Shown in pieces: positions 1 to 64,000 of a stretch of DNA of 64,000 nucleotides. Numbering within the stretch: position 1 is the stretch's first letter; each line of letters starts with the position of its first letter. The notes under the pieces are model-generated. The model ran no database searches. It saw nothing but the letters and a program-made list of their open reading frames with translations, and was not told where the DNA came from. Both the position numbers and the translations under genes were made by a program. This DNA comes from Algorimicrobium echini (GTDB lineage Bacteria > Bacteroidota > Bacteroidia > Flavobacteriales > Flavobacteriaceae), in the NCBI RefSeq assembly GCF_900115185.1, contig NZ_FOVN01000002.1:280335-344334 (forward strand), written 5' to 3'.

Positions 1-44
1 CTACCATCTGGATTCAATATCAATTCAGATTCTTTTATTGGCAT
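1..44 (-). CDS. Nucleoside phosphorylase, N-terminal fragment
   Basis: Only the first 14 codons lie in the window; the gene runs off the left edge. The fragment reads MPIKESELILNPDG, which matches the start of the flavobacterial uridine/purine nucleoside phosphorylase family (phosphorolysis of nucleosides to base plus ribose-1-phosphate). It overlaps the end of the upstream DUF1835 gene by 10 bases, so the two are probably co-transcribed. The identification rests on recall of this N-terminus and cannot be confirmed without the catalytic domain. Confidence 0.6.
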   Translation of the reverse strand, partial: MPIKESELILNPDG

Positions 45-973
45 GTTTTATTTTTTATAAGTTCGTTTCGTTGTGTGCTGAAATAGAAATCTAATCGATT
101 AACACCACCATACACCATGTTATTATTTATTTCGGCAGCAAAATTATGAAGACCTATTAAGGCTTCATGTCCTTTTCTATTTAGTTTGATGCTGTTTTCT
201 GTTTCATCAAAAAAGATAGATAAGGTGTTTATAATATAATGAATTTGCATATCGGAATACCCATAATAGCCTTGAAAATTCAATGCATAACCCACTAAAT
301 GTCCTTTAGACTTAACAACTTCATCTCGTACTATAGTGAGTATGTTTTTCTCCAAAACACCTAATCCGTTTTTTAAATTTGGAAAACGCTTTAAATGCGC
401 TTTAAGACAACTACTTAAATATTTAAATGACGAATTTTGTACAATATAAGGTTTCAATAGATTATGGTCTTTCCCACAATATATATGCCATATACTACGA
501 GCTAATTCCATATCGGATTCTAATAGCAATACTTTATTTTTATAATGAAGCAATAATTGGTCTGAAGGTAATTCTGTTAAAGCTTTTAAATTCTTTTCTC
601 CTTCAATTCGGCCACTCGATACTAAATAAATGGGTAAATTTATTTGTCTTTCTTGAAGTAATTTTAAAACTCCAAGTAAATTTATATGGCAAAACAAATC
701 AAATTCAAACCAAAGCACAATTTCAGAAAAATTTTCTGCTTGGTTGAGAATTGATAATTCATTTTCTATTTCTTCTTCATTAATTGCTATGGAATAAGTA
801 CTTTTCAGAAAGTTTTTTCGATTATCAAAAAATTGTTTCGAATCTATTTGAACCAAGGTTGGACCTTCACATAACATCTCTTGCCAAGTTAGGTATGTGC
901 CTGCAACATCTAATTCTTTTAAATAGTTTGTTAAATGTGTACCATTAGTAATATGAAGAATGTCTTTATCCAT
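35..973 (-). CDS. DUF1835 domain-containing protein
   Basis: A 312-residue soluble protein with no signal peptide. Its N-terminus (MDKDILHITNGTHLTNYLKE, then a region with WQEMLCEGPT) matches the DUF1835 domain, which occurs in Bacteroidota and Bacillota proteins of unknown role. The central EIVLWFEFDLFCHINLL segment is the second typical block of this family. The start ATG shares one base with the stop of the SUI1-like gene (TAATG), and the stop overlaps the nucleoside phosphorylase start, giving a tight three-gene unit. Function is unknown. Confidence 0.8.
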   Translation of the reverse strand: MDKDILHITNGTHLTNYLKELDVAGTYLTWQEMLCEGPTLVQIDSKQFFDNRKNFLKSTYSIAINEEEIENELSILNQAENFSEIVLWFEFDLFCHINLLGVLKLLQERQINLPIYLVSSGRIEGEKNLKALTELPSDQLLLHYKNKVLLLESDMELARSIWHIYCGKDHNLLKPYIVQNSSFKYLSSCLKAHLKRFPNLKNGLGVLEKNILTIVRDEVVKSKGHLVGYALNFQGYYGYSDMQIHYIINTLSIFFDETENSIKLNRKGHEALIGLHNFAAEINNNMVYGGVNRLDFYFSTQRNELIKNKTCQ

Positions 974-1302
974 TAACCACCAACGCGTTTAACATGAAAG
1001 CCTTTACTTTTTAAAATGGCCATTATTTTATCGCGATAATCACCTTGAATAATTATTTTATCATCTTTATAACTACCACCAACACTTAAGGTTGTTTTTA
1101 GTTCTTTAGCTAAAGCCTTGAAATCTTCAGTGGCACCTGTATAACCATCAATGATGGTAATGGGTTTACCTTTCCGTTTTTCATACTTACATAATAGTGG
1201 ATCATCTTGAATCCATAAACCATTAGTAGCTTCAGACGAATTTTCAGGCTCTTCATGAATGTGTTCTGGAAAAAGATTTTTTAATTGATCTTGTAAGTCC
1301 AT
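973..1302 (-). CDS. SUI1/YciH family translation factor
   Basis: A 109-residue protein. The C-terminal two thirds form the eIF1/SUI1 fold, with conserved RKGKPITIIDGYTG, LKTTLSVGGSYKDD and IIIQGDYRDKI segments before the terminal KGFHVKRVGG. Bacterial YciH proteins bind the 30S subunit and influence start-codon selection in vitro. The acidic N-terminal 45 residues are low in conservation. The gene lies 2 bases downstream of the 2OG-Fe oxygenase gene and overlaps the DUF1835 gene by one base, so it sits in the middle of a co-transcribed cluster. Confidence 0.88.
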   Translation of the reverse strand: MDLQDQLKNLFPEHIHEEPENSSEATNGLWIQDDPLLCKYEKRKGKPITIIDGYTGATEDFKALAKELKTTLSVGGSYKDDKIIIQGDYRDKIMAILKSKGFHVKRVGG

Positions 1303-1304
1303 TT

Positions 1305-2255
1305 TTACTTTTTAATTAAGCCTAACTCAATTAAGCGTTCATTTAAAAATTCGCCAGCGGTAATATCATCAAATTGTTTTGGATTTTCGTCGTCGATACA
1401 ACTTTCCAAAACATTTAATTTCATATCGCTTACTGGGTGCATAAAAAACGGAATGGAATAACGCGATGTACCCCAAAGCTCTCTTGGTGGATTAATAACA
1501 CGATGGATGGTAGATTTTAATTTATTGTTAGTATGTCTTGATAGCATATCTCCAACATTTATCATTAACTCATCTGGCTCTGCTATAGCATCTATCCATT
1601 CTCCTTTATGGTTTTGAACTTGTAAACCACGACCTTGAGCACCCATTAACAAAGTAATTAGATTAATATCACCGTGAGCAGCTGCACGGACAGCATTTTT
1701 CGGTTCATCTAGAATTGGAGGATAATGAATAGGACGTAAAATACTGTTTCCATTATGAATATATTCATCAAAATAAGTCTCTTCTAAATCCAGATGTAGC
1801 GCCAAAGCACGTAAAACATATTTTGCTGTTTTTTCCAGCATACGGTACGTTTCTTTACCAGCTTTATTAAATTCAGGTAGTTCTTCAACTTCTACATTTT
1901 TAGGATATTCAGCTTCTAGTTTTGGATCATTTTCTACAAACTGCCCAAAATGCCAAAACTCTTTTAAGTCACCTTCTTTTTTGCCTTTAGCACTTTCTTT
2001 TCCAAAGGAAATATAGCCACGTTGACCACCAATACCTTCAATCTCATATTTTTGTTTGGTTTCTAAAGGTAGTTCAAAAAAGTTTTTGACTTCGCTATAT
2101 AAATTATCAACTAATTTATCATCTAAAAAGTGACCTTTAAGAGCAACGAAACCAATTTCTTCATATGCCTTTCCAATAGCATCTACAAATTGCTGTTTTC
2201 GTTTTGGATCTCCTGATGTAAAATCTTTTAAATTGACACTTGGTATGGTATTCAT
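1305..2255 (-). CDS. Isopenicillin N synthase family 2OG-Fe(II) oxygenase
   Basis: A 316-residue soluble non-haem iron oxygenase. The iron ligands are visible as H194-x-D196 (AAHGDINLIT) and H251 (TIHRVINPP), and the 2-oxoglutarate-binding R-x-S motif is R265-Y-S267. The N-terminal DIOX_N domain (VNLKDF...GFVALKGH) is complete. The family includes isopenicillin N synthase, ACC oxidase and many uncharacterised bacterial oxygenases, so the substrate cannot be read from sequence. It is the first gene of the minus-strand cluster running to the window edge and is transcribed divergently from the dehydrogenase gene. Confidence 0.88.
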   Translation of the reverse strand: MNTIPSVNLKDFTSGDPKRKQQFVDAIGKAYEEIGFVALKGHFLDDKLVDNLYSEVKNFFELPLETKQKYEIEGIGGQRGYISFGKESAKGKKEGDLKEFWHFGQFVENDPKLEAEYPKNVEVEELPEFNKAGKETYRMLEKTAKYVLRALALHLDLEETYFDEYIHNGNSILRPIHYPPILDEPKNAVRAAAHGDINLITLLMGAQGRGLQVQNHKGEWIDAIAEPDELMINVGDMLSRHTNNKLKSTIHRVINPPRELWGTSRYSIPFFMHPVSDMKLNVLESCIDDENPKQFDDITAGEFLNERLIELGLIKK

Positions 2256-2284
2256 AAGGATAATATTTTAATAAGTATGTATTA

Positions 2285-2292
2285 CAAATGTA
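2285..2292 (-). promoter_or_regulatory. -7 element of the oxygenase cluster
   Basis: On the minus strand this reads TACATTTG, a match to the Bacteroidota TAnnTTTG -7 consensus. It lies 30 bases upstream of the oxygenase ATG. I see no convincing -33 TTTG at the usual spacing. Confidence 0.5.
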
Positions 2293-2338
2293 CGAAAACA
2301 TTATAAAGTTTGTAATACTATTTATTGTTAGATTTACA

Positions 2339-2368
2339 TTTGTAATTATCAATTTCATAGTATATTTG
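2339..2368 (+). promoter_or_regulatory. Promoter of the E1 dehydrogenase gene
   Basis: TTTG at 2339-2342 and TATATTTG at 2361-2368 are separated by 18 bases, fitting the flavobacterial -33/-7 promoter (TTTG, 17-23 bases, TAnnTTTG). The predicted transcript starts close to 2373, leaving a leader of only about 9 bases before the ATG at 2382. Confidence 0.65.
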
Positions 2369-2381
2369 ACAAACAATTTTT

Positions 2382-4388
2382 ATGAGTCATATAGTAACAA
2401 GTATGGGTAATATAAGGTACAACAAGTCAAATCTTGACAGTCATGAATTATTAGAACTCTACAAACGCATGTTGAAACCGCGTTTAATAGAGGAAAAAAT
2501 GCTGATACTCTTACGTCAAGGACGAATTTCAAAGTGGTTTTCAGGAATTGGTCAAGAAGCCATTTCAGTAGGTGTTACCATGGCTTTGGATGCAGATGAA
2601 TATATTTTGCCTATGCACCGAAATTTAGGTGTTTTCACCACACGTGATATTCCTTTATACCGTTTATTTAGTCAATGGCAAGGTAAAGCTAATGGCTTTA
2701 CTAAAGGTCGAGATCGTTCGTTTCATTTTGGTACTCAAGAGTTTAAAATTGTTGGTATGATTTCGCATTTAGGACCTCAATTAGGCGTTGCAGATGGCAT
2801 AGCTTTAGCTAGTAAATTGCAAAATACCAATCAAGTTACAGCCGTTTTTACTGGCGAAGGAGGTACTAGTGAAGGCGATTTTCACGAAGCTTTAAATGTG
2901 GCTTCAGTCTGGCAATTACCCGTTTTATTTTGTGTTGAAAATAATGGCTACGGTTTATCTACACCAACCAGTGAACAATATAATTGTGAAAACATTGCGG
3001 ATCGTGGTATTGGTTATGGCATGGAATCACACATTATAGACGGAAATAATATTATAGAAGTCTATACAACTATGCGTGATTTAGCGCAGAGTGTTCGTGA
3101 AAATCCACGTCCAATTTTAATTGAATTTAAAACCTTTAGAATGCGTGGCCATGAAGAGGCGAGTGGTACTAAATATGTACCTCAAGACTTAATGGATATG
3201 TGGGCAAAGAAAGATCCGTTGGAAAATTTTCAAGCATTTTTAAAAGAGGAAAATATTTTAACTGAAACCAATGAAGTAAAAATAAAAGAAGCTATTGTTC
3301 ATGAAATTAATGAACATTTACAAATAGCTTTTGATGAAGACGCTATTATTCCTAATGAAAGTACTGAATTAAATGATGTTTACAAAGCATTTGATTATAA
3401 GGATGTTAAACCAAATTATAATACCGAAGAAATACGCCTAATTGATGCTATTTCTGAAGGTTTAAAACAATCCATGGAACAGCATGACAACCTTGTTATC
3501 ATGGGTCAGGATATAGCTGAATATGGTGGTGTTTTTAAAATAACTGATGGCTTTGTAGAAGCATTTGGTAAAGAACGTGTTAGAAATACACCTATTTGCG
3601 AATCTGCTATTGTGGAAGCAGCCATGGGACTTTCTATTTCAGGAATGAAAGCTGTAATGGAAATGCAGTTTGCTGATTTTGCAACTTCTGGTTTTAACCC
3701 GATTGTAAATTATTTAGCTAAATCCCACTACCGTTGGAATCAAAACGCTGATGTGGTTGTTAGAATGCCTTGTGGTGCTGGTGTTGCGGCAGGACCTTTC
3801 CACTCGCAAACTAATGAAGCTTGGTTTACCAAGACACCAGGATTAAAAGTGGTGTATCCAGCGTTTCCATATGATGCCAAAGGTTTGTTAGCAACTGCTA
3901 TAAACGACCCAAATCCTGTACTTTTCTTTGAACACAAAGCTTTATACAGAAGCATTCGTCAGGATGTGCCTACGGATTATTTTACCATTCCTTTTGGAAA
4001 AGCAGCCCGTTTACGTGAGGGTGCTGATGTTACCATTATTTCCTATGGCGCAGCTGTACATTGGGCTTTAGAAACTTTAGATAACAATCCAGATATTCAA
4101 GCAGATTTAATTGACTTACGTAGCTTACAACCCTTGGATACCGAAACTATTTTTGAATCGGTTAGAAAAACAGGTCGTGCCATTATTTTACAAGAAGATT
4201 CGTTGTTTGGTGGTATTGCTTCAGATATTTCATCCCTGATTATGGAAACTTGTTTTGAATACCTAGATGCGCCTGTAAAGCGTGTGGCTAGTATGGAAAC
4301 ACCAATTCCATTTATAAATCAATTGGAAGTACAGTATTTAGGAAAAGGAAAATTTGAAACAGCCTTGAAAGAATTATTGACCTATTAA
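2382..4388 (+). CDS. 2-oxoacid dehydrogenase E1, alpha/beta fusion
   Basis: A 668-residue thiamine-diphosphate enzyme in which the E1 alpha and beta subunits are one chain. The alpha half (about 1-320) carries the TPP motif from GEGG (158-161) to ENN (186-188). The beta half starts near 350 (EEIRLIDAISEGL, then MGQDIAEYGGVFKIT) and ends with the transketolase C-terminal domain. Fused E1 of this type is common in Bacteroidota and is usually annotated as branched-chain 2-oxoisovalerate dehydrogenase, decarboxylating 2-oxoacids for transfer to lipoyl-E2. No E2 or E3 gene is adjacent. An alternative start is the Met at 2403; the short-leader promoter fits 2382. Confidence 0.88.
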   Translation: MSHIVTSMGNIRYNKSNLDSHELLELYKRMLKPRLIEEKMLILLRQGRISKWFSGIGQEAISVGVTMALDADEYILPMHRNLGVFTTRDIPLYRLFSQWQGKANGFTKGRDRSFHFGTQEFKIVGMISHLGPQLGVADGIALASKLQNTNQVTAVFTGEGGTSEGDFHEALNVASVWQLPVLFCVENNGYGLSTPTSEQYNCENIADRGIGYGMESHIIDGNNIIEVYTTMRDLAQSVRENPRPILIEFKTFRMRGHEEASGTKYVPQDLMDMWAKKDPLENFQAFLKEENILTETNEVKIKEAIVHEINEHLQIAFDEDAIIPNESTELNDVYKAFDYKDVKPNYNTEEIRLIDAISEGLKQSMEQHDNLVIMGQDIAEYGGVFKITDGFVEAFGKERVRNTPICESAIVEAAMGLSISGMKAVMEMQFADFATSGFNPIVNYLAKSHYRWNQNADVVVRMPCGAGVAAGPFHSQTNEAWFTKTPGLKVVYPAFPYDAKGLLATAINDPNPVLFFEHKALYRSIRQDVPTDYFTIPFGKAARLREGADVTIISYGAAVHWALETLDNNPDIQADLIDLRSLQPLDTETIFESVRKTGRAIILQEDSLFGGIASDISSLIMETCFEYLDAPVKRVASMETPIPFINQLEVQYLGKGKFETALKELLTY

Positions 4389-4413
4389 TAGTTACAATAG
4401 ATTCGATATAAAG

Positions 4414-4451
4414 AAAAACAGCATTGGTTATAAAATTTCAATGCTGTTTTT
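4414..4451. terminator. Bidirectional intrinsic terminator
   Basis: A perfect 13-bp inverted repeat (4414-4426 and 4439-4451, arms starting AAAAACAGC and ending GCTGTTTTT) with a 12-base loop, flanked by A- and T-runs. It sits between the convergent dehydrogenase and dipeptidase genes and can end transcription in both directions. Confidence 0.88.
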
Positions 4452-4477
4452 ATATTATTTAATGATTTAAAATTTTT

Positions 4478-5818
4478 TTACGGATTGCTTTTTGCTTGTA
4501 TGTCTTTTGCTACAGCTTGAACATCGTCTAAAACGCGTAAAAGATTTTCGCTCCAAAGCTTGCTGATTTCTGCTTCTGTGTAGCCACGTTTTACCAATTC
4601 TAATGTTACATTAAAAGTTTCTGAAGCATCGCGCCAGCCTTCAATTCCGCCACCACCATCAAAATCACTACTGATTCCAACATGGTTTATACCTATTTTA
4701 TCAACCATATAATCTATATGATCAACAAAATCGGCAACATTTACAGCAGGAGGAAAACCTTCTATAGTTTCAGCCTTTTCATTTGCTAAACGCACAACAT
4801 CACCATAATATTCAAAAAACTCATTTTGTTCTTCATTACTTAAAGCCATCACTTCTTCTCGTGAGCTATACCATTTAACACCTAACGAATCGGCAGCTTC
4901 TTTTTGAATGCTTTTCAAGGCTTCATCGCGAACCGCTACTTTTTCAGCATTTACATAAGCATCCAATGCAACTGCTTGCACAACACCATTATTATCTTTC
5001 ATCCATTGTAATTGTTCGTCATCTAAATTTCGACTATGATCACATAAAGCTCTTGCAGATGAATGCGAGGCTATTATTGGTGCTTTAGTCAATTCAATCA
5101 TTTGACGCATTGCTTCTTTTGAAGGATGCGAGACATCAATCATCATTCCCAAACGGTTCATTTCTACAATCACCTCTTTTCCTAATGGACTTAATCCATT
5201 ATGAAGCCATACACTATCTTTTTCACCCGTATTACTATCACTTAATTGGCTATGACCATTATGAGCAAGCGACATGTAACGGCCACCTAAGTCATAAAAT
5301 TTCGCCACGTTTTTGATATCTGTTCCAACAGGATAACCGTTTTCAATACCAATCATAGCTATCTTCTTACCAGAAGCGTGAATACGTCTAACATCATCAG
5401 AGGTTAGTGCTAATTCAATTTGATCTGGAGCAATATCTGTTACTAGTTTATGAATCGCATCAAATTTTCCCATGGCAGTTTCATATGCTTTGGCATAACC
5501 TTCTGCAGATAAGGTGTCTTGACCCGTATAAACAATAAACCAAGCAACATCCAATCCGCCAGCTTTCATTTTAGGAAGCGTAACTTGCGACTTTAAATCT
5601 TGAGTATAATTAATAGAGTCTGTAAAGTTATTCACATTAAAATCGTCGTGTGTATCCAGTGTTATAACACGTTCGTGAATCCCTTTAGCACGCTCCATCA
5701 TTTCAGGTGTTACTATAACGTCTTCATTAACCTCTGCAATAATTTGTTCTTGTTTTGGCTCATCTTTACAACTCATAATGAGCAAAAAGGATAGGCCTAA
5801 TAGTTTAATAGATTTCAT
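4478..5818 (-). CDS. Membrane dipeptidase (M19), lipoprotein
   Basis: A 446-residue renal-dipeptidase-type zinc peptidase that hydrolyses dipeptides. A lipoprotein signal ends in LIMSC (Cys17), so it is expected on a membrane facing the periplasm. Metal-binding and catalytic blocks of family M19 are all present: LDTHDDF (H57, D59), a SLAHNGHSQLSDS segment, MIDVSHPS, IIASHSSARALCDHSRN and GISSDFDGGGG. It is monocistronic, with the bidirectional terminator behind it and a divergent 3D-domain lipoprotein gene upstream. Confidence 0.92.
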   Translation of the reverse strand: MKSIKLLGLSFLLIMSCKDEPKQEQIIAEVNEDVIVTPEMMERAKGIHERVITLDTHDDFNVNNFTDSINYTQDLKSQVTLPKMKAGGLDVAWFIVYTGQDTLSAEGYAKAYETAMGKFDAIHKLVTDIAPDQIELALTSDDVRRIHASGKKIAMIGIENGYPVGTDIKNVAKFYDLGGRYMSLAHNGHSQLSDSNTGEKDSVWLHNGLSPLGKEVIVEMNRLGMMIDVSHPSKEAMRQMIELTKAPIIASHSSARALCDHSRNLDDEQLQWMKDNNGVVQAVALDAYVNAEKVAVRDEALKSIQKEAADSLGVKWYSSREEVMALSNEEQNEFFEYYGDVVRLANEKAETIEGFPPAVNVADFVDHIDYMVDKIGINHVGISSDFDGGGGIEGWRDASETFNVTLELVKRGYTEAEISKLWSENLLRVLDDVQAVAKDIQAKSNP

Positions 5819-5913
5819 TTGTAGTTTATTTTAGTATCTATTGGTCAAGTTACAAAAAAGTTAGATGTGTTAAGTAAAGCTAAAAAAATACTATCTTTAA
5901 TTATATTAACACT

Positions 5914-6327
5914 ATGAAACATATTAATATACTAGGGCTCATTATGTGTCTGGTTTTCAGCTGTAAACCAGAAAAACCTCCTGAATATTCTTGGAAATCA
6001 ATTGAGGTTACAGCAACTGCATACAATTCGGTATCCTATCAAACCAATTCTAATCCGCACATAACAGCGTTTGGAGATAGTTTAAAACCTGGACTTAAAT
6101 ACATTGCTGTTTCTAGAGACTTGTTAAATTTAGGTCTTACTCATAATACTCCTGTTGCTATTGAAGGTTTAGAAGGATTGTATCTTGTGAAAGATAAAAT
6201 GCATGCTCGAAAGCGAAAACAAATTGATATTTACATGGGCTTGAACATTAAAGCCGCCAAGGAATGGGGTAGGAAAAAAGTAAATATTGCTTATGGAATT
6301 AAAAATGAAGAAATAGATGATAAATAA
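5914..6327 (+). CDS. 3D-domain lipoprotein
   Basis: A 137-residue small lipoprotein (lipobox LVFSC, Cys17). The remainder matches the 3D (Asp-Asp-Asp) double-psi beta-barrel domain: VTATAYNS near residue 33, TAFGDSLKPG, then LYLVKDKMHARKRKQIDIYMG with the conserved acidic residues, and a closing AAKEWGRKKVNI. The fold is shared with the catalytic domain of MltA-type lytic transglycosylases, so a peptidoglycan role is plausible but not demonstrated. It precedes the oligopeptidase gene by 62 bases and may share its transcript. Confidence 0.8.
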   Translation: MKHINILGLIMCLVFSCKPEKPPEYSWKSIEVTATAYNSVSYQTNSNPHITAFGDSLKPGLKYIAVSRDLLNLGLTHNTPVAIEGLEGLYLVKDKMHARKRKQIDIYMGLNIKAAKEWGRKKVNIAYGIKNEEIDDK

Positions 6328-6389
6328 TTAATTTAATTATCTAATTTTAAGCAAACTAACATCAATCTAATTTTTAACTTATTCAACTT

Positions 6390-8552
6390 ATGAAAAAAAT
6401 CTATTTTTTATTGCTTTTAATTGTTGTTTCAGCTTGTGAAACAAAAGAAAAGCAAAACGGTGTTAGTAATATTAACGATGAGGCTCCTATTGCAAAAAAA
6501 ACACCTAAAGAATTAACAATTCATGGTGACACTCGAATTGACGATTATTTTTGGTTGCGTTTAAGCGATGCGCAAAAAGAATCTAAAAATCCAGATGCAC
6601 AAACTCAAGATGTTTTAGCATATTTAAATGCAGAAAATGACTACTTACACAAAGCAATGTCTCATACTGATGCTTTTCAGGATACACTGTATAACGAAAT
6701 AATAGGACGTATTGAAAAAGAAGATCAATCTGTTCCAGTAAATGACAATGGATATTCTTATTATACACGCTTTGAAGCAGGTTCTGAATACGCATTATAT
6801 TGCAGAAAGAAAATAGAAACCGACGCTGAAGAGCAAATTATCTTTAATGGCCCTGAAATGGCAGAAGGTTTTCCTTATTATGGTATAGGTAGTCAAAATG
6901 TGAGTCCAAATAATCAATTAATGGCTTATGCTATAGATACCATTTCTAGAAGACAGTACAAAATTTATTTTAAAAACCTAGAAACGGGTGAGTTGTTGCC
7001 AGATAAATTAAGCAATACAGGTGGCAACGCTGTTTGGGCTAACGACAATAAAACTGTTTTTTACGCAACTCAAGATCCAGAGACGCTTAGGCACAATAAA
7101 ATTTACAAGCATGTTTTAGGCACAGACCAATTTCAAGACGAATTGATATTTGAAGAAACCGATGAAACATTCAATTGCAATGTTTTTAAAACAAAATCGA
7201 AAGATTATTTAATGATTGTGAGTAGCCAAACACTTTCAACCGAGTATCGTTTTTTAAATGCAAATACGCCAAATGCTGAATGGGAAATTTTACAACCTAG
7301 AGAACGTGATTTGCTTTATTATGCAGATCATTATAATGATGATTTTTATATTCGAACAAATTTAAATGCTACCAATTTTAAATTAGTTAAAGCACCAATA
7401 CAAACAAGTACAAAGGACAATTGGCAAGATGTAATTCCCCATAGAAATAATATACTCCTTCAAGATTTTGATTTATTTAAAAACTATTTAGTTTTAAGTG
7501 AGCGACTGAATGGTTTGACAACCATACGCGTTAAAACTTGGGATGATTCAACAGATTACTACATAGACTTTAAAGATGCTGCTTATTTAGCTTACCCAAC
7601 TTCTAATTTGGATTTTGATACTGATAAATTACGCTACAATTATACATCTCTTACAACTCCTTACAGCACGTATGAATATAATATGGATACGAAAGGACAG
7701 AAACTTTTAAAGCAACAGGCTGTTCTGGGAGGTTTTTCTTCAAATGATTATGTATCTGAACGCCTGGAAGCCACAGCTACGGATGACACTAAAATTCCAG
7801 TTTCTTTAGTCTATAAAAAAGGGATTGCTTTAGGAGCAGAAACACCATTATTACTTTATGCTTATGGATCTTATGGAAATAGCACAGAACCAACTTTCAG
7901 TTCTGATAGATTAAGTTTATTAAATCGTGGATTTGTTTACGCCATTGCGCATGTGCGTGGTGGTCAAGAAATGGGACGAGAATGGTACGAAAACGGCAAA
8001 CTGCTCAACAAGAAAAATACCTTTACAGATTTTATAAACGTTGGTGAGCACCTAGTCGCTAAAGGTTATACAAGTCCAAAACATTTATACGCTTTAGGTG
8101 GTAGTGCTGGTGGTTTGTTAATGGGAGCAATAATTAATATGAAACCAGAATTATGGAATGGTGTTGTTGCGGCAGTTCCATTTGTGGACGTTGTTTCTAC
8201 CATGTTAGATGAAACCATTCCATTAACAACATTTGAATTTGATGAATGGGGAAATCCAAAAGATGCCACGTATTACAACTATATAAAATCCTATTCACCT
8301 TATGATAATGTGGAGGCTAAAGCCTACCCAAATATGTTAATTACCACTGGGTATTGGGATAGTCAAGTTCAATATTGGGAACCTGCTAAATGGCTAGCCA
8401 AATTACGTGCGCTTAAAACAGATAATAATTTACTAGTTATGGATTGTAATATGGAAACTGGACATGGTGGTGCCTCTGGACGTTTTGAACGTTATAAGCG
8501 TACAGCTCTTTATTATGCCTTTATTATGGATTTAGAAGGCATTGAAAAGTAA
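6390..8552 (+). CDS. S9 family oligopeptidase B-like peptidase, lipoprotein
   Basis: A 720-residue serine peptidase of the prolyl oligopeptidase family. An N-terminal lipoprotein signal (VVSAC) is followed by the beta-propeller and a C-terminal alpha/beta hydrolase. The catalytic triad can be placed at Ser572 (GGSAGG), Asp657 (WDSQVQYWEP) and His692 (TGHGGASGR). The DSQVQYWEPAKW block is characteristic of oligopeptidase B, which cleaves short peptides after basic residues. Unlike the cytosolic E. coli enzyme, this one appears exported. It ends 7 bases before the convergent exbD-like gene. Confidence 0.9.
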   Translation: MKKIYFLLLLIVVSACETKEKQNGVSNINDEAPIAKKTPKELTIHGDTRIDDYFWLRLSDAQKESKNPDAQTQDVLAYLNAENDYLHKAMSHTDAFQDTLYNEIIGRIEKEDQSVPVNDNGYSYYTRFEAGSEYALYCRKKIETDAEEQIIFNGPEMAEGFPYYGIGSQNVSPNNQLMAYAIDTISRRQYKIYFKNLETGELLPDKLSNTGGNAVWANDNKTVFYATQDPETLRHNKIYKHVLGTDQFQDELIFEETDETFNCNVFKTKSKDYLMIVSSQTLSTEYRFLNANTPNAEWEILQPRERDLLYYADHYNDDFYIRTNLNATNFKLVKAPIQTSTKDNWQDVIPHRNNILLQDFDLFKNYLVLSERLNGLTTIRVKTWDDSTDYYIDFKDAAYLAYPTSNLDFDTDKLRYNYTSLTTPYSTYEYNMDTKGQKLLKQQAVLGGFSSNDYVSERLEATATDDTKIPVSLVYKKGIALGAETPLLLYAYGSYGNSTEPTFSSDRLSLLNRGFVYAIAHVRGGQEMGREWYENGKLLNKKNTFTDFINVGEHLVAKGYTSPKHLYALGGSAGGLLMGAIINMKPELWNGVVAAVPFVDVVSTMLDETIPLTTFEFDEWGNPKDATYYNYIKSYSPYDNVEAKAYPNMLITTGYWDSQVQYWEPAKWLAKLRALKTDNNLLVMDCNMETGHGGASGRFERYKRTALYYAFIMDLEGIEK

Positions 8553-8559
8553 ATAAATA

Positions 8560-9108
8560 TTATTTGGGTTCAGAAATATTTATAGGATATGCATGTTTTA
8601 CATCCTGAAGTTCGGACGATGATAGTTCCTGAATTGATTTCTGAAATTTATTTTGTGAATATTCATTTCGGAGTTTCGCATACGCTTTATTAATTTCATT
8701 CTGTACTTGAATAAACAGTTCATAAGAAGTTTGTCTATCATGTTCTAAAACAACTATTGCTTTTTGAGGGTTCTCTGAAGCCGTGGAAAGTTGTTTTCCA
8801 GAACAGTAATTACATGATTTATCACCGTTATTATTTACAAAATCGGAAACCAGGTTATTAATTTCCCTAAAGCTCACTAATTCTTTATTCATTAAAATTT
8901 CATTGTCATCATTTAAAATTATTCGTAAAACATTGTGTTCAGTAGCTGGTGTTGCACAATCATTAGTAGGGCAGAGGGCAGGTAAATTCCTATTAATGCC
9001 TGCATCTATAGATATAGTTGTTGTTACTAAAAAGAAAATGAGTAATAAAAATGCAATATCTGCCATAGAACCTGCATTTACTTTTTCGGAGTTCCTGTGA
9101 TGTCTCAT
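8560..9108 (-). CDS. ExbD/TolR family transport protein
   Basis: A 182-residue protein with one transmembrane helix near the N-terminus (GSMADIAFLLLIFFLVTTT) carrying the conserved membrane Asp that couples the proton gradient to TonB or Tol systems. The periplasmic part is unusual: it has a C-x4-C (LCPTNDC) and a C-x2-C (SCNYC) where typical ExbD proteins lack cysteines. No ExbB or TonB gene is adjacent, so it must work with partners encoded elsewhere. It is preceded by the terminator at 9171-9194, which isolates it from the small ORFs upstream. Confidence 0.88.
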   Translation of the reverse strand: MRHHRNSEKVNAGSMADIAFLLLIFFLVTTTISIDAGINRNLPALCPTNDCATPATEHNVLRIILNDDNEILMNKELVSFREINNLVSDFVNNNGDKSCNYCSGKQLSTASENPQKAIVVLEHDRQTSYELFIQVQNEINKAYAKLRNEYSQNKFQKSIQELSSSELQDVKHAYPINISEPK

Positions 9109-9170
9109 AATAATAGCGATTTAAGAATTAGATTCTTTAAGAACAAAAACAGTACCATATAAATTTTTAT

Positions 9171-9194
9171 AAAAAAACCAGCAACTTGTGCTGG
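9171..9194 (-). terminator. Intrinsic terminator after the small ORF cluster
   Basis: Read on the minus strand, arms CCAGCA and TGCTGG (9178-9183 and 9189-9194) with a 5-base loop are followed by seven Ts (9171-9177). Its orientation fits transcription from the three small minus-strand ORFs at 9221-9634, and its presence supports that they are expressed as a unit. Confidence 0.8.
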
Positions 9195-9220
9195 CTTTTT
9201 TCATCTTTAACTAATTCAAA

Positions 9221-9352
9221 TTAATGGATATACCGTTTTGTTCCTGTCCACAATACGCCATGTTGAATACATCTTTTCCGGATTGTTATTCTTTTTTGAA
9301 GGTAGGTTATTAATTCATTGGAATCTCTGGAAATTTTAATTAATGCTTGCAT
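9221..9352 (-). CDS. Small basic protein, 43 aa, unknown function
   Basis: An uninterrupted 43-codon ORF (ATG at 9352, TAA at 9221) encoding a basic peptide that begins MQALIKISRDSNEL and ends WTGTKRYIH. I do not recognise it. It shares DSN[EQ]L and a C-terminal W-x-x-(x)-KR-aromatic pattern with the two 28-residue paralogues just upstream, and follows them on the same strand. The terminator begins 27 bases after its stop. The alternative is that it is a chance ORF. The shared pattern, position and terminator make a real small gene more likely. Confidence 0.5.
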   Translation of the reverse strand: MQALIKISRDSNELITYLQKRITIRKRCIQHGVLWTGTKRYIH

Positions 9353-9415
9353 GACTTGGTGTTTTAATCTATCTGCTGATAGACAGTTTTTACTGATTGA
9401 TGATTTTTCTAAATA

Positions 9416-9502
9416 CTATCTAAAACGTCTTTTACTATTCCAAGTATAACCCTTGGTGTTGTTCGTTCTTTTTGATATTTGATTGCTGTCTAAAGTTCTC
9501 AT
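9416..9502 (-). CDS. Small basic protein, 28 aa, tandem paralogue A
   Basis: A 28-codon ORF (ATG at 9502, TAG at 9416) encoding a very basic peptide beginning MRTLDSNQISKR and ending TWNSKRRFR. It is a paralogue of the ORF at 9548-9634. The first eight and last nine residues are identical, and the middle differs only by conservative changes (I/L, T/A, N/S, K/N, Y/F) plus two synonymous changes, without any frame shift. That pattern indicates coding constraint. The upstream sequence is also duplicated (CATCAATCA followed by an A-run). No signal peptide or membrane segment is visible and the function is unknown. Confidence 0.6.
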   Translation of the reverse strand: MRTLDSNQISKRTNNTKGYTWNSKRRFR

Positions 9503-9547
9503 GATGTTTTGATTTTTTATTGATTGATGAATTATTTACTTTAATGA

Positions 9548-9634
9548 TTATCTAAAACGTCTTTTACTATTCCAAGTAAAGCCATTTGTAGAGTTTGCTC
9601 TTTTTGATAATTGATTGCTGTCTAAAGTTCTCAT
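9548..9634 (-). CDS. Small basic protein, 28 aa, tandem paralogue B
   Basis: A 28-codon ORF (ATG at 9634, TAA at 9548) beginning MRTLDSNQLSKR and ending TWNSKRRFR, the first of three small minus-strand ORFs. It is separated from paralogue A by 45 bases. About one third of the residues are Lys or Arg, and the C-terminal SKRRFR suggests binding to nucleic acid or acidic surfaces, but that is speculation. The stretch 9635-9917 upstream holds no other ORF I can support and must contain both its promoter and that of the divergent secreted-protein gene. Confidence 0.6.
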   Translation of the reverse strand: MRTLDSNQLSKRANSTNGFTWNSKRRFR

Positions 9635-9917
9635 AATGTTTATATTTTTTTTGATTGGTATACTTTATAGACGACGCATGAAATATTTTGTTACAGTACT
9701 ATGCATTGCAAAGTAGTTATTTAACATATTTTTAACATTTAAGAGCTAAATATATCATTACCTAAAACATCAGAAAGCGCTACCATTACTAATGTTATCC
9801 TAAATTTTATTTTATGATTTATAAATTTCTCATATTTGCTATATATTTATCTTGTTTATAACATTTAGGTACAGTTTTTGAATTATGAGCTTTAATAAAT
9901 TTTCATGATCCTATAAA

Positions 9918-10607
9918 ATGAATATTGTCCGTTACATCGTAGTTGTTTACTTAATTCTGTTAATTTGTTCGCCTATACATGCACAAATTGATAGTAATCC
10001 AAACACGTCAACTTCTATACCTGCCGTAAAAAATGACTCGGGTAATAGTGGCATTAGTATTTCTCCTATTGAAAACAACGGCTTTTCTAAACCAAATTCA
10101 GGTAAGATAAATGGATTATCAGTTCCTAATAATTCAACATTAAATACGGACAAAAAACAATTTTCCATGTTCGGAGAAGAATTTGGCAATCCAGGAGAGT
10201 TATATGAGAAACAAGTGAATAAACATCTTAGATATGCCGAAAACGACCCAAGAAGTGCGCAAGGCGGTAGTACAACCACACAATATTTAGGCGATTTTAA
10301 AACCAAAGCAGATCGTGTAAATATTATATACAGAGATCACATGTATCCCGATGGCGATCGTGTTCGGATTTTTGTAAATGATGACATTGTACAATCCAAT
10401 GTGCTTTTACAATCCACCTTCAGTGGATTTAAATTACCATTGGTAAAAGGCTTTAACAAAATAGATTTTCAGGCTTTAAATCAAGGGGAATCTGGGCCAA
10501 ACACAGCTGAATTACAAATTTTAGATGATTCTGGTAATGTAATTGCTTCTAGTCAGTGGAATTTAGCAACTGGTGTAAAAGCAACACTCATTGTTGTTAA
10601 AGAGTAG
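9918..10607 (+). CDS. Secreted protein of unknown function
   Basis: A 229-residue protein with a Sec signal peptide (VVVYLILLICSPIHAQ, cleavage after about residue 22). A Ser/Asn-rich low-complexity region follows to about residue 75, then a conserved-looking globular C-terminal domain of mostly beta character (DRVNIIYRDHMYPDGDRVRI, VLLQSTFSGFKLPLVKGFNKI). No catalytic motif and no type IX sorting tail are visible. It is convergent with the pseudouridine synthase gene, with stops only 2 bases apart. I do not assign a function. Confidence 0.75.
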   Translation: MNIVRYIVVVYLILLICSPIHAQIDSNPNTSTSIPAVKNDSGNSGISISPIENNGFSKPNSGKINGLSVPNNSTLNTDKKQFSMFGEEFGNPGELYEKQVNKHLRYAENDPRSAQGGSTTTQYLGDFKTKADRVNIIYRDHMYPDGDRVRIFVNDDIVQSNVLLQSTFSGFKLPLVKGFNKIDFQALNQGESGPNTAELQILDDSGNVIASSQWNLATGVKATLIVVKE

Positions 10608-10609
10608 TG

Positions 10610-11191
10610 CTATTGAATTTCTTTAAGCCTTTCAACTTCACCCATTTTAAGGTTTGCTAATGTAATAGTTCCTACACGCACACGTACTAGACGCAAGGTT
10701 GGAAAACCAACAGCTGATGTCATTTTTCGCACTTGTCTAAACTTACCTTCCGTTATCGTAATGGAAATCCAGCTGGTAGGACCATGGCGAGCATCTCTTA
10801 TTTTCCTTCCACGCTCTGGGAAATTTGGTGTTTTTTCCAAAACAAATACTTTGGAGGGTTTGGTCAAGTATGGTTTGCTATTTACTGTAATAAGAACTCC
10901 TGTTGCTAAAACTTGGATAGCGTTGGGAGTAATTAGGCCATCTACTTGTACATAATATTCTTTTTCAATCTGACTGCTTGTAATAAAGGTACTGGTTGCT
11001 CCATCTGTAGTAAGCAGTAACAAACCTTCCGATTTTTCATCTAAACGTCCAATTGCCATAGTTCCTTTAGGAAAATTATATAATTCACCTAAAAGCCTTT
11101 TATTTCGTTTCTGTTTGCCATTAATTACAAATTGACTAATAAAACCATAAGGTTTGAAAAGTTTAAAATGTTGGATTTGTGAATTTGACAT
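10610..11191 (-). CDS. Pseudouridine synthase, RsuA/RluE type
   Basis: A protein of about 193 residues from the RsuA/RluB/E/F family that converts uridine to pseudouridine in rRNA. The catalytic Asp is in GRLDEKSEGLLLLT, with KPYGFISQF near the start and the family's C-terminal EGKFRQVRKM and LVRVRVG blocks. No S4 domain precedes the catalytic domain, as in RluE, which modifies 23S U2457. I chose the ATG at 11191. A longer frame from TTG at 11227 would run through the -7 promoter element and is rejected; ATG at 11197 is a close alternative. Confidence 0.88.
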   Translation of the reverse strand: MSNSQIQHFKLFKPYGFISQFVINGKQKRNKRLLGELYNFPKGTMAIGRLDEKSEGLLLLTTDGATSTFITSSQIEKEYYVQVDGLITPNAIQVLATGVLITVNSKPYLTKPSKVFVLEKTPNFPERGRKIRDARHGPTSWISITITEGKFRQVRKMTSAVGFPTLRLVRVRVGTITLANLKMGEVERLKEIQ

Positions 11192-11224
11192 AAGCATATA
11201 AAATAAGGAAAAGCTAGGAAGTCG

Positions 11225-11232
11225 CAAAAATA
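11225..11232 (-). promoter_or_regulatory. -7 element of the pseudouridine synthase gene
   Basis: Minus-strand TATTTTTG, matching TAnnTTTG, located 33 bases upstream of the chosen ATG. It overlaps an apparent TTG start, which argues that the upstream codons are not translated. Confidence 0.55.
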
Positions 11233-11285
11233 AGTTTTAAACGAGGGTTGTTGAAAAAGATTCTGCAATTATTTCTAAAAAATTC

Positions 11286-11315
11286 TTGATAAACCTTGAA
11301 AAGAACGTATTTTTG
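11286..11315 (+). promoter_or_regulatory. Promoter of the helicase gene
   Basis: TTG at 11286-11288 and TATTTTTG at 11308-11315 are separated by 19 bases, an ideal flavobacterial -33/-7 arrangement. The predicted transcription start is around 11320, just ahead of the ATG at 11332, and excludes the in-frame TTG at 11296 as a start. Confidence 0.7.
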
Positions 11316-11331
11316 CGCATTGGAAAAATTT

Positions 11332-12891
11332 ATGAGCACGAGTATTTCATTATCAGAATTAGAAGACAGAAAAGAAGGTAAAAACCTATATAGTTATCAA
11401 AAAGGCGCTATTAACAAAATTTTTAAAAGTTTTGAAGAAGCTCCAGAAGATTATCATCTACTATATCAGCTACCTACAGGTGGTGGTAAAACCGTTATTT
11501 TCTCGGAAATTGTAAGACAGTATTTAAAGCACCACAAAAAAAAGGTATTGGTAATGACCCACCGTATTGAGTTATGCCGACAAACTTCTGGTATGCTTAC
11601 CGAGTTTGGTGTTGAAAATAAAGTAGTAAACAGTAAAGCAAACCTGGACGACCAAGCACAGTATAGTTGTTTTGTTGCTATGGTTGAAACATTAAATAAC
11701 CGTTTAAACGAAGATAAGCTGGATATTTCAGATATCGGTTTGGTTATTATTGATGAAGCGCATTACAACTCATTTACAAAACTATTTAAGTTTTTTGAAA
11801 AATCTTTTATTTTAGGAGTTACTGCAACTCCATTGAGTTCCAACATTAAACTACCAATGAAGGACAATTATGATGAGTTAATTGTTGGTGAAAGTATTGA
11901 GTCTCTCATAAAAAATGAGTTTTTAGCAAAAGCTGAAGTCTATTCATATAATGTAGGTTTAACATCGCTGGTTGTTGGTGCTAATGGAGATTATACGGTA
12001 AAATCTTCTGAAGACTTATATACCAATAATGATATGCTTTCCAAGTTACTTCAAGCTTATGAAGAACGCTCTAAAGGAAAGAAAACCCTTATATTTAATA
12101 ATGGTATTAACACCTCATTACATGTGTATGACACTTTTAGAATGGCAGGTTATCCAGTAGCTCATTTAGATAATACAAACACCAAAAAAGAACGAAAAAA
12201 AATATTAAAATGGTTTAAAGAAACGCCTGATGCTATCTTAACCTCTGTAAGTATTTTAACTACAGGGTTCGATGAACCAACGGTAGACTCCATTATATTA
12301 AATCGCGCTACCAAATCACTCACCCTATATTATCAAATGATTGGTAGAGGTTCACGTATATTAAAAAACAAGAGTACCTTTACCGTTTTAGATTTAGGAA
12401 ATAATTTACACAGATTTGGGCCTTGGGGCGCAGATTTAGATTGGCATCGTATTTTTAGGTCGCCTAATTTTTATTTAGATGGCATTTTAGCGGATGAAGA
12501 AATTGAAGAAAACTTCCGATATGAAATGCCTGATGACTTGCGTAAATCTTTCGCTAATTCGGAAGATGTTTATTTCGATATTAAAAAAACATATATTTCA
12601 GCAGTTAGAGCCGGCGAATCTTCAAAAGTTGTATTAGAGCGTTCTATTGAGCATCATGCTAAAATTTGTGTAGAAAATAGTGAAGACTTATGGGATGCAT
12701 TAGATTTAGCCAAACAATTAGGCGATGATATAGATTACCGCATTCACCGTTATACTAAGTGTATTAGTAAGAGTACTTTTAATTTTGTGGAATGGCTAAA
12801 AGATGATTATCGTAAAAAATTACGTGCCTATTTACGTAGTAATTTTGATGAGGTTTATCTAGATATTCATGGAAAACCACCTGAAGAATAA
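11332..12891 (+). CDS. Superfamily II DEAD/DEAH helicase
   Basis: A 519-residue ATP-dependent helicase. Walker A is in LPTGGGKTVIFSEI, motif II is DEAH (VIIDEAHYNSF), motif III is GVTATPLS, and the C-terminal RecA domain carries TTGFDEPTVDSIILNRATKS and QMIGRGSR. The arrangement resembles the XPB/RecQ-like type III restriction-helicase group (DEXH, TATP, QxxGRxxR) rather than RNA DEAD-box proteins. No methylase or nuclease is adjacent, so a restriction system is not supported. The last 140 residues (from about DEEIEENFRYEM) are family-specific. The DUF1853 gene follows convergently 5 bases away. Confidence 0.85.
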   Translation: MSTSISLSELEDRKEGKNLYSYQKGAINKIFKSFEEAPEDYHLLYQLPTGGGKTVIFSEIVRQYLKHHKKKVLVMTHRIELCRQTSGMLTEFGVENKVVNSKANLDDQAQYSCFVAMVETLNNRLNEDKLDISDIGLVIIDEAHYNSFTKLFKFFEKSFILGVTATPLSSNIKLPMKDNYDELIVGESIESLIKNEFLAKAEVYSYNVGLTSLVVGANGDYTVKSSEDLYTNNDMLSKLLQAYEERSKGKKTLIFNNGINTSLHVYDTFRMAGYPVAHLDNTNTKKERKKILKWFKETPDAILTSVSILTTGFDEPTVDSIILNRATKSLTLYYQMIGRGSRILKNKSTFTVLDLGNNLHRFGPWGADLDWHRIFRSPNFYLDGILADEEIEENFRYEMPDDLRKSFANSEDVYFDIKKTYISAVRAGESSKVVLERSIEHHAKICVENSEDLWDALDLAKQLGDDIDYRIHRYTKCISKSTFNFVEWLKDDYRKKLRAYLRSNFDEVYLDIHGKPPEE

Positions 12892-12896
12892 AGTAA

Positions 12897-13709
12897 TTAC
12901 CACCAAACTATAAAGCTTTTTATAATAGTATTATCAGCCTGTTTAATCCAACAACAGGCTGATTGCTTTTCAGTTAATATGTTATTAATGTCTGCTTGAA
13001 AAGCTTTAAAATCTTGCCAATTCACAGCCTTGTGTGGCTGTAAAAGCCAGTTTGGTTTGCTTGGAAAATAAAACTCACAAGCCTCAAATTCTGATAATTG
13101 CTCTTTTCTTATATAAACACCAACTATACAATCTGTATTTAATTCTTTAAGTGTAACCTGTATATTATAGGGTAAAAACAATTGTGCCTTAAAGCAAACG
13201 TTTTGTAAAATTTGATTTATATCCAGTTTTAGACTTTCAATTAAAACCTGGGTTTGTGGTTTGTAGAGTAGTGGAAGCTGTTTATTTTTTAGTTTTGTAA
13301 GTTTTTCAATTAGACTATCTTTTCTGTTTGGTCCAATAAAATGTTCTGTTTCTGAAATTCCCACCGAATCATCATACACATAAAATTTATAAACAATTTC
13401 CAAATGAATTAAATTCTCATTGCATTTAATAATACCATCTATTTCACCAATAGTTTGTTTTCGGTTTTGAATTTGAACGTTTTCTGCTAAAACTGAAATG
13501 GCCTCATTTTGCTCCAATTCATTAAACATAAATTGTTCTACGCGTTTACCTAAACGTAAATTTCTAGGTAAACTTCTATTAAAAATAGGTAAGGGATTTT
13601 TAGTCCATTCAAATTGATAGATTCCCCAAATGGTACTAGCAGACCATAAAGCTGGCGTTTTTAAAAAACCTAGGTATTGTTGTTGAATATTATCTAAATC
13701 TTCGTTCAT
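12897..13709 (-). CDS. DUF1853 family protein
   Basis: A 270-residue soluble protein of the DUF1853 family, with the typical LGKRVEQFMFNELEQ and EIDGIIKCNENLIHLEIVYKFYVYD blocks. The conserved acidic and Lys pattern (E-x-D ... E-x-x-x-K) resembles the PD-(D/E)xK nuclease fold, an inference from the motif only. The start is the ATG at 13709. A longer frame from 13742 begins inside the hairpin terminator of the upstream gene and is unlikely to be translated. The role is unknown. Confidence 0.8.
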   Translation of the reverse strand: MNEDLDNIQQQYLGFLKTPALWSASTIWGIYQFEWTKNPLPIFNRSLPRNLRLGKRVEQFMFNELEQNEAISVLAENVQIQNRKQTIGEIDGIIKCNENLIHLEIVYKFYVYDDSVGISETEHFIGPNRKDSLIEKLTKLKNKQLPLLYKPQTQVLIESLKLDINQILQNVCFKAQLFLPYNIQVTLKELNTDCIVGVYIRKEQLSEFEACEFYFPSKPNWLLQPHKAVNWQDFKAFQADINNILTEKQSACCWIKQADNTIIKSFIVWW

Positions 13710-13731
13710 AAAACAAAGAAACAAAATAAAA

Positions 13732-13755
13732 AAGACTGCCAATGCTGGCAGTCTT
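13732..13755 (-). terminator. Intrinsic terminator of the OmpA-family gene
   Basis: Perfect 10-bp arms AAGACTGCCA and TGGCAGTCTT (13732-13741, 13746-13755) with a 4-base loop, followed on the minus strand by a T-run. It lies 33 bases after the stop of the OmpA lipoprotein gene. Confidence 0.88.
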
Positions 13756-13787
13756 AAATTTTGGACTAATTAAAAATATAAGGGAAT

Positions 13788-14627
13788 TTACTCGTTATTA
13801 GAGGCCATAAGCGCAAAAAACTTATTGATATTCGGTAGAATAATGATACGTGTTCGTCTGTTTTTTGAACGGCTTTCCGCTGATTCATTATCTGCTACAG
13901 GCAAGTAAAAACTTCTACCCGAAGCAATTAATTTTTCAGGTGCCACATTGTAATCTTTTTGCAGTTTTCTTACTACGGAAGTAGCACGCAATACACTTAA
14001 ATCCCAATTATCGGTAATTTTTCCGGTATTAATACTTCTGGAATCTGTGTGTCCTTCAACCATAACTTCAATACTTGGTTCAGAGTTGATAACATCAGCT
14101 AATTTTTGCAAAATGTTGTTGGCTTTACTGCTTACTTTATAACTGGCGGTATTGAATAGTAACTTATCTGAAATTGAAATCATAACAACCGTTTCATCTA
14201 TATTAATGGCAATGTCATCATCTTCATTTAAGCTACTAGTATCCATTGATTTTCGCAAGTTGTAACCAACTGCTAAATTCATTGAATCTTTTAAATTTTC
14301 AGCATTTGCTAAAGCTTCTGGATCTACATTTTTCAAGGTTTCATTCATGCGTTCACGTGTATTGTTAGAAATAATCATGTCATCTCCAACGGCTACAAAT
14401 TTTGCATCATTTTCTTCTGTAAGTGTATTTAATTTGGAATTGTAGGTGTCTATTCGCGCCTGAATTTCAGCAAATTTATTTTCTAAATCTTCTTTAGCAA
14501 CACGTGTTTTTTGAAGTTCACTTGTTATTTCACCATTCTCCTGCTGTAAAGCAACATATTTCTTTTTAGAAACACAAGACATGATTACGATACTAGATAG
14601 TACAAGAATTGAAATTTTTTTAATCAT
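13788..14627 (-). CDS. OmpA family lipoprotein
   Basis: A 279-residue lipoprotein (lipobox VIMSC, Cys17). A helical, probably coiled-coil region spans about residues 20-80, and a C-terminal OmpA peptidoglycan-binding domain runs from about 150. The domain shows MVEGHTDSRSI, WDLSVLRATSVVR and NRRTRIII, with the diaminopimelate-contacting Asp and Arg. It should tether the outer membrane to the cell wall. No beta-barrel precedes the domain, so it is not a porin. It is monocistronic, with its own terminator. Confidence 0.9.
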   Translation of the reverse strand: MIKKISILVLSSIVIMSCVSKKKYVALQQENGEITSELQKTRVAKEDLENKFAEIQARIDTYNSKLNTLTEENDAKFVAVGDDMIISNNTRERMNETLKNVDPEALANAENLKDSMNLAVGYNLRKSMDTSSLNEDDDIAINIDETVVMISISDKLLFNTASYKVSSKANNILQKLADVINSEPSIEVMVEGHTDSRSINTGKITDNWDLSVLRATSVVRKLQKDYNVAPEKLIASGRSFYLPVADNESAESRSKNRRTRIIILPNINKFFALMASNNE

Positions 14628-14719
14628 AATTATAGTTAAGTTTTAGATTTAATATAATTACGATTAATGGCTCTTTATAGATGTTTTAAAAGTGACTTTT
14701 TGATTTCTTTAACATAATC

Positions 14720-15967
14720 TTATTCGTCTAAAATACCAATATGTGTAGATAATTCAAAGATCTCTAAATCGAAAAACGGTACGGCTGCTAAAGCATGATC
14801 AAAAATATCTGACATAATATATTCGTAATTAGCCCATCGTTTATCACTACTAAACGCGTATATCTCTAAAGGTAATCCTTGTGGTGTTGGAGCTAATTGT
14901 CGTACCATAATCATCATATCTTTATTAATCCCTGAATGATTTTCAATATAACTCTGCATGTATTTGCGAAACACACCTAGGTTTGTAAGGTTTCTACCGT
15001 TTATTAAAGTGGATTTATCAATATTATTGGATGTGTTGAAATTCTTAATATCACTTTGTCTTTGATTTAAATAACTGGTTATTAATTGAATGCTTTTTAA
15101 TTCTTCAATTTTATCATCCGTTAAATAAACAATGCTTTTCGCCTTTAAAAGAATTGACCGTTTTATTCGTCTTCCATCAGAAGATTGCATTCCACGCCAA
15201 TTTTTAAACGAATCCGTTATAAGCGCAAATGTTGGAATATGAGTAATGGTTAAATCAAAATTTTGCACTTGAACCGTTGACAGGTTTATTTCGATGACAT
15301 CACCATCTGCACCATATTTTTCCATAGTTATCCAATCACCAATCCGAACAGAATCATTTATAGCAACTTGAATACTGGCAACAAAACCAAGAATAGTATC
15401 CTTAAATATTAAGAGAAGAACTGCTGATGCAGCACCTAAAGTTGTGAAGAATTTAATAAAAGATAAATCGATAACAACGGCTAAAATGGAAGCAACACCT
15501 AAAATCCAAATAAACAGCATCCCAACCTGAATATAACTATCTATAGGCTTATCCCGTAATCGAGGTAAGGTTTTAAAGTAAGATTCAAAAGTTTGCAATA
15601 TGCTTCTAATAATCCAAACCGTTAAAAGGATACCGTATACTTTAATTAAGATAATAATATTACCCTCAAACTCGGGATAGTCATAAAAAACAAAAGGGAA
15701 TAATTTTAAAGTAATAATTAATGGTACAATATGGGCAATATTTCTTGGCGCTTTATGGTTTATTAATAAATCGTCAAAATTGGTTTTAGATTTCGCTGCC
15801 AAACCATTAAACACATTTATCAATACTTTTCGAGTTATATAATCAGCTATAACAATAATAACTAATAGCGCAATTAATAAAGCCAACATGTTTAAGGCTT
15901 TAGAATAGGGTTCAGAAACGCCTGCTTCTATGCTATAATCATAAATTAAACATTGTAAATCTTCCAT
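14720..15967 (-). CDS. MscS-type mechanosensitive channel, YbdG-like
   Basis: A 415-residue inner-membrane protein, the same length as E. coli YbdG. It has five N-terminal hydrophobic helices (from about 25 to 200), the pore-lining helix (FFTTLGAASAVLLLIFKDTILGF region) and the cytosolic beta domain with IGDWITMEKYGADGDVIEINLSTVQV. The ITHIPTFALITDSFKNW segment is typical of the YbdG subgroup, which gates poorly and affects osmotic-stress sensing. Its ATG overlaps the stop of the DUF3817 gene by one base (TAATG), indicating coupled translation. Confidence 0.88.
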   Translation of the reverse strand: MEDLQCLIYDYSIEAGVSEPYSKALNMLALLIALLVIIVIADYITRKVLINVFNGLAAKSKTNFDDLLINHKAPRNIAHIVPLIITLKLFPFVFYDYPEFEGNIIILIKVYGILLTVWIIRSILQTFESYFKTLPRLRDKPIDSYIQVGMLFIWILGVASILAVVIDLSFIKFFTTLGAASAVLLLIFKDTILGFVASIQVAINDSVRIGDWITMEKYGADGDVIEINLSTVQVQNFDLTITHIPTFALITDSFKNWRGMQSSDGRRIKRSILLKAKSIVYLTDDKIEELKSIQLITSYLNQRQSDIKNFNTSNNIDKSTLINGRNLTNLGVFRKYMQSYIENHSGINKDMMIMVRQLAPTPQGLPLEIYAFSSDKRWANYEYIMSDIFDHALAAVPFFDLEIFELSTHIGILDE

Positions 15968-16251
15968 TATAAATGGTTTTTCTTAAGGTACTTATATTCT
16001 ACGTAAAAAGTCCCAAATGGTATTATAGATGCTAGAAGTACTTTAGCTAAAATAGAATTAGACCATTGCATTTTCTTACTAATGAGTATGGCCATAACAA
16101 TATAGGCAATGAATAGTAAACCATGAGGCATGCCAAGTATTTTGACATATTGCGGATCATCAGACAAGTATTTTATGGGTGTTGCAATAAATAGTAAAAG
16201 AATGTACGATACACCTTCCAAAAACGCTATTAATCTAAATAAATTCAGCAT
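15967..16251 (-). CDS. DUF3817 integral membrane protein
   Basis: A 94-residue membrane protein with three predicted helices (RLIAFLEGVSYILLLFIATP, HGLLFIAYIVMAIL, VLLASIIPFGTFYVEYKYL), matching DUF3817 (YdzA-like). The conserved EG-x-S, MPHGLLF and GTF-x-x-E blocks are visible. The function is unknown. It is translationally coupled to the mechanosensitive channel gene. I use ATG 16251; a longer frame from TTG at 16278 overlaps the -7 element and is rejected. Confidence 0.82.
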   Translation of the reverse strand: MLNLFRLIAFLEGVSYILLLFIATPIKYLSDDPQYVKILGMPHGLLFIAYIVMAILISKKMQWSNSILAKVLLASIIPFGTFYVEYKYLKKNHL

Positions 16252-16275
16252 ACGAAATCTTTGTGAAATTAATTG

Positions 16276-16283
16276 CAAAAATA
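16276..16283 (-). promoter_or_regulatory. -7 element of the DUF3817-mscS unit
   Basis: Minus-strand TATTTTTG (TAnnTTTG consensus), 24 bases upstream of the chosen DUF3817 ATG. Confidence 0.5.
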
Positions 16284-16458
16284 CAATTCTTAATAGGAAT
16301 TAATTAAGGTTTTAACAATAAATTATTGCTTGTCTAAACCAGTTAAAATACCACTAATAAGCCGATTACCGAGTATAATGTTTATCATAACGAATATAAT
16401 AGACACAACTACAATTAAATAATACTTTTATATCATCAACGCTATTTAATTTAAAATT

Positions 16459-17805
16459 TTGGCCTCAAGAAATCTAAAAAACCAAAACAGCTTATTCATG
16501 TATGTTTGCATGATGTTTTTGGTATGCAGTTTAGCGAAAGCCCAAACAACTACAACTATTGTCGATTCTAATTTTGAGCAAGCACTCATTAATCTTGGTA
16601 TTGACTCTAATGGCTTAAATGGAAATATTCTAGACACGGACGCGGAATCCGTAAACACTTTAAATGTAGATCAAAAAAGCATATCAGACTTATCAGGTAT
16701 TGAAGCGTTTGTTAATTTAAAGCATCTTTATGCCTACTCAAACCACTTAACAGCACTAAATTTATCACAAAACACATTTTTAGAAGTTTTAGATATTGAA
16801 AACAATGGTCTAGAGACATTAAATATTTCGCAAAATACTCTGCTTAAAGAAATATATGTTAGTAATAATTTATTGCAAACCTTGACAGTTACACATCTTC
16901 CAGATTTAGAATTATTATCTTGTAGCTTAAATAATTTATCCACACTCAATATTTCTAACAATGCAGAACTTGGAGTACTATGGTGTTATTCCAACAACCT
17001 AAACACACTTAATGTTAGTAATAATCATGAACTTGAATCTCTATTTTGTGGAGATAATAATTTGAATGTTTTAAACATTTCAAGTAATTATGATTTACGC
17101 ACCTTGTCATGTTCGGGAAATAATCTTAATAACCTGTCCTTCAGTCAATGTTCTGATATATCATATATAGATATTAGCAATAATAATTTTTCAGAAATAG
17201 ATTTAAGTGCAAATAACGGTTTAAAACGTTTGTTGTGTGAAAACAATAACCTTACGGAATTAGATCTTTTTAATGCGCCTCAATTACTATTATTACACGC
17301 TGGTAATAATCTGTTAGAAACAATTGATATATCAACCAACAACGATTTGCGCTACGTACGCTTGGGCAGTAATAATTTAAGCTCTTTAGATATTAGAAAT
17401 AGTGAAAATCACAGAATTTCAAGTTTTAATGCAGAAAACAATGCAAATTTAAGTTGCATTTTTGTCGATAATGTTCAAGCTAGTTATTTGGTTAATTGGG
17501 TCATTGATAGTGCGTCGCATTTTGTAGCTAATGAAGCGGATTGTAATTCATTAAGCACGTTAGATTTTAGCAATAGTTTAGAAATTGTACTATATCCAAA
17601 CCCTGCTACAGATTATCTATACATTAAGAATGTAGAATCTAATACTCAGATTGAAATCTATTCCGTTAACGGTCAACGTGTAAAACAACTGACAGCATCA
17701 CCTCAAGAGGATGGTATTAATGTTTCTTCGTTACGTGCTGGTTTATACATGGTTAAAGTAACTCACTTAAACCAATCTATCATCAAGAAAATCCTCATTA
17801 ATTAG
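16459..17805 (+). CDS. Secreted leucine-rich repeat protein with T9SS tail
   Basis: A 448-residue secreted protein. An N-terminal signal (FMYVCMMFLVCSLAKA) is followed by about 13 leucine-rich repeats of roughly 21 residues with the pattern L-x-x-L-x-h-x-x-N-x-L-x-x-L-N-I-S. The C-terminal 75 residues (LYPNPATDYLYIKNV, then VYSVNG-type block, GLYMVKV and IIKKILIN) form a type A type IX secretion sorting domain, so it is probably exported through the T9SS and attached to the cell surface. The start is uncertain: TTG at 16459 gives a normal signal peptide, while ATG at 16498 leaves one with no basic N-region. Confidence 0.85.
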   Translation: MASRNLKNQNSLFMYVCMMFLVCSLAKAQTTTTIVDSNFEQALINLGIDSNGLNGNILDTDAESVNTLNVDQKSISDLSGIEAFVNLKHLYAYSNHLTALNLSQNTFLEVLDIENNGLETLNISQNTLLKEIYVSNNLLQTLTVTHLPDLELLSCSLNNLSTLNISNNAELGVLWCYSNNLNTLNVSNNHELESLFCGDNNLNVLNISSNYDLRTLSCSGNNLNNLSFSQCSDISYIDISNNNFSEIDLSANNGLKRLLCENNNLTELDLFNAPQLLLLHAGNNLLETIDISTNNDLRYVRLGSNNLSSLDIRNSENHRISSFNAENNANLSCIFVDNVQASYLVNWVIDSASHFVANEADCNSLSTLDFSNSLEIVLYPNPATDYLYIKNVESNTQIEIYSVNGQRVKQLTASPQEDGINVSSLRAGLYMVKVTHLNQSIIKKILIN

Positions 17806-17930
17806 TATCCACTTTATCAGTTCTAACAGCTATTCCGTTTAAAGTTAGTCGCGCTTAAAGTTAATTTTAACGCTTTTTTACAGTTTCCATTTGTAGAGTT
17901 TAAGTATCTTTAAAACTTAAACTAAACACT

Positions 17931-20759
17931 ATGCAATCAAAAATTTACAGCCTTCTGGCTTTACTAATTTTGGCTATATCATGCCAAGAAAAACCCGAAG
18001 AACCGGTTCAAGAAACTGAAAAAGAATTTGCTATCGATTATGAAAAATTCACATTAGATAATGGCCTCGAAGTGATACTTCATCAGGATAATAGCGACCC
18101 TATTGTTGCTGTAGCCACCATTATGCATGTTGGTTCAAATCGAGAAAAACCTGGAAAAACCGGTTTTGCACACTTCTTTGAGCACATGAGTTTTAACGAT
18201 TCTGAAAATGTACCAGTTGGAGCTAACAGAAAAATGATTCCAGAATGGGGTGGAAGTCGTAATGGTGGAACTTCCAACGATTATACAGTTTATTACGAAG
18301 TTGTTCCAAAAGACGCTTTCGAAAAAATTTTATGGATTGATTCTGACCGTTTTGGCTATATGATTAATACCGTTACCAAATCGGCTTTAGAGCGCGAAAA
18401 ACAAGTCGTAAAAAATGAAAAACGCCAACGTGTTGATAATGCTGCATATGGTTATACCGATGAAATTATACGCTCCAACCTTTATCCGGAAGGACATCCT
18501 TATAATTGGACTGTTATTGGGTCTTTACCAGATTTACAAGCCGCAACTATTGATGATGTTAAAGAATTCTACAACCAATATTATGGAGCCAGTAATGCAA
18601 CTTTAGTTATTGCAGGTGATATTGATTTTGAAGAAACTAAAACGTTAGTCGAAAAGTGGTTTGGCGAAATTCCAAGTGGCCCAGAAGTAGAAGCGCTACA
18701 AGCACAGCCTGTTACTTTAGCTGAAACAAAATCGTTATATTTTGAAGATAATTTTGCAAAACTCCCAGAGTTACGCATGGTATTTCCAACGGTTGAAGAA
18801 TATCACAAAGATTCCTACGCACTCCAAATTCTAGGACAATTATTAAGTGGCAGCAAAAATGCACCATTATATCAAGTTGTTGTTGAAGAACAAAAATTAG
18901 CTCCTAACATTGGAACGTACCAATATAGTAGTGAATTGGCTGGCGAATTTGTGTTCCGTGTTAGAGCAAATGAGCAAACCGATTTAGATGCTGTTAAAAA
19001 AGCCATCGATTCTGGTTTAACTCGTTTTGAAAAAAATGGAGTCAATAATCGCGATTTAAAACGTATTAAAGCGGAATTAGAAACCAATTTATACCAAGGT
19101 GTGAGCACGGTTTTAAATAAAGCATTTCAATTAGGTCAGGATAACGAATTTGCTGGAGATCCTAGCTACATTACTAAAACCGCAAAATTAACAAATGCCG
19201 TAACTGCTGAAGATGTTATGCGTGTATATAATCAGTACATTAAGGATAGACATTACGTCATGACCAGTGTTATCCCTAAAAACCAATTAGAATTAGCGGT
19301 TTCAGATGCTGAAGAAGCAACTGTTTGGATTGAAGAAGTGAAGCAAAATGTTGCAAACGAAGAAGTTGGTCAAGGCGCAGAAGCAGAATATGAAAAAACC
19401 GTTAGCAAATATGATAGAAGTGAACCGCCTTTTGGTGACTTACCAAAATTTAAAATGCCAGCCATTTGGACAGGAAATTTAGAAAATGGCATGAGTGTTT
19501 ATGGTATTGAAAATAACGAAACACCATTGGTACAATTTGATATTACTATTCCTGGTGGTCAATTATTAGACCCTGAAAATAAGTCTGGAGTTGCCAGTAT
19601 GTTAAGTAGTCTTATGCTTGAGGGTACTGCCAATAAAACACCAGCAGAATTGGAAGAAGCAATTGGTTTATTAGGTGCTAGTATTAATATGTACAGTGCT
19701 AATGAAGATTTTCACATAACAGGTTCCTGTTTAGCCAAAAACTTTGAAGAAACCATAGCACTAGTTAAAGAAATTATTTTAGAACCTCGATGGGATGAAG
19801 CCGAATACAACCGATTAATGCAAGGTTTAGAAACGAGTTTAAAAGACAGAGAATCTAATCCAAATGCAATAGCTAGTTTAGCATATAATCAATTACTATA
19901 TGGCAAAAATCATCCGTTTGCAATTCCAGGAAGTGGAACTTTAGAAACATTTAAAAACATAAGTCTAAATGACCTGAAAACATATTATAACAATTTAGTT
20001 CCTGAAAACGCGAATTTTCATATTGCTGGAGCGATGTCAAAATCTGAAACTTTAAGTGTTTTAGAAATCTTAAATACTTGGAAAGGTCAAGCGCCACAAA
20101 TTCCAACGTTTAATTTGCCTTCGGAAAATAATAAAAACACTATTTATTTCATAGATGTTCCAGATTCCAAACAATCGGTTTTTAATATTGGGAAACTAGC
20201 ATTATCTGCTACCAATGACGATGCTGATAATTTAGACTTCGCTAACGAAATTTTAGGTGGTGGTTCAAGTGGTCGCTTATTTCAAACATTACGTATTGAA
20301 AAAGGTTACACTTATGGTGCTTATTCTGGCACTGGAAACAGTCTGGAAGTAGCTCCTTTTACGGTTCGAACGAGTGTTCGTGCAAATGCGACTCTAAAAT
20401 CGTTGGAAATCATAAAAGATATGGTTGCTAATTATGCTGATAATTTTACTGAAGCAGACGTTGAATTAACAAGAAACAAACTTCTAAAAGCAAATACACG
20501 TGCTTATGAAAGTTTAGGTGCTAAATTGGCTATCCTTCGTAATATTAGTAAGTATGGATACTCCAATGATTATATTGAAAAGAATCAAGCAGCATTAATT
20601 GCCATGACTTTAGATGATTATAAAAACACCATCAATAACTATCTACAAGAACCTGAAATGATTTATGTCATTGTTGGTGATAAAGCCACACAATGGTCTG
20701 AAGTTAAAAAATTAGGAAAACCTGTTGTGGAATTAGACATTTTTGGAAATCCTATATAA
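17931..20759 (+). CDS. M16 family zinc metallopeptidase, lipoprotein
   Basis: A 942-residue pitrilysin-family peptidase with a lipoprotein signal (LAISC). The N-terminal half is catalytic: the inverted zinc motif is H81-F-F-E84-H85, and E163 in VVKNEKRQ is the third ligand. The C-terminal half (from about 500, ENGMSVYGIENNETPLVQF) lacks the zinc motif and forms the second half of the peptidase clamshell, with ILGGGSSGRLFQTLRIEKGYTYGA typical of the substrate-contacting domain. Both halves in one chain is the long pitrilysin-like arrangement. It probably degrades peptides in the periplasm. Monocistronic. Confidence 0.9.
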   Translation: MQSKIYSLLALLILAISCQEKPEEPVQETEKEFAIDYEKFTLDNGLEVILHQDNSDPIVAVATIMHVGSNREKPGKTGFAHFFEHMSFNDSENVPVGANRKMIPEWGGSRNGGTSNDYTVYYEVVPKDAFEKILWIDSDRFGYMINTVTKSALEREKQVVKNEKRQRVDNAAYGYTDEIIRSNLYPEGHPYNWTVIGSLPDLQAATIDDVKEFYNQYYGASNATLVIAGDIDFEETKTLVEKWFGEIPSGPEVEALQAQPVTLAETKSLYFEDNFAKLPELRMVFPTVEEYHKDSYALQILGQLLSGSKNAPLYQVVVEEQKLAPNIGTYQYSSELAGEFVFRVRANEQTDLDAVKKAIDSGLTRFEKNGVNNRDLKRIKAELETNLYQGVSTVLNKAFQLGQDNEFAGDPSYITKTAKLTNAVTAEDVMRVYNQYIKDRHYVMTSVIPKNQLELAVSDAEEATVWIEEVKQNVANEEVGQGAEAEYEKTVSKYDRSEPPFGDLPKFKMPAIWTGNLENGMSVYGIENNETPLVQFDITIPGGQLLDPENKSGVASMLSSLMLEGTANKTPAELEEAIGLLGASINMYSANEDFHITGSCLAKNFEETIALVKEIILEPRWDEAEYNRLMQGLETSLKDRESNPNAIASLAYNQLLYGKNHPFAIPGSGTLETFKNISLNDLKTYYNNLVPENANFHIAGAMSKSETLSVLEILNTWKGQAPQIPTFNLPSENNKNTIYFIDVPDSKQSVFNIGKLALSATNDDADNLDFANEILGGGSSGRLFQTLRIEKGYTYGAYSGTGNSLEVAPFTVRTSVRANATLKSLEIIKDMVANYADNFTEADVELTRNKLLKANTRAYESLGAKLAILRNISKYGYSNDYIEKNQAALIAMTLDDYKNTINNYLQEPEMIYVIVGDKATQWSEVKKLGKPVVELDIFGNPI

Positions 20760-20849
20760 TTTTTTAATTCCCACCAATCACTAATTTAAAATGCATAGTA
20801 AGCTGTTAGCTGCTATGCATTTTCTATTTTTGTTCAAATAAAAATAACC

Positions 20850-22070
20850 ATGTCACGTATTAATATTCCAGATTTTAAAAAATCAACCAAACGACTGGCT
20901 GTCAAGCTTAATGCAAGTGGCGAGCGTTCTGTACTTCAAGGGCATCCTTGGGTTTTTGAAAGTAGTATTGAAAAAATTAATAAAGAAGGACAGTCTGGCG
21001 ATATTTCGGTAATTTTTAGAAAACGCGATAATGCGTTTATTGGTGTTGGTTTGTATGATGCTGCCTCTCCAATAAGAATTAAAATGTTGCATCATGGTGA
21101 ACCCAAAACAATTAATTCAGTATTCTTTAAGAGTAAAATAGATGCTGCTTTTAAAAAACGAGCTGTACTATTAAAAACTAATACAACTAGTTATCGTTTG
21201 TTATTTGGTGAAAACGATGGCTTTCCAGGATTGATTGCTGATGTATATGCGAATGTTTTGGTAGTTAAAATGTATTCTGAAATTTGGTTAGGATATATCA
21301 AAGATATAACGGAAATGCTTATTAATGTTTCCAAAACTGAAACGGTTGTCATGCGTTTAAGTCGAAATTTGCAACAAGCAGATTTCGGTTTGGTTGATGG
21401 CGCTGTAATTTATGGCACTTTAGAAAATGAGGTCGTCAAATTCATGGAACATGGTGTTCATTTTTCTGCCAATGTCATTAAAGGTCATAAAACAGGTTAC
21501 TTTTTAGATCACAGAGAAAACAGACGTCGTGTGGGCGAATTAAGTACAGGTAAAACGGTATTGGATGTGTTTTCATATGCTGGAGGTTTTTCAGTTCATG
21601 CTTTGGCCAATCAAGCAAAAGAAGTCACAAGTTTAGATATAAGTAAGCAAGCGCTTGAAATAGCTTTAGAAAATGGCAGATTGAACCACTATACTGGGAA
21701 ACATCATATTATTGCAGGTGATGCGTTTGCCGAAATGGAACAACTCATCCATTCTGGCAAAACATTTGATGTAGTGGTTATTGATCCTCCTAGTTTTGCC
21801 AAACAACAATCGGAAGTACCGCTAGCCAAAAAAAAATACGCGCAATTAGCATTACTAGGCGAAAAGCTTACCACAAAAGGAGGTATGCTAATTTTAGCTT
21901 CTTGTTCATCTCGAATTATTGCTGATGCTTTTTTTGATGTAAACAAAGCAAGTTTATCAAAGGCTAAAAGGACTTATAAATTGGTTTTAAAAACACAACA
22001 TGATACAGACCATCCCATTGGTTTTCCAGAAGGTGCCTACCTAAAATGTGGGTATTACCAATTGGATTAA
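20850..22070 (+). CDS. RlmI-like rRNA cytosine-C5 methyltransferase
   Basis: A 406-residue SAM-dependent methyltransferase. It has an N-terminal PUA domain (LNASGERSVLQGHPWVFESSI), an EEHEE-type middle domain with LLFGENDGFPGLIADVY and KTGYFLDHRENRR, then a Rossmann domain with VLDVFSYAGGFSVHA, SLDIS and the catalytic VIDPPSFAK. The architecture is that of RlmI, which methylates C1962 of 23S rRNA, although homologues vary in target. The 3' end overlaps the convergent rlmF-like gene by 4 bases. Confidence 0.85.
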   Translation: MSRINIPDFKKSTKRLAVKLNASGERSVLQGHPWVFESSIEKINKEGQSGDISVIFRKRDNAFIGVGLYDAASPIRIKMLHHGEPKTINSVFFKSKIDAAFKKRAVLLKTNTTSYRLLFGENDGFPGLIADVYANVLVVKMYSEIWLGYIKDITEMLINVSKTETVVMRLSRNLQQADFGLVDGAVIYGTLENEVVKFMEHGVHFSANVIKGHKTGYFLDHRENRRRVGELSTGKTVLDVFSYAGGFSVHALANQAKEVTSLDISKQALEIALENGRLNHYTGKHHIIAGDAFAEMEQLIHSGKTFDVVVIDPPSFAKQQSEVPLAKKKYAQLALLGEKLTTKGGMLILASCSSRIIADAFFDVNKASLSKAKRTYKLVLKTQHDTDHPIGFPEGAYLKCGYYQLD

Positions 22071-22921
22071 TTTGTAAAATGCCAAGCTAGAATTCGGGAT
22101 ACTTTCTGACCTTGAGCCATATCAATAATTTGGTGTGTTGCGCCCAATTTGTCCAATTGTTTGGTTAGCTTGGGTAAATTAGCAGATTTAGAGACTAATG
22201 TAGTAAACCAACCAACTTGTTTACAAAACGTTTTACTTTCCTTAATCATCCGTTTTACAAATAGTGCTTCGCCACCATTACACCACAACTCATGAGATTG
22301 ACCACCAAAATTAAGTGCTGTTTTTTTATCCAAGTCCAAATTTTTCAATTTGCGTTGTGTTCCTTTTAAAGCTTCTTGTTCGGAAGCATGAAATGGTGGA
22401 TTACACATGGTAAAATGGTAATACTCCTCAAACTCTATAATACCAGAAAAAATATGGGCTGCATTATCTTGATACCGAATATTAATAAAGCCATTCAAAC
22501 TTGGGTTTAAATTGATATTGTTTTGAGCAATTTCTAGAGATTGCTTATTTCTTTCTGTACCAACCATTTCCCAGTTATACAGTTGCACCGCCAAAATTGG
22601 ATAAATGGCATTAGCACCAATACCAATATCTAAACCTTTTATGGGTTTGGATTCAGGTGAAATTAAATCGTTTAAATGATGCAAATAATCTGCACGACCA
22701 GGAATTGGAGGACATAAATAACCTTTCGGCAATTGATAATCTGTTAAACCATAATCAGAAATAAGAATGGCTTTATTTAATTGATAAACAGCATCTGATA
22801 AAGAAAAATTAATAGTTTTTGTTTGAAACTTATTCGTAAAAACAAATGGTTTTAAATCTGGATTTGTATGAATTAATCTTTCAAAATCATAAGATTTAAG
22901 ATGTTTATTATTTGGATGCAT
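22067..22921 (-). CDS. rlmF: 23S rRNA (adenine1618-N6)-methyltransferase
   Basis: A 284-residue protein matching RlmF along its length. It starts with the family signature MHPNNKHLKSYDFERL, followed by YQLPKGYLCPPIPGRADYLHHL, a SAM site in GLDIGIGANAIYPI, and the N6-adenine methylase motif NPPF (MCNPPFHAS). RlmF methylates A1618 of 23S rRNA. The start is the ATG at 22921. An in-frame TTG at 22936 is closer to the -7 element and less likely. Convergent with the rlmI-like gene. Confidence 0.92.
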   Translation of the reverse strand: MHPNNKHLKSYDFERLIHTNPDLKPFVFTNKFQTKTINFSLSDAVYQLNKAILISDYGLTDYQLPKGYLCPPIPGRADYLHHLNDLISPESKPIKGLDIGIGANAIYPILAVQLYNWEMVGTERNKQSLEIAQNNINLNPSLNGFINIRYQDNAAHIFSGIIEFEEYYHFTMCNPPFHASEQEALKGTQRKLKNLDLDKKTALNFGGQSHELWCNGGEALFVKRMIKESKTFCKQVGWFTTLVSKSANLPKLTKQLDKLGATHQIIDMAQGQKVSRILAWHFTN

Positions 22922-22947
22922 GGTTAATAACTTCAAGAATTATACAA

Positions 22948-22955
22948 CAAATATA
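22948..22955 (-). promoter_or_regulatory. -7 element of rlmF
   Basis: Minus-strand TATATTTG, a match to TAnnTTTG, 26 bases upstream of the rlmF ATG. Confidence 0.55.
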
Positions 22956-23016
22956 AGCTTAATGCATGGCTTAACAGTTTCCCTTTTTTAATTATACAAT
23001 AGTGCTGAAATAAATC

Positions 23017-23024
23017 TACCTTTG
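23017..23024 (+). promoter_or_regulatory. -7 element of the DEAD-box helicase gene
   Basis: TACCTTTG (TAnnTTTG) 18 bases upstream of the ATG at 23043. No clear -33 TTG is present at standard spacing. Confidence 0.5.
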
Positions 23025-23042
23025 TAGCTCAATAAAATTATT

Positions 23043-24161
23043 ATGACATCATTTTCCGATTTAGGCGTTCGTAAAGAATATATAAAAGCCTTAAAAGAAC
23101 TCCATATTGAGAAGCCAACTGAAATTCAAGCTCAAGTAATTCCTGTTTTATTACAAAAACGAACTGATTTAATTGGTTTAGCACAAACAGGAACGGGGAA
23201 AACAGCTGCCTATGGTTTACCCATTCTACATCAAATTAATCCTGACAAATCGGACATTCAAGCGCTTATTTTAGCTCCAACACGCGAACTAGTTCAGCAA
23301 ATACAAAAGCAGCTTTTTAAATTTACTAAATATGGTGATTATAAAATTTTTACAGAAGGTGTTTATGGTGGCGAAAAAATTGAAAAGCAAATAAAAGCTT
23401 TAAAGCGAACCACTCATATTATTGTAGCAACACCAGGACGTTTATTAGATTTAATTGAACGTGGTGATCTGGATATTAAAAACGTGAATACATTGGTTTT
23501 AGATGAAGCTGATGAAATGTTGAGCATGGGTTTTAAACAAGATTTAAATCGTATATTAAAATACACATCTGGAAAACGTTTTACTTGGTTATTTTCGGCT
23601 ACGATGCCTGAAGAAATTCAGAAAATGATAAAAACTTACATGTCGCCTAAAGCTATTAAAATAGAAGTTAATAGAAATAGTTTAGTAAATGCCAATATAA
23701 CTCATCAATTTATTAGAACCTCTATAAAAGGTAAAATTTCTGTATTAGTAAATTTGTTGGAGAGTTTTAAAAAACAACGTGGCATTATTTTTTGCAAAAC
23801 GAAAGCTGGAACCAAAAACTTAACAGAAGCTTTACTAAATGAAGGGTTTTCAGTTGGTGCTTTAGAAGGCGATATGCAACAACGAGAACGCGATAAAGTA
23901 ATGCGTGCTTTTAAAAATGAATCTGTTCAAATATTAGTTTCTACAGATGTTTCGGCAAGAGGTATTGATGTAAATGATTTGGTATTTGTTATTCACCATC
24001 AGTTGCCAGAGCAATTAGAATATTACACACATAGAAGTGGAAGAACAGCAAGAGCTGGCAAAAAAGGACGTTCTATTGCTTTAATTTTAGATGATGAACG
24101 CAAACATATTCAAGAAATAGAGAAGGCGTTAGGCATTGAATTTACAGAATTCCATGTGTAG
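23043..24161 (+). CDS. DEAD-box ATP-dependent RNA helicase
   Basis: A compact 372-residue DEAD-box RNA helicase with the two RecA domains and almost no extension. Visible motifs are the Q motif (KPTEIQAQVIPVLL), AQTGTGKTAAYGLP, PTRELVQQI, TPGRLLD, VLDEADEMLSMGF, FSATMP, and the C-terminal IIFCKTKAGT, STDVSARGIDV and HRSGRTARAG. It lies 156 bases upstream of a cold-shock-domain gene on the same strand, an association that suggests a role in unwinding RNA at low temperature. Confidence 0.92.
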   Translation: MTSFSDLGVRKEYIKALKELHIEKPTEIQAQVIPVLLQKRTDLIGLAQTGTGKTAAYGLPILHQINPDKSDIQALILAPTRELVQQIQKQLFKFTKYGDYKIFTEGVYGGEKIEKQIKALKRTTHIIVATPGRLLDLIERGDLDIKNVNTLVLDEADEMLSMGFKQDLNRILKYTSGKRFTWLFSATMPEEIQKMIKTYMSPKAIKIEVNRNSLVNANITHQFIRTSIKGKISVLVNLLESFKKQRGIIFCKTKAGTKNLTEALLNEGFSVGALEGDMQQRERDKVMRAFKNESVQILVSTDVSARGIDVNDLVFVIHHQLPEQLEYYTHRSGRTARAGKKGRSIALILDDERKHIQEIEKALGIEFTEFHV

Positions 24162-24185
24162 CTTTCATATAGGAAATTAATATCT

Positions 24186-24317
24186 TATATTTGTACGCAT
24201 TGCAGGAGTAACCTAAAATCTGAATTTAGGCTTATAATACGATCATTGTTCTTTTTAAACCATGCTATATTATTTTATTTCTTCAATTTAACCCTAAAAA
24301 ATTACTATAAAATAACA
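24186..24317 (+). promoter_or_regulatory. Promoter and long leader of the cold-shock-domain gene
   Basis: TATATTTG at 24186-24193 is a -7 match. If it is used, the transcript has a leader of about 118 bases before the ATG at 24318, far longer than the 8-20 base leaders predicted elsewhere in the window. The leader holds a short hairpin with arms CCTAAA (24212-24217) and TTTAGG (24225-24230). Long structured leaders are known for cold-shock mRNAs such as E. coli cspA; here a regulatory role is inference. Confidence 0.45.
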
Positions 24318-24776
24318 ATGGCAAAATCGCAACAGACATTTAACAAAAGTGAAAAGGAAAAGAAGCGTTTAAAGAAACGTGAAGACAAACGTAAAAAAAT
24401 GGAAGCTAGAAAACTTGAGAAAGAAGAAAGCGGAAGTGACGGTATTCCAATTGCTTATGTTGATTTCAATGGGAATTTAACAGATACACCACCAGACCCT
24501 AATATGCGTGTTAAAGTTGATGCTGAAAGTATTGAAGTAAGTATTCCAAAACGGGACGATAGTGATATTGAGGAATTTGATCCTGTAAGAAAAGGAAAAG
24601 TTTCTTTTTACGACAACTCCAAAGGTTTTGGTTTTATTATTGATTCAGAAGATCAAGAAAAATACTTTTGTCATGTAAGTGGCCTTATTGACGAAATAGC
24701 AGAAAACGATACAGTATCTTTTGAATTAGAAAAAGGTATGAAAGGAATGAATGCTGTTAAAGTTACCCGTATTTAA
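24318..24776 (+). CDS. Cold-shock-domain protein with basic N-terminal extension
   Basis: A 152-residue protein. The first 45 residues are extremely Lys/Glu-rich (KEKKRLKKREDKRKKMEARK) and probably helical. The C-terminal 60 residues form a cold shock domain, with GKVSFYDNSKGFGFIID carrying the RNP1-like K-G-F-G-F-I and KYFCHVSGL as RNP2. This is the typical Bacteroidota CspA-like family with a charged extension, expected to bind single-stranded RNA. The ATG at 24318 is chosen over an upstream in-frame TTG at 24246 because the family starts with MAKSQQTFNK. Its stop overlaps the convergent TolC gene by 4 bases. Confidence 0.9.
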   Translation: MAKSQQTFNKSEKEKKRLKKREDKRKKMEARKLEKEESGSDGIPIAYVDFNGNLTDTPPDPNMRVKVDAESIEVSIPKRDDSDIEEFDPVRKGKVSFYDNSKGFGFIIDSEDQEKYFCHVSGLIDEIAENDTVSFELEKGMKGMNAVKVTRI

Positions 24777-26170
24777 AGTGAAATTGTAGACAACACATTA
24801 AAAAGTGTTGCTTTAGTTTTAAAATAATCGAATTCTAAATTAATAGCCTTCAGTTTAGCATCTATTAATTTAGATTCTCGAGTATTTACTAGAAATATAG
24901 AACTCTCCCCAAGAAAAAACATACGTTCTTCAGCATCAAGTAACGACTCATAGTCAGAAACAATGTCCTGTGTTAACGTATTTTGCAATGTATAGGATTG
25001 TAACTCTTGATTAATACTATTTATTTTGTTTTGTAGCGTCACTCGTGTTGATTGAATTTCGAACTCTGTATCTAAAAGTTTCAGTTTTGCCAATTTTAAA
25101 TCTGCGCGTTCTTTACGTAAGAATAGTGGAAGACTTACTTGAACACCACTTTTGTAATTAGCCGTATTGAAAGTGTTTATCGTTTCAGGTGTTTCAGATA
25201 AAAAGTTGTATTCTAAATTAATTTTAGGTAGTAAGTTATTAGCTGATAAGCGCTTTTCAATTTGCAGACCTTCATATTTATAATCTAAAGAACGCATTTT
25301 TGGATGTAATGAAATATCAAAATTTTCAGTATCAAATTCAGAGGTTCTTAACGTATTATCAATTTCTAAAACGGTGTTAACATCTGGAGTAATATTTGGC
25401 TGAAGCTCAATAGGCACGTTGTTTTCTAACCAGAGGTAATTAGATAATGCCAAAGTAGATTTAATGTATTTAATCCGGGCTTTTTCAGAGTTTAGTTTTC
25501 TGTCGTACAGTGCTATTCGGGATTCTAATGTATCAATAGCAGGACGTTCTCCAACTTCATAACTCTTTTTTACACCTTCGAAACGACGTTCAGCATTATC
25601 CACAAAATCTTCAAAAACAGTTTTCTCATTATAAGCACGTAACCAATTAAAATAGGTTAGAGCCGCTTCATATAAAATATTATTTACTGCCAATTGTCTA
25701 TCTGCTGCAGCTTGCTCTACAAACAATTTAGATTGTTTCAGCATGGCCATGCGCTCATTCATGAGAAGGCCTTTTGCCAAATTAATTGAAACACCTACAC
25801 TATATAAACCATCGTTAGGTGTGTTGGATTCAGGATTCAAATAAACACCTTCATTTTCTTCAAAATTCCCTTTAAACTCAACACCATACCACGTTGGAAT
25901 TTTAAAGGTGGCATTTAATTTGTCGTAGTATTCTGTGCTTTTAAACGTTTTCCTATCGTAATCAACTTCAAACTTCGGATCAAAAGCACCACGTGATTTT
26001 AATAATTTAATATCACTCTCATCTATTATTAAATTAGCCTGTTTTACAACAGGGTGGAACGCTTTTACATACCCTAGGTATTCTGATAAGTTCATAACAG
26101 AATCTAAAGCATTTTGACTAAATCCAGCCAGACTGAATGACAAAAAGAGGCCAATTAAAATTGATTTCAT
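24773..26170 (-). CDS. TolC family outer membrane channel
   Basis: A 465-residue outer membrane efflux protein with a signal peptide (MKSILIGLFLSFSLAGFSQ). The body is composed of long coiled-coil helices in two repeats, as in TolC (for example RERADLKLAKLKLLDTEFEIQSTR and the LLDAEERMFFLGESSIFLVNTRESKL block). It is the third structural gene of the exporter operon: its ATG is one base after the stop of the HlyD gene. I reject the longer frame from 26275, which would overlap the HlyD coding region. Confidence 0.88.
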   Translation of the reverse strand: MKSILIGLFLSFSLAGFSQNALDSVMNLSEYLGYVKAFHPVVKQANLIIDESDIKLLKSRGAFDPKFEVDYDRKTFKSTEYYDKLNATFKIPTWYGVEFKGNFEENEGVYLNPESNTPNDGLYSVGVSINLAKGLLMNERMAMLKQSKLFVEQAAADRQLAVNNILYEAALTYFNWLRAYNEKTVFEDFVDNAERRFEGVKKSYEVGERPAIDTLESRIALYDRKLNSEKARIKYIKSTLALSNYLWLENNVPIELQPNITPDVNTVLEIDNTLRTSEFDTENFDISLHPKMRSLDYKYEGLQIEKRLSANNLLPKINLEYNFLSETPETINTFNTANYKSGVQVSLPLFLRKERADLKLAKLKLLDTEFEIQSTRVTLQNKINSINQELQSYTLQNTLTQDIVSDYESLLDAEERMFFLGESSIFLVNTRESKLIDAKLKAINLEFDYFKTKATLFNVLSTISL

Positions 26171-26171
26171 T

Positions 26172-27527
26172 TTATTCCTTTTTAGAAGATGCATTTTTTT
26201 GAGCTGTTGGATTGTAATAATCTGGTGGAAAACTATTGAGTTGTCGCCACAATTCAAACCAAATTGGCACATCATTTAAAAGCGCAATTGTTCTCACACC
26301 AGAGCCAACACGTATGGCTTCGGGCCATTTATAATCCGTTTCGTCAGGCTCTAATAAAACGCGATATTTTCCATTAACACTAATATAGTTTTCAATAGCA
26401 ACTACTTTAGCACCATAAGTTCCGTAAGAGGCATTTGGCCATCCACTAAAAACAATAGCTGGCCAACCATCAAATTGAACACGAGCTTTTTCGCCAACAT
26501 GTAATAATGGTAAATCTATAGGTGTTACAAATGTTTCTACAGCAAAATCAAATTCAGTTGGCATTATACTCACTAATTCTTCACCTTCTTTAAACGTCTC
26601 TCCAATACCTCCAATAAGTGTTTTGTTAATATACCCTTTTTGTGGTGCAGTTACATAGAGTAAATCATTTCGCATTTTGTAGTTTGTATATTCATTTTCA
26701 AGCTTGGTAACTTGGGCAGATGCGTCAAATTGATTGGATTGAGCGGTATACATATCACTCTGTGCTTTTGACACTTTATCAGCATATTCAGCACTAATCC
26801 TACTAATTTCAACTTCAGCGTTTATAACCTCATTGATACTGGCTAAAAGTTTGTTCTCTTGAGAGATCAATTTAGCTAAATTTTCTTGTTGTTTTAAGCG
26901 TTTTTCTTCAACATCTTTAACTGCTTTTAAACCTTCATTTTGTAATGTTAAAGTACGCTGATATTGGGTTTCAGCAATATTTAAGTTGGTTTTAGCAGCT
27001 TCAGTATCAATACTATCACTTTTAACTTTTAACTTGGCTTGTAGTAATTTATTTTGAGCTTGTTTTAATTTAAGTGCTTGTTCTTGACGCAAGGCTATTA
27101 TCTGCCTATTTAAGGCGCCTACTTTTCCTTGGTAAGCTTCTACAGAAGATGATTTAGCTTCAATTTGATTTCCAGTTCGAGACACCAATTGAGAATCGAA
27201 ATATTCACTTTTTACTTCAGATATTCGTAAAATAGTATCTCCTTTTTCTACAGTATCACCTTCTTGAACATACCATTGCTCAATTCGTCCAGGAATTTGA
27301 GATTGTATGGTTTGTGGTCTTTGATCTGGTTTTAAAGTTGTTACACTACCTGTACCACTTATGTTTTGCGTCCATGGAAGAAATAATATGATAATAACAA
27401 TTATAGCAAAAGCCAAAAGGAACATGTTGAATGTTCTGTAGTATTGCTTATTAAATACCATCTTACTTGAGTTAAATTGATTCAAATCAAGCTTTTCTTT
27501 CATTGTATTATTTGTAATATTTAACAT
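26172..27527 (-). CDS. HlyD family membrane fusion protein
   Basis: A 451-residue periplasmic adaptor with one N-terminal membrane helix (MFLLAFAIIVIIILFLPWTQ, residues about 34-53). It has a biotinyl-lipoyl domain (GRIEQWYVQEGDTVEKGDTIL), a long alpha-hairpin (about 120-290) and a beta-barrel domain near PLLHVGEKARVQFDGWPAIVFSG. It bridges the inner-membrane ABC protein and the TolC channel. It follows the ABC gene by 2 bases. The N-terminal cytosolic tail is typical of type I secretion adaptors. Confidence 0.88.
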   Translation of the reverse strand: MLNITNNTMKEKLDLNQFNSSKMVFNKQYYRTFNMFLLAFAIIVIIILFLPWTQNISGTGSVTTLKPDQRPQTIQSQIPGRIEQWYVQEGDTVEKGDTILRISEVKSEYFDSQLVSRTGNQIEAKSSSVEAYQGKVGALNRQIIALRQEQALKLKQAQNKLLQAKLKVKSDSIDTEAAKTNLNIAETQYQRTLTLQNEGLKAVKDVEEKRLKQQENLAKLISQENKLLASINEVINAEVEISRISAEYADKVSKAQSDMYTAQSNQFDASAQVTKLENEYTNYKMRNDLLYVTAPQKGYINKTLIGGIGETFKEGEELVSIMPTEFDFAVETFVTPIDLPLLHVGEKARVQFDGWPAIVFSGWPNASYGTYGAKVVAIENYISVNGKYRVLLEPDETDYKWPEAIRVGSGVRTIALLNDVPIWFELWRQLNSFPPDYYNPTAQKNASSKKE

Positions 27528-27529
27528 GC

Positions 27530-29197
27530 TTACTGCGTATTAGATTTTAATTCACCACCATCTAAAGAAATTATTTGGTTACAATATGTTTTCCAATTAT
27601 GATTTCTAGCTACAATTACTAACGACCAAGGATTGTCAGTTCTAGCTAAAAATTCAATGATTTTATCAGCTTCCAAATCTTCTACCAAATCTAAAGGATC
27701 TTCTAATATTAAAAGTTTGGGTTTTGTAACGATAGCACGAGCTAGAATAATTTTTTTAGAAGTGGTATGCGCCATGGTTCTGCCTTCTGGATGCAATATG
27801 GTTTGCAAACCACTTTTTTGTTCTCTAATAAATTCTGTTAGACCAACATTATCTAACGCTTTGTAAACTTCTTCATCTGTAATATTAGGATTTCCAAATG
27901 TTATGTTTTCCCTTATAGTTCCTATAAACGGTGTTTCTTCAGATAATGAAATACCAATTTGTGAGCGATAGTAGTTTAAATTTATACTTTCTAAAGACAT
28001 ATTATTAACAATAATATTACCAGATGTTGGTTGAATAACACCAGAAATTAAGCGAAGTAAACTCGATTTTCCTGATCCGCTTTTACCAGTTATTAAAATT
28101 CTACATTTTGGTGTAATACGAAATGAAATATTATTTAAAATTGGTAAGTCTCTATCTTCAACACGGTAGCATACGCGTTCAAAATCTATAGTTAGTGAAT
28201 CTGATAAATTTGATTTTTCACCTTCTTGAGATTCAATGGTTTTATCTACAACTTCACCTAATTTTTCAAAAGAGGTTAAAACATCATAAAACGTTTCAAG
28301 CCCTAAGATTAATTTTTCAACCGAAGCAATAACAAGGATGATAATAATTTCTGCTGCAACAAACTGACCGATATTCATTTCTTGATTTAAAACTAAAGCA
28401 CCACCAATGGTCAATAAGCCAGCTGTTACAACTACTTTAAAGGTAATCATTTGAATGAATTGAATCATTAATATTCGAAAGTGACTTTCACGCGCTTTTA
28501 AATATCTGACCACTAATTCATCATTTTTAGTAATGGCTAAATTTGTTTTACCAGACAACTTGAAACTAACAACTGTACGTGCTATTTCTTGAATCCAATG
28601 AACAACCATATATTTCATTTTAGATTCTTGAATACTTGTTTCAAGCCCACGGACTGCAGTATATTTTAAAACAACATATACCAACACAAACAAGAAAACG
28701 CCAAAAATGATAAAAAATGGATGGTAGAATGATAAGAGTATTAACGAAAAAGCAATTTGTAAAACAGCAGCTGGAATATCTATTAAAATTTTAGTTAGTC
28801 CTTTTTGAATAGTAATGGTATCAAAAAAACGATTAGCTAATTCTGGAGGATAATAATTACGCAATTCATCCATAGTTATTTTTGGGAACCGATAAGTCAT
28901 TTCAAAAGATGATCGGGTAAAGATACGCTGTTGGATTGTTTCAATAATCCGTAATTGCATAAGTCTTAAAGCGCCAGAAAAAATAATTCCAACAGTAACC
29001 AAAATTACTAGAACAATCCAAGAAGTTGAAACTTGAGCGCCCAATAACAGGTTAATTATGGCTTGTATTCCCAGTGGTAGAGATAGGGCTACTATACCCG
29101 AAAATACAGCATAATATACTATTTGCAGAATATCTTTTCGCTCTAATTTTAGCAAACCCACAAAGCGTTGCAGCGGTGACATTTTAGGTACAGGCAT
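27530..29197 (-). CDS. ABC exporter (type I secretion-like) with degenerate ATPase
   Basis: A 555-residue half-transporter. The transmembrane domain has six helices (about 28-310), followed by a nucleotide-binding domain (about 335-555). Walker A is intact (GKSGSGKS, 371-378). Other motifs are altered: the Q-loop Gln is absent (ISLSEETPF, 416-424), the LSGGQ signature is replaced by MAHTTSKK (475-482), Walker B reads LLILEDP (495-501) with Glu and Asp swapped, and the H-loop His is Arg (IVARNHN, 528-534). There is no C39 peptidase domain. Together with HlyD and TolC it should form a trans-envelope exporter. Whether it hydrolyses ATP normally is doubtful. Confidence 0.85.
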   Translation of the reverse strand: MPVPKMSPLQRFVGLLKLERKDILQIVYYAVFSGIVALSLPLGIQAIINLLLGAQVSTSWIVLVILVTVGIIFSGALRLMQLRIIETIQQRIFTRSSFEMTYRFPKITMDELRNYYPPELANRFFDTITIQKGLTKILIDIPAAVLQIAFSLILLSFYHPFFIIFGVFLFVLVYVVLKYTAVRGLETSIQESKMKYMVVHWIQEIARTVVSFKLSGKTNLAITKNDELVVRYLKARESHFRILMIQFIQMITFKVVVTAGLLTIGGALVLNQEMNIGQFVAAEIIIILVIASVEKLILGLETFYDVLTSFEKLGEVVDKTIESQEGEKSNLSDSLTIDFERVCYRVEDRDLPILNNISFRITPKCRILITGKSGSGKSSLLRLISGVIQPTSGNIIVNNMSLESINLNYYRSQIGISLSEETPFIGTIRENITFGNPNITDEEVYKALDNVGLTEFIREQKSGLQTILHPEGRTMAHTTSKKIILARAIVTKPKLLILEDPLDLVEDLEADKIIEFLARTDNPWSLVIVARNHNWKTYCNQIISLDGGELKSNTQ

Positions 29198-29201
29198 AGT
29201 T

Positions 29202-29873
29202 TTATTTTAAAGCTTTTAATGCTAAATCAATGAAAAATTTTGAAGAGTCGTTGTTTTTTTTGCAGTTAGTTAGCGTAGAAAAATGATGCATTAAAAAATG
29301 TTGATGCAGCGATCCTTCAATGATATTACTAGCTAAATTTAAGGGATATTCATAGTCTTTATTAACATCTAAAATTAACTGTCCTAATCTATTTATTATG
29401 CGTTTATAAACTATAAAGTAACCTTCTTTATTTTCTTTATCTACCTCTTTAGTTGAGAAAGATTTTGAGTTTTCATTAATTACAATTCTATTTAAGGCAA
29501 CTTCATTAATATGGCTGTAATTACTATCTTCAATAACAGCCGCCGAAAATATTTGTATGGCCTTTTTAAGCTTTTCTTCAGAATTAGAAATACTATGGGT
29601 TTCAAAAACCAATTGATATTCTATCCAGGCCCAATACCAAGATGTTAAATAGAGGAGGACTTTGTGTTTGCTTTCAAAATATCTATATATAGAACTTTCA
29701 TTAGACTCAATAGCCGTCCCTAACTTTTTAAAAGTAAAATTATCAAACCCTAAATCATCTATTAAAATAATACTATGTTCAATAATACGTTTACCTAAAT
29801 CCGTAGATTCCGGATCTTTTATATAAATTATTTCAGGAACAATAATTTTTACATTTGAAAGTAAGTTTTTCAT
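29202..29873 (-). CDS. TetR/AcrR family regulator of the exporter operon
   Basis: A 223-residue regulator with an N-terminal TetR helix-turn-helix (IIEHSIILIDDLGFDNFTFKKLG, then ESSIYRYFESKHKVLLYLTSWYWAW). The ligand-binding domain is less conserved. It is the first gene of the ABC-HlyD-TolC unit (4 bases before the ABC gene), so it probably autoregulates the operon through the inverted repeat at 29901-29913. It is divergent from the porin gene. Confidence 0.85.
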   Translation of the reverse strand: MKNLLSNVKIIVPEIIYIKDPESTDLGKRIIEHSIILIDDLGFDNFTFKKLGTAIESNESSIYRYFESKHKVLLYLTSWYWAWIEYQLVFETHSISNSEEKLKKAIQIFSAAVIEDSNYSHINEVALNRIVINENSKSFSTKEVDKENKEGYFIVYKRIINRLGQLILDVNKDYEYPLNLASNIIEGSLHQHFLMHHFSTLTNCKKNNDSSKFFIDLALKALK

Positions 29874-29892
29874 GCTTCAATATTTAATTATG

Positions 29893-29913
29893 CAAATATA
29901 ATAGTATTACTAT
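29893..29913 (-). promoter_or_regulatory. -7 element and probable TetR operator
   Basis: Minus-strand TATATTTG (29893-29900) abuts a perfect inverted repeat ATAGTA-T-TACTAT (29901-29913). An operator touching the upstream edge of the -7 element would let the adjacent TetR protein repress its own operon. The palindrome is seen; binding is inferred. Confidence 0.55.
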
Positions 29914-30007
29914 CACATATGAAAGTAATTTGATTATTATTTTATAATTTTTATTGAAAGACGGTTAGAATGCTGTGATTTAATCCGCTTATCTTATATA
30001 AAATCTA

Positions 30008-30015
30008 TATATTTG
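30008..30015 (+). promoter_or_regulatory. -7 element of the porin gene
   Basis: TATATTTG, ending 12 bases before the TTG start at 30028. The predicted leader is under 10 bases. Confidence 0.5.
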
Positions 30016-30027
30016 TAAATTAAATTT

Positions 30028-31233
30028 TTGACTATCAAACGACTTTATATACACTTATTCTTAGCATGTTTCATCATTGGAAACATAGCTGTAATAGCGC
30101 AGAACGACAGTATTAATTCCAAGAAAATCAATATTGATTATACCAATAAAGGTTTTCAATTCAGTACTCCCGATAAGAACTATTCGTTTCATATAGAATC
30201 CCGTTTACAATTTAGGTTTGCAACTCCCAACGACCAAAGTCCCGTAACATTTAATGATTTTTATCTGGAAAGTAAAACGTCCTTCAAGATAAATCGAGCA
30301 CGTTTAAAAATTGGCGGTAATGCCTACAAACCTTGGTTAAAGTATTATTTTGAATATGATATTGCGCAAGGCAATTTGTTAGATTTCCGGATAATGATAG
30401 AAAAATGGGATTTTTTCAAAGTTAAAGTAGGACAATGGAAAACATATTATAGTCGTGAACGGGTCATATCATCCGGAAAACAACAAATGGTAGACCGTTC
30501 TATTATTAACCGTCCTTTTACCCTAGATAGACAGCAAGGGATTGAGTTTTATGGCCGTGTTTTTCCAAAAACTTTGGCAGATTTCACCTACCACATATCT
30601 GTGTTAACTGGTGCAGGCCGAAGTGCAACAACAAATGATGATAACCATTTAATGTATGTTGGACGATTACAATGGAACATGTTTGGTAGAGAATTAGAAA
30701 TGACAGGTTCTGATATTAAATATCATGATAAACCTACAGGAATTTTAGCTTTTGCAGCAGCTACAAACAGAAGTAATTATACCCGTTTTTCATCTGCTGG
30801 AGGAGGAAATCTACTAGGTTATGTTACTAACATTCCTGGTCAATATAGGGTTAATCAAGCACTCATAGAAACAGCTTTCAAATACCGAGGATTTTCATGG
30901 CAAAACGAAAATCATATTAAAAAAATCACCGATTACGAAAATAACACCAACCGAACGCTAACGGGATATTATGTACAAGCAGGGTATTTTTTCTCTAATA
31001 TTTTAGATTTTGTTCCAAAACCACTTGAAATAGCAGGATTATACGCTAATTATAAGCCAGATACAGATATTAATGAAGCTTATGAGCAAGAGTTTGGATT
31101 AGCTTTTAATTGGTTTTTTAAAGAACATCGAAATAAATTGACAGCAGAAGTGTCCCATTTCTCCTATCAAAACATAGATAGTTTTACACAGAAAGAATGG
31201 CGTTTTAGAATTCAATGGGAAATTTCATTCTAA
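30028..31233 (+). CDS. Phosphate-selective porin O/P-like outer membrane protein
   Basis: A 401-residue outer membrane beta-barrel with a signal peptide (LYIHLFLACFIIGNIAVIAQ). The barrel features are alternating aromatic strands such as INRARLKIGGNAYKPWLKYYFEYDI and KVGQWKTYYSRERVISSGKQQMVDRS, matching the OprP/OprO family (porin_O_P). The substrate is not determinable. The only start that keeps the signal peptide is TTG at 30028, because the next Met is far inside the barrel. It is divergent from the TetR gene and followed after 19 bases by the metal-dependent hydrolase. Confidence 0.8.
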   Translation: MTIKRLYIHLFLACFIIGNIAVIAQNDSINSKKINIDYTNKGFQFSTPDKNYSFHIESRLQFRFATPNDQSPVTFNDFYLESKTSFKINRARLKIGGNAYKPWLKYYFEYDIAQGNLLDFRIMIEKWDFFKVKVGQWKTYYSRERVISSGKQQMVDRSIINRPFTLDRQQGIEFYGRVFPKTLADFTYHISVLTGAGRSATTNDDNHLMYVGRLQWNMFGRELEMTGSDIKYHDKPTGILAFAAATNRSNYTRFSSAGGGNLLGYVTNIPGQYRVNQALIETAFKYRGFSWQNENHIKKITDYENNTNRTLTGYYVQAGYFFSNILDFVPKPLEIAGLYANYKPDTDINEAYEQEFGLAFNWFFKEHRNKLTAEVSHFSYQNIDSFTQKEWRFRIQWEISF

Positions 31234-31252
31234 TTACTTTTAGCCTAAACAC

Positions 31253-32254
31253 ATGGATTCTTTAACGCAAATAGTTTTAGGTGCAGCAGTAGGAGAAGCC
31301 GTTTTAGGGAAAAAGGTGGGAAATAAAGCCATGCTTTATGGTGCTATTGCTGGAACCATTCCAGATTTAGATGTCTTATCGTCTTACGTTACTGATACCG
31401 TTACGGCTTTAGAAATTCATAGAGGTTTTACACATTCCATTTTATTCTCTATTCTATTTGCACCAATTTTAGGTTGGTTGGTATCCCGTTATGAAAAATA
31501 TAAAAGGGTAAAAGGGTGGTCTTGGCTTTTCTTCTGGGCATTTGTAACACATCCTATTTTAGATGCTCATACCACTTGGGGAACACAGTTATTTTGGCCA
31601 TTAGATTTACGACTGGCTTTTAAAACCATATTTGTAATAGATCCATTATACACTTTACCTTTTTTGATATTTCTAATATTGGCAATGTTACAAAAACGTA
31701 CTTCTAGTAGACGTCAATTTTATAATCGGATGGGTTTGCTAATAAGTACTATTTATTTAGCACTTACATTTATTTTAAAGTACGTAGCATTTAAAAAGTT
31801 TGAAACTGCATTGGACAACCAAAATATAAGCTATTTGCAAATGGACACAAGACCTTCGCCTCTAAACACTATTCTTTGGAGTGTTAATGTTGAAACTGAT
31901 AATGCTTACTTATTGGCAGATTATTCTTTTTTTGATACAAAACCTATATCCTTTGTAAGCTATCCTAAAAATCATGAGCTCATTGAAGATTTGCTTTTTA
32001 ATGAGAAGATGCAACGTATGATTCATGTTTCTAAAGGATGGTACACCATTACAAAACGTAATGGAGAACTGTATTTCAATGATTTACGCTTTGGGTTATT
32101 AAATTTGGAGCCTGGATCGGATACGTTTGTATTCCAATTCTTGATTAAAATAAATAATGAAACCAATCAAATAGATTTCATTGAACAACCAAAAGGTCGT
32201 CAAGATGCTAAAAAATTAATGTCCGATCTATGGAAACGAATGTTAGGTAATTAA
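31253..32254 (+). CDS. YdjM-type inner membrane metal-dependent hydrolase
   Basis: A 333-residue membrane protein of the DUF457/YdjM family. The hallmark N-terminus is MDSLTQIVLGAAVGEAVLG, followed by IAGTIPDLDVL, HRGFTHSILF and THPILDAHTTWGTQ, which contain the conserved Asp and His residues thought to bind metal. Four to five transmembrane helices occupy the first 180 residues; the rest is soluble. The physiological substrate is unknown. The stop overlaps the convergent ABC permease gene by 4 bases. Confidence 0.88.
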   Translation: MDSLTQIVLGAAVGEAVLGKKVGNKAMLYGAIAGTIPDLDVLSSYVTDTVTALEIHRGFTHSILFSILFAPILGWLVSRYEKYKRVKGWSWLFFWAFVTHPILDAHTTWGTQLFWPLDLRLAFKTIFVIDPLYTLPFLIFLILAMLQKRTSSRRQFYNRMGLLISTIYLALTFILKYVAFKKFETALDNQNISYLQMDTRPSPLNTILWSVNVETDNAYLLADYSFFDTKPISFVSYPKNHELIEDLLFNEKMQRMIHVSKGWYTITKRNGELYFNDLRFGLLNLEPGSDTFVFQFLIKINNETNQIDFIEQPKGRQDAKKLMSDLWKRMLGN

Positions 32255-33372
32255 GTTGTTTTTTTATAACTCCATACTGCTAATCCATTCATAATTATTG
32301 CATAAAGGAGTGTTTTAATAAGTTGTGGTAAAATATCCATAAAACCAGATCCTTTTAGCATAACCATACGCATCACTTCAACGAAGTATTTAATGGGATT
32401 AAATTCGGTAAGTATTTGAGCCCATTTAGGCATGCTCTCAATGGGTGTGAAAAGTCCACTCATTAAAATAAAAATAACAGTAAAAAACCAAGCTATAAAC
32501 ATAGCTTGTTGTTGCGTATCCGTATAGTTTGAAATAAATAAACCAATCCCTAAAACAACTAAAATATAAATAGCTGTATAGATATACATTAGCAGTAAAC
32601 TTCCTATTAATGGTACACCAAAAACAAATTTAGCAATTAACAAACCAACGGTCAATATACCCATCCCAATTAACCAAAAAGGAAATAGCTTGCCAATTAT
32701 GAATTGACTTTTCTTTATTGGCGTTACATTAATTTGCTCCAAAGTTCCAATTTCTTTTTCGCGAACAATATTCATTCCTGAAAGAAATAACGTGATCATG
32801 GTAACTAATAATACCAATATACCAGGTACCATAAACGTTTTATAATTCAAGGTTTCATTATACCAAAAAAGTGGAATGGTAGCTATGTCTACAGGTTGAA
32901 TTTGAGATTCTGAAAATTGCATCAAATCCGTTTTAATGTGCTTATTATAATTTTGAATTATTTGAGAAACATACACGTTTTCAACACCAGCAGCAGCACC
33001 ATCAATAGCGTTTATGGTTACCCCTAAAGTGCCTTTTTTTTCCTTTAATAAATCACGTTCAAAATGAGAGGGAATCTCTAAAACAACATCTACTTCTCCT
33101 TTTAACATAGCTGAACTTGCCAATTTTTGAGTTGGAAAGGCTGTTAAAACGTTAAAATAGGTTGAAGCCCCAAATTTCTCTATTAGCACTCTTGATGATT
33201 TACTATGGTCATTATCAATATATGCGAATTTGATATTCTTAACTTCAAAAGTAGCTGCATTAGATAGAATAATTAATTGGAGTAGTGGTAGCACAAAAAT
33301 AATGGGTAGCATTCCTTTATTTCTAAATATTTGCTTGAATTCTTTTTGGATGATATATCGTATTGTTTTCAT
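32251..33372 (-). CDS. ABC-2 type permease (YbhR/YbhS-like), distal
   Basis: A 373-residue permease with one N-terminal helix (MLPIIFVLPLLQLIILSNAA), a large periplasmic domain (about 45-170) and five C-terminal helices, including the ABC-2 signature VREKEIGTLEQINVTPI. It is the last gene of the two-ATPase exporter operon and pairs with the permease at 33467-34573 as a heterodimer, like YbhS/YbhR in E. coli. The start is the ATG at 33372; an in-frame TTG at 33387 lies inside a palindrome and is rejected. Confidence 0.9.
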   Translation of the reverse strand: MKTIRYIIQKEFKQIFRNKGMLPIIFVLPLLQLIILSNAATFEVKNIKFAYIDNDHSKSSRVLIEKFGASTYFNVLTAFPTQKLASSAMLKGEVDVVLEIPSHFERDLLKEKKGTLGVTINAIDGAAAGVENVYVSQIIQNYNKHIKTDLMQFSESQIQPVDIATIPLFWYNETLNYKTFMVPGILVLLVTMITLFLSGMNIVREKEIGTLEQINVTPIKKSQFIIGKLFPFWLIGMGILTVGLLIAKFVFGVPLIGSLLLMYIYTAIYILVVLGIGLFISNYTDTQQQAMFIAWFFTVIFILMSGLFTPIESMPKWAQILTEFNPIKYFVEVMRMVMLKGSGFMDILPQLIKTLLYAIIMNGLAVWSYKKTT

Positions 33373-33377
33373 ATCAT

Positions 33378-33395
33378 TTCCCAGCAAAGCGGGAA
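33378..33395. repeat. REP-like palindrome between permease genes
   Basis: Arms TTCCCAGC and GCGGGAA around an AAA loop with one bulged A. It resembles the short extragenic palindromes common in Bacteroidota genomes. It lies in the 94-base gap between the two permease genes, the widest gap in the distal half of the operon except for 35305-35402, and might stabilise or attenuate the transcript. Confidence 0.5.
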
Positions 33396-33466
33396 TCTAT
33401 TTATTAAATTAATTCTTTTTTTATTCAGCCCAGAATCTTTATCATTCTTAAACTGCTCACCGTTTT

Positions 33467-34573
33467 TTACTCTAATCTAATTTTATATTTCTTTACACTT
33501 ATTCCCATAAAGAGAACGGTCATGCCTATTAAAATCAGTGTTTCTTTCCATATGAATTCTAAACCAACACCTTTAAGCATAATTCCTTTTAATATGATAA
33601 TAAACCATTTTGCTGGAATGGCGTGACTGATAAATTGTAAAGGAATTGGCATACTTGAAATGGGAAAAATAAAGCCGGATAACAGAATTACTGGTAGCAT
33701 TAAACCCATTAATGAAATCATCATGGCGGTTTGTTGTGTTGCTGAAATAGTTGAAATTAAAATCCCTAAAGCTAAAGCTGATACAATAAATAAAATGCTC
33801 TCAAACGCCAATAAAATCAAACTCCCTTGAACTGGCATTTTAAAGATGAAAATACTCAACAAAACAATTATAATAGCATTAATTACCGACAAGAAAATAT
33901 ACGGAAACACCTTACCTACAATTACTTGAAAAGGTTTTATAGGCGATACTAATAAAATTTCCATAGTTCCTAATTCCTTTTCACGTGTTATGGAAATGGA
34001 TGTCATCATGGCAGAAACTAGCATTAATATAATAGTCATTACACCAGGCACAAACATATACACGCTTTTTAGTTCTGGATTATAGACCATTCTTGGTTCG
34101 GAAACAATAACATAATTAATAGTTATAGCTTTGTTTTGCTCTTGCTGGTATTTTTTTAAAATAGAATTTACATAATTACTAATGGTGTTTGCCGTATTTG
34201 GGTCTGTTGCATCTGTTAGTATTTGAACGGTAGCTTGGCGCTCCTTTATAAGATTTTTACTAAAATCTTGTTCAAAATTTAAAACAGCTTTTACGTTTCC
34301 CTTTTTAAAAACAGACTCAATATCATCTTCACGTTCAATAAGTTGTATAATACTAAAGTACTTTGATGCTGATATTTTATTAATAATTTCCTTTGTGATG
34401 GCATCATTTGAGTGATCTAAAATAGCAATATCCACATTGTTAATTTCATTGGTAATAGCAAAACCAAATAGTAAAATTTGGACAATGGGCATTCCAAACA
34501 GAATAAACAAGGACCGTCTATCTCTAAAAATGTGATAAAATTCTTTGGTAACAAAACCTATAAATCGTTTCAT
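33467..34573 (-). CDS. ABC-2 type permease (YbhS-like), proximal
   Basis: A 368-residue permease with the same plan as the next gene: one N-terminal helix (SLFILFGMPIVQILLFGFAI), a periplasmic domain (about 45-165) and a five-helix ABC-2 membrane domain with ITREKELGTMEILLVSPIKP and a C-terminal GFIFPISSMP loop. Its ATG overlaps the stop of the upstream ATPase gene by 4 bases (ATGA), showing translational coupling. Confidence 0.9.
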   Translation of the reverse strand: MKRFIGFVTKEFYHIFRDRRSLFILFGMPIVQILLFGFAITNEINNVDIAILDHSNDAITKEIINKISASKYFSIIQLIEREDDIESVFKKGNVKAVLNFEQDFSKNLIKERQATVQILTDATDPNTANTISNYVNSILKKYQQEQNKAITINYVIVSEPRMVYNPELKSVYMFVPGVMTIILMLVSAMMTSISITREKELGTMEILLVSPIKPFQVIVGKVFPYIFLSVINAIIIVLLSIFIFKMPVQGSLILLAFESILFIVSALALGILISTISATQQTAMMISLMGLMLPVILLSGFIFPISSMPIPLQFISHAIPAKWFIIILKGIMLKGVGLEFIWKETLILIGMTVLFMGISVKKYKIRLE

Positions 34574-35304
34574 CCTCTGGCTAGTTTTAAAAACACATCA
34601 TTCATACTAGTAACTTGAAACTGTTCCTTTAATTTTTTTGGTGTATCCAAAGCTTCTATCTTTCCACTTACCATTATAGACACGCGATCACAGTACTCGG
34701 CTTCATCCATATAATGGGTTGTAACAAAAATAGTCGTGCCTTGATGTGCTGCTCTATAAATCATTTCCCAAAACTGACGCCTAGTTATTGGATCTACACC
34801 ACCAGTAGGCTCATCTAAAAAAACAATTTTTGGCTCGTGTAATAACGCAACCGAAAATGAAATTTTTTGTTTCCAGCCCAAGGGTAACGCTCCAACTAAT
34901 TGATTGGCAACATCCTCTAGACCTAAATCGTCTATCATTTCTTTTGTTTTCTCTTTGATTTTTAATTTCGACAAACCATAGATTCCTCCAAAAAAAGTAA
35001 TATTTTCTTTAACGGTTAAGTCATCATATAATGCAAATTTTTGACTCATATAGCCAATGTTTTTTTTGATGTCTTCCGCTTGAGTAAAGACATCAAAACC
35101 GGCTACATGGGCTGAACCTGATGTTGGATTTGAAATTCCAATCAGCATTTTCATGGCGGTTGTTTTCCCGGCACCATTAGCACCAAGAAATCCAAAAATC
35201 TCACCTTTTTCTACGGCGAATGTAATGGCGTTTACAGCCGTGAAATCGCCAAACATTTTGGTTAAACCTTTAACTTGTATGACTTTATTACTATTCATGT
35301 TCAT
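34570..35304 (-). CDS. ABC transporter ATPase, YbhF C-terminal-half-like
   Basis: A 244-residue ATPase. It has Walker A GANGAGKTTAMKML, Q-loop YMSQKFALYDDLT, Walker B IVFLDEPTGGVDP and an H-loop in TTHYMDEAEYCDR. The signature reads LPLGWKQK instead of LSGGMKQ. That substitution is also found in the second ATPase half of YbhF-type proteins, so I interpret this as one half of a split YbhF. Its partner is the ATPase at 35403-36305, which carries the canonical signature. ATG at 35298 is an alternative start. Confidence 0.9.
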   Translation of the reverse strand: MNMNSNKVIQVKGLTKMFGDFTAVNAITFAVEKGEIFGFLGANGAGKTTAMKMLIGISNPTSGSAHVAGFDVFTQAEDIKKNIGYMSQKFALYDDLTVKENITFFGGIYGLSKLKIKEKTKEMIDDLGLEDVANQLVGALPLGWKQKISFSVALLHEPKIVFLDEPTGGVDPITRRQFWEMIYRAAHQGTTIFVTTHYMDEAEYCDRVSIMVSGKIEALDTPKKLKEQFQVTSMNDVFLKLARG

Positions 35305-35402
35305 TTACCAAAGAAATGTGAGTTTCATTGTTTTCAATTACTGATGTTTCAGAGTTGAGACCTAACCTGTTTTTTAAACCCGATAAGTCTGTCGGTGTAT
35401 TT

Positions 35403-36305
35403 TTATTTTGCAAATTCCATAAAACTATCTTCTATCGTTGCTTGGGTTTTTTCAATGGTAATATTTGATAGGTTTTGAGCTTGTAAATACTGTTTTAATT
35501 CGTCTGGATTAAAACCGTCTCGTGTATCCGTATAATGTACAAACTCACCAAACGGATACACACTATATTGATGTGGGTAAGCTTTCAAACTCATTATTAA
35601 TTGATACATATTACTAGCATTAACGTTATAAATGGTTTTAGGGTACTGCTTTACTATGGTTTCTGGTGTATCAATCTGTAAAATTTCGCCATCTTGAATT
35701 AATGCTATTCTATCACACAAGGCAGCTTCGTCCATATAAGGCGTAGAAACTAAAATGGTTATATTTTTTTGTTGTAAGCGTTTTAGCATGTCCCAAAATT
35801 CTTTCCTTGAAACAGGATCGACTCCTGTTGTGGGTTCGTCTAGAAACAACACTTTAGGTTTGTGAATCAACGCACAACACAAAGCCAGTTTTTGCTTCAT
35901 ACCGCCAGATAATTTACCAGCACGACGATTTTTAAAAGGCTCAATTTGAACATAAATATCTTTAATCAGGTCGTAATTTTCATCAATAGTGGTTCCGAAA
36001 ATAGTTGCAAAAAATTTCAAATTTTCTTCAATCGTTAAATCTTGATATAATGAGAACTTCCCAGGCATATAACCAACATGCTTTCTAATTTCTTTAAAAT
36101 CATGAATCACATCATAACCTGCTATGGTTGCATTGCCTTCATTGGCAATTAACAAGGTTGTTAAAATTCGGAAAAGGGTTGTTTTTCCTGCGCCATCAGG
36201 ACCAATTAAACCAAAAAGCTCATTGGGCTTAACATCAAAAGAAATATCCTGTAGAGCTTTTACATGTTTATAGGATTTGCTGATATGGTTAATTGAAATG
36301 CCCAT
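35403..36305 (-). CDS. ABC transporter ATPase, YbhF N-terminal-half-like
   Basis: A 300-residue ATPase with intact Walker A (GPDGAGKTTLFRIL), Q-loop region (YMPGKFSLYQDLT, where the Gln is replaced), signature LSGGMKQK, Walker B VLFLDEPTTGVDP and an H-loop region (STPYMDEAALCDR, with Pro-Tyr in place of His-Tyr). A C-terminal extension of about 80 residues follows the core. It forms a pair with the next ATPase. It is 6 bases downstream of the OsmC gene in the same operon. Confidence 0.9.
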   Translation of the reverse strand: MGISINHISKSYKHVKALQDISFDVKPNELFGLIGPDGAGKTTLFRILTTLLIANEGNATIAGYDVIHDFKEIRKHVGYMPGKFSLYQDLTIEENLKFFATIFGTTIDENYDLIKDIYVQIEPFKNRRAGKLSGGMKQKLALCCALIHKPKVLFLDEPTTGVDPVSRKEFWDMLKRLQQKNITILVSTPYMDEAALCDRIALIQDGEILQIDTPETIVKQYPKTIYNVNASNMYQLIMSLKAYPHQYSVYPFGEFVHYTDTRDGFNPDELKQYLQAQNLSNITIEKTQATIEDSFMEFAK

Positions 36306-36311
36306 GAGACT

Positions 36312-36770
36312 TTAGTTTTGAACGATAATTTTAGTTTCCATAGTAACTTTGGATGTTATAGAATTGGAAATTAGGCAAGCTTTTTCAGCTTTTTCAACAA
36401 CGCGTTCTGTACGGTCCCGTTTGGATTCGTCTGAAATAACAACTTCAGGAAATAATAACACCTCGCTCATCACAAATTTGCCGTCTACTTTTTCTAATAT
36501 ACCTTTAGACTCACATGTAAAACTCACGTATTCTAATTTCGAAAATTCAGCAATCGCCAAAAAAGTAGTCATTAAACAACTGCTAACAGCGGCAGTAAAT
36601 AAATGTTCTGGCGACCAAATATTTGGCATTCCTCCAGGGAATTCTGGTGGTGTTGCAACTTCCAAACAGTTGGTTTCATTGGTTTCATTATTGTGTAACT
36701 CTGGTGAACACATCATACCTTTTCGGTCTTGTGTCCAATTAATATTCACATTATATGTATGCTTTTCCAT
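36312..36770 (-). CDS. OsmC family protein
   Basis: A 152-residue OsmC/Ohr-like protein. The conserved EHLFTAAVSSCLMTTFLAIAEF motif contains the first active-site Cys, and KAEKACLISNSI contains the second. The family reduces organic hydroperoxides using paired cysteines. Its place between a periplasmic lipoprotein gene and the ATPase genes of an efflux operon is unusual compared with the E. coli ybh operon and suggests that the inducing compound also causes oxidative damage. Confidence 0.88.
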   Translation of the reverse strand: MEKHTYNVNINWTQDRKGMMCSPELHNNETNETNCLEVATPPEFPGGMPNIWSPEHLFTAAVSSCLMTTFLAIAEFSKLEYVSFTCESKGILEKVDGKFVMSEVLLFPEVVISDESKRDRTERVVEKAEKACLISNSITSKVTMETKIIVQN

Positions 36771-36791
36771 GGTAAAAAATTTTTTAAGTTA

Positions 36792-37280
36792 TTATTGAAA
36801 ATAGGTGTTATAAGCATTGATGTTTTCTTTGATGCTAACCGTAATTTTTTCAGCATCATCAACATCCTCTGTTTTTAAAAGCGCATCAATTTTTTCAATT
36901 AATGGGTGAAGCCAAATGTGTAAATTATCATGTGAAGGGCCTTTCATTGTACAATTTTTTACAACAAAATTTTTATCGTCATTCAGTTGTTCTGCTAGTT
37001 TATGATAGTCATCTAATGTGCTAGCTGTTTGTGTATTGATTGTGTTTTGAAGTTTTTGAACGCCTTCATTCGTTGTCGCATCGGCTTGCCACTTTTCGCC
37101 ATTATCAATTTGTATTTCGCTTACCCATGCATTGGCATAAACACCAGAGGCTTCGTGGATATCATGATTGTTATAGGTCTCCGCAGGTTGTTCAACAGTT
37201 TCCGTTTTTACGTCTTGATTTTTGCTGTCTTTACAGCCTACTAAAGCCAATAGGCTTAATGTGAAAATTACGTGTTTCAT
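36792..37280 (-). CDS. Small helical lipoprotein of unknown function
   Basis: A 162-residue lipoprotein (lipobox LALVGC, Cys16). The mature part is mostly helical. Two conserved-looking features are YANAWVSEIQIDNGEKWQAD and CTMKGPSHDNLHIWLHPLI, the latter rich in potential metal ligands (Cys, Met, two His). I recall similar proteins in other Flavobacteriia but no assigned function. It lies between the HlyD gene (11 bases) and the OsmC gene (21 bases), so it is likely a periplasmic accessory of the export system. Metal or haem binding is a guess from residue content. Confidence 0.7.
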   Translation of the reverse strand: MKHVIFTLSLLALVGCKDSKNQDVKTETVEQPAETYNNHDIHEASGVYANAWVSEIQIDNGEKWQADATTNEGVQKLQNTINTQTASTLDDYHKLAEQLNDDKNFVVKNCTMKGPSHDNLHIWLHPLIEKIDALLKTEDVDDAEKITVSIKENINAYNTYFQ

Positions 37281-37291
37281 TGTTTTAGTTT

Positions 37292-38197
37292 TTAATTATT
37301 ATTGGAATTATTTAACCACATTTCGGCTGGCATACCTATTTTTAAGCTCCCATCATTCTTAACGGTTATTTTTACGGCATAAACAAGCGCCACACGCTCT
37401 TCTTTCGTTTGAATGATTTTGGGTGTAAATTCGGCTTCAGATGCAATCCATATGACGGTTCCTTTGTAATCCTTCATGGTATCATTTGAATCAATTTTAA
37501 CGGTTACGGATTCCCCAATTTTTATATTGGCTAATTGGGTTTCACTAATAAAAACACGCAATTCCATATTTTCTAAATCGGCAATTTTGTAAAGTGGTTT
37601 TCCAAACGCTGTTATTTCACTAGGTTCTGAATATTTGGTTAATACCATGCCGTTTATAGGATTTATAATCTTGCATTTATCAATTTGATCATCAATTTGT
37701 TTGAGTTGAATATCCAAATTTTTCAATTCGTTTACTACAGGTGCATTTTGGATTTCTACACTGCGTATTTGCTGCTTAATAACATCTATTTCACCTTGAA
37801 CATCGTCCAATTGTTTTTGTGTACCAGCTTTATCTTGAATTAAATTTTCTGTTCTGGTTTTATTGATATTAGCTGTTTTTAATTTTGCCTTTAAAACGGC
37901 TATTTGAGATAAAACACCTTGAGATTTACTACTAATAACATCTTTAGAAACTAGTAATTGCTCGCGCTTTAACGCTAAAGGTATTGTGTCTATATAACCA
38001 ACAAAAGCATCTTTTTTAAGCGCATCGCCTTCTTGTATATTAAATGCCATTATCTTTCCATTATTTTCAGCAGATACGGTGATTTCTGTAGCTTCAAAAT
38101 TTCCATATCCATCGGCTTTACCATCAGAATTGCGACAAGAATTCAACGTTAATAGTCCGAAACCAATTCCTAAATAATATATATATTGTCGTTTCAT
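37292..38197 (-). CDS. HlyD family periplasmic adaptor (YbhG-like), lipoprotein
   Basis: A 301-residue membrane fusion protein with a lipoprotein signal (LTLNSC). It has a lipoyl domain (GKIMAFNIQEGDALKKDAFVGYID), a coiled-coil hairpin (about 85-170) and a beta-barrel (NIKIGESVTVKIDSND). Its size and the KCKIINPINGMVLTKYSEPSE segment match the YbhG/YhiI group that works with ABC-2 exporters. The adjacent TolC gene ends 2 bases upstream. Confidence 0.88.
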   Translation of the reverse strand: MKRQYIYYLGIGFGLLTLNSCRNSDGKADGYGNFEATEITVSAENNGKIMAFNIQEGDALKKDAFVGYIDTIPLALKREQLLVSKDVISSKSQGVLSQIAVLKAKLKTANINKTRTENLIQDKAGTQKQLDDVQGEIDVIKQQIRSVEIQNAPVVNELKNLDIQLKQIDDQIDKCKIINPINGMVLTKYSEPSEITAFGKPLYKIADLENMELRVFISETQLANIKIGESVTVKIDSNDTMKDYKGTVIWIASEAEFTPKIIQTKEERVALVYAVKITVKNDGSLKIGMPAEMWLNNSNNN

Positions 38198-38199
38198 TT

Positions 38200-39453
38200 T
38201 TACTGTCCTTGAGTTATGTTATAATTTGCTTTTGCTAATTGCAATTGAATGTTATGGTTTGCGAAACTGTTTTCAGCTTCATATAGATTTGTTAACTCCG
38301 CAATATAAGTGGAGGCTGTTATAACACCATTTTGTAACTGCGATTCGGCGGCTAATAATACCTCTTTTCGAAGGTTGATGATTTCTGTATCTATTAATAT
38401 CGTTTCAGAAATTTTAGCTATTTCTAATTTATACTTATTAAGTTCTACGTTGGTGTTTAATGCAAAAATTTCTGCTTCATTATCTACAACTTCTTGGTTA
38501 ATCATTAAAGATTCACGTTTCTTTTTATTGGCATTCCAATCAAAAACGGTCCAGTTTAATTTGACACCAACCGTATAAAACGGTTGAAATGAATTGTCTA
38601 ACATATTCAAACCAGGATTTCCAATTCCACCAGATGCAAACCCAAATAATTTAGGCATATTATTTTTTTGAATTAACTGCTGCCGACTCTCAATTTCTTC
38701 TTTTTGTAACGCGAATAAGTCTAATTCTGGTCGGTGGAGTGTAGGAGAGGGTTTGGTTTCAATAACTGGCTTTTGAAATGTAGTAGTTTCATTTAATGAA
38801 ACACCAATTAATGCTGATAAGGTCTCAATTAGTATGTGTCTATTATTTGTAATTTCGGTTTCTTGTTGCTTGATTTTTAATACTTCAGCCAGCAATACAT
38901 TATCTGAAGCTGGTAATATAGTTCCATATTTTATTCCAGACTTTACTTCATTTAATTGACTATTCAATTGGTTTTTCTTTGCAGCCAATAAATCCAAAGA
39001 TTCATCATGTAACAATATGGAGAAATACAGTTGATTAACGCGCTGTTTTAATTGATACAGTGTAACTTCCAATTGTTTTTGTTGGGTTTTTAATTGCGCT
39101 AATTTTACTTGAGATGACGCATGAATAGCACCACCATTATAAATGAGTTGATTTACGGAAAGTGTGGCACGATATTGATCATTATTTGGAGGCTCGACAC
39201 CTGTGTCTGGAAGGGGAATTTGTGTCACATCGGATAAGTAGGCTGCTTGCACATTAAAATCTAATTGAGGTAATTTTTGAGTGTGTATAGCATCTAACTC
39301 CAAAGAATTTTGAGTTTCTAACATGTCTCGTTGCTTAACTAAAGGATAATTATCAGATACCAGTTGGTAGCATTTTTCCAAGCTAATAGGTACTTGTGCC
39401 CAACTTTGAATACTAATTAAAAGAAAAGCCAATAAATTAAAAGGTGTTTTCAT
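38200..39453 (-). CDS. TolC family outer membrane protein
   Basis: A 417-residue outer membrane efflux channel with a signal peptide (MKTPFNLLAFLLISIQSWAQ). Two coiled-coil repeats are apparent (YPLVKQRDMLETQNSLELDA, and near the end a LLAAESQLQNGVITASTYIAEL block). It is the second gene of the operon after the TetR regulator (4-base gap) and supplies the outer-membrane exit duct that the E. coli ybh operon lacks. Confidence 0.88.
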   Translation of the reverse strand: MKTPFNLLAFLLISIQSWAQVPISLEKCYQLVSDNYPLVKQRDMLETQNSLELDAIHTQKLPQLDFNVQAAYLSDVTQIPLPDTGVEPPNNDQYRATLSVNQLIYNGGAIHASSQVKLAQLKTQQKQLEVTLYQLKQRVNQLYFSILLHDESLDLLAAKKNQLNSQLNEVKSGIKYGTILPASDNVLLAEVLKIKQQETEITNNRHILIETLSALIGVSLNETTTFQKPVIETKPSPTLHRPELDLFALQKEEIESRQQLIQKNNMPKLFGFASGGIGNPGLNMLDNSFQPFYTVGVKLNWTVFDWNANKKKRESLMINQEVVDNEAEIFALNTNVELNKYKLEIAKISETILIDTEIINLRKEVLLAAESQLQNGVITASTYIAELTNLYEAENSFANHNIQLQLAKANYNITQGQ

Positions 39454-39457
39454 ATGA

Positions 39458-40069
39458 CTATTTTTTAATGGCGTTGATAATGAAATCAGAAACTTCAGTT
39501 TTTCGTTGTTCCATCAGTTTTTTAAAACCTTGATCATTTTCATCTATGAATGCTTTTATAAGTGGTTTTGCAACAAATGGAAAAATATTAAGCGCTAAAA
39601 TATTGATGAATAATTGCTCACCTTTTATAGGTCTTAAATACCCCTGTTTTATTTCAAGAATTACTTGCTTTTTAAATTTTTCAATATTTAAAAGAGCTGA
39701 ATTTTCTTGAATTTTTTTTATAAAATCTGGATTTCTGTTTAATTCCTGAATGATAAAATTGGGCAAATAGGGATGTTTTATAATAAACGAAATATAGTTA
39801 GATGTAAAATTCTTCACTTTCTCTTCGATAGAAGATTCATCATTTAACACCATATTTAATTGTGGTGCAAGCGTTGAAAATGCCTGATTAAAAACGGCCT
39901 CAAACAACAATTGCTTGCTGCGAAAATAGTAGTGAAGCATTGCCTTGTTAATCCCAGCCAAATTGGCTATTTCTTGCATACGAGCACCATCCATGCCTTT
40001 AAACTGAAATATTGTTTTAGCTGCCTCTAAAATTTGCTTTTCTGTATTTTCATCGCGTTTTTTTGCCAT
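39458..40069 (-). CDS. TetR/AcrR regulator, CecR-like
   Basis: A 203-residue regulator with a clear N-terminal DNA-binding domain (EKQILEAAKTIFQFKGMDGARMQEIANLAGINKAMLHYYFRSKQLL). The gene heads the efflux operon, as cecR (ybiH) heads ybhGFSR in E. coli. The promoter immediately upstream has its -7 element next to a perfect palindrome (40085-40100), consistent with autorepression relieved by a ligand. Confidence 0.9.
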   Translation of the reverse strand: MAKKRDENTEKQILEAAKTIFQFKGMDGARMQEIANLAGINKAMLHYYFRSKQLLFEAVFNQAFSTLAPQLNMVLNDESSIEEKVKNFTSNYISFIIKHPYLPNFIIQELNRNPDFIKKIQENSALLNIEKFKKQVILEIKQGYLRPIKGEQLFINILALNIFPFVAKPLIKAFIDENDQGFKKLMEQRKTEVSDFIINAIKK

Positions 40070-40084
40070 AATTAACTATTTAGT

Positions 40085-40108
40085 TTAACCATTTGGTTAA
40101 CAAAAATA
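40085..40108 (-). promoter_or_regulatory. Promoter and TetR operator of the efflux operon
   Basis: Minus-strand TATTTTTG (40101-40108) is the -7 element. Directly downstream, at the expected transcription start, lies the inverted repeat TTAACC-ATTT-GGTTAA (40085-40100). A repressor bound there would block initiation. The next repeat-like half site, TTAACT at 40072-40077, may extend the operator. Confidence 0.65.
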
Positions 40109-40113
40109 CAAAA

Positions 40114-40140
40114 AACAATCCATTGGAAAAATGAATTGTT
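40114..40140 (-). terminator. Terminator of the 55-codon membrane protein gene
   Basis: Arms AACAATCCATT and AATGAATTGTT (40114-40124 and 40130-40140, one C-A mismatch) with a 5-base loop. On the minus strand a T-run follows. It lies 6 bases after the small gene's stop. Confidence 0.65.
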
Positions 40141-40146
40141 TAAAAA

Positions 40147-40314
40147 TTATAAATTGGTAGTGGTATCGTCTATTTCTTGTGAGTCATCTTTAGATTTGCC
40201 ACTCATCATGAAATTAATTAAAATTCCGACCAAGGTGATACATACTAGGCCAAATATGGCAATCATTATCACACCGTTATTCCAGTTATATAGCGTAAGC
40301 ATTTGAGAAATCAT
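40147..40314 (-). CDS. Small single-helix membrane protein, 55 aa
   Basis: A 55-codon ORF (ATG 40314, TAA 40147). Residues 14-36 form one transmembrane helix (GVIMIAIFGLVCITLVGILINF), preceded by MISQMLTLYNWNN and followed by a charged tail (SGKSKDDSQEIDD). Similar tiny proteins with a Y-x-W-N-N-G-V start occur in other Flavobacteriia, from recall. It has its own promoter-like sequence, an FNR-like site upstream and a terminator. Size and topology resemble CcoQ/FixQ-type respiratory accessory peptides, but no oxidase gene is nearby, so that comparison is loose. Confidence 0.7.
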   Translation of the reverse strand: MISQMLTLYNWNNGVIMIAIFGLVCITLVGILINFMMSGKSKDDSQEIDDTTTNL

Positions 40315-40373
40315 AATTGTAAGTTTTGGTTATCTATAATTGTAAAATTAAGAGTTAGAACAGATTCTAAATA

Positions 40374-40385
40374 TGATATTTATCA
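40374..40385 (-). promoter_or_regulatory. FNR/CRP-like palindrome
   Basis: TGAT-ATTT-ATCA, a perfect 4-4-4 palindrome matching the core of FNR/CRP sites (TTGATnnnnATCAA). A near-consensus -7 element (TAATTTTA, minus strand 40350-40343) downstream would put the palindrome centre at about -41.5 to -42.5, the class II activator position. It lies between topB and the small membrane protein gene. Confidence 0.45.
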
Positions 40386-40404
40386 CAATTTAAAAAATAA
40401 AACC

Positions 40405-42699
40405 TTATTTCATATGATTTTGAATAATTTCATAAACCATTTCTTTAGTGAGTTTTTTACCTGCTGCCTTATCTCTTAAAACAGTAAAGGGTAATAAAAA
40501 ATCGCAACCTTTATTATACTTGGTGCAACCATAAGCCGTTTGCCCTTTAGCTATAGTTCCTTGTTGACATTTAGGACAGATGATTGTTTCCGGAACTGGC
40601 TTTTGTTTTTTCTTTTTAGGTTCTAAAACTAATTTGAAGTTTTCATCAAAACGTAACAAGCCTTCAACAGTACCTGAATCTGTCTTGAAGCCTTTCAAAT
40701 TAACTGTTGATCCCTTTTTAAGTAATCGAATATATTGTTTTTCTGAAATCTTCTTATCATGCATTTTAAAAGGTAATACAAACTTACAACCCGATTTATA
40801 TTGTGAACAACCATAGGCTGATTTTCCTTTTATTAAAGTTCCTTGTTGACATTTTGGGCAGGTTTCTACTGTGATACCGTTTGTTTGTTTTGCCTTTGCA
40901 GAAGTTACTTTTTGTTGAGTTGCAACAGCATGAGAAATATTTGCTCGTCTAGTTTCACTACGAACTTCATAAACAAGCTCATCAACCATATGCTTCATAT
41001 TATTGATAAATGTGAGTGCTTTATAGGAGCCTTTCTCAATATCTTTTAACTGCTTTTCCCATGTTCCAGTTAATTCAGCCGATTTTAAAATATCATTCTG
41101 AATGGTATCAATTAGTTGTATTCCTGTAATTGTTGGTAGTACTTGCTTTTTATTACGTTTAATATATTTCCGTTTAAAAAGCGTTTCAATAATATTAGCA
41201 CGTGTAGATGGTCTACCAATTCCGTTTTCTTTCATTAAATCTCGCAGTTCATCATCATCTACTTGTTTGCCTGCGGTTTCCATAGCACGTAGGAGGGAAG
41301 CTTCTGTAAATTGATTTGGTGGTTTGGTTTGTTTTTCTAAAAAAGAAGGTTCATGCGGTCCTTTTTCGCCTTCAACAAAAGACGGTAATGTATCTGCTGT
41401 TTTAATTTCCTTTTCAGGATTTTCAAATACAATTCGCCAACCTTTCTTCAAAATTTCCTTACCGGTTGTTTTAAAATTGACATCAGCCGCTTGACCAATT
41501 ACGGTTGTATTGGACACATCACAATCCTCATAAAAAACAGCAATAAACCGCTTTACAATGCTATTGTAGACTTGTTGTTGATTGTATTGCAACCTAATTT
41601 CTACACCTGTTGGAATAATTGCATGGTGATCAGTTACTTTTTTGTCATTAAATACTTTTGATGATTTTTTAATTTTCTTTCCTAAAAGTGGTTCGGTTAA
41701 CGTGGCATAATTAGTTAAGTTCTTTAAAATACCAGCCACTTTTGGATATACGTCATTCGGAAGAAATGTAGTGTCTACTCGTGGGTATGTAACCACTTTC
41801 TGTTCGTATAAACTTTGTACGAGTTTTAAGGTTTCATCGGCTGTAAAGCCAAAACGCTTATTACAATGTACTTGTAATCCTGTTAAATCGAATAACTTGG
41901 GTGCATATTCTTTACCTTTCTTTTTGGTAGTTGAAATAATCTCGAAATCGGATTCTTTGACTTTATTGGCTAAAACCTCACCATCTTCCATCTTTAAAAA
42001 ACGCCCTTCTTCATAGCTAAAAAGCGTGTCCCGATATAAGGTTTGTAACTCCCAATAAGGCTGCGGTTTAAAATTTTCTATTTCTTTATATCGATTAACA
42101 ACCATAGCTAAAGTGGGTGTTTGCACACGGCCAACTGATAATACTTGTTTATATCCACCATGCTTTAAGGTATATAAACGGGTAGCGTTCATACCTAAAA
42201 GCCAATCACCAATAGCTCTAGAAAAGCCTGCATAATATAAATTATCATAATCTTCAGAAGGTTTTAAATTTTCAAATCCTTCTTTAATAGCTTCGGTAGT
42301 TAAAGATGATATCCACAAACGTTTAATAGGACCTTTGTAATTGGCCTGATCCATAACCCAACGCTGTATAAGTTCACCCTCTTGACCAGCATCACCACAA
42401 TTTATTACTAAATCTGCTTTATCAAATAAACGTTTTACAATTTTAAATTGCTTTTGAATTCCCGAATTGGAAACCACTTTAGTTTTAAACTTGTCAGGGA
42501 GCATGGGCAAATTATTTAAATCCCAACTTTTCCAATGTGGCTTATAGTCGTTCGGCTCCATAAGTGTACAAAGGTGTCCGAATGTAAAAGTTACTTGATA
42601 ACCATTTCCTTCAAAATAACCATCATGCTTGGTGTTAGCTCCTAAAACAGAAGCTATTTCACGGGCTACACTAGGTTTTTCTGCAATACAAACTTTCAC
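40405..42699 (-). CDS. topB: DNA topoisomerase III
   Basis: A 764-residue type IA topoisomerase that relaxes and decatenates DNA by single-strand passage. It has the TOPRIM domain start (CIAEKPSVAREIASVLG), the catalytic Tyr in VVTYPRVDTTFLP, LLGMNATRLYT, QTPTLAMVVNRY and GIGRPSTRANIIETLF. The tail has two zinc-ribbon-like repeats, each CPKCQQGT ... GC ... GC, for single-strand binding. The TOPRIM acidic motif reads GDAGQEGEL, where many enzymes have DPDREGE, so the second Asp is Gly. I recall this form in other Bacteroidota TopB proteins. Monocistronic. Confidence 0.92.
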   Translation of the reverse strand: MKVCIAEKPSVAREIASVLGANTKHDGYFEGNGYQVTFTFGHLCTLMEPNDYKPHWKSWDLNNLPMLPDKFKTKVVSNSGIQKQFKIVKRLFDKADLVINCGDAGQEGELIQRWVMDQANYKGPIKRLWISSLTTEAIKEGFENLKPSEDYDNLYYAGFSRAIGDWLLGMNATRLYTLKHGGYKQVLSVGRVQTPTLAMVVNRYKEIENFKPQPYWELQTLYRDTLFSYEEGRFLKMEDGEVLANKVKESDFEIISTTKKKGKEYAPKLFDLTGLQVHCNKRFGFTADETLKLVQSLYEQKVVTYPRVDTTFLPNDVYPKVAGILKNLTNYATLTEPLLGKKIKKSSKVFNDKKVTDHHAIIPTGVEIRLQYNQQQVYNSIVKRFIAVFYEDCDVSNTTVIGQAADVNFKTTGKEILKKGWRIVFENPEKEIKTADTLPSFVEGEKGPHEPSFLEKQTKPPNQFTEASLLRAMETAGKQVDDDELRDLMKENGIGRPSTRANIIETLFKRKYIKRNKKQVLPTITGIQLIDTIQNDILKSAELTGTWEKQLKDIEKGSYKALTFINNMKHMVDELVYEVRSETRRANISHAVATQQKVTSAKAKQTNGITVETCPKCQQGTLIKGKSAYGCSQYKSGCKFVLPFKMHDKKISEKQYIRLLKKGSTVNLKGFKTDSGTVEGLLRFDENFKLVLEPKKKKQKPVPETIICPKCQQGTIAKGQTAYGCTKYNKGCDFLLPFTVLRDKAAGKKLTKEMVYEIIQNHMK

Positions 42700-42807
42700 G
42701 ACTATTTTTGTTTTTTTTAACGCTGCAAAGTACTGAAATTTATAAAAACTAGATAGGTAATACCATTAATAGAATATTTTTTTTCAATAAAAAAATAATA
42801 AATTTTA

Positions 42808-42844
42808 TTGTACGTTAGATGTATTAATCGTAATATTGCAATAT
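42808..42844 (+). promoter_or_regulatory. arsR promoter and operator
   Basis: TTG at 42808-42810 and TAATATTG at 42831-42838 (one mismatch to TAnnTTTG) form a promoter with 20-base spacing. The perfect palindrome ATATTGCAATAT (42833-42844) overlaps the -7 element and probable start site, the expected place for ArsR repression. The arsR ATG is at 42860. Confidence 0.55.
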
Positions 42845-42859
42845 ATTAATATAAGTATT

Positions 42860-43192
42860 ATGGGAATTACTAAAAGTGACAAGTTTACACCAGAGCAAAA
42901 TAGACTCGCTACAATAGCTAAAGTGCTTGGACATCCAGCTCGTGTTGCTATTTTACAGCATCTATTTAAAATTGAAAGTTGTATTTGTGGTGATTTGGTA
43001 GACGAAATTGGTTTAGCTCAACCTACCATTTCACAACACATAAAGGAGTTAAAGAACTTGGGTATTATAAAAGGAAATATTACAGGAACTAGTATTTGTT
43101 ACTGCATAAATCAAGAGGAGTGGTTGAGCATATCTGAAACCCTATCTCAATTTTTAAGTCAGAAATCAAACCCAGCAAAAGAATGCTGCTAA
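42860..43192 (+). CDS. arsR: ArsR family arsenic-responsive repressor
   Basis: A 110-residue winged-helix repressor (RLATIAKVLGHPARVAILQHL, then GLAQPTISQHIKELKNLGII). Metalloid ligands are suggested by C41-x-C43 (ESCICGDLV) in the alpha3 region and by a C-terminal Cys pair (KECC). It heads the arsenic operon and should release the operator when it binds As(III). The ATG at 42860 is used; the frame upstream to 42836 overlaps the operator and promoter. Confidence 0.9.
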   Translation: MGITKSDKFTPEQNRLATIAKVLGHPARVAILQHLFKIESCICGDLVDEIGLAQPTISQHIKELKNLGIIKGNITGTSICYCINQEEWLSISETLSQFLSQKSNPAKECC

Positions 43193-43216
43193 ATATAATC
43201 ACATAAATTAAATGTT

Positions 43217-43684
43217 ATGACACTATCAGAAATTAAAAACCATCTAAAACATTTAGAAACCATAGCGTTTCAATTACCTAATGGCGAATTGGTACCGAAA
43301 CACTTTCATGTAACTGAAGTAGGAAAAATAAGTAAACACTTTATTGATTGTGGTGGAACGGTTAGAACAGAAAACGTAATTAATTTTCAATTATGGGAAG
43401 CAAATGATTATGACCATCGCTTACATCCTGAAAAATTAGTTAACATCATTGAATTATCAGAAAACGTTTTAAAACTTGATGATTTGGAGATAGAAGTGGA
43501 GTACCAAGGTAGTACTATAGGAAAATACAATTTAGGTTTTAACGGTAAAAACTTCCTGTTATTAAATAAGCAAACAGATTGTTTGGCCAAAGATGCTTGT
43601 GGCATTACTACTGAAAAACCAAAATTGAAATTATCTGAATTAGAAACAACTAATACTTGTGCACCAGGATCTGGGTGCTGTTAA
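43217..43684 (+). CDS. DUF6428 family protein of the arsenic operon
   Basis: A 155-residue soluble protein of the DUF6428 family, which is found repeatedly in Bacteroidota arsenic operons. Visible blocks are LVPKHFHVTEVG, HFIDCGGTVR and NFQLWEANDYDHRL. The C-terminus is Cys-rich (TDCLAKDACGI, then TCAPGSGCC at the very end), suggesting metalloid binding or relay. It lies 24 bases after arsR. The biochemical role is unknown; the genomic link to arsenic is strong. Confidence 0.85.
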   Translation: MTLSEIKNHLKHLETIAFQLPNGELVPKHFHVTEVGKISKHFIDCGGTVRTENVINFQLWEANDYDHRLHPEKLVNIIELSENVLKLDDLEIEVEYQGSTIGKYNLGFNGKNFLLLNKQTDCLAKDACGITTEKPKLKLSELETTNTCAPGSGCC

Positions 43685-43703
43685 AAACGAAATACTATTA
43701 GAA

Positions 43704-44324
43704 ATGAATCCAGCTTTATTAAAAACTATTAGTGACCTAAAGTCAATTAATATTCCTGAAGATCGAAAAAAAACACTTCAACCTTTAATTGATTTTATAC
43801 AGCATAAGCACTGGAATAATCAGCCTATTAGATTAAATTTTATTTGTACACATAATTCTAGACGTAGTCATTTGTCTCAAATTTGGTCGCAAGCTTTAGC
43901 CTATCATTTTGGATTACAAAATATAGTTTGTTATTCAGGAGGAACCGAAGCAACTGCAGTTTATTCTAGTGTCATTAAAACCTTGAAGCAACAGGGATTT
44001 AATGACCATAAATTATCTGATGGTTCCAATGCCATTTATGCTATGAAATATGCCGTAAATGAACCTGGTATCATAGCTTTTTCAAAAACGTATGACCACA
44101 GTTTCAATCCAAATACTGAATTTGCCGCGATTATGACTTGTTCTCAAGCAGATGCTGGATGTCCATTTATTGCAGGTGCTGAAAAACGCATTCCCATTAC
44201 TTTTGAAGACCCAAAAGCATTTGATGATACACCATTAGAACTGGAAAAATATCAAGAGCGAAGCTTACAAATAGCTTCTGAATTGCATCATGTATTTTCA
44301 AAAATATCATCAAATGAAGACTAA
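43704..44324 (+). CDS. Arsenate reductase-like low-molecular-weight phosphatase
   Basis: A 206-residue protein of the LMW protein-tyrosine-phosphatase/arsenate reductase fold. The P-loop is C48-T-H-N-S-R-R54 (C-x5-R) in [18 protein letters not shown], with [11 protein letters not shown] and [12 protein letters not shown] as later conserved blocks. The family reduces arsenate to arsenite through thiol exchange; the second Cys is probably in the CSQADAGC segment. I prefer the ATG at 43704 because the frame from 43659 overlaps the DUF6428 gene by 26 bases. Its stop overlaps the transporter start. Confidence 0.85.
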
Positions 44325-45345
44325 AAAATTATCATTTTTAGACAGCTATTTAACGCTTTGGATCTTTTTAGCAATGCTTTTTGGTGTTGCTATTGGGAAT
44401 CTAATACCTTCAATTCCAGACAGCATTAATTCTTTAAGCCATGGTGCAACAAATTATCCAATAGCAATTGGATTGATTTTAATGATGTATCCACCGTTAG
44501 CAAAAGTAGATTATAAGCTTTTACCCAAAGTGTTTAAAGATGTAAAGGTGCTATCCATTTCTTTAGTATTAAATTGGATTATAGGGCCTATTTTAATGTT
44601 TGTTTTGGCCTTAATCTTTTTACAAGATTATCCTGAATACATGGTAGGCCTCATTCTTATTGGACTTGCACGTTGCATTGCCATGGTCTTGGTTTGGAAT
44701 GATTTAGCAGAAGGTAGTAGTGAATATGGAGCGGGTTTGGTAGCTTTAAACAGTATTTTCCAAGTATTTGCATATAGTTTCTATGCTTGGCTTTTTATTA
44801 CTGTTTTACCACCTTATTTTGGTTTTGAAGGTGCTATTGTAGATATTTCCATAGCTACTATTGCCGAGAGTGTTCTCATTTATTTAGGTATTCCTTTTTT
44901 GCTTGGAATTTTAAGTCGCTTAATTTTGGTGCCATTGAAAGGTGAAAATTGGTATAATCAAAAATTTATTCCCGCTATTTCGCCTTTAACATTAATAGCT
45001 TTATTGTTTACTATTGTTATCATGTTTTCTTTAAAAGGTGCTCTTATATTAACCATTCCGTTTGATATTATAATTATAGGCATCCCTTTAATTATATATT
45101 TTATCATCATGTTTTTAATTGGTTTTTTTGTGAGCAAATCTATTGGCGCTCCCTATTCTAAAAATGCAGCCATTGCATTTACGGCAGCTGGTAATAATTT
45201 TGAGCTAGCCATAGCTGTAGCCATAGCCGTATTTGGAATTAATTCTGGTCAAGCTTTTACAGGTGTTGTAGGTCCACTTATAGAGGTGCCTGCATTAATT
45301 TTATTAGTCCGTGTAGCATTTTGGCTTCGAAAAAAATATTATTAA
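44314..45345 (+). CDS. ACR3 family arsenite efflux transporter
   Basis: A 343-residue inner-membrane protein with ten predicted helices, matching ACR3. It has [21 protein letters not shown] at the start, [16 protein letters not shown] with the essential Cys in helix 4, and [24 protein letters not shown] with the conserved Glu in helix 9. It exports As(III) made by the preceding reductase. Its ATG lies inside the reductase gene (11-base overlap), so translation is coupled. It is the last gene of the arsenic operon. Confidence 0.93.
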
Positions 45346-45438
45346 AGAACTAAATATACCCTAAATAAAGTAAGATTAGCAGGTGATTAATATGAAATGA
45401 ACGCCCTTTTTATAAAAGTTTATTTCTTATTTTTCACC

Positions 45439-46344
45439 TTAATTAACCACCAGTTTTTGACCAATTTTTAAGGTAGATTTTTTATTAATTCCATTTAACT
45501 TGCACAATGCAGCAATACTCATATGGTTTCTTGAAGAAATACGTGATAATGTATCACCACGCTTAACAATATAAACGGTTTTTGGTTTGTTAGCTACTGC
45601 AATGGCTTCAGATTCGGTTGTTGGAACTTCAATACTACCTTTGCGCTTACTATTATGCAATTCAGGACGTGTCATATCGCGCGTTATCCAAATTTCATTT
45701 GAAAGCACTTCATTAGTATCGTTAAATTGAAGCAAATATTCTGGATTAATTTGAATCCCTTGGTAGCTCACTTCTAAATGTAAATGGCTCCCACGAGCAT
45801 TTCCCGATGTACCACCTTTACCTAAATAACTTCCAGCAACAACGGAATCATTTTCCTTAACGCCATAGGTAGATAAATGCGCATACACAGTCTCTAAACC
45901 ATTGAAATGACGAACCACAACCGAACGTCCGTGTCCAGAACTATAATTGGCAAAACGTACCACACCATCAAACATTGCAAATAAGCTATCACCTGTTACT
46001 AAATCTATGTCTATACCTTTGTGCGCACGACCTTTTCGCCAGCCATAACGTGATGTAATAACTTTGTTTTTAGAAATAGGCGATGCATAATTAGAATCAT
46101 TAAATTGCAAATGAATTGGAAACTTGATATCTTTTCCATAATCCACACGAATTTTACTGGTATCCCAATAATCAGTTGTTATATCTACATCGTTTTCTGC
46201 TTCTTCAACCTCATAGGTTTCTAATAATTCATAACTACTAGCTACAAAATTCAGTAGGTCAGGGGTGGCATCATCCGAAGTAATTGTTTGTCCATAACTT
46301 TGAGAAATCAGGCACAAACCAACTAGGGCAAAAAATGTTTTCAT
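45439..46344 (-). CDS. M23 peptidoglycan endopeptidase with LysM domain
   Basis: A 301-residue secreted cell-wall hydrolase with a signal peptide (MKTFFALVGLCLISQSYGQ). The M23 lysostaphin-type domain (about 95-215) has the zinc ligands in HKGIDIDLVTGD and HLHLEVSYQG. A C-terminal LysM domain (YIVKRGDTLSRISSRNHMSI ... LKIGQKLVVN) binds glycan strands. It should cut peptide cross-links in the periplasm. Monocistronic. Confidence 0.92.
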   Translation of the reverse strand: MKTFFALVGLCLISQSYGQTITSDDATPDLLNFVASSYELLETYEVEEAENDVDITTDYWDTSKIRVDYGKDIKFPIHLQFNDSNYASPISKNKVITSRYGWRKGRAHKGIDIDLVTGDSLFAMFDGVVRFANYSSGHGRSVVVRHFNGLETVYAHLSTYGVKENDSVVAGSYLGKGGTSGNARGSHLHLEVSYQGIQINPEYLLQFNDTNEVLSNEIWITRDMTRPELHNSKRKGSIEVPTTESEAIAVANKPKTVYIVKRGDTLSRISSRNHMSIAALCKLNGINKKSTLKIGQKLVVN

Positions 46345-46568
46345 AAGGTACTACTTGCTATTAAACACCAGTTAACGTTTAAAATTGCAAATTATTATTT
46401 TGCTGCGTCCGAAAATAGAAAAAAAATGCATTCATGAATCATAAATTTTTGTTAGAGTTTTTAATAATTGTACTGGTCATTTACTTATAAACTATTCAAT
46501 TAGTTTTCATTAATTTCTGTAACTAAATTAAGTGTAGCTATCTTTACAGCCTAAATTGAAATAATACC

Positions 46569-47879
46569 ATGGCAAATAACAGAAAAGCACAACAAGATCA
46601 ACTGGCTAAATTGCAAATTTCTAAATTGAATGATATGCAAGAAGAAGCCTTGTTGGCTATTTCCAATACTGAAAACACGGTGCTATTATCGCCAACAGGG
46701 ACTGGAAAAACAGTGGCTTTTTTATTACCTACAATTGCCAATTTAGATACCAGTTGTTCAGAGGTTCAACTGTTAATTTTGGTGCCATCACGGGAGTTAG
46801 CCATTCAAATTGAGCAAGTAATTCGAGAAATGGGAAGTGGTTTTAAAGCCAATGCTGTTTATGGAGGCCGACCTTTTTCAAAAGATAAAATTGAACTCGC
46901 TCATACGCCTGCCATTGTCATTGGAACACCAGGACGAGTAGCAGACCATTTACGTCGGGAAACGTTTTCTGTAAAAAATATTAAAACCTTGGTATTAGAT
47001 GAGTTTGATAAATCGTTAGAAATTGGTTTTGAAGACGAAATGAGCGAAATTATTGAAAGCCTAACACATATTGAAAAACGCGTTCTTACCTCTGCAACTC
47101 AAGGCCTAAAAGTTCCTGACTTCGTTGGTCTTCATCATGAACTGGTGATTGATTATTTGGATACCAAAACTTCTAATATTCACATTAAGAAAGTGGTATC
47201 ACCCGAAAAGGACAAACTGAATACATTAGTCAATTTGCTGTATGATATTGGAAACAAACCTGGCATTATATTTTGCAATTATAAAGATACAATTCAATAT
47301 GTTAGTGACTATTTAAACACTCAGAACATTTCACATGGCTGTTTTTATGGCGGTTTAGAACAAATAGATCGTGAACGTGCTTTAATTAAATTCCGAAACG
47401 GCACCCATCAAATTATTATTGCTACCGATTTGGCTGCTCGTGGATTGGATATTCCAGAATTGAATTATATTATTCATTACCAATTGCCTATAAAAGCTGA
47501 AGAATTCATCCATAGAAATGGCCGAACCGCCAGAATGCACGCTGAAGGTACTGCTTATGTATTGCAATGGGAAGATGAATATTTACCCGAATTTATTGAT
47601 ACTAATCAGGTTGTTAAACTTCAAGGAAACCCTAAAAAGTTAGAATCGAATTGGGTTACACTTTTTATTTCTGGTGGGCGAAAGGATAAAATATCGAAAG
47701 GAGATATTGCAGGTTTACTCTTTAAACAAGGCCATTTAGAAAAACACGAATTGGGCATTATAGAATTAAAACAAGATTGTGCTTTTGTAGCCGTTCCAAG
47801 AAAGAAAGCTAATACGGTTGTTGAAAACACGAATAACTTGCGTTTGAAGAAAAAGAAAGTTCGGATTCATATGATATAA
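46569..47879 (+). CDS. DbpA-like DEAD-box RNA helicase
   Basis: A 436-residue RNA helicase. Motifs are LSPTGTGKTVAFLLP, PSRELAIQI, TPGRVADHL, motif II as DEFD (VLDEFDKSLEIGFE) rather than DEAD, motif III as LTSATQ, and HRNGRTARMHAEG. The last 75 residues (from about WVTLFISGGRKDKISKGDIAGLLF) form the DbpA RNA-recognition domain that targets hairpin 92 of 23S rRNA in E. coli. A role in large-subunit assembly is therefore likely. The DEFD form is common in Bacteroidota members of this group, from recall. Confidence 0.9.
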   Translation: MANNRKAQQDQLAKLQISKLNDMQEEALLAISNTENTVLLSPTGTGKTVAFLLPTIANLDTSCSEVQLLILVPSRELAIQIEQVIREMGSGFKANAVYGGRPFSKDKIELAHTPAIVIGTPGRVADHLRRETFSVKNIKTLVLDEFDKSLEIGFEDEMSEIIESLTHIEKRVLTSATQGLKVPDFVGLHHELVIDYLDTKTSNIHIKKVVSPEKDKLNTLVNLLYDIGNKPGIIFCNYKDTIQYVSDYLNTQNISHGCFYGGLEQIDRERALIKFRNGTHQIIIATDLAARGLDIPELNYIIHYQLPIKAEEFIHRNGRTARMHAEGTAYVLQWEDEYLPEFIDTNQVVKLQGNPKKLESNWVTLFISGGRKDKISKGDIAGLLFKQGHLEKHELGIIELKQDCAFVAVPRKKANTVVENTNNLRLKKKKVRIHMI

Positions 47880-47995
47880 CAACCCTATCAATTATTAAGG
47901 AAAGTTTAACAGGCTAAACCTGCTTACCGATAGTCTTTTTATGAATTGCTTTGTATTTTTACAGAACTCTATAAATAAAAATTCAAAAAACAACC

Positions 47996-49096
47996 ATGAC
48001 TAAAAAGCAAGCCTTGTTAGAACCCTATACACTCAATTCAGATATTACCTTAAAAAACCGTGTGGTTATGGCTCCCATGACACGTAGTCGTGCGGACAAT
48101 CCAGATAAAGCTCCTACTGAAGCTTTGCAAGCCACCTATTATGCTCAACGTGCTTCGGCTGGTTTAATTATCACGGAAGGCTCACAAGTTTCGGAACAAG
48201 CGGTTGGTTATGTTAATACACCTGGAATCTACTCTCAAAAGCAAGTGGAAGGGTGGAAGCTGGTTACCAAAGCGGTACATGATGAAGGTGGCACCATTTT
48301 TATCCAATTGTGGCATGTAGGACGGATTTCGCATCCAGATTTCCACAATGGAAATTTACCTTTAGCACCTTCGGCTATTAATCCCGAAGTACAATCGTTT
48401 ACACCTTCGGGTTTTAAAGACACGGTAACGCCAAAAGCGATGACTCAAGCCGATATTAATCAAACTATATCCGATTTTAAACAGGCTGCTAAAAATGCCA
48501 TAGACGCTGGGTTTGATGGTGTTGAAATTCACTCATCCAACGGGTACTTGTTTCATCAGTTTTTCAGTACAGTTTCTAATACCAGAACGGATAACTATGG
48601 TGGTAGCATTGAAAATCGCGCACGTTTTTTCTTTGAGGTATTGGATGCTATTAAGTCCGTTATGCCAGAAAATAGAATCGGTGTGCGTTTTAATCCGTCG
48701 GCACATGGTATTTTTGGTATTTCAGTGGATGCGCAAACGCTACCAACTTTCGATTATATTATTCAAAAATTAAATGACTACGATTTGGCTTATGTGCATT
48801 TATCGGAACCGTTTACAGATGTTTCAGATGTGCCGCATGCCGAAACCGCCATTGCCAAACGGTATAGACCCCTTTATAACGGGACATTGATGATTAACAC
48901 CAATTTTAAGCAGGCGAGTGGTAACGCGGTTATAGAAGGTGGTGATGCCGATTTAGTAGCCTTTGGAAAACCCTTTATTTCTAACCCAGATTTGGTAGAA
49001 CGATTTGAACAAAACTTGGATTTAACTCAATGGGATTCCGATACGTTTTATACCACTGGAAAAAAAGGCTTTACCGACTACGAAAAAATAACATAA
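47996..49096 (+). CDS. Old yellow enzyme family alkene reductase
   Basis: A 366-residue FMN-dependent TIM-barrel reductase of the OYE/NemA type, acting on activated C=C bonds with NAD(P)H. Visible are the FMN-site MAPMTRSRAD, LWHVGRISHPD, the substrate-binding pair in VEIHSSNGYLFHQF (His plus Asn), SNTRTDNYGGSIENRARF, and AFGKPFISNPDLVERF near the end. It lies 83 bases upstream of the alcohol dehydrogenase on the same strand. The pair may detoxify reactive enals and aldehydes together. Confidence 0.92.
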   Translation: MTKKQALLEPYTLNSDITLKNRVVMAPMTRSRADNPDKAPTEALQATYYAQRASAGLIITEGSQVSEQAVGYVNTPGIYSQKQVEGWKLVTKAVHDEGGTIFIQLWHVGRISHPDFHNGNLPLAPSAINPEVQSFTPSGFKDTVTPKAMTQADINQTISDFKQAAKNAIDAGFDGVEIHSSNGYLFHQFFSTVSNTRTDNYGGSIENRARFFFEVLDAIKSVMPENRIGVRFNPSAHGIFGISVDAQTLPTFDYIIQKLNDYDLAYVHLSEPFTDVSDVPHAETAIAKRYRPLYNGTLMINTNFKQASGNAVIEGGDADLVAFGKPFISNPDLVERFEQNLDLTQWDSDTFYTTGKKGFTDYEKIT

Positions 49097-49179
49097 GTTT
49101 AATAGGATTAATTTTTAAATCCTACGAATGAAAAGTACCTTATACACAAAATATAAAATACTAAAACAACACATAAAAG

Positions 49180-50232
49180 ATGATGAAAAAGACTGCAAAA
49201 GCTTATGGTGCCAAGAGTGCTACAGCTGATTTAGAACCGATGACTATTGAACGTCGGGAGTTACAAGCAACCGATGTAAACATAGATATCCTGTACTGTG
49301 GTGTGTGTCATTCAGATATACACACGGTACGAAACGATTGGAAAGGCTCTACATATCCCGTAATTCCAGGTCATGAAATTATTGGTCGTGTAACAGAGGT
49401 AGGACCAAACGTAAACAATTTTAAAGTAGGGGATTTAGTGGGTGTTGGTTGCATGGTGGATTCTTGCCAAAGCTGCAACAGCTGCCAACATGATTTAGAA
49501 CAATTTTGTGAAAATGGTGCGACTTTTACCTACAACAGTCCAGATAAGCATTTAGGCGGTCAAACCTACGGTGGGTACACAACTTCCGTGGTTTGCGACC
49601 AAGAATTTGTCCTGCGTGTTCCTGAAAATATTGATCCGAAAGGCGCTGCACCATTGCTTTGTGCTGGAATTACCACTTGGTCGCCATTGCGCCATTGGAA
49701 GGTTAAAAAAGGAGATAAGGTAGGTGTCATTGGTTTAGGAGGCTTGGGCCATATGGGTGTTAAGTTTGCCAATGCCTTGGGTGCTCATGTGGTAATGATT
49801 ACCACATCGCCAGATAAAGCGGATGATGCAGAACGATTAGGTGCTCATGAGGTGTTGATTTCTAAAGATCAAGATGCGATGAAAGCGCATGCTAATAGTT
49901 TTGACTTTATATTAAATACCATTCCTGTAGGTCATGAAATGGATCCATACTTGAGTTTATTGAAAATTGATGCAACAATGGTTCTAGTTGGTGCTATTGA
50001 AAATATGCGCGAATTTCATGGTGGTAGTCTGGTTATGGGTCGGAAACGTGTTGCTGGATCGTTGATTGGTGGCATTAAAGAAACCCAAGAGATGTTAGAT
50101 TTTTGTGGTGAACATAATATTGTTTCGGATATTGAAGTGATAGATATGCAAAATATTAATGAGGCCTATGAGCGTGTTACCAAAAACGATGTGAAATATC
50201 GGTTTGTTATAGACATGGCGAGTTTGAAATAA
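49180..50232 (+). CDS. Zinc-dependent NAD(P) alcohol dehydrogenase (YahK-like)
   Basis: A 350-residue medium-chain dehydrogenase of the cinnamyl-alcohol/YahK group. Catalytic zinc ligands are in CGVCHSDIH and PGHEIIGRV, and the structural zinc site is CQSCNSCQHDLEQFC. The Rossmann motif is GVIGLGGLGHMGVKFA, and TTSPDKADDAERLGA suggests NADP preference. It converts aldehydes to alcohols in both directions. A second ATG at 49183 is an equal alternative start. A terminator follows at 50241. Confidence 0.92.
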   Translation: MMKKTAKAYGAKSATADLEPMTIERRELQATDVNIDILYCGVCHSDIHTVRNDWKGSTYPVIPGHEIIGRVTEVGPNVNNFKVGDLVGVGCMVDSCQSCNSCQHDLEQFCENGATFTYNSPDKHLGGQTYGGYTTSVVCDQEFVLRVPENIDPKGAAPLLCAGITTWSPLRHWKVKKGDKVGVIGLGGLGHMGVKFANALGAHVVMITTSPDKADDAERLGAHEVLISKDQDAMKAHANSFDFILNTIPVGHEMDPYLSLLKIDATMVLVGAIENMREFHGGSLVMGRKRVAGSLIGGIKETQEMLDFCGEHNIVSDIEVIDMQNINEAYERVTKNDVKYRFVIDMASLK

Positions 50233-50240
50233 CCTAAAAA

Positions 50241-50266
50241 AAGGGGTGTTTTGATAAGCATCCCTT
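50241..50266 (+). terminator. Terminator of the alcohol dehydrogenase gene
   Basis: Arms AAGGGGTG and CATCCCTT (50241-50248 and 50259-50266, one G-U pair) with a 10-base loop, 8 bases after the stop and followed by a T-rich stretch. Confidence 0.65.
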
Positions 50267-50561
50267 ATTCTTGTGAATTTCTATTTTACATAATATAAAT
50301 TATAGAACATATATTACTATGAGTCAAATAACGAATAGACCTTTTTTCAGATTCTATTTTACATAGTTACTGATATACGGTCTTTAGACTTTTATCGGTA
50401 GTAATAATCTAACAGCTATTTTATGTTGTGATTTATGAGTTATCTTTTGATTCTTATAATTGCCGCATTCTGAATAATTGCCCATGAATTTTAAAATACG
50501 CGATTCTCATGCGATTGGATTTTGAGATGTTTTGCACAAGGTATATTTGCTGACCCGAATT

Positions 50562-50599
50562 AAACCCGAAGGAAACCCGAAGGAAACCCGAAGGAAACC
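50562..50599. repeat. 11-bp tandem repeat, 3.5 copies
   Basis: The unit AAACCCGAAGG is repeated at 50562, 50573 and 50584, with a partial copy (AAACC) at 50595. It is non-coding and lies 13 bases after the TATATTTG element. Copies are exact, which suggests recent slippage expansion. Confidence 0.85.
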
Positions 50600-50809
50600 T
50601 TACGGAAACTATTGCTTAATCTGTTTCTATTTTTAAATTTATGAACTCATGATGTGCTACGCAGTTATTCGTGCGTGAATATTTTTTATTGGAACTCATG
50701 ATTGCTTCGCAGTTCACTGCGTGACGCTCTCTTTTTTCTTTTCGCTACTTTGGAATGTTAAATTACTTTGGTTCATAACTCTTTGGATATGGATAGTTAA
50801 CTTTATTTC

Positions 50810-51060
50810 GTTCATTTTGCCTTGATGCAAAACGAACCAAAAAATCAAAACCATATTAAGGAAATTACTCATGATTTTATTTTTAGGTATTCGTGAATGC
50901 TCCGCATTTTCCTGCGTGACGTTCGCCTTTTTTTGATGTTAATTTGGAATGTTAAATTACTTTCGTTCGTAACTCCCTTGCGATGGATAGTTTAATTCAT
51001 TATAAAGCTCACTATTTCTGAAAATGTTTGGGGAAAGTGATTGATGTTTTGGATGGTTGG
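50810..51060. repeat. Direct repeat block 1, left of the orphan gene
   Basis: About 250 bp that recur with differences at 52532-52790. It begins with a hairpin (arms GTTCATTTTGC and GCAAAACGAAC around CTTGAT), followed by CCAAAAAATCAAAACC. A 42-bp segment at 50876-50917 is identical to 52601-52642. The block ends with CTCACTATTTCTGAAAA followed by a TTGGGGAA-like stretch. No ORF is contained. Confidence 0.75.
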
Positions 51061-51586
51061 TTTTATTTGGGGACTTACTGTTAGGTGATTTTTGACCTAC
51101 TGTTATGGTGATTTGTGGTTTACTGCTTGTTTTGGACTTGATTTTGTATGGGTGGGCTCCTCCTCTATTGTTGGTTTTTGTTTGGTATTTCTGACAGATT
51201 TTCTGATTATTAAACTTTTTTCATTTTTATGAAATATTTATGATGTATTCGGTTGAATATGAAAATTTTATAAAATAGTGTTTGATTTTTGGCTGTTTTT
51301 TACAGAATTGTTTGCAAACGGGTTATTTTATTGATAATGAGATAATTGGGTTTCGTTTTGAGTTACAAGTAATTTTTATGTGTTTGATTTCCAGACCGGT
51401 AGTATGTAACGATTCGCGAGGTTATTTATTACGGTTTGGGATATCGATATGTTATAATTCTCTCTCTTAATTAATTTTTAGCCCTCATTACTATGTGGGA
51501 ATTAGACGGTGTGTCTTATTCCTTAATTATTAACCAAACTGGATTGCATACTTATGCCTTTGCAACTAGTTTTAAAACCTTTTATT

Positions 51587-52387
51587 ATGGCAAGAAATAA
51601 TTCATTTATTAAACTAGACGGCACCCTAGATGGGTTGACGTTTTACAGACAGAATGGTGAGAGTTTGGTAAAAACCAAGAGCCAAATTAGTAAAAAACGT
51701 ATTATGAATGATCCTGCGTATAAACGAACGCGGGAAAACATGATGGAATTTGGTGGTGCCGCCCGAGCTGGTAAGGCTTTTAGGGACGGATTTGCCAATA
51801 TGGTGAAACTAATGGGCGACTCGTATTTGAGTGCGCGTGTGAGTGGCCTGATGAAGCGCGTGAATAGCGCTGGTACTGGGAAACGTGGCGAGCGCGATAT
51901 AGATGTGGTTGCTATGCGAGACCTATTTCGTGGCTTTGAGTTTAACAAACAGCTTCCTTTTAAAAGCGTGTTTTATGCGCCAAACCCTGTACCAACAATT
52001 GAAGCTGCCCGTGATATTGTATCTTGGAAAATAGACGACTTTGATACGGCTGCTTTTATAACTGCGCCTGAAGGTGCTACGCATTTTAAATTGGTACTAG
52101 CTGCTGGTTATGTGAGTAATTACAGCTATGAGCTTGCAACGAACTCCTATGAACCTGTTGATGATACAGTTAATGGTCTTGGTGGTACTGATATTAGTGC
52201 AGCTATACCTATTGGTGGTATGGTTGGCGGCTTAACCACACTTGAGATTGATATGACTGGTTTGGGAGCTATTCCGGCTACTTCTGCTTTGTTTGTAAGT
52301 ACTGGGATAGTGTTTTACCAAGAGATTAACACGGAACTTTATGAACTTGCACAGAGTAATACCATGGTGGTTGCTGTAAGTGGCTAG
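51587..52387 (+). CDS. Bacteroidota orphan-family protein in a repeat cassette
   Basis: A 266-residue protein of no assigned function. The N-terminal 60 residues are basic (MARNNSFIKLDGTLDGLTFY, then LVKTKSQISKKRIMNDPAYK and RTRENMMEF). That pattern resembles the start of DUF6266-type proteins, with a similar G-x-h-x-G...Y...R-x-K...DP...R layout. The rest is predicted mixed alpha/beta with no signal peptide, membrane helix or catalytic motif. I recall similar proteins scattered through Flavobacteriaceae genomes. The ATG at 51587 fits that family start better than the upstream in-frame ATG at 51554. Direct repeats flank it on both sides, and its terminator is in a duplicated 90-bp element. 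Confidence 0.75.
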   Translation: MARNNSFIKLDGTLDGLTFYRQNGESLVKTKSQISKKRIMNDPAYKRTRENMMEFGGAARAGKAFRDGFANMVKLMGDSYLSARVSGLMKRVNSAGTGKRGERDIDVVAMRDLFRGFEFNKQLPFKSVFYAPNPVPTIEAARDIVSWKIDDFDTAAFITAPEGATHFKLVLAAGYVSNYSYELATNSYEPVDDTVNGLGGTDISAAIPIGGMVGGLTTLEIDMTGLGAIPATSALFVSTGIVFYQEINTELYELAQSNTMVVAVSG

Positions 52388-52400
52388 GCCTCTTTTTTTC

Positions 52401-52490
52401 TGGTGATTTGTTCCCGTTTGTTACGGGATAGTTTTGAAAAACCTGCTCTGGATGTTCTGGAGTGGGTTTTTTGTTTGGTTTTAATTTATA
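52401..52490. repeat. 90-bp repeat copy A, containing a terminator
   Basis: An exact 90-base copy of 52808-52897. It contains a small hairpin (TCCCGT-TTGTT-ACGGGA, 52412-52428) and a strong intrinsic terminator (arms 52437-52448 and 52460-52471, with AAAAACC pairing to GGGTTTTT, then more Ts). It lies 13 bases after the stop of the orphan gene, which it probably terminates. Confidence 0.9.
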
Positions 52491-52531
52491 GTATTGTGAA
52501 GCGCAGATTTTTGGAAAAAAAAGTTATTTCA

Positions 52532-52790
52532 TTCTTTTGTCTTGATACAAAAGAACCAAAAAATCAAAACCGTTTTAAGGAAATTACTCATGCACATTAT
52601 TTTATTTTTAGGTATTCGTGAATGCTCCGCATTTTCCTGCGTATCGTTCGCTTTTTTATTGACGTTATTTTAAATTGTTGAATATACTTGCTTCGTAACT
52701 CCCTTGTGATGGAAGGTTTACTTTGTTTTCAAGCTCACTATTTCTGAAAACGGTTGGGGAATGGCTTGATGTTTATTGCTGTTGTTTTAA
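52532..52790. repeat. Direct repeat block 2, right of the orphan gene
   Basis: The second copy of the 250-bp block. Its hairpin has arms TTCTTTTGT and ACAAAAGAA (52532-52540, 52547-52555) around CTTGAT. Compared with block 1, one pair changes on both sides (C-G becomes T-A), which preserves the stem. The 42-bp identical core lies at 52601-52642, and AACTCCCTTGTGATGGA and CTCACTATTTCTGAAAA follow in the same order as in block 1. No gene lies between this block and repeat copy B. Confidence 0.75.
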
Positions 52791-52807
52791 TTTGGGGTTT
52801 ATGGTTG

Positions 52808-52897
52808 TGGTGATTTGTTCCCGTTTGTTACGGGATAGTTTTGAAAAACCTGCTCTGGATGTTCTGGAGTGGGTTTTTTGTTTGGTTTTAATTTATA
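52808..52897. repeat. 90-bp repeat copy B, orphaned terminator
   Basis: Identical over 90 bases to 52401-52490, including the intrinsic terminator (arms 52844-52855 and 52867-52878). Unlike copy A it has no gene in front of it, only the tail of repeat block 2. This is what would remain if a second gene cassette had been deleted between block 2 and its terminator, or if the element moved by itself. Confidence 0.9.
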
Positions 52898-52995
52898 ATA
52901 CTGCGGTAGCGTGTGTATTTTTACTTTTGAGAATTTTAGATTGTTAATATACATGATTTAAGACTTCGTTGAATTGGAATAAAAAGGTTATTTCA

Positions 52996-53035
52996 TTCTT
53001 TTGTCTTGATACAAAAGAACCAAAAAATCAAGGCT
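52996..53035. repeat. Third copy of the CTTGAT-loop hairpin element
   Basis: Arms TTCTTTTGT and ACAAAAGAA (52996-53004, 53011-53019) around CTTGAT, followed by CCAAAAAATCAA. The hairpin is identical to that of block 2. The similarity extends only slightly upstream (the preceding AGGTTATTTCA resembles AAGTTATTTCA). It ends at the edge of the repeat region, about 70 bases before the TetR operator. Confidence 0.8.
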
Positions 53036-53102
53036 GACTATAATTTTGGAAACAATTAACGGTTCACTTGTTATTGTATATTCACAAAACTTTAACAATT
53101 TA

Positions 53103-53156
53103 TAAACGAATACGTTTAATAAATAATATACATTTGTTTTAAACGATAACGTTTAA
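53103..53156 (+). promoter_or_regulatory. Twin-operator promoter of the TetR gene
   Basis: Two inverted repeats of the form TAAACG-N4-CGTTTA (53103-53118, and the extended 53139-53156) have centres 37 bases apart. Between them lies TACATTTG (53129-53136), a -7 consensus. The upstream operator covers the -33 region and the downstream one covers the transcription start. The arrangement strongly suggests autorepression by the TetR protein that starts 4 bases later. Confidence 0.75.
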
Positions 53157-53160
53157 TAAT

Positions 53161-53712
53161 ATGCCTAAAATAGTCGCACAAAAAAAGGATTGGTTAAAGC
53201 TTGGTTATAAAATATTTTCCGAAAAAGGAGTCTCTGGAATTGTGGTTGAAAAAATGTCAAAAACGTTAAACTGTAACAAATCCAGTTTTTACTGGCATTT
53301 TAAAACCAAAAAAGAATTTATAAGAGAAATGGTGAATTACTGGGTGAACAATAAAACAAAAAAAATTATTGAAATTACAGGTATTGAAGATAACCCAATA
53401 CAAAAAATAAATAAACTTATAGATATAACATACTGTAAGATGCCTTATTCAGACTTTATTTTTTATTTAAAAAGATATGCTGTTAAAGACAAAACCATTT
53501 CAAAAATAATTGATGATGTTGATAATCAAAGAATTGATTACGTAAAAAAATTATTGATAGAAAACGGTTATAAGGATGATGAGGCACAGATTAAAGCATC
53601 TTTGCTCTATAAACATTTAATTGGTTTTTATGAAATGTCACGCTATAAAGAACTTGATGGTTGTTATATGGCAGATGTAAAAAAAGAAATAAAGCAAGTT
53701 ATTGATATATAA
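53161..53712 (+). CDS. TetR/AcrR family regulator
   Basis: A 183-residue regulator with an N-terminal helix-turn-helix (KLGYKIFSEKGVSGIVVEKMSKTLNCNKSSFYWHFKTKKEFI). The rest is a helical ligand-binding domain resembling YsiA/TetR_C forms. It is AT-rich in codon use, more so than the chromosomal genes around 46-50 kb. It sits between the repeat region and a truncated membrane-protein gene, and probably regulates itself and the MBL-CPBP genes downstream. Confidence 0.88.
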   Translation: MPKIVAQKKDWLKLGYKIFSEKGVSGIVVEKMSKTLNCNKSSFYWHFKTKKEFIREMVNYWVNNKTKKIIEITGIEDNPIQKINKLIDITYCKMPYSDFIFYLKRYAVKDKTISKIIDDVDNQRIDYVKKLLIENGYKDDEAQIKASLLYKHLIGFYEMSRYKELDGCYMADVKKEIKQVIDI

Positions 53713-53732
53713 CCCATAAAACTTATACGTTT

Positions 53733-53918
53733 ATGATGTTGATTGCTAAATATTTATGGATAAATGGCGCCATAATTTTTATTGTTCTGGGAAGTGTTCA
53801 TTTATTCTACACCTTTTTTACTAACAAATTTTACTCTAGAAATACTCATGTTAATGCTGAGATGAAATCATCTCACCCAATATTGACCCAGAGTACTTTA
53901 ATATTAATATATCATTAA
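53733..53918 (+). pseudogene. Truncated small membrane protein remnant
   Basis: A 61-codon ORF (the first Met at 53733, another at 53736) starting with a membrane helix (YLWINGAIIFIVLGSVHLFYTFF) and then FYSRNTHVNAEMKSSHPILTQST before an abrupt LILIYH end. From recall, proteins with this start are normally about 140-150 residues with three further helices, the next region beginning with a W-x-A-W-x-G-F-N-A-S-H block. That part is missing, and the MBL gene starts 6 bases after the stop. I read it as a 5' remnant left by a deletion; a real 61-residue protein cannot be excluded. Confidence 0.55.
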
Positions 53919-53923
53919 AACCC

Positions 53924-55087
53924 ATGAAATATTTTAAAATTCTACCTCTATTTGCTTTCATAGTCTTAAGTACTTCTTGTTCCGAAGCAAAAACAAAAAA
54001 AGGCGCACAAACAAATAATCAAACTGACAGTGAAATACGTGTTTCTTCAGATTTTGTACAACAGAAAATAAGCGATAATCTGTACATTTTAAAACACAAA
54101 AATTATAACACCAATACAGGTGTTTTTATTGGTGCCGAAAGCGTACTTTTAATAGACCCAATGTCTGGAAACAACAACCAACAAGCCCTACTGAATGCCA
54201 TAAAACAACTTTCAGGAAAACCTATCAAATATGTTGTCAATACGCATAGCCACATGGATCACAGTGGGGCGAATGGATTTTTTAAGCAATTGGGTGCCAC
54301 GATTATTTCCCATGAAAACACCAAATATTCAAAAGCCATGTACGATGTGACATTTAAGGACTCCTATACTTTAGATATGGGAAATGAAACCGTAGAATTG
54401 TATCACAGTATAGCCCACACTTTTGATGATGTCATGGTGCATTTTGAAAACAACAATACCCTATTTATGGGCGACACGTTTATGACCAATTCCTTCCCAC
54501 ATTTTTACTATGGAGGAGGCAGTAAAGGACATTTAGAATTTATTGATAAGGCATTAGCATTAGGTGATACCAATACTATTATTATTCCTGCACATGGAAC
54601 GTTGTCATCAAATAAAAAAGCACTTACTGAATATAAAGAGCATTCTATAAAATGGATAAACAGGATCAAGCAGCTTCACAGTGAAGGCAAATCTTCTGAA
54701 GACATGGCTGATGACGCGCAAATCAATCAATTGAGTTTGTTTTTTAATAATGGGAAAAGCATCTCAAAACAAAGTATTCAACGAACACTTGACAAAACCA
54801 TCTCGGTAGATTTGGTAGCAAGCGTTATCGTTCCTGAAAACATATTAAAAAGTTATGAAGGTACCTATCACTATGATAATGGGCAGGTAGATGAGATTAT
54901 CTATCAAAATGGGCAGTTGCTATTTCGAAGTAAAGGTCGTTACATATATGAAATTGTATCACTTTCTGAAACCAAATTCCATGTCAACGGACAGTTTCCA
55001 AACAAGTACTTGATCTTTAAGAATAATGGTGATGCGTTTGAATTTTTTAACGGAAAGGAAACCATAGTCGCCAAGAAACAATCCTAA
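53924..55087 (+). CDS. MBL-fold metallo-hydrolase lipoprotein
   Basis: A 387-residue lipoprotein (lipobox LSTSC). The metallo-beta-lactamase fold covers about residues 40-250, with the metal site THSHMDHSG, the Asp of LFMGDTFM and the His of PAHGTL. A C-terminal beta domain (about 300-385, with YEGTYHYDNGQVDEIIYQNGQLLFRSKG) resembles the DUF3471-type domain attached to beta-lactamase-like proteins. The substrate is unknown; family members include hydrolases of esters and lactams. Probably in the same unit as the CPBP protease 50 bases downstream. Confidence 0.88.
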   Translation: MKYFKILPLFAFIVLSTSCSEAKTKKGAQTNNQTDSEIRVSSDFVQQKISDNLYILKHKNYNTNTGVFIGAESVLLIDPMSGNNNQQALLNAIKQLSGKPIKYVVNTHSHMDHSGANGFFKQLGATIISHENTKYSKAMYDVTFKDSYTLDMGNETVELYHSIAHTFDDVMVHFENNNTLFMGDTFMTNSFPHFYYGGGSKGHLEFIDKALALGDTNTIIIPAHGTLSSNKKALTEYKEHSIKWINRIKQLHSEGKSSEDMADDAQINQLSLFFNNGKSISKQSIQRTLDKTISVDLVASVIVPENILKSYEGTYHYDNGQVDEIIYQNGQLLFRSKGRYIYEIVSLSETKFHVNGQFPNKYLIFKNNGDAFEFFNGKETIVAKKQS

Positions 55088-55137
55088 TACAAAAATTTGC
55101 TATCATCATTTCATCATCAAAAAACAAATCATCAATC

Positions 55138-55830
55138 ATGAAAAATAAATTATTACCAGTACTAGAAATTACTGTCGTGTTAGCTATCATGCTTATTGTT
55201 AAATCTGTTGCTGATCATTTCAAAATTACTGGCGCTGGCTCAATAGCTATCTGGTGTGCCATTTTTATAGCAACCCTTTTTATGAAACGAAGAAAAGCCA
55301 CATGGCGAAATTTGGGATTACTTTTGCCTAAAGGGAAACGAGAGTGGCTTACTAATATCGGATTAGCTTTCTTAACAGTGGTTATTGTTTTCCTCCTAAT
55401 GGGACTTGTATTAGACCCTATTCTTTCATATTTCGGATTGGAAAAACCGACAGATGTTGCCGATAGGTTTCAGTTTTTTCTTGGAAAACCTTTGCTTTTC
55501 ATCATCTATCTTGTAACCGTTGTCTGGATTGGAGCCGCTTTGGGAGAGGAATTGTTAATGCGAGGTTTTTTTCTCAATAGACTCACTGATGTATTTGGTA
55601 AAAACAGAATGGGTTGGATTACAGCAATGATAATACACGCCACCATATTTGGCATGTTGCACATTTACCAAGGCGTGGCAGGAATTATTACTACCACTTT
55701 TATCGCGCTTATTTTTGGGTCTATTTATTTAATTGCTAAAAAAAGATTGTTTCCGGTAATATTGGCACATTTAATTATAAACACTATTAGTTTAACAGCT
55801 TTTTTTCTTACTGGAGGGGTTGTGAATTAG
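55138..55830 (+). CDS. CPBP family intramembrane metalloprotease
   Basis: A 230-residue membrane protein with about six helices. The CPBP (CAAX protease/Abi) motifs are complete: EE-x3-R in GEELLMRGFF, the F-x3-H of ATIFGMLHIYQG and the final H of ILAHLIIN. Relatives process prenylated proteins or anchor bacteriocin immunity; here the substrate is unknown. It lies between the MBL lipoprotein and two small membrane proteins on the same strand. Confidence 0.88.
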   Translation: MKNKLLPVLEITVVLAIMLIVKSVADHFKITGAGSIAIWCAIFIATLFMKRRKATWRNLGLLLPKGKREWLTNIGLAFLTVVIVFLLMGLVLDPILSYFGLEKPTDVADRFQFFLGKPLLFIIYLVTVVWIGAALGEELLMRGFFLNRLTDVFGKNRMGWITAMIIHATIFGMLHIYQGVAGIITTTFIALIFGSIYLIAKKRLFPVILAHLIINTISLTAFFLTGGVVN

Positions 55831-55852
55831 GCAATCAAAAAACTATAAATAA

Positions 55853-56236
55853 ATGAACACATACTTTTTTATTGCTGGGATTTTGTGCTTCCTATTGGGA
55901 ATAGCACATTCTATTTTAGGTGAATACCTAATTTTCAATAGTAAAAGAATTAAGGGAAAATTGATTCCTACAAAAGCTAATGAATATTTAAAAGAACGTC
56001 ATTTACGTATCCTTTGGGCAACATGGCATTTGGCTACGGTTTTTGGTTGGTGTATTGGAATCCTTTTGTTGAAAATTTCAGTTTTAGAAAAATCACAACT
56101 CATTAACTTTATGGTCAAGTCCATTAGTACCACTATGATTTTATCCTCCTTATTAGTTCTCATTGCAACTAAAGGAAAACACCCAGGTTGGTTTGTACTT
56201 TTAGCCATCGGAATAGTATTAATAATTGGAGCTTAA
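55853..56236 (+). CDS. Four-helix membrane protein of unknown function
   Basis: A 127-residue protein with four predicted transmembrane helices (IAGILCFLLGIAHSILGEYLIF, ILWATWHLATVFGWCIGILLL, a helix around MILSSLLVLIA, WFVLLAIGIVLII). Conserved-looking His residues lie in GIAHS and TWHLA, which could ligate haem or metal. I recognise no named family. It starts 22 bases after the CPBP gene and 11 bases separate it from the next ORF, so co-transcription is likely. Confidence 0.7.
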   Translation: MNTYFFIAGILCFLLGIAHSILGEYLIFNSKRIKGKLIPTKANEYLKERHLRILWATWHLATVFGWCIGILLLKISVLEKSQLINFMVKSISTTMILSSLLVLIATKGKHPGWFVLLAIGIVLIIGA

Positions 56237-56247
56237 AACAGTTTAAA

Positions 56248-56871
56248 ATGACCATAAAAAAACTACATTACTTCACTGGAATTACCCTATCCATTTTTGT
56301 TGGCTTTCACTTATTAAATCATTTGTACAGTCTATTTGGTCCAAACGCTCATATTGAATTGATGCAGAAATTAAGAGTTGTTTATAGAAATGTCTTTGTA
56401 GAAACCATCTTGCTTCTTGCTTTACTCCTTCAAATAAGTTCAGGAATAAAGTTGTTCTTAAAAAAGCGAAAGAGGGTTTCAGGATTTTTTGACAGACTTC
56501 AAATTTGGACAGGACTTTATTTAGCTTTTTTCCTAATCATTCATTTAGGAGCAATTTTTACAGGAAGGTTTATATTGAATTTGGATACCAACTTTTATTT
56601 TGGAGTTGCTGGACTGAATACCTTTCCTTTAAACCTCTTTTTTATTCCTTATTATAGTTTGGCTATTATCTCGTTTTTCGGACATATTTCAGCAGTACAT
56701 GATAAAAAAATAAAAAGAACACTTTTAGGAATTAATCCTAATAAACAATCTTATTTTATCCTAATAATTGGAATGCTATTAACTATTATAATACTATATG
56801 GACTAACAAATGGGTTTAGAGGACTAGAAATTCCAATGGAATATAATCTGTTTTCACATAACTATGAATGA
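56248..56871 (+). CDS. Multi-helix membrane protein, cytochrome b-like
   Basis: A 207-residue protein with five or six membrane helices. Paired His residues in the first helix (GITLSIFVGFHLLNHLYSLFG) and in the third (YLAFFLIIHLGAIFTGRF) are reminiscent of haem b coordination in fumarate reductase/succinate dehydrogenase membrane anchors. I cannot place it in a named family. The ATG at 56248 is chosen over a frame starting at 56188 that overlaps the previous gene. It ends 15 bases from the convergent M1 fusion gene. Confidence 0.7.
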   Translation: MTIKKLHYFTGITLSIFVGFHLLNHLYSLFGPNAHIELMQKLRVVYRNVFVETILLLALLLQISSGIKLFLKKRKRVSGFFDRLQIWTGLYLAFFLIIHLGAIFTGRFILNLDTNFYFGVAGLNTFPLNLFFIPYYSLAIISFFGHISAVHDKKIKRTLLGINPNKQSYFILIIGMLLTIIILYGLTNGFRGLEIPMEYNLFSHNYE

Positions 56872-56886
56872 TAAAGATTTTATTTC

Positions 56887-59800
56887 CTAAAACCTAAAAG
56901 TATTATCTACAACATTCTCATCCGAACGTGTTCCAAAGGGATCTATAGAGATGTATTTAGGTAATTGGTTAACAATTAGTTTTATTTCTGTTTCTTCTTT
57001 ATTGATGGTATGCGATTGATAGTACAGCAGTGCGTTATCATCCTTTATTTTGGATTGATGCGTATTAAAAATCCCTATTTTAATTGGCTCATTAATGGGG
57101 ATTTGTTTAATTTCCCCTGTATCCAAAGTTTGAAAACGCTTTGCTTTTACAATTACCGAAACTTCATAGGTTCCATTTTCCAATGGACGGTAAGACCCTT
57201 TCTCCAAACTTAAATTGTAGGTAATGACGCGTTTAAACCAATCATCAACCAACACATGGTGTTCTTGGGCTGTGACTTTGTAAACCTCGTTTAAAAACTC
57301 AATGGTATTGGCTTCCAATTTATTGCTATTTCTGTGTCTGTCCGTTATGGTTTTTATAACTTGATTCAGCTTTTCTTCGCCTATTAAATCCCTTAAGGCC
57401 AGCAAAGTGGTTAACATTTTTCCGTAAGAAATATAACCTTGTCCTGATACTTTATAGACAGGTGGTTCTATAGTGTTTGCAAACGAACGCCCTGAAAAGT
57501 ACCTGCTTCTGGCATTTTCATTTAATTGATAAATGGCACTTTTACCAAATAGTTTTTCCATAACAACGGCTTCTGTATATTTGGCAAATCCTTCGACAAA
57601 CAAAGAAGCGCCTGCCACTGGTTTTGCCGTTAAGGTGTGCCCCCAATATTGATGGGCTACTTCATGAATGGTTCGTTTTGCCACCAAGTTGAAGGTTTCT
57701 GGATGGCTTACATTTTTTAAATACAGCCTATCCTCCACCATACTAATAACACCTGGATGCGCAAAGCCTCCAAAAGGCCAATGTGCAGGCACTTCTGCAA
57801 TTCTAACATAATCAAAATTGTAGGTTCCAAAATGTTCCTGACAATAGTTTAATGTTTCTTTGACACTGTTTTCAATGTCTTTGATGTTAAAATCATGATT
57901 TGCATCGTAATACTGTTCTATGGAAATGCCGTTGTGCACTACTTGTTTTGTTTTATAGTTTGCTGAAAAATATCCTATGGCTGGCATGATTTTATCTTTT
58001 GATTTGTAGTGAAAATAATTCCTGCCATTTTCAGTCCATTGGTTTAGTAACTGACCTGAACTAATGGCGGTTTGGTCCCTATCGGTTGACATGATGGTTT
58101 CGAAAGTTACTTTTTCAAATTTGATGTCTTCCATGACCATATGTGCATCTGAATTGTTTTCTGCTTCACGTTCTGGTAAATTTCGTTTTTTGCGTTCTAT
58201 ATGATTCGTGATTTCCAATCCGGAAGTATAGCCCAAAACAGGTTCGAAATTGCTAAAACGATTGATATACGTTCCATTTTTTACTATGGAAACATCTGTG
58301 TCATACCCTTTTAATTCATGCTTCAGATGATACGAAAGTGCTACCGAATCGTTAGGTTGTAATGGTTTGTTGAACTTAAACAAATAGGTTTGGTAAACAC
58401 TATCATGAAACACCAGATTGGCATTTTCCAAACGAATGCTTTCTAATGGGATCCGTTCTGTAATGAATAATTCTGCTACAGGTGCCTCACTTTTGTTTTT
58501 TAGCATGTAATGCGCTTTAACCGTATAGCGTCGCTCTTTTGGATAGATGGCAACCTCTGTTTTTACAGCTGTACGAACCAAGCTTTCCAAGCTATCATAT
58601 TTTTTAAATTGTCGTTCATAGTTCTCACGGAAATCCAATTGTTCGCTTTGCGTTATATAGTCATTCACGATATTTGTATTGTAAAACACCAAACTTCCAG
58701 AGCCCATAAATAACAGTGTAAAACATGCAAAAGCCAATTTTTGCAGTTTGGACCAATCCTGTTTTAACTGTTTCCATTTTAGGGAAAACGTAGCCACTAC
58801 GCCTCTATTCCATATTTTAAAAGAAATGATGACCAAGAGCAATCCCAAAGCGAACCAATATACAGCGAGATGATTGAATAAGCTGGAAACGGCATTGAAA
58901 CCATCCATGTTATTGGACTGTAACCTTGGCAGATACCCTATGCTTGTTAATGGATGCTCCAGACCTATTAGGTTGGATTTAAAACTTAAAAGCACCATGA
59001 GTCCGAAGATACCCATGCCCAGGTATTTATTTGTAACCAGGCTATTGACAAACAAGGCTATCATGCAAAATACCATTAACTGAAGGCCGTAATGATAATA
59101 CAGGGAAGCATATAAACCGAATTCGAAATTTGAATAACCCAAACTGATTTGGAATGCCAGACACATTACAATCCCTGTTGTTATTAAGATAATAGGTAAC
59201 AATAATAAGGCAGCAAACTTTGAAAGAAAGAACACTCCATTTTTTGCTGGAGTGGCATCAATAATACTATTAAAATTTAAGCTATGCTCCCGCCATACAA
59301 TTTCTGAACTATAGAAGATGATTACTATTAGACTAAAAATGCTTAAGGGATCCACAATTAGGTTTATAAGTTGATTGGTAAACGGATATATGGGTACACC
59401 ATATTCACCACCACTAACAACCGTTGCATATAACTCCGAAAAAACAATACAAAGCCACATAATGAGCACGGCAATAAAAGGCAAGCTTCTAAAAACATGT
59501 TTTAATTCCATTTTTAACAAGGATAAAAAAGCCAAACTTTGTCCTTTAAAATGATAGTATGTCTTGACTGTTTTATATGCTACTGGCCGTTGTTCTTCAT
59601 TTTTAATGCTAGGTTCTTTTTTAACTTTTTTAGTCAGCTTTCTAAATGAAAACAATTGATAGGTAGCCCAAAGCACTACCAAGCCAACAAGCATCCAAAC
59701 AAGCCTGTTTAAAAGAAACAAGCCTGAAAAAGACAGTAGCTGTGTGTTTTTTTGAAATGGTGTCCAATACTGTGTTTGCTCAAAAAACGCAGCAATCCCA

Positions 59801-60447
59801 AAAGGGTCTGCTACAGCAGCCATAGCCATGCTTTCTGGGGAAGCCGGAACTGCTTGTGCCAGTAATGGTGAATTTAAAAAGATGGAACTCACAAAATAGA
59901 GTGTGTAAACAAACACTGCACTCACATAGGTTGCCGTACTGTTTTTGGTTAGCGTACACACAGAAAAGATGATGCTTGAACAGATAAAAATGTTGGGTAT
60001 TACCATATACAGAAAGGGCTGTATATAGGTTAACCAATTAAAATCCGCTATGCGTTCCGCATCTAAATTAGACAAATGTAGCCCTAAACAATACCCTAAC
60101 AGAAAAGGTGCAAAAGCCAGAACACTAAACATGAACGTACCTAAAAAACGACTCCAAAAATAATGGCTTTTTTTAATGGACGAGCTATATATTAAAGGCT
60201 CCATTTGGTGCTGTTTGTCCCGAAGCATGGCACTTACAGCAAAAAACATTATGATAAAAACACTGCCTAAAGTAAAAAGACTGGTATAAAAATACACTTG
60301 AAAGGGCGCATTAAAATGAATACCTGTTGGCGCATGACCTTGGCGGCCAACAAACATGCCCAATGCTAAAAACAAGAGTGCAAATATGGGGAATGCGCGT
60401 TGTTTTAATTGATAAAAAGCTTCGAATTGTAGTATTTTTTTAAACAT
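56887..60447 (-). CDS. ABC-2 permease fused to M1 family aminopeptidase
   Basis: A 1186-residue fusion. The first 560 residues contain two ABC-2-type membrane domains of about six helices each (for example QVYFYTSLFTLGSVFIIMFFAVSAML, and later LNFNSIIDATPAKNGVFFLS). After another helix near 575, the remaining 600 residues form a gluzincin peptidase: GGFAHPG in place of GAMEN, H928-E-V-A-H932, and the third ligand in VEGFAKYTE about 20 residues on. The peptidase should face the periplasm. It is coupled to the ATPase gene upstream (3-base gap). The family is characteristic of Bacteroidota; the substrate is unknown. Confidence 0.9.
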   Translation of the reverse strand: MFKKILQFEAFYQLKQRAFPIFALLFLALGMFVGRQGHAPTGIHFNAPFQVYFYTSLFTLGSVFIIMFFAVSAMLRDKQHQMEPLIYSSSIKKSHYFWSRFLGTFMFSVLAFAPFLLGYCLGLHLSNLDAERIADFNWLTYIQPFLYMVIPNIFICSSIIFSVCTLTKNSTATYVSAVFVYTLYFVSSIFLNSPLLAQAVPASPESMAMAAVADPFGIAAFFEQTQYWTPFQKNTQLLSFSGLFLLNRLVWMLVGLVVLWATYQLFSFRKLTKKVKKEPSIKNEEQRPVAYKTVKTYYHFKGQSLAFLSLLKMELKHVFRSLPFIAVLIMWLCIVFSELYATVVSGGEYGVPIYPFTNQLINLIVDPLSIFSLIVIIFYSSEIVWREHSLNFNSIIDATPAKNGVFFLSKFAALLLLPIILITTGIVMCLAFQISLGYSNFEFGLYASLYYHYGLQLMVFCMIALFVNSLVTNKYLGMGIFGLMVLLSFKSNLIGLEHPLTSIGYLPRLQSNNMDGFNAVSSLFNHLAVYWFALGLLLVIISFKIWNRGVVATFSLKWKQLKQDWSKLQKLAFACFTLLFMGSGSLVFYNTNIVNDYITQSEQLDFRENYERQFKKYDSLESLVRTAVKTEVAIYPKERRYTVKAHYMLKNKSEAPVAELFITERIPLESIRLENANLVFHDSVYQTYLFKFNKPLQPNDSVALSYHLKHELKGYDTDVSIVKNGTYINRFSNFEPVLGYTSGLEITNHIERKKRNLPEREAENNSDAHMVMEDIKFEKVTFETIMSTDRDQTAISSGQLLNQWTENGRNYFHYKSKDKIMPAIGYFSANYKTKQVVHNGISIEQYYDANHDFNIKDIENSVKETLNYCQEHFGTYNFDYVRIAEVPAHWPFGGFAHPGVISMVEDRLYLKNVSHPETFNLVAKRTIHEVAHQYWGHTLTAKPVAGASLFVEGFAKYTEAVVMEKLFGKSAIYQLNENARSRYFSGRSFANTIEPPVYKVSGQGYISYGKMLTTLLALRDLIGEEKLNQVIKTITDRHRNSNKLEANTIEFLNEVYKVTAQEHHVLVDDWFKRVITYNLSLEKGSYRPLENGTYEVSVIVKAKRFQTLDTGEIKQIPINEPIKIGIFNTHQSKIKDDNALLYYQSHTINKEETEIKLIVNQLPKYISIDPFGTRSDENVVDNTFRF

Positions 60448-60450
60448 GGT

Positions 60451-61338
60451 TTAGCCTTTTAAATTGTTGTGATTGTACAATGTGGCGAAATAATAATCTT
60501 CTAGATTTGGTGCGATAGGCTCAAACCCAATTTCTGGTTGCTGTTCAGACCATACACGGATTTGTGTTTCTCCAGAAACTAGTTTTATTGAGATTACATC
60601 AAACGTTTTTTGGTAGCTGTCAACGTCTTTTTTAGGAATTATTTTGGTCCAGATCTTACCTTCAATATGTTTAACCAAATCCGTAGGATTTCCTTGGGAT
60701 ATAATTTCGCCATCAGCAAGTATGGCCATTTTTGGACAAAGGTTTTTTACATCTTCTACAATATGTGTGGAAAGAATAACAATAACGTTTTCGCCTATTT
60801 CGCTCAATAGGTTTAAAAAGCGATTGCTTTCTTCTGGATCCAGTCCTGCTGTGGGTTCATCCACAATAATCAATTGTGGATTGGCCAATAATGCTTGTGC
60901 GATACCAAAACGTTGGCGCATACCACCGGAAAATGTATGGACAGCTTTCTTTCTGTGTTGGTATAAATTCACTTGTTGCAAAAGTGCCGTGACTTGTGCG
61001 TTTCGTTCTTTATGATTGATGATGCCTTTTAAAACCGCCAAATGGTTCAATAGTTTTTCAGCAGATATTTTTGGATACACCCCAAACTCTTGAGGCAAAT
61101 ATCCAAGCTGCTTTCTTATCTCATGAGGGTGTTTAACCACATCTATATTGTTAAATAAAACACTTCCTGAAGAGGGTTCCTGTAATGATGCAATGGTGCG
61201 CATGAGTGATGATTTTCCTGCGCCATTGGAGCCCAACAAACCAAACATGCCATTGGTGATTTCCAAAGTAATTCCGTTTAATGCTTTGACACCATTGGGA
61301 TAGGTCTTGGTAAGATTATTAATTTGTAAGGTATTCAT
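60451..61338 (-). CDS. ABC transporter ATPase partner of the M1 fusion
   Basis: A 295-residue ATPase with canonical motifs: Walker A GSNGAGKSSLMRTI, Q-loop YLPQEFGVYP, signature FSGGMRQRFGIAQALL, Walker B IIVDEPTAGLDPEE and an H-loop in ILSTHIVEDV. A C-terminal extension of about 75 residues follows. It is the first gene of the operon and energises the fused permease. The start faces the divergent LytS-type kinase gene, with 219 bases of shared control region. Confidence 0.93.
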   Translation of the reverse strand: MNTLQINNLTKTYPNGVKALNGITLEITNGMFGLLGSNGAGKSSLMRTIASLQEPSSGSVLFNNIDVVKHPHEIRKQLGYLPQEFGVYPKISAEKLLNHLAVLKGIINHKERNAQVTALLQQVNLYQHRKKAVHTFSGGMRQRFGIAQALLANPQLIIVDEPTAGLDPEESNRFLNLLSEIGENVIVILSTHIVEDVKNLCPKMAILADGEIISQGNPTDLVKHIEGKIWTKIIPKKDVDSYQKTFDVISIKLVSGETQIRVWSEQQPEIGFEPIAPNLEDYYFATLYNHNNLKG

Positions 61339-61427
61339 TGTCTGTTTGTTTTTTAATTGGATGTAAACGTTATCACAAACATACAGACCTGATTTAGGTT
61401 CTTAAAGTATAGATGACAAACCAAATT

Positions 61428-61469
61428 ATAACGCTGTTATACACTATACAAACCCCTATAAATGGGGTT
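61428..61469. promoter_or_regulatory. Two palindromes in the ABC/LytS intergenic region
   Basis: ATAAC-GCT-GTTAT (61428-61440) and AACCCC-TATAAAT-GGGGTT (61451-61469) lie between the divergent ATPase and sensor-kinase genes. They are candidate operators, for example for the LytTR regulator encoded downstream, although LytTR sites are usually direct repeats. Confidence 0.4.
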
Positions 61470-61522
61470 CATATAAAAAAAGATCGCGTTTATATTAAAA
61501 AGCATGGTGTTGGTACAAATAG

Positions 61523-61553
61523 TTGTGAAGACGGGATAACATAAGTATTTTTG
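61523..61553 (+). promoter_or_regulatory. Promoter of the two-component genes
   Basis: TTG at 61523-61525 and TATTTTTG at 61546-61553 are spaced by 20 bases. The ATG at 61558 is only 4 bases after the -7 element, so the transcript would be leaderless or nearly so. Confidence 0.55.
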
Positions 61554-61557
61554 ACCT

Positions 61558-62688
61558 ATGTTTCAGTTTTTAAAAAAATACAAAGCCTTTCTTATTGGGT
61601 TGTTGCTTATAGTTCCCATATTTTATATGTTGGATTATATTGGGTTCCTTCTTCTGCCTGAAAACCAAACCCTTGAGATTGTTATTTATGCCATATTTTG
61701 GGGTATTATCATGGCTTTGCCCTTTCATTATTATACCTACCTTAAGGAAAAAAAGAAAACGGTTTTTAGGGTTTTAGGTTTAGTAGCACTCTTTTTTATT
61801 GCGCTATTAATAGATAACTCCATGAAGGTTCCAGACAACCCCATAACCTTTAGTTTATTAATAGGATTCTGGATTGGTCTTGCCTATGTTTTAATCCCGA
61901 CATTCATTAAAAAATACTGGACATTAATAGCCTTTATTTACACGCCGTTATTTTTGTATTTTTTGTATTTGAGATTGTTTTCTGGCGATTTGGAAACCTA
62001 TTTAAAAATTAAAGAAGAGCTTCCGTTTTTTATCTTCTTCTTACCCATACCTGTGTTGTTCTTGGTTTGGGTTTTTGAACAATGGAAATGGGTTCAAAAC
62101 TTAAAAGCAGAAAAATCCAAAACAGAATTGTCCTTATTGCGCAGTCAGATAAATCCCCATTTTTTCTTTAACACCTTGAATAATCTGTATGCTTTAACCA
62201 TTAAAAACTCCAAACAAGCACCAGATGTTATCTTGAAATTATCTGATATGATGCGTTATACCATTTACGAAGGTGAAAAAGATACCGTAAAACTGGGTGA
62301 TGAAATTGAATACCTTAAAAACTATATGGAGCTGCATAAAATTCGGTATAAAAAATCTGTGGACCTGTCCTTTAAGCATGATGTCAATACCGATTTGCAA
62401 ATAGCTCCTTTACTATTCATCATTCTATTGGAAAACGCCTTTAAACATGGTGTTGAAACGCTTTCCGAAAATGCATTCATTCATATACACCTGTATGAAG
62501 ATGATAACGCTATCTATTTTAACATTGAAAATAATTTCGATTCCAAAGAGATGAGTCAGACAAAAGGCATCGGGCTCGCCAACCTAAAACGCAGATTGTC
62601 CTTACTTTACCCCAAAAAGCACGAGCTCAATAATTATATTGAAGGTACTATTTATAAATCCACTTTAAAAATTTCCAAACATGCTTAA
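61558..62688 (+). CDS. LytS-type sensor histidine kinase
   Basis: A 376-residue kinase with five or six N-terminal membrane helices (residues 10-170) and a His_kinase domain of the LytS/YehU family. The phosphoacceptor is His201 in RSQINPHFFFNTLNNL, and the ATPase part has ENAFKHGVE and GIGLANLKRRLSLLY. It overlaps the response regulator gene by 8 bases. No extracytoplasmic sensor domain is evident, so it may sense through its membrane part or the adjacent ABC exporter. Confidence 0.92.
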   Translation: MFQFLKKYKAFLIGLLLIVPIFYMLDYIGFLLLPENQTLEIVIYAIFWGIIMALPFHYYTYLKEKKKTVFRVLGLVALFFIALLIDNSMKVPDNPITFSLLIGFWIGLAYVLIPTFIKKYWTLIAFIYTPLFLYFLYLRLFSGDLETYLKIKEELPFFIFFLPIPVLFLVWVFEQWKWVQNLKAEKSKTELSLLRSQINPHFFFNTLNNLYALTIKNSKQAPDVILKLSDMMRYTIYEGEKDTVKLGDEIEYLKNYMELHKIRYKKSVDLSFKHDVNTDLQIAPLLFIILLENAFKHGVETLSENAFIHIHLYEDDNAIYFNIENNFDSKEMSQTKGIGLANLKRRLSLLYPKKHELNNYIEGTIYKSTLKISKHA

Positions 62689-63388
62689 ATACATAATTAT
62701 AGATGATGAGCCTTTAGCGCATGAAATTATTGAAGAATTTTGTAGTATGCTACCACATTTACAATTGGAAAAGCATTGTTATAATGCCATGGAAGCCATG
62801 CAGTTTTTAAACGAAAACACTGTGGATTTTATGTTTTTGGATATTAATATGCCAAAACTTAAAGGCCTCGATTTTTTAAAAACGCTTACAAATCCTCCCA
62901 AAACCATTATTACCACAGCTTATAAGGAACATGCCATTGAAGGGTTTGAGTTAAACGTTGTAGATTATATTTTAAAGCCGTTTAGCTTTGATCGATTGGT
63001 GACAGCTGTAAATAAAGTATCAAATACTATTCAAACCCCAAAATTGGTACGTGAAGACGTTTCAACTTCTGAAACTAGCCCTAAACAATTCTTTGTAAAA
63101 GGTGACAAAAAACAGCATCAAATAGCTATAGACAACTTGTTGTACATTGAAGCTTATGGCAACTACACCAAACTGTTTTTAGAAGATGACATGATTGTAA
63201 GCCATGAGAAAATATCGTATTATGAAACCTTGCTAGAGGCTTCCAACTTTTTAAGGGTTCACAAATCGTTTTTGGTTTCCATTAGTAAAATTAAGTTTAT
63301 TGAAGGCAATCGTATTGTAATTAACGACCATAAAATACCCATTGGTCAAACCTACAAAAACCAGATTAACAAACTATATGGCAGTTAA
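62681..63388 (+). CDS. LytTR family response regulator
   Basis: A 235-residue regulator with a receiver domain (IIIDDEPLAHEI with the acidic pocket, phosphoacceptor Asp54 in FMFLDINMPKLKG, and ITTAYKEHAIEGFELNVVDYILKPF). A C-terminal LytTR DNA-binding domain carries FVKGDKKQHQIAIDNLLYIEAYGNY and FLRVHKSFLVS. It is translationally coupled to the kinase. The divergent ABC/M1 operon is the obvious regulatory target. The region 63389-63529 after it holds hairpin-like sequence (AACTC/GAGTT) but no gene. Confidence 0.92.
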   Translation: MLKYIIIDDEPLAHEIIEEFCSMLPHLQLEKHCYNAMEAMQFLNENTVDFMFLDINMPKLKGLDFLKTLTNPPKTIITTAYKEHAIEGFELNVVDYILKPFSFDRLVTAVNKVSNTIQTPKLVREDVSTSETSPKQFFVKGDKKQHQIAIDNLLYIEAYGNYTKLFLEDDMIVSHEKISYYETLLEASNFLRVHKSFLVSISKIKFIEGNRIVINDHKIPIGQTYKNQINKLYGS

Positions 63389-63529
63389 TTGGCATGCTGA
63401 ACATGGTGTACTTCCCTCCTAGACTATAACTCATTTAGCACGAGTTGAGCGTTTAAAAAGTGTTTTTCGCTTTCGCTGAAAACCAGATAAGACGTTTTAC
63501 TCCATGAAATGTATAAGTCCGCTTCTAGC

Positions 63530-64000
63530 TTAATCCAACCGAATTACTTCCGACTTTAACACCCATTTCCCATTTTCTTGGACACTTTTGGTTATGGTAA
63601 TTTTATTAGGTCCTGTTTTTTTGAATACATCAATGAGTTTCAAGTTTTTATGAATAGCTGTATTAATAACAATTGGTTGTGTTAATAATCGATTATTATA
63701 GGCGTCGTAAACATAGAGGGTTTTGGTGGAGGGTTTGATGTCCCAAAAACCAATTTCGTCCGCTTGGTCGTTATTAAGGTCTTGTAAATTATCGAGTTGC
63801 GATTTGTAGGCACCTTGAATAACAATATCTTTGATGTCCTTATTGCTAAAGATAATCCTGCTGTTACAATCGTCATTGCAGACTACTGTATTATTAGCTG
63901 TCGTGGTGGTTTCTGGAGATATTACAGTAGCAAAATCCGATAGGCCATCGCCATTGAAATCCCCAAACAGTTGTCTTGTTTTTGAGAGGTATGCCTTATT
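63530..64000 (-). CDS. FG-GAP/VCBS-type repeat protein, C-terminal part
   Basis: The 5' end is beyond the right edge; 156 residues are present, read in frame from base 64000 to a TAA at 63530. Calcium-binding repeat motifs are visible as GDFNGDGLSDFATV and LQDLNNDQADEIGFWD, the D-x-[ND]-x-[DN]-G-x-x-D pattern of integrin-like FG-GAP propeller repeats. The C-terminus (WVLKSEVIRLD) has no type IX sorting domain. It is probably a large secreted or surface protein. Confidence 0.8.
   Translation of the reverse strand, partial: NKAYLSKTRQLFGDFNGDGLSDFATVISPETTTTANNTVVCNDDCNSRIIFSNKDIKDIVIQGAYKSQLDNLQDLNNDQADEIGFWDIKPSTKTLYVYDAYNNRLLTQPIVINTAIHKNLKLIDVFKKTGPNKITITKSVQENGKWVLKSEVIRLD

Follow-up and report, generated by a model that had tools for sequence, protein, structure and literature searches.

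Tandem cationic microproteins of Flavobacteriaceae lie behind a composite promoter whose parts recur at PadR and ECF sigma factor operons

Autorepression is usual among PadR regulators. Examples of such repressors are found in Listeria, where they are thought to respond to compounds that act on the envelope (PMC6624303), and a dyad of HAAS and PadR has been proposed, together with PspC, as a membrane-stress system or switch (PMC11237479). A locus in the 64,000-nucleotide stretch of Algorimicrobium echini DNA that we analysed (the window) resembles this phage-shock or Lia-type branch in that a direct repeat and a palindrome are common to a DUF4870-PadR-PspC operon and to an operon of microproteins, which suggests that the microprotein operon works like the output of a HAAS-PadR-PspC-type system. 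The two operons differ in what follows the palindrome, which abuts an ECF-type promoter in the microprotein operon whereas the PadR operon has a primary-sigma TAnnTTTG promoter. A second likeness is to the ECF-anti-sigma-DUF4252 regulon of Bacteroidota, since the microprotein promoter has the same -35 and -10 boxes and the same spacing as the autoregulatory promoter of that regulon (25 of 25 cases); unlike in the usual regulons of ECF sigma and anti-sigma factors, however, the output here is an array of ORFs of 28-44 amino acids. No description of such microproteins was found in the open-licence PMC papers searched or in the passages of PMC11237479 consulted, and the same set of papers yielded no experimental description of the ECF-anti-sigma-DUF4252 regulon.

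The most informative part of the locus, overlooked in the initial annotation, is the PadR/ECF-type composite promoter that occupies 9669-9736. Nearly all arrays have this near-invariant block ahead of their first copy; it consists, in this order, of a GTTAA repeat spanning one turn, the palindrome TACTTTGnnnTGCATAGTA and TGTAAC-N16-CGTCT. In the window, where all three elements are on the minus strand, the direct repeat GTTAA-N6-GTTAA (9721..9736, 11-bp period) is a possible site of a third regulator, the imperfect palindrome TACTTTGCAATGCATAGTA (9697..9715) is the predicted PadR operator and, with 0 mismatches, the best match in its own genome, and TGTAAC-N16-CGTCT (9669..9695) forms an ECF-type promoter with the motif and spacing seen at the ECF operon. 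Repeats of the form GTTAA-N5..8-GTTAA, almost all of them with a period of 10-11, were present in 100 of 154 distinct microprotein promoters, against 5 of 2340 random 34-mers. When named GTDB genomes were searched with CATAGTACTGTAACA-N14..20-CGTCT, a pattern that joins the end of the palindrome to the promoter, at least 117 stretches were recovered, and the distance from TGTAAC to CGTCT was the same in 116 of the 117 matches listed, although gaps of 14-20 were allowed. All of the 80 records listed came from Flavobacteriaceae or from less precisely named Bacteroidota bins, and the genera, many of them marine, include Winogradskyella, Algibacter, Maribacter, Aquimarina, Aequorivita, Arenibacter, Gramella and Bizionia, among others. 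Of 399 genomes of the family, 157 contain a shorter version of the composite motif, as opposed to 2 for the reversed control.

At the level of sequence, both parts of this promoter are shared with the operons of two regulators. The runner-up to the palindrome in the same genome, with 1 mismatch in 16 specified bases and accompanied by the GTTAA repeat, lies upstream of the DUF4870-PadR-PspC operon, the PspC protein of which has a sub-threshold HAAS match. This arrangement extends to other members of the family: the palindrome precedes the PadR operon at 29 of 30 Flavobacteriaceae PadR loci, a GTTAA repeat with a period of 11 is present in 27 of the 29-30 PadR-operon promoters examined, and the TAnnTTTG element lies exactly 14 bp downstream at 28 of 30 loci. 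The -35/-10 motif, in turn, recurs in the same genome upstream of an ECF sigma factor gene (C15:260896-261402), which is followed by a gene for a one-span protein in the anti-sigma position and then by one for a DUF4252 protein (L329/L333). TGTAAC-N16-CGTC precedes this ECF gene in all 25 relatives with a placeable start, always with a spacing of 16, and one of the 25 upstream regions reads AGTAAC. Sequence comparison thus places the predicted operator of the PadR/PspC regulon, as well as the -35 box, -10 box and spacing of the DUF4252-linked ECF regulon, in front of the microproteins. The assignments to PadR and to this ECF factor follow from the sharing of motifs, which predicts binding of both regulators, and we consider a link to an envelope-stress regulon under ECF and PadR control highly probable. 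An ECF gene in the flanking cluster of eight loci was ruled out as the cognate factor, its upstream region being devoid of CGTCT. PadR was present in 57 and the ECF factor in 51 of 60 genomes of the family; because about 60% of Flavobacteriaceae genomes have no exact composite motif although both regulators are common, the peptides are not an obligatory output of the regulon. Within the single genome, the ECF motif does not stand clearly above background (9 sites against 11 for the reversed control, and 16 against 9 in another count). Its sites there include positions upstream of L093/L273 (a DUF456 membrane protein), L278 (a second DUF4870 membrane protein), L279 (ABC-type ATPase) and L286 (carboxypeptidase-D/TonB-like); these are candidate regulon members, mostly membrane or envelope genes, and serve as leads only, single sites being barely above background.

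The initial annotation had proposed that the two tandem 28-aa ORFs represent an uncharacterised microprotein family amplified by duplication, and the family-wide comparison agrees. Copy 1, MRTLDSNQLSKRANSTNGFTWNSKRRFR (9548..9634, minus strand), starts at the first ATG, at 9634, 34 nt after CGTCT, and copy 2, MRTLDSNQISKRTNNTKGYTWNSKRRFR, lies at 9416..9502 on the same strand. A recount confirmed that the two have the first 8 and the last 9 residues in common and that five replaced and two purely synonymous codons separate them, with no indel. A six-frame search of 399 genomes from the taxonomic family of the window gave matches to the 28-aa peptide (E<=1) in 152, a match frequency that is, by this count, far above chance; all listed places with E<=2.6e-4 span residues 1-27 or 1-28 and contain no internal stop, and many are tandem. 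The 60 loci that were fetched gave 98 distinct gene copies encoding 92 distinct proteins. These copies align without indels and follow the pattern MRTL[DN]xNQ[LI][ST]...WNxKRR[FY]R, with M1, L4, W21 and R25 invariant and R2, T3, N7, N22, K24 and R26 conserved at 90% or more. The third codon position is the most variable (entropy 1.13, versus 0.75 and 0.71 for the other two), pN/pS is 0.10 for pairs of about 90% nucleotide identity and 0.29 for pairs of about 80%, and tandem neighbours have a pS of 0.377 and a pN of 0.111, values which indicate that the family evolves under purifying selection. Homologues that would be missing, or frames that would be broken, were named beforehand as evidence against the proposal; homologues with a synonymous bias exist in many genomes, and the sole indel, an insertion of 7 residues in a copy from the same genus (L032), is in frame. 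Chance ORFs are ruled out by the family-wide matches and the codon-level selection. The sequences show both protein-coding conservation and operon structure, and it is nearly certain that these are real microprotein families.

The 28-aa peptide had no match near any cut-off in Pfam, NCBIfam or PDB, the hit to Pfam MobC (13.4 bits, against a cut-off of 23.2 bits) being attributed to chance, and no description of the peptides or of their sequence strings was found in the open-licence PMC papers searched. When 396 genomes of the order and 345 of the class were searched with a profile, no convincing member turned up outside Flavobacteriaceae. The scores leave a gap between E=5e-8 and E=2e-3, and the candidate relatives outside the family (E 0.002-0.1), which are partial and often contain stops, were taken as chance matches; by these searches the 28-aa family is confined to Flavobacteriaceae. 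Arrays hold one to five tandem copies. Five are present in Aquimarina macrocephali (L204); four of these are almost identical and repeat every 145 bp, which points to recent amplification. The in-frame spacing of 132 bp reported earlier is true of the pair in the window but is not a property of the family, as 42 neighbouring pairs elsewhere have start-to-start distances of 115-184 bp that fall into the three frames 13, 12 and 17 times. Because the spacings occupy all three frames, the copies are separate ORFs and not parts of one longer frame.

The leaders of these ORFs have a start context that is optimal for this phylum. Initiation in Flavobacterium johnsoniae benefits from adenines at -3, -6, -12 and -13 (PMC6847099), and among 350 microprotein leaders adenine was found at -3 in 331, at -12 in 333, at -13 in 303 and at -6 in 232. 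Since the A-rich leaders were not a criterion in the choice of ORFs, they argue for strong translation. The leader of copy 2 also contains the element CATCAATCAA (9520..9529, minus strand), which occurs again at 9393-9403 (minus strand) and recurs across genera in later-copy leaders; ATCAATC is present in 62 of 142 such leaders, versus 1.2 expected from mononucleotide shuffles, and the element is possibly a translational or regulatory one.

The array ends in a peptide of a different kind. The 43-aa terminal microprotein, MQALIKIS...WTGTKRYIH (9221..9352, minus strand), belongs to a separate family of 43-44 aa, for which a profile made from ten orthologues detected 32 loci, the window included (E<1e-9). 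It is the last ORF at each of the 32, located 34-104 nt past the final 28-aa copy, and its consensus is M....KIS.......T.E....N..........W.G.KRY.H; the copy in the window and its orthologue from the same genus (L032) differ with a pS of 0.59 and a pN of 0.11. Earlier this ORF had been regarded as a relative of the 28-aa peptides. It is a real conserved family and an operon partner, but homology to the 28-aa peptides is unsupported (1% probability in profile-profile comparison), and the DSN[EQ]L string on which the relationship was partly based is not conserved among the 43-aa orthologues. A comparison of the 28-aa family with the 37-aa peptides described below gave 7% (E 0.005), and the shared W...KR-aromatic end could be convergent.

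An intrinsic terminator, which had been predicted to close the unit on the minus strand, is indeed present after the 43-aa stop, in the form of the hairpin CCAGCA-CAAGT-TGCTGG and a T tract (9171..9200, minus strand), read from the sequence with the hairpin scored. The terminator scan reports this hairpin for the plus strand only, probably because the A tract of the minus strand pairs with the T tract, and the terminator is probably bidirectional. Directly downstream, on the same strand, lies an ExbD/TolR-like gene (8560-9108, minus strand; PF02472, E 2.8e-18), a homologue of which adjoins the array at about ten other loci but not at most. The unit occurs in several genomic settings, such as next to exbD and a pseudouridine-synthase-like gene or flanked by rpsA and cmk, and no conserved operon partner was found among the loci examined. 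That the ORFs serve as leader peptides of a downstream gene was ruled out, because a terminator closes the unit and the genes beyond it are unconserved and in many cases convergent.

The promoter leads to further peptides. At least 117 promoter loci were picked by DNA alone, 110 of them with sufficient downstream sequence, and tiny cationic ORFs come first at about 106 of the 110 (105 by a motif classifier and L223 by eye; the classifier is loose, which makes the split between peptide groups approximate). The strict WN.KRR family stands behind 45 of the first 80 loci, or about half. Other groups, likewise with tandem copies, are 37-aa peptides (MRTFIRNTPTESRRNSFFSxFKNSKRVQWAExRNHTH) in Maribacter, Eudoraea and relatives, NTKNRRSF...RRRYF peptides in Gramella, and, in Maribacter and Arenibacter, a first ORF of 38-42 aa with METLYPHQVRPRIYF..GSGW.TDR.YD. 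Mean net charge is +5.9 for the 28-aa and +6.1 for the 37-aa peptides, versus +2.7 for control small ORFs, and tryptophan is found in 96-97% of the two main groups versus 43% of the controls. Since the promoter-first search finds more members, protein searches with 28 residues evidently miss distant ones. Individual loci of these other, uncatalogued families (L154-L270) include L161, L180 and L186 with 37-aa peptides, L168 with peptides of 33 and 44 aa, and L193, L199 and L226 with peptides of 38-42 aa; in these families, as in the window, the last ORF is often unlike the tandem ones. Three loci, L181, L221 and L259, have no microproteins behind the composite promoter but a longer ORF that contains a signal-like segment (MKTT...KYLLTFLLSVLFTVNATAKI...).

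These observations suggest, with a probability that we put at roughly 0.6, that the microprotein operon is the dosage-amplified output of a PadR/ECF envelope-stress regulon and that its peptides act stoichiometrically on an anionic target. The operon comprises separately translated cationic microproteins, (28-aa)n and then one 43-44-aa peptide, and its transcription would depend on the ECF sigma factor whose gene heads the ECF-anti-sigma-DUF4252 operon. The DUF4870-PadR-HAAS/PspC operon encodes the PadR protein that probably binds the palindrome immediately before the -35 box, and the palindrome would gate transcription; as it touches the -35 box, PadR would control access of the ECF holoenzyme, and could do so by repressing or by helping. 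A disturbance of the envelope, the presumed inducing signal, would free the ECF factor from its anti-sigma factor and PadR from DNA. Large amounts of peptide could then be made, aided by the tandem copies and the optimal A-rich start context, and their W-x2-3-K/R-R-aromatic cationic ends would act stoichiometrically on an anionic partner, presumably the inner-membrane surface or RNA and the ribosome, as part of the adaptation to envelope stress.

The proposal that cationic peptides engage an anionic target is, taken by itself, a tentative one. Membrane-surface and RNA or ribosome targets appear nearly equal in merit, with regulator feedback, toxin action and a small RNA behind them. In the 28-aa peptide the helical moment is low (0.26), the mean hydropathy is negative and there is no membrane span; the low moment and missing span argue against a membrane peptide of the simple amphipathic-helix kind. 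Amphipathicity is higher in the 43-44-aa peptide (helical moment 0.56-0.61), and the predicted models are helical with low confidence (pLDDT 72 for the 43-aa and 70 for the 37-aa peptide, pTM 0.3). These properties bear on the idea that the products are ribosome- or RNA-directed stress peptides, small, Arg-rich and W-containing, which tune translation during envelope stress in the way of ribosome-associated proteins. A 28-aa peptide of low amphipathicity that lacks a membrane span would suit such a role, rRNA-binding tails typically have this size and charge and such KRR-aromatic ends, and bTHX and Sra offer a lead in being similar in size, in charge and in having a Trp near the basic end. Unlike bTHX and Sra, however, the microproteins are encoded in tandem copies under a stress promoter and gave only chance matches to PDB chains and no sequence match to a ribosomal chain, and their regulators are tied to the envelope rather than to translation; we consider this explanation rather unlikely, though worth keeping in mind. 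Less probable still is a feedback role, in which the peptides would bind the anti-sigma factor, HAAS/PspC or PadR to end or sharpen the response. Being driven by the pathway's own promoter would be in keeping with it, and the difference between the tandem copies and the last peptide would fit two partners, but conservation is much stronger, and distribution wider, in the regulators than in the peptides.

Two further possibilities have little in their favour by comparison with the output of an envelope-stress regulon proposed above. The very short, head-to-tail ORFs recall arrays of type I toxins of the Ldr/Ibs kind, which are silenced by antisense RNAs, and cationic peptides can be antimicrobial and might be released against competitors. 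In contrast to Ldr and Ibs, the microproteins are hydrophilic and cationic and lack a hydrophobic, membrane-spanning segment. No antisense promoter was seen, promoter-like sites on either strand being not above shuffles in a scan that used a sigma-70 consensus unfit for this phylum, and the strong, conserved ECF promoter and ideal start sites favour production over silencing. Neither a leader nor a transporter or immunity gene is consistently adjacent, and a toxin or antimicrobial is improbable. We give the same low weight to a transcript that acts as a regulatory RNA in the manner of sigma-E-dependent sRNAs, in which the ORFs would be secondary and base pairing would occur, for instance, through the repeated CATCAATCAA leaders. 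The transcript is short, ECF-driven and ends in a terminator, ATCAATC is strongly enriched (62/142 later-copy leaders against 1.2 expected), and Rfam gave no match within the window at gathering score, which leaves room for a novel RNA. Against this stand the codon-level purifying selection, with third positions most variable and the frame kept in all copies, and the optimal start context of the ORFs; the codon pattern disfavours a non-coding RNA as the whole story.

The three ORFs of the window are below most gene-calling limits and belong to no catalogued family, yet they lie behind a regulatory block that occurs in about 40% of the sampled Flavobacteriaceae genomes and ranks among the most conserved in this analysis. 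Whether they represent an undescribed envelope-stress effector arm of Flavobacteriaceae, with fast-diverging, copy-amplified cationic microproteins behind a conserved two-input PadR-plus-ECF promoter in place of sRNAs or Psp proteins, and with the promoter staying while the peptides turn over, is in our estimate evenly balanced. If so, a class of microproteins in abundant marine bacteria would be the output of an unstudied envelope-stress circuit, and one DNA pattern would offer a promoter-first route to fast-evolving microproteins that escape searches by protein. The role of every component could then be tested directly, since the sigma factor and the repressor are named and the promoter is precise.

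Members of the 28-aa family also occur in other settings. Single extra copies without the composite promoter are found at L035, L056 and L072, where a primary-sigma-like TATGTTTG element takes its place, and also at L037, L038, L039, L052 and L090. One genome (G005) contains nine copies at several places, and in several genomes a subfamily with the sequence MRTLDRNTLTEKPK... occupies the opposite strand between rpsA and cmk (L041, L062, L064 and L088).
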